DNA of 27,156 nt from a virus. Below are positions 1 through 27,156 of this stretch, piece after piece. Made by a program: the position numbers and the translations under genes. How positions within the stretch are numbered: the first letter of the stretch is position 1; every line of letters begins with the position of its first letter. The stretch covers positions 1-27,156 of the IMG/VR virus record IMGVR_UViG_3300047444_000220, one strand, 5' to 3'. The notes below the pieces were generated by a model, which was not told where the DNA came from, did not search any database, and saw nothing but the letters and a program-made list of their open reading frames with translations.

Positions 1-537
1 CTGTCTGGCCTCGCGCCGTATCTCATCGTCTTGGAAGACATCAACATCGTCACCCCAGCGACCCAGACCAACCCTGATTTGGGCGAGCGTATGCCGGTGA
101 CAGCAGTCTCAAAAGAATGGCTGGATATGGTGTACGGCTCCCCCGCCAGCCCTGGCGTTCCTTCCTATTTCGCCATGCTCGATGACGTGACGGTGCTGCT
201 TGGGCCGTACCCGGATGCCGCCTACACCGCCGAAGTCATCGGCAAGTTCCGGCCGCTCCCGCTCTACGATCCGCTATCCGTCAACGGCTCATGGCTGTCA
301 GTTTATCTGCCAGACGTGTTCCTGGCTTCAACCATGATCGGCGCGACCGCCTACCAGCATAACTGGGGGGCGCAGAGTGACGACCCTCGCTCGGCGCTGT
401 CGTGGAAGACCGAGTACGACACCCTGCTCAATAGCGCCCAGGGCGAGGAGGTGCGGAAGAAGTTCCACGGCTGGATGTCGCTCACCACCGAGTCGCCGCC
501 GATGCCAGCGCGGCCTGGAACACCAGGACCGCAATGA
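1..537 (+). CDS. Putative phage head-tail adaptor protein (5' end missing)
   Basis: The reading frame is open from base 1, so the gene begins before the window; an internal TTG at 31 is not a convincing start. At least 178 residues are present. The C-terminal half is rich in aromatic and helical segments (for example VFLASTMIGATAYQHNWGAQ) followed by a conserved-looking KTEYDTLLNSA stretch. It lies directly before a P22 gp10-like hub gene, the place where P22-like phages keep the gp4-type adaptor that sits below the portal. The adaptor call rests mainly on gene order; I do not see a diagnostic motif. The stop overlaps the start of a 34-aa ORF (ATGA), so the two are probably translationally coupled. 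Confidence 0.5.
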   Translation: MSGLAPYLIVLEDINIVTPATQTNPDLGERMPVTAVSKEWLDMVYGSPASPGVPSYFAMLDDVTVLLGPYPDAAYTAEVIGKFRPLPLYDPLSVNGSWLSVYLPDVFLASTMIGATAYQHNWGAQSDDPRSALSWKTEYDTLLNSAQGEEVRKKFHGWMSLTTESPPMPARPGTPGPQ

Positions 538-638
538 TGTGCTGGACGATGTCGATCCCCTGGCGCGGGCGCCGGTTTGGCCTCGTGCTCCTGCCCGCCG
601 GATACTTCTTCGTCGGGTTCTTTGAGGTGCTCGACTGA
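534..638 (+). CDS. Small 34-aa single-span membrane peptide
   Basis: This short frame starts with the ATG of an ATGA overlap with the upstream gene and ends in a TGATG overlap with the hub gene at 638, so it fills the gap between two structural genes exactly. The product begins MMCWTMSIPWRGRRF and continues into a hydrophobic stretch (GLVLLPAGYFFVGFFEVLD) that could span a membrane once, with basic residues (RGRR) just before it. Function is unknown. The precise stitching to both neighbours is the main argument that it is translated; the alternative is a spacer that keeps ribosomes on the message between its neighbours. Confidence 0.5.
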   Translation: MMCWTMSIPWRGRRFGLVLLPAGYFFVGFFEVLD

Positions 639-2188
639 TGCCCTTCCAGACCGTCAAGCTTCTGCCGGGAGTTCGCGCCGAGCAGACGCCGCTCTTGCTC
701 CAGGCGGGCGTTGTCCAATCGAACCTCATCCGGTGGCGCGACGGCTTGCCCGAGAAGTATGCTGGCTGGAAGAAGTTCAACTACGTCTCCGTCGGTCCTC
801 CGCCGATCAACATCTCCCCGCCGCCGCTGGCCGGGCCGATCCGCGAGCTATGGCCGTGGGCTGATTTCACCGGGCTCTTGCGTCTCGCCTGCGGCGGCGA
901 TCAGGGCCTCTTCGTCGTCCAGAACGGGCGCACCACCACCATCACGCCGACTGGCTTTGCAACATCGACCGACTGGTGCTTGGTCAATTTCGGCCAAGAT
1001 CTGATCGCTCAGCCCGAAGGCGGGGGGTTGTACGACTGGCCCATCACCAGCAGCGGGGCTGCGGTCATCATCCCCGAAGCGCCGGTCGTCGCCACCGGCT
1101 TCTTCCTGGCGATGCCGCAGCAGCAATTGGTCGCCTACGGCGCCTCGACCGGCTCGACATCGGTGCAAGACCCGATGCTGATCCGGTGGTGCGACAACGC
1201 CGACTACCACGACTGGACAGCGGCGGTGAGCAATCAGGCGGGCAGCTTCCGGCTTGCGCGCGGATCGAAGATCGTCGGCGCTATGCAGACGCCGATGCAG
1301 GCGATGCTGTGGACCGACATCGGCCTGTGGCTGATGACCTACATTGGCTACCCCGATGTGTGGGGATTCAGCGAGATCGCCCAGGAATGCGGCTTGATCT
1401 CAAAGAAAGCGGTCGCGGTCTGCGGAACGCAAGTGTTCTGGATGTCGCAGGACCGCTTCTGGGTCTTCACCAGCGGTCAGGTGACGCCGCTGCCGTGCGA
1501 AGTCTGGGACGTTGTGTTTCAAAATCTGAACCTCAATCTGCTCCACAAGATCCGCTGCGGGACGAACGCAGGCCTCGATGAAATCACTTGGTACTATCCG
1601 TCATCGGCGACCGCGCAGACCGGGGCGATCCAGGAGAATGACTCCTACGTCAAGTTCAACCGGGTGACGGGCGAGTGGGATTACGGGACGCCGATCGATG
1701 TCTTCGGCAGCGGCGCGAGCGGCGGCCTGATGGTCAGCGACTGGGTCGATTACAACGTCTTCGGCCATCCGATCTCGGCGATGACGCTACCCGACGGCAA
1801 GACCTCGCAACTGATGTGGATGGAGATGGGCCGCGACGCCGATGTCAACCCGATGCATTGGTGGTTCAGGACTGGGCTGTTTCTCCTGAACGACGGCGAG
1901 GACTTCCTCTTCATCGACCGGGTGCGGCCAGATTTTCGCTGGCGGCGGTTCTCTGACAACCCGGCGACGACCTCCGCGCAAATCCAGATGACGCTCTACG
2001 CGCAGAACAATCAGGAGGATGCGCCTGCGACCTATGGTCCCTACCTCTGCACGGCGTCGAGCGGGCCATTTGACCCGCGTGTGAGGGGGCGCTACTTCTC
2101 GCTCAAGGTAGAGGGAGACGATCTGGGCAGTTTCGCCCGCTTAGGAGCGGTGAAGTTCCGATTCAGCCTAGACGGAAGAGCCGGGTGA
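638..2188 (+). CDS. P22 gp10-like head-closure/tail hub protein
   Basis: The 516-residue product opens with LLPGVRAEQTPLLLQAG and then SNLIRWRDGLPEKYAGW, a signature I associate with the phage stabilisation (P22 gp10-like) family, which closes the portal channel after DNA packaging. The remainder alternates short beta-type blocks containing W and G (LMIRWCDNADYHDW-like, VFWMSQDRFWVFTSGQV, KFNRVTGEWDYGTP), as expected for a beta-propeller-like hub. Length fits the family (about 470-520 aa). The ATG at 638 overlaps the stop of the preceding small ORF. In the particle it would bind the adaptor ring above and the tail needle or fibres below. The family call is from sequence pattern; the precise role is by analogy to P22. 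Confidence 0.7.
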   Translation: MPFQTVKLLPGVRAEQTPLLLQAGVVQSNLIRWRDGLPEKYAGWKKFNYVSVGPPPINISPPPLAGPIRELWPWADFTGLLRLACGGDQGLFVVQNGRTTTITPTGFATSTDWCLVNFGQDLIAQPEGGGLYDWPITSSGAAVIIPEAPVVATGFFLAMPQQQLVAYGASTGSTSVQDPMLIRWCDNADYHDWTAAVSNQAGSFRLARGSKIVGAMQTPMQAMLWTDIGLWLMTYIGYPDVWGFSEIAQECGLISKKAVAVCGTQVFWMSQDRFWVFTSGQVTPLPCEVWDVVFQNLNLNLLHKIRCGTNAGLDEITWYYPSSATAQTGAIQENDSYVKFNRVTGEWDYGTPIDVFGSGASGGLMVSDWVDYNVFGHPISAMTLPDGKTSQLMWMEMGRDADVNPMHWWFRTGLFLLNDGEDFLFIDRVRPDFRWRRFSDNPATTSAQIQMTLYAQNNQEDAPATYGPYLCTASSGPFDPRVRGRYFSLKVEGDDLGSFARLGAVKFRFSLDGRAG

Positions 2189-2189
2189 C

Positions 2190-2675
2190 ATGGCTGCTCC
2201 TACGAACCCGACGGCGGGGGTCACAGGCGACCTCCAGACCGTCGTCGCCGCGCAGCAGGCGCTGACCGTCCAGGTTGGGCAGCTTATCCAGCAACTGACC
2301 GCCGGGTCGTCTGCTCTCACCACCGCGCTCGCCGCCGTCACCACCGCGCTCACCGCCAATACCGCTGAGCTTACAGCCCTCGCCGCGCCCAACAGATACT
2401 TCCACATCGCCGCCGCAGTGTCTGCGCTGGTCAACACGGGCGCGACAAGGCTGTTCGGCATCGCCCTCAACAATTTCGATCCGAGCGGCGCGACATTTGC
2501 GTCGATAATCGTCTACGACGGTACGAGCACGGCTGGCGCAGTCGTGGCGGCGATCACCTTCATCCAGGGGTTTTCGGTTGACTTCGGAGAGCGTGGCCTG
2601 GAACTGGCGACCGGCCTCTATGTGGTCGCGGCCGGGACGCCCGTCGATCTGACCCTCATCTGGAACACGGGGTAG
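2190..2675 (+). CDS. Coiled-coil virion protein, tail-needle-like position
   Basis: This 161-residue protein starts one base after the hub gene stop. From about residue 15 to 65 it shows seven uninterrupted heptads with small or aliphatic residues at core positions (V,T,I,S,L,L,L and Q,V,L,L,V,N,L), typical of a parallel trimeric coiled coil. The C-terminal part, about residues 67-161, looks like a compact beta domain (LFGIALNNFDPSG, SIIVYDGTST, YVVAAGTPVDLTLIW). Its place right after a gp10-like gene matches that of the P22 gp26 tail needle, which is also a trimeric coiled coil, in some phages with a C-terminal knob. It is shorter than gp26 (233 aa) and I see no shared motif, so this is a structural analogy only; a decoration or fibre protein is the alternative. 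Confidence 0.5.
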   Translation: MAAPTNPTAGVTGDLQTVVAAQQALTVQVGQLIQQLTAGSSALTTALAAVTTALTANTAELTALAAPNRYFHIAAAVSALVNTGATRLFGIALNNFDPSGATFASIIVYDGTSTAGAVVAAITFIQGFSVDFGERGLELATGLYVVAAGTPVDLTLIWNTG

Positions 2676-2679
2676 GACC

Positions 2680-3387
2680 ATGCCTGGATTCAACCCCGTA
2701 CCAAGCTCAATCCAGATCTCGCGCATGCTGCGGCGCCAGCCTCCCGTGACGGGGATCGGGTTCAAGAGCGGCATCACGCAGCATCCGTTCCCGCTGAAGC
2801 GCGCGACGGGCGGCTCCATCCCCGACAACCCGATGTCGCCGGTCATTGGGCTGATCAACACTGCGACCCCAGGCCGCGCCGACGCGCACCCGACGCATGT
2901 CCCGCCTGGGAGCTATGTCATGCCCGCCGACATCGTCTCGATGATGGGCGAGGGCAATACGGCTGCTGGAGCGCAGATGCTGGCGAAGATGTTCCTGCCG
3001 CTCAAAGCGCAGTCAGGTCAGCAGATCACGATGATGGGACAGGGCGCGCCCTTTGGCGCGACCGGCGCGCCTTACGGAGCACAGGCGCCTGACTTGCGGA
3101 CGAAGGCGATGCCGCCGCCGCGCGCCCCGGAGCCGTTCGTACCGCCCCCGCCCAAGTTCCCCGCCTTCGGCGCTCAAGCGCGCGGCGGCGCCGTCCCTGC
3201 CGAAGCGGCAAAACCGGGAACGCCGATCAACATCTCGGGTGGTGAGTTCACCGTCCCCCCGGAAGAGGTGAAGCGCAGGGGGCGAGGCGACATTAACCTG
3301 GGCCACGAGATCCTCGACCGTTGGGTGAAGCAACTCCGGGCCGAGCACATCAAGACGCTCAAGCAACTCCCAGGCCCGGCCAAATGA
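2680..3387 (+). CDS. Phage structural protein with two GG-[YF]-x-x-P modules
   Basis: The 235-residue protein contains the same 33-residue module twice, at about 72-104 (core PPGSYVMPADIVSMMGEGNT) and 184-216 (core SGGEFTVPPEEVKRRGRGD), joined by a Pro/Ala/Gly-rich linker. Each copy is preceded by a A-x-GG-x-(I/V)-P element (RATGGSIP, 41-48; ARGGAVP, 167-173). The C-terminus is basic and helical (LDRWVKQLRAEHIKTLKQLP). Proteins of this type are, as I recall, common between tail genes and ejection genes in proteobacterial phages, always without a known function. It lies between the coiled-coil protein and a GNAT gene whose ATG overlaps its stop. A virion or assembly role is inferred from position. 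Confidence 0.6.
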   Translation: MPGFNPVPSSIQISRMLRRQPPVTGIGFKSGITQHPFPLKRATGGSIPDNPMSPVIGLINTATPGRADAHPTHVPPGSYVMPADIVSMMGEGNTAAGAQMLAKMFLPLKAQSGQQITMMGQGAPFGATGAPYGAQAPDLRTKAMPPPRAPEPFVPPPPKFPAFGAQARGGAVPAEAAKPGTPINISGGEFTVPPEEVKRRGRGDINLGHEILDRWVKQLRAEHIKTLKQLPGPAK

Positions 3388-3941
3388 GTAAGACGTTCAG
3401 CCATAACGATCGGCCGCCGAAGGCGCCGCTGGACCTCTCCCACATCCGGCTCGCGGGCGAGGCCGACGAGATGCAGATCTTCTCACTGTTCAGCCTGATG
3501 CACGCGGAGGTCGCGCAGCATCGCCTGTCCTGGCCGAAAGTCGCCGCGATGATCCGGCTCGCGACCCAGCGCACGAGGGGGATCGTTGGCGTCATCGGCG
3601 AAACGCACGACATCAAGGCGGCGATCTTCGCGACCATCGAGCCGGTCTGGTATTCGGACGAGTTCATCCTCCTGGAGTATTTCAACTACGTCCGACCCGA
3701 CGCGCGCCGGTCAGCCTATGCGACCGACCTCTTGGCCTATGGCAAGCGGTGCGCCGAGGAACTCGGGATCGATTTTGTTTGCGGGGTATATTCGACCATT
3801 CGTACAGAGGCGAAGTGTCGATTGTATCGCCGCGTGATGCCGAAGATGGGCGAGTTCTATCGATGGCGACCAGGGGGTGAGGTAACGGCGCGGACGCCTC
3901 TATCGCGGGCAGTCCCCGCGAACCAAGTCGCGGCGGAGTGA
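3384..3941 (+). CDS. GNAT-family N-acetyltransferase, phage type
   Basis: I start the gene at the ATG of the ATGA overlap with the preceding stop; a longer frame from 3321 would run back inside the upstream gene. The 185-residue product has the GNAT layout: an N-terminal strand-helix unit (IRLAGEADEMQIFSLFSLMH), central strands (IVGVIGET, AAIFATIEPVWYSDEFILL), then the acetyl-CoA-binding helix region R-R-x-A-x-x-x-D-L-L-A-Y-G-K-R-C-A-E-E-L-G, and a terminal strand pair. The classic Q/R-x-x-G-x-G/A loop is degenerate. GNAT genes in this position, beside tail and ejection genes, are common in podoviruses, and their substrate is not known. It may modify a virion or host protein. Confidence 0.7.
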   Translation: MSKTFSHNDRPPKAPLDLSHIRLAGEADEMQIFSLFSLMHAEVAQHRLSWPKVAAMIRLATQRTRGIVGVIGETHDIKAAIFATIEPVWYSDEFILLEYFNYVRPDARRSAYATDLLAYGKRCAEELGIDFVCGVYSTIRTEAKCRLYRRVMPKMGEFYRWRPGGEVTARTPLSRAVPANQVAAE

Positions 3942-3944
3942 ACC

Positions 3945-6900
3945 ATGGGCGGCATCCTCGGCGGCGGCAGCAACACAACCACTCAATCGAGTTCACCTCC
4001 GCCACAGGTGCTCGGCAATTACCAGGGGCTGGTCAATCGCGCGACCGGCGTCGCGAATACGCCCTACACTCCCTATCCAGGAGAGATGGTCGCGCCGCTG
4101 AGCAATCAGACGGTGACGGGGCTCGGCAACGTCGATCAGTACGCCCAAGCGGCGCAGCCCAATCTTGCGCAAGCGAGCAGTATGACCCAGGCGGCGGCTT
4201 CGCCCGTCACCCCGACGGCGTTCTCTGGCAGTGCGGTGCAGCAATACGAGAACCCGTTCACGTCCGATGTAATAAACGCAACTCAATCGGAGTTTAATAA
4301 TCAGAACCAGCAGCAGGCGCAGTTCCTCAACAGCCAGAACATCGGCGCGGGCGCGTTCGGCGGCGATCGGGCGGGCGTGAGCCAGGACATCCTCGCCGGG
4401 CAGCAGCAACTCAGCGAGGCCCCGGTGATCGCGGGGTTGAATCAGGCAAATTACAATCAGGCTTTGGCGGAATTTAATAATCAGCAGCAAACCGGCCTTG
4501 GCGCGCAGGAGTTCAACCAGCAGCAAGCTGGCCAGATGGCCAACCAGTTGGGCAATATCGGCATCGCCCAGCAGACGGCCGGGCTTCAGGGCGCGACCGC
4601 CCAAACACAGGCGGGGATGATCCCGCAGACCGAGCAGCAAGCTGTCGATACAGCGCTCCAGAACCAGTGGAACGCAGGACAAGCTTATCCATTCCAGACG
4701 ACGGGCTTCCTCGGCAACATCATCGAAGGGACTGGGAGCCAGAGCGGCGGCACGGCGCAATCGACGGTGCCTGGGCCGAGCCCGTTAAGCCAAGCTATCG
4801 GCCTCGGGACCGCAGCCGTAGGCGCCGCCGCGAACTTCCTGCCGGTTTCGGACATCCGCCTCAAGGAGAACGTGACGCCGATCGGCAGAACATTCGATGG
4901 TCAGGTCATCCATAAGTACAATTTCAAGGGCGACCCGCGCACTCAGATCGGCCTCCTCGCGCAAGAGGTCGAGCGCAGCCATCCAGGCGCCGTCCACGAG
5001 GGCCTCGGTGGGTTTAAGCATCTCGACTATGACGCCGCGACGCGCGAGTCGGAGCGGGCTGGCTTCCAGACCGGCGGCGGCCTCGGCAATATCGCGCCGG
5101 GGCAACTCTACGACCTCGGCGTCGGCAAGGCGTCTCCAGCAGGCGCGCTGGCGATGATGGATCCTGGCAGCGGCGCAGGCGCGGGCACCGGGGCCTTCGG
5201 CGCAGGCTCGCTCGCCAGGACGCCAGCGGGCACCATCATGCACGCGACCCCGTCCGCCTCTCAGTGGGCTGGCCAGCCATTGCAGGCCGGGTGGGGCGGC
5301 ACGTCGGCTTCGCCCACCAATCCTCTGCCCGCTGGGCCGATGCAGCAGGCGAGAGCCCCGCTGGCTCCCAGGCAACCCCAATCGGCGACCGGCGGCCGGA
5401 TCGGTCGTCAGAGCGGCGGGACCGCGATCGGCGGCGGCTCGCCGCAGATGAACGACTTCGCAACCTACGGCTATCTCGACACTGCCACGCCTGGAGCTAT
5501 CGCGCAGGGCTACGGCGTGCCGTCGCCGCTCTCGGGCCTCGCTCAGATCCTGTACTCGTCCCTGACCGGCGGCGCGAGCGGCGGCGCCAATGTTCCGCCG
5601 ACTGCCTATACCCAGATCGGCAGCGAGTCGTTGTCGCCTTCGCTGCCGAACCTTGAGGGCATGGCGCCCGACTTGATCAAGCCGATCGACTACACCAACC
5701 CCTCAAATAACCTCCAAACGTCGGGCGCGGAGGACAGCCTTACGGGCTTGATCTCTCGTCCGGGAATCGAAACGCATGCGACCGGCGGCCGAATTGGCCG
5801 CCAGGGCGGCGGCGACATACCGAGCTACTACACGCCAGAGACTGGCAACGCGCGCGGTGCGGCCTACCATCCGCCGGTTCCCGCTCCCGCGCCGCCGCCG
5901 CCTCCGCAGCCGATGTATCCGGCGCAACACGGCGCGCGGCCCCGTCCACCGGTCATGCTCCAGCCGAGGGCGGTTCCTTTGCCCCCGCCTCGGCCGCCTG
6001 CGCCGATCGCCGCGACCCCTCCTGCGCCTATGGCAATGGCGCCCGCGCCGATGTCGTTGCCGATGCTCAACCCGGACGAAACAAAAGACCCGGGCGTTCA
6101 CTGGCCGGATGCGAGCTATCCGCAGCCGTCAGGCGCGCCCCAGGCCGATGCGGAGCGCGAGGAGGGCCTCAGCAGGCTTCGGGCGCTAATGGGCGGCGGG
6201 CGTCCAAGCTACGGCCTCGGCGGCGCCAACGCGGGCGTGATGGGTCAGATGCCGCTCCAGGGCGCGCTCGGCTATTCCCCGACCGGCCAGAGCGTCAACG
6301 GCATGGACAGCCAGGGGAAGGCTGCTGGCTCGTTCGGTGAGGCGTTTGGCTCGGGCTTTCACCGGGGCGGCCGGATCGGCCGCGCAAGCGGCGGCGGCCT
6401 CGGCGGGCTCGGGATGGATCCGGCCATCGAGTCGCTGCTCCAGCTTACGCCGTTCGATCCGACCAAGGGCGTGATCCCGCTCTCGATGGGCGCCGGGCCG
6501 CCGCATCCGTCCCAAGGGCAGGGGCAGCAAGGCGCGTCGGCCAGCCAGATGGGTCAGGCTGGCGCATCGCTGGGCCAGGGCATTGGCAAGATCGCCAATT
6601 TCTTCATGCCGCGCGACCCCATGGACAGTCTCAGCGCGAATGACATCGCCGATATCAGTTCAGCGGGATCGAACTCCGTCGATAGTCTGGCCAGCGACGC
6701 TTTCGACTTCGACCGAGGCGGGGTCGTACGACGGAGTTTCCAGGACGGCGGCGGTGACGGCACGGGGGATGGGACGGGCGACGGGACGGGCGACGGGACG
6801 AGCACTAGCGGGACTGGCAGCAGCGTCAGTGTTGGCGGTCAGCAAGGGAGCGCTCCGTCAGGACAGGGGGGCATTGGCAGCGACGCCGCCGCTACAGGCA

Positions 6901-9900
6901 ACGAGGGCGGCCCCGCTGCGACCAGCGCGCCCGCTGCGCCGAGTGGCGGCTTGGGCGGCTTTGGCTCCAATACTGGCGGCGGGGGCGGCACCACGGCAGG
7001 GGGCGGCACCACGGCAGGGGGCGGCACCACGGCAGGGGGCGGCAGCGCGGCTGCGGCTGCTGCGGCTGCGGCGGCTGCTGGCGGAGGGGGTGGCAGCAGC
7101 GGCGGTGGCGGATCGAGTGGCGCGCAAGGGCTGGGCGGTGGTCTGGCGGGTCAAGTCGCGCTGTCCAACGAGCTTGCGCAGATAGCGCTCGCGAAGCAAG
7201 CGGCGATGAAGGGCACGCCTGTCGGCTCGGTTAATTCCTCCACTCCGCTCGCTGGGATGCTCGGCCTCGGGCAGAATGGCGTCTTGGGCGGCCTCTTCGG
7301 CCCCAGCGCCGCGCCCGTCAGCCCCGTAACGACCTCGCCCCTTGGTCCGCCAACTAGCCTCCCCAATGTCACTCCCGCGCAACTGGTGCAATTCTACTCG
7401 CAGACGCCCGGCGGGATCGCTGCGATGGCGAACGCGCAGAACAACAATCTCGCCAATATGCTTGGGGCTGGCGTGGCGCGCGGCGGCCCTTCCGCTCCTG
7501 CGGGAACGCAAGCCCCCGGCCAGACCATGGGCTATCCGTCGCTCTCGGGGGCGCCCCCTGGTTTGGGTGGCTTTGGCAATTCCCCGGCCTCGCCAGGGCC
7601 GTCCCAGTCCGTCTCTGTCGTCGCCAACCCTGATGGCGCGAGCCCGACCGGCGGCCCGGGAGTCGGGATCAGCGGAAACACGCAGGGCATGACAGCGCTC
7701 GCGCCTGGACAGGCGCTTGGGCAGCAGTCGATTGCGCAAGCGCTTGGCGCGGCCGCCCCCGCAGGGCTCGGTTCGGTCGCGGGCGGTGGCGCAAGCAACA
7801 CGGGCGGGTATGGCGCCGGGATCTCTGGGAACTCTGCTAGCGGAACTGCTGGCGGGTTCGGATCAGTTGTACGAGCGAGAGGTGGAAGAACCGGCTTCCT
7901 CGATGGCGGCGATACGACCGACGCGGCTCCGACGGCGCCCGTCGCCCCGCCTGCGCCGATCGTCGCGCCGACCCGCCAGCAGGCGCTCGACCTCGCCACG
8001 CAGGAAGCGCCGAAGTACGGGATCAACCCCAGCGTTGCCACTAAGGTGCTCGGCGGCGAGATGGGCGCGAAAGACCCCTATCAAGTCGGCGACGCCGGTT
8101 CGTCGTTCGGGCCGTGGCAACTGCACAAGGGCGGCATAAACCCCGCGATGAATAACCCGGGCATGGGCGACGACTACACTAAGGCGACTGGGCACGACCC
8201 GAACGACCCTCGCTACCTGAAGGAGCAGACCGATTTCGCGCTCCAGGGGATGGAGAAGCAGGGCCTGACGCCCTGGGCGACGACGATGAACAAGCTCGGG
8301 CTCAGCAAATGGTCGGCGCGCGATGGCGCTGCGCCTTCCGACAACGCCGCGCTCGCCTTTGCGGGTCCAGAGCAGAACCAGCAGCAGCAGCAAATTCCCG
8401 CCGACCCGCAGGCCAGAATGCTGAGCGCGATCGATGACGCCGCTCGGCCTCCCAATCAGAGGCTCCTGCCGCCTGGGCTCGGCGATTCCCTGATGGCGGC
8501 TGGCTTCGCCATGATGGCGGGCACCTCGTCGCACCCCGCCGTCAACATCGGCCAGGGCGCGCTGGAGGGCATGAAGTACATGCAGAGCCAGCGCCAACTC
8601 GATCGCGAGTGGATGAAGAACGAAGCCCAGATCCAAGACTGGCAAAGCCAGTCGCGCCAGCGCGACGCCCTAACCGATGTCGCCGTGCAGAATCTCGGCA
8701 TCGAAAGGGCCAGGATCGCCAACGGCGTCGCCATGAGCAACTGGATCGCGGGCGGAATGGTTGGCCCGGCGCCGAAGCTTACGATGCCGTCGTTCGGGGG
8801 GTCGTCCGCTTCTGTCGCGGCTCCCGCAGCCCCTGCCGCCGCGCCCGCGCCTGCTGCTGTTGCGCCCCCTGCCGCCGCGAGCGCCAAGCCGCCAATCCCG
8901 ACCACTCCCGGCGCCGTCGTAGGAGACGCAGGGAAGGTCGCTGGGCCGCCTCCCGCTGCCGCCGCTCCTGCGACACCACCGGCAGCGACAACGCCGCCCA
9001 GCGCGCCTCCTGCGGCCACCGCGCCGTCACCAGCCGGGGCCGTTCCCGATATCGCCAACGACCCAGACTGGAAGAAGGGCCAGCAACTGATCATGCAGGG
9101 CAAGGCTCTGGAGGCCATCACGCCAGGGATGGGCGCGCCGTTCGTCGCCCAGGGTGAAGCGTTGGTGCAACAGGCGAAGAACCGCTGGGAGACTGCGAAG
9201 GCACCGATCGTGAAGGGCCAGGAGGAGTATTCCGGCGCGCTGGGCGAAGCGACAGGCAAAGCCATCGCCGCAATTCCTGCCAAGATGCAAGCCCGTCAAA
9301 TCGTGGATCAGCGCCTCGGCGAGATCCAGGACATGATGAAGGGCTACCAGCCCGGCGCGTTCGCCCAGGAAAAGGCCGAGCTAGCCTCGGCAGCGGCTGG
9401 GATCTTCGGCAGGGATTTCGTTCCCGCCAGGGACTTGGCCAATGCCGCGAGCTACCAGCGATTCCTCAAGGACCAGATCCTCAACACCATGGACAATGTC
9501 AAGGCTATGGGCGGGCGGCCGATGGTCACCGAGATCGAGTCGCTCAAGCGGGCGATGGCGGGGCCGGAACTCCAGCCAGGAGCAGCAGCGGCGATCATCG
9601 CCCAGGCGCGCGGCGCCCTCAAATGGCAGGACGACCACGATAATGGTCTTAACGATTGGGTCGATAAAAACCCAGGCCAGTACAACACTGCCAAATTCGA
9701 AAGGCAGTTCCTCAAAGAGCACAACGTCGAGGACTACGTCACCGAGGCTCGGCACAACTTCCCCTACCAGGGGCAGGACTGGCACCAGAACAATCCTGAA
9801 CAGCGCGAGGTCGGGCAGGCCTATATGACGGGAAAGGGACCGCGCGTATGGCTCGGGGGTAGCGATCCGAAGAAGCAATGGGGCGCGTTCACGCCGCCGG

Positions 9901-9908
9901 AACAATGA
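3945..9908 (+). CDS. Giant (1987 aa) ejection-type virion protein with S74 core and embedded transglycosylase-like domain
   Basis: Start at ATG 3945 with GGAG just upstream. Parts in order: residues 1-300, Gln/Asn-rich helical region; 302-351, a peptidase S74 (endosialidase chaperone) core beginning SDIRLKENV, with S302 and K307 at the spacing of the catalytic Ser-Lys pair and the usual IGLLAQEVE block; 375-1340, low-complexity Gly/Pro/Ala region carrying five GGR-type motifs (about 482, 612, 806, 923, 1310), four GDGT repeats (937-952), three GGGTTA repeats (1013-1030) and an 11-Ala run (1035-1045); about 1343-1450, lysozyme-like fold with candidate catalytic E1372 (GGEMG) and GPWQL at 1389-1393; then a helical segment with GDSLMAAGFAMMAG, a Pro/Ala linker, and a helical C-terminus. 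By analogy with large internal virion proteins that carry a muralytic domain (e.g. T7 gp16) it probably leaves the head with the DNA and opens peptidoglycan. The function is inferred; the domains are read from sequence. Confidence 0.65.
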   Translation: MGGILGGGSNTTTQSSSPPPQVLGNYQGLVNRATGVANTPYTPYPGEMVAPLSNQTVTGLGNVDQYAQAAQPNLAQASSMTQAAASPVTPTAFSGSAVQQYENPFTSDVINATQSEFNNQNQQQAQFLNSQNIGAGAFGGDRAGVSQDILAGQQQLSEAPVIAGLNQANYNQALAEFNNQQQTGLGAQEFNQQQAGQMANQLGNIGIAQQTAGLQGATAQTQAGMIPQTEQQAVDTALQNQWNAGQAYPFQTTGFLGNIIEGTGSQSGGTAQSTVPGPSPLSQAIGLGTAAVGAAANFLPVSDIRLKENVTPIGRTFDGQVIHKYNFKGDPRTQIGLLAQEVERSHPGAVHEGLGGFKHLDYDAATRESERAGFQTGGGLGNIAPGQLYDLGVGKASPAGALAMMDPGSGAGAGTGAFGAGSLARTPAGTIMHATPSASQWAGQPLQAGWGGTSASPTNPLPAGPMQQARAPLAPRQPQSATGGRIGRQSGGTAIGGGSPQMNDFATYGYLDTATPGAIAQGYGVPSPLSGLAQILYSSLTGGASGGANVPPTAYTQIGSESLSPSLPNLEGMAPDLIKPIDYTNPSNNLQTSGAEDSLTGLISRPGIETHATGGRIGRQGGGDIPSYYTPETGNARGAAYHPPVPAPAPPPPPQPMYPAQHGARPRPPVMLQPRAVPLPPPRPPAPIAATPPAPMAMAPAPMSLPMLNPDETKDPGVHWPDASYPQPSGAPQADAEREEGLSRLRALMGGGRPSYGLGGANAGVMGQMPLQGALGYSPTGQSVNGMDSQGKAAGSFGEAFGSGFHRGGRIGRASGGGLGGLGMDPAIESLLQLTPFDPTKGVIPLSMGAGPPHPSQGQGQQGASASQMGQAGASLGQGIGKIANFFMPRDPMDSLSANDIADISSAGSNSVDSLASDAFDFDRGGVVRRSFQDGGGDGTGDGTGDGTGDGTSTSGTGSSVSVGGQQGSAPSGQGGIGSDAAATGNEGGPAATSAPAAPSGGLGGFGSNTGGGGGTTAGGGTTAGGGTTAGGGSAAAAAAAAAAAGGGGGSSGGGGSSGAQGLGGGLAGQVALSNELAQIALAKQAAMKGTPVGSVNSSTPLAGMLGLGQNGVLGGLFGPSAAPVSPVTTSPLGPPTSLPNVTPAQLVQFYSQTPGGIAAMANAQNNNLANMLGAGVARGGPSAPAGTQAPGQTMGYPSLSGAPPGLGGFGNSPASPGPSQSVSVVANPDGASPTGGPGVGISGNTQGMTALAPGQALGQQSIAQALGAAAPAGLGSVAGGGASNTGGYGAGISGNSASGTAGGFGSVVRARGGRTGFLDGGDTTDAAPTAPVAPPAPIVAPTRQQALDLATQEAPKYGINPSVATKVLGGEMGAKDPYQVGDAGSSFGPWQLHKGGINPAMNNPGMGDDYTKATGHDPNDPRYLKEQTDFALQGMEKQGLTPWATTMNKLGLSKWSARDGAAPSDNAALAFAGPEQNQQQQQIPADPQARMLSAIDDAARPPNQRLLPPGLGDSLMAAGFAMMAGTSSHPAVNIGQGALEGMKYMQSQRQLDREWMKNEAQIQDWQSQSRQRDALTDVAVQNLGIERARIANGVAMSNWIAGGMVGPAPKLTMPSFGGSSASVAAPAAPAAAPAPAAVAPPAAASAKPPIPTTPGAVVGDAGKVAGPPPAAAAPATPPAATTPPSAPPAATAPSPAGAVPDIANDPDWKKGQQLIMQGKALEAITPGMGAPFVAQGEALVQQAKNRWETAKAPIVKGQEEYSGALGEATGKAIAAIPAKMQARQIVDQRLGEIQDMMKGYQPGAFAQEKAELASAAAGIFGRDFVPARDLANAASYQRFLKDQILNTMDNVKAMGGRPMVTEIESLKRAMAGPELQPGAAAAIIAQARGALKWQDDHDNGLNDWVDKNPGQYNTAKFERQFLKEHNVEDYVTEARHNFPYQGQDWHQNNPEQREVGQAYMTGKGPRVWLGGSDPKKQWGAFTPPEQ
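6753..6800 (+). repeat. Four in-frame 12-bp repeats encoding GDGT
   Basis: Four near-identical 12-base units (consensus GGCGACGGGACG) encode GDGT four times inside the large ejection-type protein. The third and fourth units are identical and the first two differ only at silent positions, suggesting expansion by replication slippage. The Gly-Asp pattern would give a flexible acidic linker. Confidence 0.9.
6981..7079 (+). repeat. Three exact 18-bp repeats (GGGTTA) followed by an 11-alanine run
   Basis: Three identical 18-base units (GGGGGCGGCACCACGGCA) at 6981, 6999 and 7017 encode GGGTTA; a partial fourth copy starts at 7035. The run of eleven alanine codons follows at 7047-7079 and mixes GCG and GCT. 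The exact DNA identity points to recent slippage. It lies in a low-complexity linker of the large ejection-type protein and is coding, not a CRISPR array, since there are no unique spacers. Confidence 0.9.
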
Positions 9909-9911
9909 GTC

Positions 9912-11981
9912 ATGGCCCAAGCGCTGCCGCAGCCCACGGGCGAGACGGACCAAGACCTCATCGCGCCGCCGCCAGCGTCTGATCAGCCAGTCTCAGGCGA
10001 GGAAGGGCGGCAGATCGTCGTTCGGCCGCGCGCCGTCGCCCAGAAGCCTCCTGTCACGACAACGGGAGCAGCGCAGAAGCCGCTGCCGCAGCCCACGGGC
10101 GAGACGGACGAAGATCTCGGCAAGCAGACTGCTGGTCCCGACGTTGGCTATAGCGGCGCGCTCGCGTCAGGACTCGTAACCGGCACCCCCGGCGGCCGGG
10201 CTGCTGCGGCTGCGGCTGAGACTTACCTCCCGCGCGCCCTATCGGGCGCACCGCCGCAAGCCACGAGCGACTATCAGAAAAACTATGTCCGCATCGGGCA
10301 GGAGATGGAGGCGGCGCGAAAGCAGTATCCATGGACGACCGGGATCGCCACCGCTGTGCCCGCAGTGGCTTCATCACTTGCTGCCCCGGAGGCTGCGACC
10401 GGGAGCCTGCTCCGTTCGACGCTGGGGAATATCGGCTGGGGCGCTGCGACCAGCGCCAATGAAGGCGATCAGCCGCTCAGCGCGGAAGATGTCGGCAGCA
10501 GGGCTGGCTGGGGTGGCCTGACAGGTGGCGGGGCGGGCGTGCTGATGCACGGCCTCGGCTCCTTGCTCCTCCCATACGGCGCCGCTGGACGCGACGCGCT
10601 GCTCGCCGCAGCAAACCGCGCAGGCGTCGATATCCCAAATTATATTGGCTCGATAAGCCCGTTGATGCAGCGCTGGGGACAACTCGCCCGCAATGTCCCG
10701 GTCGCAGGCGAGAAAGTGGCCGATGCAACCAACGAGATGGTGCATCAAATGGGCCAGTCTGCCGACACGATAGCGGCTGGCGCGACCCCGACCGCCGCCG
10801 GGTCGTCGGCGAAACAAGCGCTCGTCAACTGGATCGGCCCGCAGACAGACACGACCATCAGCAATGCGTACAACAATGCCAGCCGCCTGATGAACAATCA
10901 GGTGACGACCCCGCTGACCAACACCGCAGCGACGTTGGCCAACTTGGCGAAGCAGCGTGGCGGCTATGGCGATGAGCTTAGCGGGCAGGCTGTCGATCTC
11001 ATCCAGCAGGCGATGCAGAAGCCTGGGTCAGGACTGACCTACGACGCGATTAAGGGCCTTCGCACTCGCGTTGGCCAGATGGGCTCGTTTGGCGCGTTGC
11101 TACCCAGCGAGTTGCCGCAGGCCGAGATCAAGCAGCTATACGGAGCTTTGTCCCAAGACCTCGACACTGCGGCGCTTCGCTCGGGCGGCCCAGCGGCACA
11201 AGCTGCGCATCAGGCGGCCAACAGCACTTACGCCACGATCGCCAAGCAGCGCGAGCAATTGACGAAATTGCTTGGCGGCGACACAGCATCCGCGAACCCG
11301 GAAAGCGTGTTTGCTGCGCTGCAACGCCGAGCCAGTGGGAAGCCGGGTTCCGGCGACATAGGCCTCTTGCGGCAAGCTAAGCAGTCGATCCTCGCCAGCA
11401 ACAACCCAGGCGCGTGGAACGACTTGGCGCAGGGCATGGTTTCGCAGCTTGGACGCAAGGGGGCCGGTGAGTTCAGCCCCGCGCAGTTTCTGACTGATGT
11501 CGGCAAGCTGGCTCCCGACGCCAAGGATGAACTGTTCGGGACGACCGGGCCAATGCGCCAGTCGATGGATGATCTCGGCACCCTCGCCCAGCGTTATGCG
11601 CAGGCGGCGCGGTTCGCCAACCCGTCTGGCACCGGGCATGTCGTCGTCGGGGTGGAGATGGCGAATCAGGTGTTCGACCACCTCTCAACTCTCCTAAGCC
11701 ATCCGGTTACGACGGCATCAGCGATAGGGGCTGGGCTTGTCGGCGGCAACGCGCTGGGCCGCTATCTATCGAAGCCCGCAACGGCTGGAGCGCTGACGAG
11801 TTTTCTGAATCAGCACGTCAATTGGCTGGCAAATCCTACGGCGGAAAACTTGAATCGATTCCGGTACGCGGCGGCGCGCCTGTCGGCCTCGGCCGCCTCG
11901 CAGTTCGGAGTGACGGTGGGACCGGCGGCGCTCCTCGCAGCGGCGATCAGCGCGATGCACGAGCATGAAGGCACGCACTGA
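9912..11981 (+). CDS. Second ejection/internal virion protein (689 aa)
   Basis: The start lies three bases after the stop of the giant protein. The N-terminus holds two copies of the peptide LPQPTGETD(Q/E)DL at about residues 5-16 and 58-69. Residues 70-240 are Ala/Gly-rich with hydrophobic segments (VGYSGALASGLVTG, TAVPAVASSLAAPEAATG, GVLMHGLGSLLLPYGAAG), and the rest is long amphipathic helix (YDAIKGLRTRVGQMG, LLRQAKQSILASN, DLGTLAQRYAQAARF). The C-terminus has a small hydrophobic hairpin (ASAIGAGLVGGNALG) and VTVGPAALLAAAISAM. Size, composition and place next to the giant protein suit a DNA-ejection protein that helps form a trans-envelope channel. No catalytic motif is seen. Its 3' end overlaps a convergent minus-strand gene by 35 bases. 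Confidence 0.55.
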   Translation: MAQALPQPTGETDQDLIAPPPASDQPVSGEEGRQIVVRPRAVAQKPPVTTTGAAQKPLPQPTGETDEDLGKQTAGPDVGYSGALASGLVTGTPGGRAAAAAAETYLPRALSGAPPQATSDYQKNYVRIGQEMEAARKQYPWTTGIATAVPAVASSLAAPEAATGSLLRSTLGNIGWGAATSANEGDQPLSAEDVGSRAGWGGLTGGGAGVLMHGLGSLLLPYGAAGRDALLAAANRAGVDIPNYIGSISPLMQRWGQLARNVPVAGEKVADATNEMVHQMGQSADTIAAGATPTAAGSSAKQALVNWIGPQTDTTISNAYNNASRLMNNQVTTPLTNTAATLANLAKQRGGYGDELSGQAVDLIQQAMQKPGSGLTYDAIKGLRTRVGQMGSFGALLPSELPQAEIKQLYGALSQDLDTAALRSGGPAAQAAHQAANSTYATIAKQREQLTKLLGGDTASANPESVFAALQRRASGKPGSGDIGLLRQAKQSILASNNPGAWNDLAQGMVSQLGRKGAGEFSPAQFLTDVGKLAPDAKDELFGTTGPMRQSMDDLGTLAQRYAQAARFANPSGTGHVVVGVEMANQVFDHLSTLLSHPVTTASAIGAGLVGGNALGRYLSKPATAGALTSFLNQHVNWLANPTAENLNRFRYAAARLSASAASQFGVTVGPAALLAAAISAMHEHEGTH
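9922..10109 (+). repeat. 29-bp exact direct repeat at the start of the ejection gene
   Basis: The 29 bases at 9922-9950 recur exactly at 10081-10109, 159 bases later and in the same frame. They encode the repeated PLPQPTGETD-type peptide near the N-terminus of the 689-aa protein. Exact DNA identity in an otherwise diverged region suggests a recent duplication or selection on the peptide. Confidence 0.9.
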
Positions 11982-12180
11982 CGATTCGCGTTACGCCTCG
12001 GTCGAGAGCCAGCATGCCAACTTTGAACCCGAACCAGATCGTGCCGCCGACAATCCAGCTTATCGGGAAGAGCACCTCCCGAAAGAGCCAGCGGAAACAG
12101 AGCAGTAGGATGACGGCAAGGACAATGAAGACGATGGGTGCATTCTGCCACAGCATGAGGATTGCGAACACGAGTTCCAT
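11947..12180 (-). CDS. Small membrane protein, unknown role
   Basis: Seventy-seven residues. I start at the ATG at 12180, which shares a base with the upstream stop (TGATG), with GGAG about nine bases before it; a GTG one codon earlier is possible. Residues 1-28 (VFAILMLWQNAPIVFIVLAVILLLC) and about 36-58 (EVLFPISWIVGGTIWFGFKVGMLAL) are hydrophobic enough for two membrane spans; the C-terminus is basic. It is the last gene of a two-gene minus-strand unit and overlaps the convergent ejection gene. A holin-like or superinfection-exclusion role is possible but nothing specific shows it. Confidence 0.5.
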   Translation of the reverse strand: MELVFAILMLWQNAPIVFIVLAVILLLCFRWLFREVLFPISWIVGGTIWFGFKVGMLALDRGVTRIVSACLHARASR

Positions 12181-12575
12181 CACGCGCGCTCCAGTTTTCT
12201 GCGACTGGCCAAGTGCTGATCGATAGCATCCGCAATTCTGACTAGAGCCTCACCCCAAGTGCGGAGCTTGTTGGAGCGCTTGCGGAGAAGTGGCTCTGGC
12301 ACATCATCCAGCGAAGGGTAGACCGCGACCCCATCGTCTTCACGTTCGAAGAACGTCATTTGTTCTGGGTCATTCTTTTTGCGCTTGGCGAGAAGCCAGC
12401 GCCGGATCATTTCCGTTAGCCGCGCCTCGGCAAGTTTCTTGACCTCATCGCCCCTGATCTCGGGCAGAACTTGCTGTGCAATAACATCCGCCCGCAGGCT
12501 GGCTGACAATCCCCCGATACGTTCCCACATTGTCCTGCGGGTTAATTTTCTCGCATCCTTCTTCGCCTTCGCCAT
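12180..12575 (-). CDS. Hypothetical basic protein, 131 aa
   Basis: I do not recognise this protein. The N-terminus is strongly basic (MAKAKKDARKLTRRTMW), the middle is helical (LAEARLTEMIRRWLLAKRKK), an acidic loop follows (FFEREDDGVAVYPSLDD), and the end is helical again (WGEALVRIADAIDQHLASRR). A nucleic-acid-binding role would suit the charge. It is transcribed divergently from a winged-helix gene, and the left arm of the inverted repeat in the shared promoter region covers its ribosome binding site (AAAGG, nine bases before the ATG). A regulator of that switch is one option. Confidence 0.55.
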   Translation of the reverse strand: MAKAKKDARKLTRRTMWERIGGLSASLRADVIAQQVLPEIRGDEVKKLAEARLTEMIRRWLLAKRKKNDPEQMTFFEREDDGVAVYPSLDDVPEPLLRKRSNKLRTWGEALVRIADAIDQHLASRRKLERA

Positions 12576-12577
12576 TT

Positions 12578-12630
12578 GTTATCGCCTTTGCTAGATGCCT
12601 TGGTTGGCGCACACTAACAAAGGTGATAAC
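12578..12630. promoter_or_regulatory. Imperfect 17-bp inverted repeat in divergent promoter region
   Basis: The left arm GTTATCGCCTTTGCTAG (12578-12594) and the right arm CTAACAAAGGTGATAAC (12614-12630) are inverted copies with 15 of 17 matches and a 19-base spacer. They lie between the divergent starts at 12575 (-) and 12657 (+). The left arm contains the Shine-Dalgarno of the minus-strand gene. A dimeric regulator binding site controlling both directions is likely, perhaps for the winged-helix protein encoded beside it. Confidence 0.55.
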
Positions 12631-12656
12631 CAAGTCAATGACAAATGGGTGGATAA

Positions 12657-12956
12657 ATGCCGCGCGACATCGGTGAGACGCAAAAGAAGATCGGGTTCTG
12701 CCTGATTGAACACAAAGGCCTCGGCATCGATGCGCGCGACCTCGCGCGCCGTATCTACAAGGTGGATGAGCCGACTCATAGCCAGATGAATGTAATGTGG
12801 GCGGCGCTGAAGGGCTTGAGCCAGCGCGGCTTGATCGTGCATGCTGGCACGAGCCTTGAGGGCTTCCGAAAGTGGATATTGACGGGACAGGGGCGTGAGG
12901 ACTTCGAGTCTCTAAGGAAAGAGCGAAAGCCCAGCGGGTTGACGGTAGTCAGGTGA
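12657..12956 (+). CDS. Winged-helix DNA-binding protein, 99 aa
   Basis: The start ATG at 12657 is preceded by GGGTGG. Residues 8-60 fit a helix-turn-helix: KKIGFCLIEHKGLGIDARDLARRIY, then a second helical unit HSQMNVMWAALKGLSQRGLI, followed by a beta wing (VHAGTSLEGFRKWILT). The arrangement resembles small MarR/replication-initiator-type winged helices used as phage regulators. The C-terminal tail is basic. Palindromes flank the gene on both sides (12578-12630 and 12980-13009), which supports autoregulation. The specific family is uncertain. Confidence 0.6.
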   Translation: MPRDIGETQKKIGFCLIEHKGLGIDARDLARRIYKVDEPTHSQMNVMWAALKGLSQRGLIVHAGTSLEGFRKWILTGQGREDFESLRKERKPSGLTVVR

Positions 12957-12979
12957 GGATTGCCGTCCTGTTGCCGAGG

Positions 12980-13009
12980 GGTTAGTTTAACAACGCTGGC
13001 AAACTAACC
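12980..13009. promoter_or_regulatory. Perfect 9-bp inverted repeat, candidate operator or terminator
   Basis: GGTTAGTTT (12980-12988) and AAACTAACC (13001-13009) are perfect inverted copies around a 12-base spacer. The site lies between the winged-helix gene and the gene starting at 13046. No T-run follows directly, so an operator is somewhat likelier than a rho-independent terminator. The TTAG/CTAA core is shared with the arms of the repeat at 12578-12630. Confidence 0.5.
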
Positions 13010-13045
13010 GCTTTAAAACCATTTGAACAAAAGCCAGACGCCGCC

Positions 13046-13450
13046 ATGACCACCATCGCCAGCATGATCGACCAGCGCCTGCGCCAGATCGACGCGCTCT
13101 ACGCCGCCGAGGCCTCAACGCCCCAGGATCGGGCGACCGGCGGCGCGGTGCGCGATCCCCTCGCCCTCGCTCGCGCCAGAGAGCAGCGCCTGTGGGACGC
13201 CCTCCAGCCCGACCGGATCATCGTCCACACTCCAGATGGCCCTAAAAGGCTCAGCGAGATCACCGAGCTTGCCTCTGGGCTCAAGGAGGAGATGCGGATC
13301 GAACGCGCCGCGCGCGGCGTCACCCCCGTGTTCCGGCAGTTGGCTGACTTGGATCGTACGATGGAGAACATGATCAAGGTCGCCGCGAGCCGTGCATCCG
13401 ACCGCGAGGCGTTCATTCCCCCACCAGCGTCTGCGACCACTTCGCGGTGA
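13046..13450 (+). CDS. Hypothetical protein, 134 aa
   Basis: I do not recognise this protein. It is mostly helical and charged: MIDQRLRQIDALYAAEAS at the N-terminus, ALARAREQRLWDALQ, a short beta element DRIIVHTPDGPKRLSE, then LKEEMRIERAARG and LDRTMENMIKVAASRA. The C-terminus is Pro/Ala/Ser-rich. It is the last plus-strand gene before the minus-strand recombination operon and overlaps the convergent gene by 38 bases. The upstream palindrome at 12980-13009 could control it. Confidence 0.5.
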   Translation: MTTIASMIDQRLRQIDALYAAEASTPQDRATGGAVRDPLALARAREQRLWDALQPDRIIVHTPDGPKRLSEITELASGLKEEMRIERAARGVTPVFRQLADLDRTMENMIKVAASRASDREAFIPPPASATTSR

Positions 13451-13619
13451 CCATCGCCCCGTTCAACTGCTTCCAGGCGTTGTCCAACGCTGTCCAAGCG
13501 TCCTTCGGGCGCTTCGCGTTCATCGCGTCCATCGCGTCGAGGAGGAGATCGTTCACCTCCCGGATGCGATCGGCGACCTGTTCCACCGCCTTCTGGTAGC
13601 TCTTCTGCTGCGGGGTCAC
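13413..13619 (-). CDS. Hypothetical helical protein, 68 aa
   Basis: The GTG start sits in a GTGA overlap with the stop of the upstream annealing-protein candidate, so it is probably coupled to it. The product is a continuous amphipathic helix pair (YQKAVEQVADRIREVNDLLL, AWTALDNAWKQLNGAM). It is the last gene of the minus-strand recombination operon. The function is unknown; an accessory partner for the adjacent recombination protein is one guess. Confidence 0.5.
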   Translation of the reverse strand: MTPQQKSYQKAVEQVADRIREVNDLLLDAMDAMNAKRPKDAWTALDNAWKQLNGAMVTAKWSQTLVGE

Positions 13620-14767
13620 GTCTTCGCCTCGTCGGCCTTCGCCGCGATCTCCCGCCAGCGCGCCTCCATCGCGTCGGTCAGCATGGCGAGTTCGTCGCTG
13701 GTCAACAGGTCGAGAAACTCATCGAGAGCGCGATTGCCCTTCGCCGCCGCCGCGTCGCCAAGCTCCTGGAACCGCTCCTGCGCGGAAGGCTTCTTCGCCT
13801 TGGCCGCGCGCGAGGAAACGGGAGCCGCTGGGCTGGGGGGCGTAACAGCGGCTCCCGCCCCACCCGACGCCGCTGCGCTGGCGTCGGCGTTCTTGATCTC
13901 ACCGGTCTGCGGATCGATGTTGGAGAGCGCCCGGAGCTTGTCCTCCGTTGTTTCGGGCTTTGGCCCCAGATCCCGCTCCTCGGGGAAGAGTTGGTCGAGC
14001 GTCGCCTCGCCGGTCTTGAGGGCCGAGCGCATGCCGCCAAGATCGACAAGATGGTCTAGCGTGATGTCGTCCAGATGGTTAATTTCCAGCGCCTTGAGTA
14101 TGCGCTCGGTGGTGACGCCTATCTTGTTGAACTGCGCAATCGCGTTGTCGCGCCGATCGACCAGTGTCTTCTGGTCGCCTTTGATGACGGCCTCAACCGC
14201 TTCCTGCGCCCTACGCCAGACGGTCTTGGGGATCGCGCCGAGGATTGCGTTGCGCCGAGCGACGGAGATCGCCGCCGAGCCCGCCAACTGGATCATGTCG
14301 GGATCGACAGCCTTGCGGCCCTTCTTCAGTTCGATCCGGCGCCGCGCGCGAGCGACATAGCCGACGTTGCTCTCCAGATCGTGGACGAGCGCCTCGGCTT
14401 CGACATAGCGCTCAATGCGGTCCTCGTGGGTGACACGGGCGGCGCAGCGGACGTTGCCCCAGGCGCTCAACACGATCTCAGCAAACCTGATCGACGGTCC
14501 CCTGATCTGCTTACCTCCACGCGGCACTGAATAGATGCACTCCTCGGCCATCGCATCGTCCATGGTCGCGAGCGAAATCATCCTGTCCCGCGCCCTGGCG
14601 GGCGAGCGCGGCCAGTTGTGGGCGGTCGCGATCTGCTGGTCGATCTCGGCTTTGGTCAGCGTCGCCGCCAAGCTCATCGGCACAAGCGGGTTCTCGACCT
14701 CCTGCTCTGGCGCGGGGCCGGTGAGGACGGGCGTCTCTTCGTTCTGGTAGTCGCGTTGATCGCTCAT
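13616..14767 (-). CDS. Candidate phage single-strand annealing/recombination protein, 383 aa
   Basis: The core, about residues 60-190, carries the block YSVPRGGKQIRGPSIR (79-94), then FAEIVLSAWGNVR, a beta-rich section (VEAEALVHDLESNVGYVARA, RRRIELKKG) and helical DMIQLAGSAAISVARRNAILGAIPK. I recognise this as a protein common in phages and prophages beside exonuclease genes. The beta-rich core with a helix suits an annealing protein, and a lambda-exonuclease-like gene lies in the same operon, matching the Red-like exonuclease/annealing pair. Residues about 290-330 form an Ala/Pro-rich linker and the C-terminus is helical. The role is inferred from context; no direct family match was possible here. 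Its start overlaps the upstream stop (ATGA). Confidence 0.55.
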   Translation of the reverse strand: MSDQRDYQNEETPVLTGPAPEQEVENPLVPMSLAATLTKAEIDQQIATAHNWPRSPARARDRMISLATMDDAMAEECIYSVPRGGKQIRGPSIRFAEIVLSAWGNVRCAARVTHEDRIERYVEAEALVHDLESNVGYVARARRRIELKKGRKAVDPDMIQLAGSAAISVARRNAILGAIPKTVWRRAQEAVEAVIKGDQKTLVDRRDNAIAQFNKIGVTTERILKALEINHLDDITLDHLVDLGGMRSALKTGEATLDQLFPEERDLGPKPETTEDKLRALSNIDPQTGEIKNADASAAASGGAGAAVTPPSPAAPVSSRAAKAKKPSAQERFQELGDAAAAKGNRALDEFLDLLTSDELAMLTDAMEARWREIAAKADEAKT

Positions 14768-15003
14768 TGCTTTTTCCTCGCTAGATGCTCTTCGACCTCG
14801 GCGCGCGTCTCATCAGCCACATCGAACTCGTCGTCCTCGTCGGCCACATCCATCGCGCACTGCTGGCACATGAGGCGGCTGATCGGCGGCGCACGCAGCG
14901 ACACCCACACCTGAGAGCCGCACGTCTGACAGATATCCGTGCGGCTCGGCACGGGCGTCGCCGCCATGTCGGCCACCCTCACGCACATCAGCACCTCGAT
15001 CAT
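14764..15003 (-). CDS. Small zinc-ribbon protein, 79 aa
   Basis: Two CxxC pairs at C25/C28 (CQTC) and C46/C49 (CQQC), 17 residues apart, form a zinc ribbon. The C-terminal third is very acidic and helical (DVADEDDEFDVADETRAEVE). Both ends overlap neighbours by ATGA, placing it firmly in the recombination operon between the annealing candidate and a 155-aa unknown. The role is not known; zinc ribbons of this size often mediate protein or nucleic-acid contacts. Confidence 0.6.
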   Translation of the reverse strand: MIEVLMCVRVADMAATPVPSRTDICQTCGSQVWVSLRAPPISRLMCQQCAMDVADEDDEFDVADETRAEVEEHLARKKQ

Positions 15004-15467
15004 GTTTCGTCCTTCCAGATCATCAGTCCTGGCAACTCGCGTAACCCCAGCAGGATGCCCATCTTGATCGCGTCATCGACGGCGCTCGCCCGAAACCACG
15101 GCTTGAGCCGCTGAAACGGCAACGCCTCGTAGTCGGTGATCCGATAGAGCCAGTTGGCCGGTTCCGAATCTTCGGCGACTTCCGGTTTTTTCTCCAGGTG
15201 CGGGCGGTAATACCCAATGACCCGGCGCAAGCGCTTGGACAGCGGGGTGAAGAAATAGTTGGCGTGGTTCCCGCCCCGGCTCTTGCGCCACTCGTGGCTG
15301 ACGCGCACCAGCGCGGCCTCGGCCGCCTCCAGGATGGCCGGGGCATTCTTCCTTGGCTCGTGGCGCGCGGCGGTGGCGCGCTCGGCCACGGCCTCGATGT
15401 CGAGAAGAAGCTCACTGTGCTTCTCCCGCAGAGCGATTTGACTGGGGTGGTTTGCTTTGTCGAGCAT
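15000..15467 (-). CDS. Hypothetical protein, 155 aa
   Basis: I do not recognise this protein. The first 70 residues are helical and charged (HSELLLDIEAVAERATAARH, AILEAAEAALVRVSHEWRK). The middle holds NHANYFFTPLSKRLRRVIGYYRPHLEKKP, and the end is FQRLKPWFRASAVDDAIKMGILLGLRELPGL. Its ATG at 15467 lies 56 bases inside the preceding gene and its stop overlaps the next start (ATGA). No membrane segment or metal site is seen. Confidence 0.55.
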   Translation of the reverse strand: MLDKANHPSQIALREKHSELLLDIEAVAERATAARHEPRKNAPAILEAAEAALVRVSHEWRKSRGGNHANYFFTPLSKRLRRVIGYYRPHLEKKPEVAEDSEPANWLYRITDYEALPFQRLKPWFRASAVDDAIKMGILLGLRELPGLMIWKDET

Positions 15468-15684
15468 CGAGTCGCTTCAGCCATGCGCCCAGAAAATCAA
15501 CGAGGCATTCGATTTGCCGCCGGTTTAGTACGAGAAATGTGTCTTCGCTCTCGTCGCTGTCATCGAAGTTTATTTCCACCAGTTCGGTATTGAAACGTGG
15601 CATAATCTTAAGCGTCTTCTCCTCGGGGACAACGCTCTCGGTGAGTTCCAACGTCGCGCTTAGATAGTCGCAGTCACCATCCAT
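15412..15684 (-). CDS. Hypothetical acidic protein, 90 aa
   Basis: I start at the ATG at 15684, one base after the exonuclease stop; the frame could extend upstream to 15795 but that part lies inside the exonuclease gene. The product has a beta-rich first half (YLSATLELTESVVPEEKTLK, ELVEINFDDSDESEDTFLVL) and a helical second half (NRRQIECLVDFLGAWLKRLD). I do not recognise the family. Its position directly after the exonuclease suggests co-expression with recombination genes. Confidence 0.5.
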   Translation of the reverse strand: MDGDCDYLSATLELTESVVPEEKTLKIMPRFNTELVEINFDDSDESEDTFLVLNRRQIECLVDFLGAWLKRLDARQSKPPQSNRSAGEAQ

Positions 15685-15685
15685 C

Positions 15686-16627
15686 TCATCCGGCTCCGGT
15701 GACTGTGAGTAGTGGGTAGCTATAGGCCTTCCTGACAGCCTCCTTAACGCGCACGGTCTTAACCTTAACCAGCGTGCTTCCGAACCGAAGCCCACTATGG
15801 TTGCCCATCTTCTGGATCAACTGGGCGTCGTAGAGCTTCCGGGTCTTCTCGGCTTCCTCGCCGTCGCGCTCGATGTCTTTGTACAGCGCTCGCTGTTCCA
15901 GAATGCCGGGGATGTCCTCATCGTTGGTCAGATCGATAATGCTGCCGTCGTGGTCTTCGAACATCGCTAAGATGGTCGCGGCGTCCTTCCCCCAGTTGAT
16001 CGGGTAGGGCTCCTTGGCGGAAACCCGGCGCCAGAACTCCTGCGCGTGGAGTCGAAACGACTCAAAGAACTCTGGCACGAGCGGCACGTCGATGATCTCG
16101 ACATCGAGGCCGTGGTCGCCGATGGTGATGGGGACGACGCACGCCCATTGTGCGCCCATCAAGGCCGCCTCGATGTTCGCCTGGATGGAGATCCAGGTCG
16201 GCAGCGCCGTCTCGCCGGTATCGCGATCTTTCCACTTGCGGAAGGCCTGCGGGCCGACCGACTTCACCTGAATGGCGCCGATGCCCTCGATATCTGGACG
16301 ACGCGCTTGAAGGTCTGGGGTCGCGCCGATCCGCGCATCTGGGTCGCGGTAGTAAGCGCCGCTGGGTCCGACCGTCCAATCAGGCCGCTCCTCGCGGATG
16401 ATGTCGGGCGCGATCCGCTCGATGACTTCGCCACGGCGGGCGAGCTTCGGGTTGATCAGCTTCTCCCGCGCGACGAGCCCAGAGTGGACTGCCCACTCCT
16501 GGTAGGCGGTCGTGTAGGGGTGGATGTCGTCGCCGTAGAGGCAAGCGGCGACGCTGGCGGTGATGTCCTGCTTCCGCCAGTCCAGCCACGTTTCCCGGCT
16601 CGTGATCTCGCGAGTTTCAATTGGCAT
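15686..16627 (-). CDS. YqaJ/lambda-exonuclease-like recombination nuclease
   Basis: This 313-residue protein has the layout of YqaJ-type exonucleases of the PD-(D/E)xK superfamily. The N-terminus (TSRETWLDWRKQDITASVAA) corresponds to the conserved region where DNA enters; E67/E70 lie in RRGEVIERIAPD; the metal-binding aspartate is D105 in GATPDLQ; K122 is in IQVKSV, with glutamine (Q120) where the usual E-x-K glutamate would be; WISIQANIEAALMGAQWA follows, as in the family. It would resect dsDNA 5' ends to give 3' overhangs for the annealing protein encoded downstream. The C-terminus (about 230-313) is an extra helical region. Confidence 0.75.
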   Translation of the reverse strand: MPIETREITSRETWLDWRKQDITASVAACLYGDDIHPYTTAYQEWAVHSGLVAREKLINPKLARRGEVIERIAPDIIREERPDWTVGPSGAYYRDPDARIGATPDLQARRPDIEGIGAIQVKSVGPQAFRKWKDRDTGETALPTWISIQANIEAALMGAQWACVVPITIGDHGLDVEIIDVPLVPEFFESFRLHAQEFWRRVSAKEPYPINWGKDAATILAMFEDHDGSIIDLTNDEDIPGILEQRALYKDIERDGEEAEKTRKLYDAQLIQKMGNHSGLRFGSTLVKVKTVRVKEAVRKAYSYPLLTVTGAG

Positions 16628-16823
16628 TGACTTGCCGCTCCCAGTTCTTGACGCCTTCGAACACGACGCTGAGATCTTGCGTGTTGCGCCAGATCCCGCC
16701 CCGGTTTCTGAGGGCGACGGCCCAGCAGCCGTCCACGCGATAAATGTGAGGCACTAGCGGATACAGAGGGCGCTGGGTCCGAGTGTGCTGGAAGCGCCAT
16801 TCTGTCATTGCCTCATCCGGCAT
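16617..16823 (-). CDS. Hypothetical protein, 68 aa
   Basis: I chose the ATG at 16823 because GAGG lies seven bases upstream; an internal ATG at 16808 is also possible but its GAGG is too close. The product has an aromatic and basic core (RFQHTRTQRPLYPLVPHIY, CWAVALRNRGGIWRN, VVFEGVKNWERQ) that may form a small beta fold. Its end overlaps the exonuclease start by 11 bases. Function unknown. Confidence 0.45.
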   Translation of the reverse strand: MPDEAMTEWRFQHTRTQRPLYPLVPHIYRVDGCWAVALRNRGGIWRNTQDLSVVFEGVKNWERQVNAN

Positions 16824-17004
16824 CTTCGACCTCGACCGCCCGCATCGAGGCCATCCGGCGCAGTAGCTCGCAGGCGACGCCAAGCCGCTCGTAGCCTTTC
16901 TGCTCCAGGACATAGCTGACTACCTCGGCAAACCGCTCGACGCCGACTGCGTCGATGATGCTGCCGATGAGTTCTTCCCAATGCGTGCGGTCCAGCGGTG
17001 GCAT
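16813..17004 (-). CDS. Hypothetical helical protein, 63 aa
   Basis: The ATG at 17004 has a strong ribosome binding site (AAGGGGAG about five bases upstream), so I prefer it to the longer frame. The product is all helix: HWEELIGSIIDAVGVERFAE, VVSYVLEQKGYERLGVACEL, LRRMASMRAVEVED. It resembles no family I can name. The next gene starts inside its 3' end, so both are likely co-translated. Confidence 0.5.
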   Translation of the reverse strand: MPPLDRTHWEELIGSIIDAVGVERFAEVVSYVLEQKGYERLGVACELLRRMASMRAVEVEDAG

Positions 17005-17015
17005 GCGTCTCCCCT

Positions 17016-17291
17016 TCAGCAGTCGTTGACGATGATGGCTCCTGGCGGCACAGCGAAATCCGCCTGATAATGCTCGCAGAGTGGACGACCACCGTAGCCG
17101 CTGACGATTTCGGTCCCACATCCGTCGCAGCGCAAGAGATCACCCACCCAGATCTTGTAGGGCGTCCACTGATCTTCATCCTCGGCACCCGGTCGAGCAT
17201 CGCGGGTAAGCGGCATCTGCTCCAAGGCGCGGATGCCGTTTCTGTAGGGTTTAAAGAAGCGCTTGCACTTCACGCAGATCGGCTTGGGCAT
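17016..17291 (-). CDS. Zinc-ribbon protein, 91 aa
   Basis: I start at the ATG at 17291, preceded by a near-perfect AGGAGG five bases upstream and sharing a base with the preceding stop (TGATG). Cysteine pairs C6/C9 (CVKC) and C55/C58 (CDGC), with C72 in PLCEHY, can bind one or two zinc ions. The protein probably has two small knuckles joined by an acidic linker (PGAEDEDQW). The role is unknown; it may be an accessory nucleic-acid-binding factor of the early operon. Confidence 0.6.
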   Translation of the reverse strand: MPKPICVKCKRFFKPYRNGIRALEQMPLTRDARPGAEDEDQWTPYKIWVGDLLRCDGCGTEIVSGYGGRPLCEHYQADFAVPPGAIIVNDC

Positions 17292-17446
17292 CACGCCCTC
17301 CTGATCGTGATCGGGCGCTCCATGCCCCACAGGCGCAGCATCTCAATCAGCCAGCACCAGACGTGGCTGTCGTGCTGGTCGTAACCAAGCGCTTGGCGCG
17401 TCGCCATCGCGGCGCGCTCGTGTGAGCAAATCTCGGCCATGGTCAT
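17291..17446 (-). CDS. Hypothetical protein, 51 aa
   Basis: Start at the ATG of an ATGA overlap (17446) and end in a TGATG overlap, so it is stitched to both neighbours. The short product (MTMAEICSHERAAMATRQ, then HDSHVWCWLIEMLRLWGM) is helical with several Trp and Cys. A longer upstream frame is present but lies inside the neighbouring gene. I do not recognise the family. Confidence 0.45.
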   Translation of the reverse strand: MTMAEICSHERAAMATRQALGYDQHDSHVWCWLIEMLRLWGMERPITIRRA

Positions 17447-18099
17447 GCCGCTGGCACGAGCTTGAGGGCCTCGCCGCGCAGGCGCTCTAACTCCTGCACA
17501 GCCCCGCGCCCGTCTTTGACCGCCATGTCCATCAGGATCGGATAGCCGCTGTCGATGCTCTCCATGACTTCGGCCCGCGTCGCGGTGCGCCCCTTCGCCC
17601 ACCAATCGACCCGGTCAGGCGGATCGAGCCGGAACAGGACGCCGTCGCCCGCCTTGAACGGCGTGGCCTTGCGCGTCTCGTAAAGACAGGTGGCGCCGGG
17701 GTTGCGGTCGATGCTGATGCCAGCGACGGTCGCTGTCTCGGGCATGTTCTTGGTGTTTCGCTTCTCGCGCGGTTTGGTGAGGAACGGACAGGCGCGGGCG
17801 GCGAACTCGGCGCAATCGCGGTGGCATGGCGGCTCGCTCGTCACCCGATTGATGACGCACATCGGGCCGATGACGAAGATGTGGTGAACGCCCATCTCGA
17901 TGCCGCAGACCCAGCAGCGGTTTTTCGATACCGCTGTCCAGAGTTTCTTCGGCGAGATGACGCGGAAGTCTGGCTTGCCCTCGCCGGGCGGGCAGACCTT
18001 GCCATCCTCCATCCAAGCGACGAACCAGGGGACAGGATAGCCGCGCTCATCCTTGGGCAGGCGGGCGATGCGGGTTGGCATTGGAGGAAGATCAAGCAT
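17443..18099 (-). CDS. Cys/His-rich phage protein, 218 aa, probable metal-binding
   Basis: Residues 61-110 hold a dense Cys/His set: C62 and C65 (CWVC), H72/H73, C81, C92, H93, C96 and C104, in the pattern RCWVCG...HHIFVIGPMC...PPCHRDCAEFAARACPF. I have seen this pattern in uncharacterised phage proteins of proteobacteria and actinobacteria. The N-terminus has PKDERGYPVPWFVAWMEDG and the C-terminus has DPPDRVDWWAKGRTATRAEV. The number of ligands suggests two zinc sites; an HNH-type nuclease fold was considered, but I see no clear catalytic DH or N motif. Overlap at both ends keeps it in the operon. Role unknown. Confidence 0.55.
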   Translation of the reverse strand: MLDLPPMPTRIARLPKDERGYPVPWFVAWMEDGKVCPPGEGKPDFRVISPKKLWTAVSKNRCWVCGIEMGVHHIFVIGPMCVINRVTSEPPCHRDCAEFAARACPFLTKPREKRNTKNMPETATVAGISIDRNPGATCLYETRKATPFKAGDGVLFRLDPPDRVDWWAKGRTATRAEVMESIDSGYPILMDMAVKDGRGAVQELERLRGEALKLVPAA

Positions 18100-18313
18100 T
18101 TGAAGCCCTTTTGGTGAACTCGTAGACCTCGCGAATGTCGAGGCCAGGATCGACCTTGAGCATCTCGATCATCTTGCCCACCGGAATAATAACGTCGGTT
18201 TGCATGATCACTTCGAAGTGGCAACCAGGATGCGCCACGTCGAAGTCGCGCAGATGCTGCGTCCACGCCTGGACGAGATCGTCGGGTACGTCGCCCTGGG
18301 CCAGGATCTTCAC
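18092..18313 (-). CDS. Hypothetical protein, 73 aa, first gene of the minus-strand operon
   Basis: The start is GTG at 18313 with GAGG seven bases upstream. The product (KILAQGDVPDDLVQAWTQHL, FDVAHPGCHFEVIMQ, DVIIPVGKMIEMLKVDPGLD) appears alpha/beta and has no known motif. As the leader gene of the recombination operon it begins just downstream, on the minus strand, of the divergent regulatory region with three inverted repeats. Its stop overlaps the next start by eight bases. Confidence 0.55.
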   Translation of the reverse strand: MKILAQGDVPDDLVQAWTQHLRDFDVAHPGCHFEVIMQTDVIIPVGKMIEMLKVDPGLDIREVYEFTKRASNA

Positions 18314-18332
18314 TCTGCGTCCTCGATCCCTA

Positions 18333-18452
18333 GGGGCGGGGACAGCGAGCGCCGCCGCCCCGCCCCGTTGATCAGGCCACGATCACCGCCTCGACCGGGC
18401 GAGGGCGGCGACCGCCCGGTTGCGACCTGATATTGAGTCCTTGTCACTCAAT
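18333..18452. promoter_or_regulatory. Divergent control region with three inverted repeats
   Basis: Three perfect inverted repeats lie between the minus-strand operon (starting 18313) and the Cro-like gene (18529). They are GGGGCGGGG/CCCCGCCCC (18333-18341 and 18358-18366), ACCGGGCG/CGCCCGGT (18394-18401 and 18413-18420) and ATTGAGT/ACTCAAT (18432-18438 and 18446-18452, seven-base spacer). The last has the size and symmetry of a phage repressor operator; the first two could form hairpins in a leader or act as sites. I could not assign -35/-10 boxes with confidence. The nearby Cro-like protein is the obvious candidate binder. Confidence 0.5.
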
Positions 18453-18528
18453 CGACGTAGCAGAAAACGCGACATCGGGTCAAGCCGCCGTTGACGGCGC
18501 GCAGCACAATATGCGACAAGGAGCCACC

Positions 18529-18753
18529 ATGCGTTTGGACCTTTATCTGGAAAAATCCAATACCCCTGTCGAGACGTTCGCCAGTGAGATCGGCGTCCAC
18601 AGGACGAGTGTCTACAGATTTATCAAGGGCCTAGCGTTCCCCAGGCCGACGACCCTCCAACGCATCGCGGAGGTCACCAAGGGCAAGGTCACCGCGAACG
18701 ACTTCATCTCGGTCATGCCAGAAGAGCGCCGCCGTCTCGTAGCTGTCGGCTGA
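18529..18753 (+). CDS. Cro-like helix-turn-helix regulator, 74 aa
   Basis: The ATG at 18529 follows a perfect AAGGAG at about seven bases, which decides the start over an upstream TTG frame. The product MRLDLYLEKSNTPVETFASE continues with IGVHRTSVYRFIKGLAFPRP and TTLQRIAEVTKGKVTANDF: a typical XRE/Cro-like helix-turn-helix with recognition helix around VHRTSVYRFIKG. It is the first gene of the plus-strand replication unit and faces the divergent operator region, so it likely represses one or both early promoters. Whether it acts as Cro or as the repressor of a temperate phage cannot be told from this sequence. Confidence 0.75.
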   Translation: MRLDLYLEKSNTPVETFASEIGVHRTSVYRFIKGLAFPRPTTLQRIAEVTKGKVTANDFISVMPEERRRLVAVG

Positions 18754-18756
18754 CCC

Positions 18757-19236
18757 ATGATCATCGTCGGCATCGACATAGGCGTGTCCGGGGCTATTGC
18801 GGTCCTTTCAGATGGCGCCCTAGTCGAAGTCCACGACATGCCAATCCTCAGAGACGGACCCAAGAACCGGGCCTCCGTCAATGCGCCGCTCCTCGCGGAG
18901 ATCATCGCCAATTCCCATGCCGACAAAGTCCTCATCGAGTGGGTGGGGGTGCGCCCAGGCGAGGGCGCTGTTGGGGCCTTCGCGTTCGGCCGGGCGCGCG
19001 GCGTCTGCGAGGGCGTCTGCGCCGGGCTCGCCGTGCCGGTTCAGTTCATCACCAGCCCGCAGTGGAAACGGATCCATGGCATTCCTCCAGGAAAGGACGG
19101 GGCCAAGGACGCTGCGCGCAGCAAGGCCATCGCGCGCTGGCCCGCGCTCGCTGACCAGTTTAAGCGGGTCAAGGATCATGGGCGGGCAGAAGCCGCGCTG
19201 ATCGCCGCCGCCGGAAGCATATTGGAGGCGCGATGA
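18757..19236 (+). CDS. RuvC-like Holliday junction resolvase, phage type
   Basis: The 159-residue protein has the RNase H fold pattern of RuvC: strand with D7 (IVGIDIGVSGAIAVL), E61 (KVLIEWVG), and a late acidic pair D140 and E145 in KDHGRAEAALIAAAG. Length matches RuvC (about 160-170 aa). Residues GEGAVGAFAFGRARGVCEGV and TSPQWKRIHGIPPGKDGAK follow family spacing. It would cleave four-way junctions and branched DNA during recombination-dependent replication or before packaging. It lies three bases after the Cro-like gene and overlaps the next gene by ATGA. Confidence 0.75.
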   Translation: MIIVGIDIGVSGAIAVLSDGALVEVHDMPILRDGPKNRASVNAPLLAEIIANSHADKVLIEWVGVRPGEGAVGAFAFGRARGVCEGVCAGLAVPVQFITSPQWKRIHGIPPGKDGAKDAARSKAIARWPALADQFKRVKDHGRAEAALIAAAGSILEAR

Positions 19237-19427
19237 TGCGTGCATCATTTGTGTGCCCACGCTGCGGAGCCAAGAGCTTCAACACCCACGACATTGTCTA
19301 TCGCTACTGCGGTCGCTGCCATGCTTTCGTTGACGATCCGCTGCCCAGCCCAGGCGTCCAGAAAGCAATGAAACGGTTTTGGGCGGCGCTTGCAAAGCGC
19401 CGAGAAGCGGAGCGATCCGCGCAATGA
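19233..19427 (+). CDS. Small zinc-ribbon protein, 64 aa
   Basis: Two CxxC pairs, C8/C11 (CPRC) and C26/C29 (CGRC), 14 residues apart, form a compact zinc ribbon. The C-terminal half is basic and helical (VQKAMKRFWAALAKRREAER). The start ATG is in an ATGA overlap with the resolvase stop, with GGAG upstream, so the two are co-translated. This suggests a nucleic-acid-related accessory role, not proven. Confidence 0.6.
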   Translation: MMRASFVCPRCGAKSFNTHDIVYRYCGRCHAFVDDPLPSPGVQKAMKRFWAALAKRREAERSAQ

Positions 19428-19732
19428 CCGCCTTCGCAGCCATGAAGGGCGGCGAAGTCCTCGCCCACATCCACGGTATCCTGCTGAAGGTGGCGGCGGA
19501 CAAACGAAGCTACCTGGAGCAGTCGGCGGCGATCGGCGGCGCTCCCGTCGCCGATGGCGAGCTTGCGGAGGTCAACGCGCTCGGCGCGGCGGCGGATGTC
19601 TTTCAGTTCGCGATAAGCGCGGGTCAGGAGGCGCGGATAAAGAACCGCGATCCCCCTGGGTGGCTAATGCATATGGCGGCGCAGGCGCGGGCCGCCCTTA
19701 CCGCACCGAGTGAGGGAGACGAGCAGGGCTAG
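19424..19732 (+). CDS. Hypothetical protein, 102 aa
   Basis: The start is the ATG of an ATGA overlap at 19424. The product is helical: AFAAMKGGEVLAHIHGILLK, ADKRSYLEQSAAIGG, then ELAEVNALGAAADVFQFAIS and PGWLMHMAAQARAAL. I do not recognise the family and see no motif. It lies between the zinc ribbon and the primase in the replication unit. Confidence 0.5.
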   Translation: MTAFAAMKGGEVLAHIHGILLKVAADKRSYLEQSAAIGGAPVADGELAEVNALGAAADVFQFAISAGQEARIKNRDPPGWLMHMAAQARAALTAPSEGDEQG

Positions 19733-19737
19733 GTCAA

Positions 19738-20949
19738 ATGGTCGCAGGATCGGGACAATGGAATGCCTGGACCGACCAAGCTCGCAACGCCGACATCCTC
19801 GCCGTCGCACAGCAGCACGGCTGTCGCCTCAAGAAAAACGGCACGGCCGAATGGGAAGGCCCATGCCCTATCTGCGGCGGGACCGATCGCTTCAGCATCA
19901 ACACCAAGAAGCGGGTCTGCAACTGCCGACAATGCGGCCTCAAGGGAGATGTGGTCGCCTTTGTCGAGGGGGTCACTGGAGCCGCGTATCTTGAGGCGTG
20001 CGAGCGCATCAACGGCACGCCACGCCCCGACCGCTCGCGCGATGAGACACTGGAGCAACGCAACTCGCGGCTTGAGCGGAACGCCGCTCGCCTCTCGGCT
20101 CAGCAGCGGCGCGCAGATGAGGACCGCGCCGCCGAGGCGGCTAAAGCCAAACACACCGAGCAGATCATATCAGCCGTCCTTGACCGGGCTGTGCTGCTCC
20201 CTGGGACGCATGGCGAGGCCTATCTCAAGGCGCGCGGCCTGACCCCCAACCAGCGGCTCCTCGGCGACATTCGGTTCGTCGCCGATCTCGACTATTGGGG
20301 CGCGGGCGACAATGGCACCCGATCCATTATTCATCTCGCGACGCTGCCAGCGATCGTCGCCGTCATTAGGGACTTCAGCGGGAATATCATCGGCATTAGC
20401 CAGACGTATCTCGACCCGGTTGAGCCGCGCAAATGGACCCCGACCGGCTCACCGAGTAATTCCCCCACTAAAATTAGGGGGGAAAAAAAGGGGGGAATGA
20501 TTCGCTTGGGGCGCATCAGTGCGACGCTGGCGATAGCCGAGGGCTGGGCCAATGCCCTGGCGTGGCATCAGCTAGGCCTCGGCCCCGAGGATGTCACCCT
20601 GGCCGCCGCCGTCGATCTCGGCAACCTCGCTGGCGGCGCCACAGGCTCATGCGATCATCCGGTCGCCAAAGACGCCGATGGGCGTAGGCTTAGGATCAAA
20701 AACGGCGCCCCCGACATGAAGGCGCCTGGAGTGATCCTGCCGCCAGAGATGGGGATCAAGAACATCATCCTCCTCGCTGATCGCGATAGCGAGAGCTACA
20801 GCACGGTGGCGCAGCTACGCACGGCGACCAACCGCTTCCTGGCCATGGGCATCGAGGTCGAGATCTCGTGGCCAGATCCGGGAACCGATTGGAATGATGT
20901 CCTGATCCGAGAGAAAGAGGTTGGGGATGGGCGCGCCGCTAGTCCTTGA
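19738..20949 (+). CDS. DnaG-like primase with zinc finger and Toprim domain
   Basis: The 403-residue protein starts with a CHC2-type zinc finger: C43/C46 (CPICGGTDRFSI) and C63/C66 (CRQCGLKGDVVAF). A charged helical linker (about 100-140) leads to a catalytic part ending in a Toprim domain with E268 (ATLAIAEGWANALAW) and D348/D350 (ILLADRDSES). This matches phage and plasmid primases that make RNA primers; the length is typical. Residues about 240-255 are encoded by an unusual homopolymer stretch (A7 and G6 runs) with a dnaX-type slippery heptamer. The 3' end overlaps the helicase start by 23 bases, coupling the two enzymes. Confidence 0.8.
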   Translation: MVAGSGQWNAWTDQARNADILAVAQQHGCRLKKNGTAEWEGPCPICGGTDRFSINTKKRVCNCRQCGLKGDVVAFVEGVTGAAYLEACERINGTPRPDRSRDETLEQRNSRLERNAARLSAQQRRADEDRAAEAAKAKHTEQIISAVLDRAVLLPGTHGEAYLKARGLTPNQRLLGDIRFVADLDYWGAGDNGTRSIIHLATLPAIVAVIRDFSGNIIGISQTYLDPVEPRKWTPTGSPSNSPTKIRGEKKGGMIRLGRISATLAIAEGWANALAWHQLGLGPEDVTLAAAVDLGNLAGGATGSCDHPVAKDADGRRLRIKNGAPDMKAPGVILPPEMGIKNIILLADRDSESYSTVAQLRTATNRFLAMGIEVEISWPDPGTDWNDVLIREKEVGDGRAASP

Positions 20950-22240
20950 GCATCCATCGCGCACCATCGAGAGCGCCGCAGACTTTCTGAAGCGCACCGA
21001 CTGGATCTTCCAGCCTGCGATCAAGTCGCAGTTCGGCGCGATCAGCCTCGATCAACTGGATGACCAGGGCGAGCAATTCGACTGGCTGGTGAGCGGCTGG
21101 TTATCGTCGCGCGACCGCTCGGTCCTGGCGGGCGATAGCAAGGCGGGCAAGTCGTTCTTCGCCCTGGAGTTGGCGCTCTGCATTGCGTTCGGCCGCAACC
21201 TGTTTGGGCTGACGACAAAGCGGGGCGGGGTCATCTATCAAGTCGGCGAAGGGCTGCTGGGGTTCAAAAAGAGGTTGCGCGCGTGGCGCGCCTACTACGG
21301 CGTCGAGTACAGCCGCGAGGTGCCCTTCCGGCTGTTTCAACGCGGCATCGATATTTACAGGGATTTCGACCAAGTCGATGCACTGATCGAGGAGATCAAG
21401 GCGCACGCCGCGACCTTCGACGTTCCGCTGCGCCTCGTCGTCATCGACACGCTTGCCAAAGCCTCGATCGGAGCCGACGAAAACGCGGTCAAGGACATGG
21501 GCATCGTCATGCGCAACGTCGAGCGCATCAATGAGAAGACCGGCTGTCACGTCATGCTCGTTCACCACTTGACCAAGGGCGGGATCGTGCGCGGCTCGAC
21601 CAGCGTCTACGCGGGCGTCGATCAGGTGCTGCTGCTCGACCGCGATGAGGCAACGAAGCTCCGCACGCTGACCTTGGACAAGCAGAAGGACGACGTGGAT
21701 GGCATCAGCCTCACCTTCGAACTGGAGGATGTCGTGCTCGGCACCGACGAGGACGGCCGACAGGTGACCTCATGCGTGTGCATGGCAGTCTCCGAGAAAG
21801 ACCGCATCCGCCGCGAGGAGGAGCTTCGCGGCATGCGGATGAGTGTCGCGCTGGAGGTGTTCGTCAAGGCGTTTTTCGAAGCCGAGAAGCGCTACGGCAT
21901 GCCCATCCCGCCTGGGCTCGACGTGCCTCCGCACACTCGCAGCGTGGCCGCCTGGGAGGATGTCAAGCGGGTCTACGGCGACATGGCGCCGAGCGACGCC
22001 CTCACTCGCGAGGAGCTTACGACCGAGGAGCAGGAGAAGCGCGAGACAAAGCACTTTGAGATGCTGAAGAGCCGCCTGCGCCGGTTCCGCGAGGAATCGA
22101 TCGCCCATGGCATCCTGCGGTTCGACACGTTGGACAACCGCGCCTACTGCTGGTGGACTGGGAAGCCGCTGCGTGCGTTCCCGCAGACCCAGCCGCAGCC
22201 GAAGCCTGACATCGACCCGGCCTACGCAGTGGAGTTCTGA
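20927..22240 (+). CDS. RepA/RecA-fold replicative helicase
   Basis: I start at the ATG at 20927 because AGAGG lies about seven bases upstream; a TTG two codons earlier is weaker. The 437-residue protein has Walker A at 69-76 (GDSKAGKS), E108 in VGEGLLGFKKR, Walker B at 170-174 (LVVID) and the following VMLVHHLTKGG block, as in the RSF1010 RepA / AAA_25 family of ring-forming DNA helicases. The C-terminal third (about 320-437) is a helical and winged-type extension with TREELTTEEQEKRETKHFEM. Next to the primase it forms a minimal helicase-primase pair; no DNA polymerase is seen in the window. Confidence 0.8.
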   Translation: MGAPLVLEHPSRTIESAADFLKRTDWIFQPAIKSQFGAISLDQLDDQGEQFDWLVSGWLSSRDRSVLAGDSKAGKSFFALELALCIAFGRNLFGLTTKRGGVIYQVGEGLLGFKKRLRAWRAYYGVEYSREVPFRLFQRGIDIYRDFDQVDALIEEIKAHAATFDVPLRLVVIDTLAKASIGADENAVKDMGIVMRNVERINEKTGCHVMLVHHLTKGGIVRGSTSVYAGVDQVLLLDRDEATKLRTLTLDKQKDDVDGISLTFELEDVVLGTDEDGRQVTSCVCMAVSEKDRIRREEELRGMRMSVALEVFVKAFFEAEKRYGMPIPPGLDVPPHTRSVAAWEDVKRVYGDMAPSDALTREELTTEEQEKRETKHFEMLKSRLRRFREESIAHGILRFDTLDNRAYCWWTGKPLRAFPQTQPQPKPDIDPAYAVEF

Positions 22241-22422
22241 TGACCCCAGAACAGCTAGAGCGCCGCAACGCGGCGATCCGCAGGGCCTGGGACGATCCGC
22301 TGCGGCTCGCCCTAGCTCGTAAGCCAAATTCAAAACGGTCGTCCCAAGAGGCCTATAACGCCTACTATCGAGAGTACCGACGACGAAAGAGACAGGAGAG
22401 CATTGATGGCGAACGACCGTGA
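22240..22422 (+). CDS. Small basic protein, 60 aa
   Basis: The start shares a base with the helicase stop (TGATG). The product is very basic and helical: TPEQLERRNAAIRRAWDDPL, then SQEAYNAYYREYRRRKRQES. The repeated Tyr-Arg spacing (AYNAYYREYRRR) could bind nucleic acid. The endolysin start overlaps its 3' end by 17 bases. Function unknown; a DNA- or RNA-binding accessory is the simplest guess. Confidence 0.5.
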   Translation: MTPEQLERRNAAIRRAWDDPLRLALARKPNSKRSSQEAYNAYYREYRRRKRQESIDGERP

Positions 22423-23104
22423 CCCGAACTTCAACCCGGACTTCAACCCCAATCTGGAGCACCCGCCGATATCGCCGCCGGTCGAGGAGGTGATCCCGGA
22501 GCCGGTCGAGCCGCTTTACGACCGCAAGAAGTTCTTCGACGCGGTCAGGGCGAACCCGTTCGGCGGCAACCTGACCCAGAGCCAAGTCGATGGGATGGAG
22601 TATCTGCTTGAGATGTGGGAGGAGCACTTCGCTCCCAACAATCCGAACGACGGAACGATGTGGCTCGCCTACTGTCTGGCGACTGCTTATCACGAGACGG
22701 CAGCGACGATGCAGCCGATTGCGGAGTATGGGAAAGGAAGCGGCAAGTCCTACGGCGCACCGGCTGGCCCTTACGGCAATTGCTACTACGGTCGCGGTTA
22801 CGTCCAGTTGACGTGGGAGGACAACTACAAGAAGGGCGAAAATATCCTCCGCGACAAGTACGCGCATCCGGCGTGCGAGATTCATCAATACCCCGACAAG
22901 CTGCTGGCGGAGGCCGAAGCTTCGGCTCTGATTCTATTCGATGGCTCGGTTTACGGCTGGTTCACGGGCGCGAGCCTGCAACAATATTTCAGTAAGGCGA
23001 AGGGCATCGAAGATGCCTACAACGCCCGCCGCGTGATCAATGGCACCGATAAGGCCGATTTGATCAAGGGCTACTACAACAATTTCAAGGCAGCGCTTGC
23101 ATGA
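22406..23104 (+). CDS. Endolysin, GH19 chitinase-like glycoside hydrolase
   Basis: I start at ATG 22406, seven bases after AGGAG; a TTG one codon earlier is weaker. After a Pro-rich N-terminus (to about residue 36) the catalytic domain holds MWLAYCLATAYHETAATMQP with the likely catalytic E97, and YYGRGYVQLTW (127-137), the substrate-groove signature of GH19 lysozyme-like enzymes. The C-terminus is NGTDKADLIKGYYNNFKAAL. It hydrolyses peptidoglycan at the end of infection. No signal peptide or membrane anchor is seen, so export needs the holin encoded next (ATGA overlap at 23101). A second copy of its C-terminal coding sequence occurs at 23625-23687 as a broken fragment. Confidence 0.8.
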   Translation: MANDRDPNFNPDFNPNLEHPPISPPVEEVIPEPVEPLYDRKKFFDAVRANPFGGNLTQSQVDGMEYLLEMWEEHFAPNNPNDGTMWLAYCLATAYHETAATMQPIAEYGKGSGKSYGAPAGPYGNCYYGRGYVQLTWEDNYKKGENILRDKYAHPACEIHQYPDKLLAEAEASALILFDGSVYGWFTGASLQQYFSKAKGIEDAYNARRVINGTDKADLIKGYYNNFKAALA

Positions 23105-23412
23105 GCCCGTCTGATCTAGTCATTCCTCCTCCGATTCCTAAGCTATCGGATTATCCGGCTGCTATCGGCATTGTGGTAGCGATCATAGGAACGATTGTTT
23201 TATTGTTTGTAGCTGGTCGGTTCGATCCTAGTGGCGGCACGCTCACTATTTCTTTGTTGATTGTTCTTGCTTTTATCGGCGCGGTTATTTTTACCCTATT
23301 TTTCACCGTGCCAACTGACGAGATCACCGCAGCGGTGATTGGTGGATTAGTTGCGTCGTTCGGTGCAGTCGTCGCGTTTTGGTTGAGCAGAAAGTCGGAG
23401 CCACCGAAATGA
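23101..23412 (+). CDS. Holin-like membrane protein A, 103 aa (AT-rich)
   Basis: The start ATG overlaps the endolysin stop (ATGA). Three hydrophobic spans are at about residues 19-38, 48-69 and 75-95, followed by a charged tail (SRKSEPPK), a class I holin-like layout. The last span and tail resemble those of the second holin-like protein at 23728 (VVAFWLSRKSEPP against VVVFWFGRGGDPP). By hand count the 180 bases at 23161-23340 are about 46% GC, while a 60-base stretch of holin B is 67%, so this gene probably came from elsewhere. It may release the endolysin; pairing with the second protein as holin and antiholin is also possible. Confidence 0.6.
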   Translation: MSPSDLVIPPPIPKLSDYPAAIGIVVAIIGTIVLLFVAGRFDPSGGTLTISLLIVLAFIGAVIFTLFFTVPTDEITAAVIGGLVASFGAVVAFWLSRKSEPPK

Positions 23413-23582
23413 GCACGCTTGGCATCATCCTCCTCATTCTTCTTGTTGTTGTTCTGCTCGGCGGGATTGGAGGGCCATATGTTGGTGCCCCCTACGGCTA
23501 CGGTTTTGGTCACGGTGGTGTTGGGGTTGTTGGTGTGCTTATTATTGTACTTTTGGTTCTTCTGGTAATGAGAGTGATATGA
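23409..23582 (+). CDS. DUF3309-like small membrane protein, 57 aa
   Basis: The start ATG is in an ATGA overlap with holin A. The product has two hydrophobic spans (STLGIILLILLVVVLLGG; VGVVGVLIIVLLVLLVM) around a Gly/Tyr-rich loop (GPYVGAPYGYGFGHGGVG). The layout matches the DUF3309 family of tiny membrane proteins that are common in alphaproteobacteria and have no known function. Its place inside a lysis cassette, coupled to a holin, is unusual and suggests a part in lysis timing or a host gene picked up by the phage. The DNA here is also AT- and T-richer than neighbours. Confidence 0.55.
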   Translation: MSTLGIILLILLVVVLLGGIGGPYVGAPYGYGFGHGGVGVVGVLIIVLLVLLVMRVI

Positions 23583-23687
23583 GCGACCGAATCTACAAGA
23601 ACGCGGACGGGATTCGGCGCACCCGGGACCGACAAGGCTGATCTTATTGCCGGTTACTATTGGGCCTTCAAAGCCGGGCTCGCGTGA
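23579..23687 (+). pseudogene. Broken 3' end of a second endolysin gene
   Basis: In the frame that ends with the stop at 23685-23687, bases 23625-23684 encode GTDKADLIAGYYWAFKAGLA. Sixteen of these 20 residues equal the C-terminus of the intact endolysin (GTDKADLIKGYYNNFKAALA). Upstream of 23625 the similarity is lost in this frame, and a stop (TGA at 23580) precedes it. The DNA differs at most silent positions, so it is the relic of a diverged second endolysin, not a fresh duplicate. The ATG of an ATGA overlap at 23579 opens a 20-codon frame (MSDRIYKNADGIRRTRDRQG) through the fragment in another frame; it may be translated by coupling but is unlikely to be functional. Confidence 0.65.
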
Positions 23688-23715
23688 GGTAAACCTAACC
23701 GCGCAGAGGGGCGCG

Positions 23716-23742
23716 CAGGAGCGCCCAATGGAAGCGCTCCTG
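23716..23742 (+). promoter_or_regulatory. Perfect 9-bp hairpin over the holin B ribosome binding site and start
   Basis: CAGGAGCGC (23716-23724) and GCGCTCCTG (23734-23742) are perfect inverted copies. In the mRNA the AGGAG Shine-Dalgarno would be buried in the stem, and the ATG start codon (23728-23730) would lie in the nine-base loop. This is the arrangement expected of a translational block on holin synthesis, comparable in idea to the structure at the start of lambda S. Folding is inferred from the sequence. Confidence 0.6.
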
Positions 23743-24036
23743 GCGAGCGGTTACCCGGTCGGACTTGTCGTCGTCGCGACGGCGCTCATCGTGCTGGCGC
23801 TCTTGGCGGCGATGGCGTTCATCGGCAAGCGCGCCCCTGCCTTGGCGACGCCGACCGTGGTCATCAGCCTGTTCATGCTGATCACATTCATCGTCGTCGT
23901 TGTCTTCTCGACGCTGCGCGTCCTGCCCGAGTCAAAGACGAGCGAACTGCTGCTGGGCGCGCTGATCTCGACCTTTACGACCGTCGTCGTGTTCTGGTTC
24001 GGCCGTGGCGGCGATCCGCCCGGCGACAACCACTAG
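23728..24036 (+). CDS. Holin-like membrane protein B, 102 aa
   Basis: I start at the ATG at 23728, which has AGGAG seven bases upstream; a longer frame from 23647 overlaps the endolysin relic. Three hydrophobic spans are at about 9-32, 43-63 and 73-91, with a short charged tail (GRGGDPPGDNH), again a class I holin-like layout. It is a paralogue in layout and C-terminus of holin A but GC-rich like the rest of the genome. It follows the relic of an endolysin, as a native endolysin-holin pair would. It probably formed pores for the lost endolysin and may now act with, or against, holin A. Confidence 0.6.
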   Translation: MEALLASGYPVGLVVVATALIVLALLAAMAFIGKRAPALATPTVVISLFMLITFIVVVVFSTLRVLPESKTSELLLGALISTFTTVVVFWFGRGGDPPGDNH

Positions 24037-24061
24037 GCCCCTTTAGGCGAAAAGGTTGTCG
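24024..24061. terminator. Candidate bidirectional terminator between convergent genes
   Basis: CGACAACC (24024-24031) and GGTTGTCG (24054-24061) form a perfect 8-bp inverted repeat spanning the six-base gap between the plus-strand holin B gene and the minus-strand gene ending at 24043. The loop is 22 bases and no T-tract is present on either side, so a classical rho-independent terminator is doubtful; position is the main support. Confidence 0.3.
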
Positions 24062-24513
24062 AACCGGCCGTGCGTCTTGGCTGGGACTTCGTCCGCTGCG
24101 TCGTCTCTGACAAGGGCAACGCATTTCGTCCCGTCGCGCTTGATGCGCCAGCGTCGGTATCGGTGGGCGACGCCATCGGTGGCGGTAGCGATCACCACCT
24201 CGACGCGGTCGTCAGCCTCAGATGGCCGTGGTCCGAGTCCGGGGAGGTAGGATTTCCGCTTGATCATCCACGCCTCGCTTAGGAACGAGTAGCGGGTGAT
24301 GCGATGCTGGCGGATCAACTGCCGCACTCCCTGCGCCGCGAAGTCCTTGGACTCGTCGCCGCAGAATGGTGTGGCGACCAAGATGTCGCCGTCGGGACCG
24401 CAAAGGTGGAAGAGCGGCAGTAGCTCATCCTGGCCGCTATCAACGAGGACATGTTGTGCGTGCGTTTCGGCTGCGTCGAGCAGCGCCGTGAGGGCATCAG
24501 CGTCTGAGTTCAT
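24043..24513 (-). CDS. Hypothetical phage protein, 156 aa
   Basis: I chose the ATG at 24513 rather than a TTG at 24534. The product is mixed alpha/beta: ALTALLDAAETHAQHVLVDS, LLPLFHLCGPDGDILVATPF, then DFAAQGVRQLIRQHRITRYS and VEVVIATATDGVAHRYRRWR. I recall similar unnamed proteins in phages but no function. It is the last gene of the minus-strand unit beginning with the SNF2-type helicase and overlaps the preceding gene by 17 bases. Confidence 0.5.
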   Translation of the reverse strand: MNSDADALTALLDAAETHAQHVLVDSGQDELLPLFHLCGPDGDILVATPFCGDESKDFAAQGVRQLIRQHRITRYSFLSEAWMIKRKSYLPGLGPRPSEADDRVEVVIATATDGVAHRYRRWRIKRDGTKCVALVRDDAADEVPAKTHGRFDNLFA

Positions 24514-24700
24514 TGGCAAGCAGTTCCTCTTCAAAAGCGCTGATGGCGCTGCGCACCTCTGAGGCGAAAGTCGCCACCAGCGTGGCGCGCAAGGTCACGG
24601 CGAGATAGGCGATTTGTATCTCCAGGTCAGCGACGCGCGCTGAGTCGCCGCGCAGGAGCGCAGCATCGCGCAGGCCGAGCAGTCGTTCCAGTTCGGTCAT
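24497..24700 (-). CDS. Hypothetical coiled-coil protein, 67 aa
   Basis: Start in an ATGA overlap at 24698-24700. The product is one long amphipathic helical run: TELERLLGLRDAALLRGDSA, RVADLEIQIAYLAVTLRATL, EVRSAISAFEEELLANELRR. Heptad-like Leu spacing suggests a short coiled coil and oligomer formation. No known family. It follows the 23-aa membrane peptide. Confidence 0.5.
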   Translation of the reverse strand: MTELERLLGLRDAALLRGDSARVADLEIQIAYLAVTLRATLVATFASEVRSAISAFEEELLANELRR

Positions 24701-24768
24701 TTGGTCACCCAGGCGTAGAGGGTGAAGATCGCCACGAGGAGGATGACGATGGCGAGACTACGATCCAT
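24697..24768 (-). CDS. 23-aa single-span membrane peptide
   Basis: From the ATG at 24768, with GGAG eight bases upstream, the frame encodes MDRSLAIVILLVAIFTLYAW followed by VTK. It is almost entirely one hydrophobic span with a charged N-terminus and a Lys end. The stop overlaps the next start (ATGA) and the start overlaps the previous gene by 11 bases, which supports real translation. A longer frame to 24894 lies inside the preceding gene and is rejected. Such micro-proteins are often missed; the function is unknown. Confidence 0.45.
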   Translation of the reverse strand: MDRSLAIVILLVAIFTLYAWVTK

Positions 24769-24964
24769 CGCCTGCTCCTTCCTTTGGTTCTCGCGCTTGA
24801 TCGATGTCGCGGCCGACCAGGGCCTTGGCCTTGGAGAGCACGCCGAGCGCTTCGCCGATCGCGAAGGCGGTATCAGGCGATACACCATCGACATTGCGGT
24901 AGAGGGTCGCCACCTCGTCGTAGGCGCGCTGGAGCGTGGCGTGGATTTCAGGAAGGTCAGTCAT
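24758..24964 (-). CDS. Hypothetical helical protein, 68 aa
   Basis: Start at the ATG of an ATGA overlap (24964). The product TDLPEIHATLQRAYDEVATL followed by YRNVDGVSPDTAFAIGEALG and VLSKAKALVGRDIDQ is helical throughout with a polar tail. No motif is recognised. It is embedded in a chain of small coupled genes downstream of the SNF2-type helicase. Confidence 0.5.
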   Translation of the reverse strand: MTDLPEIHATLQRAYDEVATLYRNVDGVSPDTAFAIGEALGVLSKAKALVGRDIDQAREPKEGAGDGS

Positions 24965-25149
24965 CGCTTGTCTCCTGGCTTTGCGGGCGGTTGCCGGGCG
25001 TAGGCGCCGGTGCGGTTGAGAACGGCCCGGATCGTCGCCGGATTGACGCCATAGGAGCGCGCCAGCCCCATGATCGACCACTCTGGCGAGAGAAAGAGAA
25101 CGCGGATTTCGTCCGCCTCCTCCGGGGTGAGGTCAGGCTTGCGGCTCAC
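24961..25149 (-). CDS. Small helix-turn-helix protein, 62 aa
   Basis: The GTG start lies in a GTGA overlap with the preceding stop; a longer frame to 25326 is inside the neighbour. Residues 7-50 (LTPEEADEIRVLFLSPEWS, IMGLARSYGVNPATIRAVLN) form a helix-turn-helix of the type seen in sigma region 4 and small transposase-like DNA-binding domains. The tail is basic and Pro-rich. It could be a regulator of the operon or a DNA-binding accessory. Confidence 0.55.
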   Translation of the reverse strand: MSRKPDLTPEEADEIRVLFLSPEWSIMGLARSYGVNPATIRAVLNRTGAYARQPPAKPGDKR

Positions 25150-25433
25150 AACCGCACCACCTTGCCATTGTCCATGACGTGGGTGGCGAGCGCGTCGAGA
25201 TCGTGCTCGATAGCTTCCAGCCACACGAGGCGCTGGCGGTGTTCCTCCATTGCCTCGCCAATGGGATCGAGGCGGTGCATGGGCGTAGCCAGTTGGGTGT
25301 AATAGTCGCGGCCATTCGGGGCACATTCGGCGAGCGCCTTGTGCGCCCCCTGCACCGCCTTGAGGGCGGCGTAGTAGCCGTCGAACAGCGCCTGAGCGTC
25401 GGTCCCGTTGATGTGGATCGTCGGCTTGCGCAT
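25146..25433 (-). CDS. Hypothetical protein, 95 aa
   Basis: I start at the ATG at 25433, which shares a base with the upstream stop (TGATG). The product begins with a short strand (RKPTIHINGTDAQALFDGYY) and then is helical (AALKAVQGAHKALAECAPNG; DPIGEAMEEHRQRLVWLEAI). I do not recognise it. The coupling to both neighbours argues for translation. Confidence 0.5.
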   Translation of the reverse strand: MRKPTIHINGTDAQALFDGYYAALKAVQGAHKALAECAPNGRDYYTQLATPMHRLDPIGEAMEEHRQRLVWLEAIEHDLDALATHVMDNGKVVRL

Positions 25434-25657
25434 CACTCGGCCTCGCTGTCTTCCCAGAGAATGAACTCCAGCGAGCGACGCGCGTCGTCCCATGAGAACG
25501 CGCCGTCTCGCATCAGGAGCTTGATCAGAGGTTCCTGTGGCGCGCCCTCCCAGACGTAGTCGAGCTTGTTCAGGATTGCGCGGGCGTCGTCCGCCAGCAT
25601 CTTGGTGCGGTCGCGCTCCTCAAGGTCGCGCTTGGCGGCATCGAAAGGATCACTCAT
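25433..25657 (-). CDS. Hypothetical acidic helical protein, 74 aa
   Basis: The start is in an ATGA overlap with the upstream gene. The product (SDPFDAAKRDLEERDRTKML, ADDARAILNKLDYVWEGAPQ, FSWDDARRSLEFILWEDSEA) is highly charged and helical with an acidic end. No family is recognised. Confidence 0.5.
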   Translation of the reverse strand: MSDPFDAAKRDLEERDRTKMLADDARAILNKLDYVWEGAPQEPLIKLLMRDGAFSWDDARRSLEFILWEDSEAE

Positions 25658-26025
25658 CGCGTCCCCTTCGCCCGGTAGGCCTTGCGCGCGTAGTCGAGCG
25701 CGCAGTGCAGCGTGCAGAACGGTTTGTAGCCGCCCCAGTAGCTCTCGCCGTCCCAGACTTCGCGGTAGAGGTGGAGCGTCGGCTCGTCGGTGTAGAAGCG
25801 CGGATCGGGTGCTTCCCGAGGGCGGAATGCAGCGCGCTTCTCCTGCTCCGCGATAAATTCCGCTTTAAGCGGGAGCCGACTCGCGGAGCCGGTTTTGACC
25901 ACAATGCCGTTGCCGGTGTAGCGCGGCATCGGCTGGCCCTGGGGCCAGCGCACCTCTTCGGTGTGGAGGTCGCGCTTGCCATAGCTGGCGCCGCAATGGA
26001 CGCAGACGGGGCGAGGGGCGGTCAT
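25654..26025 (-). CDS. Zinc-binding protein, 123 aa
   Basis: Cysteines C8/C11 (CVHC) at the start and C104/C108 (FCTLHC) near the end could form one zinc site that closes the domain, with H107 as another ligand. In between there is a loop region (RWPQGQPMPRYTGNGIVVKT) and an aromatic strand region (EPTLHLYREVWDGESYWGGY). The end pattern FCTLHCALDYARKAY resembles TRASH/MYM-like small zinc motifs. The start overlaps the SNF2-type helicase stop by ATGA. The role is unknown. Confidence 0.5.
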   Translation of the reverse strand: MTAPRPVCVHCGASYGKRDLHTEEVRWPQGQPMPRYTGNGIVVKTGSASRLPLKAEFIAEQEKRAAFRPREAPDPRFYTDEPTLHLYREVWDGESYWGGYKPFCTLHCALDYARKAYRAKGTR

Positions 26026-27156
26026 GCCGCACCCCCTTTGATTGTCGCCAGCAATTCGGCCGGAATCTGCCGCTGATATTTGATCGCCAACACTCGGCCG
26101 TACTGGGCCTGCTTCGCGGTCAACGTCTCGCGGGATGCGAGGCTATGGCCGAAGTCAGTGTCGATCTTCGAAAAACCATAGCCATCGAGCGCCTGTGCGC
26201 CGTCGCATAGGCCAGCAACGATTTGCAGGGCCGTGTGGATGGCTGCGATCTGTTCCTGGGTCAATGCGCCGGGCTGCGCGCCGTTGCCGCCTACGGGCTT
26301 CTGTGGGGCCGCAGGAGGTGCGACAGGCGCGTCGAGGAGCTTGGGCGCTGCGAGCGCGCCGTCTGCGTCCTTGCTGTCCACCGCTGCGGAGATCACGTCC
26401 ATCTTGTCCACGATGATCTGGGCCATCCGGCAGTCGAGCGAGCCGTCGAGCACGAGGTGCTGCACGAGGACCGAATCGGTCTGCCCGATGCGGTGGCAGC
26501 GATCCTCGGCCTGGGCGAGGTTGCCCGGCACCCAGTCAAGCTCGGCGAACACGACGTGGCTGGCTGCGGTGAGGGTGATGCCGACGCCTGCCGCCTGGAT
26601 GCCGCCAATGAACACGCGGATGGCTTTGTCGTTCTGGAAGGCGTGGACCGCCGCATCGCGGTTCGGCAAGGTCATCCGGCCGTCGAACTTGACGACGCCG
26701 AACTCGGCCAGGGCCTCGGCAAGCTGGTCGATGACATCGTGGTGGTGGGCCATCACGACGATCTTCTGGCCATTCTCCAGGCAGTCGCGGACGTGGGCGA
26801 CGACCTGATCGACCTTGGCCAGCGCGACCTCGTGGCGGACCTTCGAAGTCTCGGTGAAGGCGGCCATGTTGGCTTGGTTCAGTTCCTCGACGGCTTTCCG
26901 GTACGCGGCGGGATCATTCCAGGTCTTCGCCTCGTCGGCGCGAGCGCGCAGCGCGGTCAGCCGATCCTCGGTGGCGCGGACGACTTGCGTCTCGTGCTCG
27001 ACGGCGGCCTTCTCAGCCGCACTCAGGGCTTGGAACGCGATCACCGAACGGCGCTTGGCCGGAAGCTCGGTCAGCACATCCGCCTTCATCCGGCGGACCA
27101 TGATCGAAGCGCGGAGCTTGGCCTGAAGCTCATCGAGGTTGCTGGCGCCCGAAGTG
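26022..27156 (-). CDS. SNF2-family helicase, C-terminal part (5' end cut by window)
   Basis: The frame is open to the right edge and the part before the internal ATG at 27101 reads SNLDELQAKLRASIMVRRMK, the typical lead-in to the second RecA lobe, so the start lies beyond the window. Motifs seen: TELPAKRRSVIAF, KIVVMAHHHDVIDQLAEAL, GGIQAAGVGITLTAASHVVF (motif V) and LAQAEDRCHRIGQ (motif VI). The C-terminal extension after a Pro-rich linker has DGYGFSKIDTDFGHSLA, a small domain I know from phage SNF2-type helicases. The N-terminal lobe with Walker A is outside the window. It is an ATP-dependent DNA translocase, probably for replication or recombination of phage DNA. Confidence 0.75.
   Translation of the reverse strand, partial: TSGASNLDELQAKLRASIMVRRMKADVLTELPAKRRSVIAFQALSAAEKAAVEHETQVVRATEDRLTALRARADEAKTWNDPAAYRKAVEELNQANMAAFTETSKVRHEVALAKVDQVVAHVRDCLENGQKIVVMAHHHDVIDQLAEALAEFGVVKFDGRMTLPNRDAAVHAFQNDKAIRVFIGGIQAAGVGITLTAASHVVFAELDWVPGNLAQAEDRCHRIGQTDSVLVQHLVLDGSLDCRMAQIIVDKMDVISAAVDSKDADGALAAPKLLDAPVAPPAAPQKPVGGNGAQPGALTQEQIAAIHTALQIVAGLCDGAQALDGYGFSKIDTDFGHSLASRETLTAKQAQYGRVLAIKYQRQIPAELLATIKGGAA

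Follow-up and report, generated by a model that had tools for sequence, protein, structure and literature searches.

This lysis region raised the question of how a virus could come to carry two holin-like genes with the tail of an endolysin gene between them. The analysed window was a viral contig of 27,156 bases, and the lysis region was located at 22406-24036. An earlier note had read its gene order as endolysin, holin A, DUF3309, endolysin 3' relic and holin B. All five elements were present in this order (Table 1), and 4-base overlaps, taken from the coordinates, linked the endolysin, holin-like A and DUF3309 genes. The same arrangement was found at 99.98% identity in IMGVR_UViG_3300046516_000941 and 3300046529_000572, the latter of which starts inside holin-like A. 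Because these two further IMG/VR contigs carried it, so that three contigs agreed, an assembly artefact was ruled out. The possibility that the relic marks an intron or an RNA element was likewise rejected, as no Rfam match was found.

Table 1. Positions of the genes and gene remnants of the lysis region in the window
Feature	Position	Strand	Observation
Small upstream gene, 60 aa, probable native left flank	22240..22422	+	homologue just 5' of the endolysin in syntenic L106
Intact endolysin, GH19-like	22406..23104	+	first ~5 codons probably native, remainder apparently foreign
Holin-like protein A, 103 aa, 3 predicted TM	23101..23412	+	A family near endolysins elsewhere
DUF3309 small membrane protein, 57 aa	23409..23582	+	PF11752 above cut-off
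Gene X 5' fragment, 15 codons MSDRIYKNADGIRRT	23579..23623	+	matches X N-termini
Probable native endolysin 3' relic, last 20 codons and stop	23624..23687	+	tail similarity
Probable native spacer	23688..23727	+	core 23708-23726 GGGGCGCGCAGGAGCGCCC; hairpin, ribosome-binding site in loop
Holin-like protein B, 102 aa, 3 helices in model	23728..24036	+	homologous to A
Convergent gene, probable native right flank	24043..24507	-	53% homologue in the same place in L106

The relic was compared with the intact endolysin. Its translation (23625-23687) was GTDKADLIAGYYWAFKAGLA followed by a stop codon, and 16 of the 20 residues were identical to the C-terminus of the window endolysin, which confirmed the earlier count. 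The best match reached by chance in 300 shuffles of 23413-27156 was 8/20, and the best relic-like match in window positions 1-22400 was 7/20. A profile of endolysin tails also found the relic, with an E value of 4e-11. At the codon level, with the stop included, 17 codons had the same meaning in the two tails (6 identical and 11 silently different), in agreement with the claim that the DNA differs at most silent sites. The relic matched the tails of the endolysins in L008, L010 and L011 at 17/20 residues and 50/63 bases, compared to 41/63 bases for the window's own endolysin. This meant that the match extended to homologous endolysins and that the relic was the tail of a diverged homologue, as had been proposed. 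The tail of L106, a syntenic relative described below, gave 12/20 residues when counted by eye. Since the relic was closer to L008, L010 and L011 than to L106, the native endolysin was probably not L106-like at its end.

The relic had been assigned to the whole span 23579-23687. The endolysin assignment held for 23624-23687, but 23579-23623 was the N-terminus of another gene, here called gene X. This fragment, MSDRIYKNADGIRRT, matched MSERRRVYRDSDGIRRT in L018 and VERKTVYKDADGVRRT in L109. Gene X encodes about 100 aa and belongs to PHROG 3982 (function unknown). It was present in 50 loci and was located directly 5' of an endolysin in 33 of them. The start of the fragment (X') forms a stop-start overlap with DUF3309. 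Similarity to X continued up to 23623 and similarity to the endolysin began at 23624, and one base at most was common to both. Judged from these alignments, the relic is X' fused to an endolysin tail. Full-length X was not found elsewhere in the window, and a search with the exact X pattern returned this virus as the sole match. Another reading considered was that 23579-23623 encodes the N-terminus of a second, internally deleted endolysin. This was rejected because endolysins of the family start with M(P)YDRK.. and the fragment is gene X.

The DUF3309 gene and the start of X were 91.7% identical between the window and L007 (IMGVR_UViG_3300046816_000259), a contig that stops 8 codons into X. 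At L007:4520-4548, a 9-bp difference abolishes the DUF3309 stop and the X start seen in the window. As this difference takes away its start, X may also be dead in L007.

The left joint was located within the start of the intact endolysin. The DNA of this gene showed 81-83% identity with L003-L011, which are phages otherwise unlike the window virus, and this similarity set in sharply at 22421, 15 bases inside the gene. To the left of 22421, 'AGGAGA..TGATGGCGA' aligned with the corresponding L106 sequence at the ribosome-binding site and start. The left joint was the less certain of the two, being placed by approximately 35 aligned bases around the ribosome-binding site and by the synteny of one short gene. 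A single run in L043 covered the endolysin, A and the start of DUF3309 (66% over 973 bp). GC content fell to 48.7-48.9% in A and DUF3309 only, and it was also low in the DUF3309 gene of L007 (49.7%). The lysis cassette was a mosaic, with sharp similarity breaks at 22421 and 23623/23624 and with neighbours that had different relatives.

The window endolysin matched the PHROG 181 endolysin family (3.5e-19), and its similarity to known families placed it among GH19-type phage endolysins. Its match to Pfam Glyco_hydro_19 was 15 bits, below the cut-off of 25.5, and the match to solved GH19 chitinases was weak. Matches were found in 295 phage records among 50,697, all below 60%. In the case of bacterial genomes, the only matches were distant and came from Sedimenticola MAGs. 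Its intact reading frame suggested that the foreign endolysin is functional.

The native context of the locus was identified with L105-L108, which were obtained by searching with the AAA ATPase gene upstream in the window. In L106, a 62-kb contig, the AAA gene was 84% identical to that of the window. The order in L106 was the upstream gene, one endolysin (61%), the spacer, one membrane protein of 63 aa and the convergent gene (53%), with no second cassette. The 60-aa upstream gene of the window matched its L106 homologue at 46% over 39 aa (E 2e-5). Between the relic and B, the spacer AGAGGGGCGCGCAGGAGCGCCC differed from the L106 spacer by one base, and the DNA of the relic and spacer together aligned with L106 at 70% over 104 bp (E 9e-6). 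The relic, the spacer and both flanks look native, because syntenic L106 has them with a single endolysin and a near-identical spacer. The membrane gene after the spacer was different in L106 and the window. Because the two genomes differ there, this gene has apparently been exchanged as well, in one or the other. In L007, a membrane gene of the L106 type was found where the window has A.

The core pattern of the spacer was present in only 5 viral contigs, namely two of this virus, L106 and two in which it lies inside an unrelated gene. A role as a wider conserved element was rejected because the last two have the pattern within an unrelated coding gene. The spacer hairpin (window 23708-23760; L106 9405-9429) was conserved and carries the ribosome-binding site in the loop. 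In the window, this site would be buried if early codons of holin-like B took part in an alternative hairpin, with a weak z of -1.55 (23685-23760).

The two holin-like proteins had been described as sharing a three-span layout. This was seen in the three predicted TM segments of A and in the three helices of the B model (11-35, 42-65 and 70-95; pLDDT 73). The relation went beyond a like layout, since A and B aligned at 34% over 56 residues (E 1e-11) and were thus homologous. They had also been described as sharply different in GC. The difference was real, but the hand counts of 46 and 67 were replaced by computed values of 48.7% for A and 64.7% for B. A and B belonged to different subtypes, and the closest relative of B was the gene directly after the endolysin in L061. 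Among the loci examined with the family profile, only this virus had two members of the A/B family. No homologues of A or B were found among the 50,697 known phage records, and B was not found at high identity outside this virus.

Both proteins had the size of holins and three hydrophobic helices each, within the 1-3 spans of holins. They lie next to an endolysin, with A overlapping it, and genes of the A type follow endolysins in many contigs. Neither matched a holin or any named family above cut-off in Pfam, PHROGs or NCBIfam, and naming them by families or by fold was abandoned after the family libraries and the fold search gave no usable match. From position, size and the three predicted helices, we infer that A and B are putative holins. 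In relatives such as L014, the endolysin is often followed by several small membrane genes, and having more than one holin-like gene is therefore unremarkable as such.

The A family was found near endolysins in 50 other contigs, and in 29 of these 50 the next gene was DUF3309, which again overlapped A by 4 bases. The DUF3309 gene matched Pfam PF11752 with 26.2 bits against a cut-off of 22.3, and a search of viral contigs gave at least one confirmed DUF3309 locus among the matches listed. The recurrent coupling of A and DUF3309 suggests that the widespread DUF3309 family may have a role in lysis. No paper was found in a literature search for DUF3309 together with phage.

Comparison established the mosaic and its joints, as well as the native context and the fact that A and B are homologous, and one exchange that put a foreign segment of approximately 1.2 kb (22421-23623) into the native unit is the probable history. 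The native unit beforehand would have consisted of the upstream gene, an endolysin, the spacer, holin-like B and the convergent gene. The foreign segment would have brought the endolysin from codon 6 to its stop, together with holin-like A, DUF3309 and X codons 1-15. Both joints would lie within the native endolysin, one within its first few codons and the other 20 codons short of the stop. The ribosome-binding site and start used by the foreign endolysin would then be the native ones, and the native endolysin would be left only as a 3' tail before the native spacer and holin-like B. A and B would presumably be made from one transcript, and lysis might depend on the first hole-former to trigger or on complexes of the two; the earlier note had suggested that such a pair could set lysis timing in a new way.

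The earlier note had proposed that a foreign endolysin-holin-DUF3309 module was placed over a native endolysin-holin pair and that both holin-like genes were left. The relatives that it predicted were found. L043, L045, L039 and others had only endolysin, A and DUF3309, and L061 had only the endolysin with a B-type gene 17 bp after it. Insertion ahead of and partly over the native pair was borne out in that the relic side looks native and A was apparently brought in. The boundaries had to be refined, since the interior of the native endolysin would have been replaced and the segment includes X'. An illegitimate or short-homology exchange had also been suggested, and the joints are essentially blunt and look illegitimate. 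The window encodes a RecE-like exonuclease, which is compatible with the virus's own recombination system, though the joints share little sequence. Neither an intermediate nor the exact donor was found.

The main rival, which we regard as unlikely, is that two full cassettes stood in tandem (endolysin1-A-DUF3309-X-endolysin2-spacer-B) and that approximately 0.8-0.9 kb was later deleted, between codon 15 of X and a point 20 codons short of the end of endolysin2. The expected outcome is X followed by a tail, given that X directly precedes the endolysin in most of its loci, and the overlap of X' with DUF3309 is what an intact gene would show. However, the native upstream gene in both L106 and the window is the 60-aa gene and not X. 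Two full endolysins were not found at any locus; the tail profile found two tails only in the window and in L064 and L065. This history also requires two steps.

L064 and L065 were of interest in their own right. At L064:5448-6100 and L065:1340-1990, an HNH_3 endonuclease gene on the minus strand separates an endolysin whose 3' end is recoded from the native 3' end that was displaced, and 32 bp are duplicated, at ARKIINGTDKA. In the window, a double-strand cut by an HNH homing endonuclease might have opened the native endolysin at its conserved NGTDKA codons, with repair joining in the foreign cassette. This reading is favoured by the HNH_3 gene of L064 and L065 (E 4.7e-9), which stands with a recoded endolysin tail in front of the native tail that was displaced, again at the NGTDKA codons. 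We consider it very improbable, as no HNH gene was found near the window cassette, L064 and L065 are distant phages with about 45% endolysin identity, and the position would be shared by accident roughly 1 in 20 times (32 bp of a gene of ~585 bp). The position common to L064, L065 and the window gives a weak hint that breaks recur at the endolysin 3' end. That the NGTDKA codons are a recurrent break site of homing endonucleases, where repair drives lysis-cassette exchange and leaves tails in independent lineages, is a quite doubtful extension. If one cassette had been duplicated locally and had then diverged and decayed, with no transfer involved, the homology of A and B would be explained, but this is hardly credible, because the spacer and tail are of the native type, other phages share endolysin1, DUF3309 and X' at 82-92% DNA identity, and A and B differ in subtype and sharply in GC.

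With one exchange as the preferred history, the lysis locus of this soil phage is plainly a fossil of the usual swapping of genes among phages and not a new kind of system. Natural exchange of endolysin and holin between lactococcal P335 and prophage bIL286 has been described (PMC9371310), and there too the endolysin was exchanged as a block with neighbouring lysis genes. That swap was clean and between homologous flanks, whereas the window has illegitimate-looking joints, a native tail left behind and both holin-like genes kept. Several holins in one phage are known from P1 (LydA/LydC/LydD), SPP1 and Actinomyces phage Av-1 (PMC9025707). These likewise have more than one holin-like gene; in contrast, the two putative holins of the window are homologous, come from different sources and stand with a visible relic. 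Mycobacteriophage endolysins, in the account cited in PMC9371310, show intragenic mosaicism for which illegitimate recombination was proposed. As cited there, the endolysin gene is likewise a place of illegitimate joints, but in the window the joints lie at the two ends of the gene and not between domains. The fossil of a lysis-cassette exchange can here be read at the level of bases, with both joints, the native context and a donor type that can be named, and the recipient holin-like gene was kept. A and B form a homologous holin-like pair of different origin, which might compete, poison each other or add up.

On the same AAA backbone, a holin-like A gene was observed directly after an unrelated endolysin at L108:5624-6384. 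We take this endolysin, from its sequence, to be M15-peptidase-like. In L108, the endolysin appears to have been swapped for an unrelated one, with A kept.
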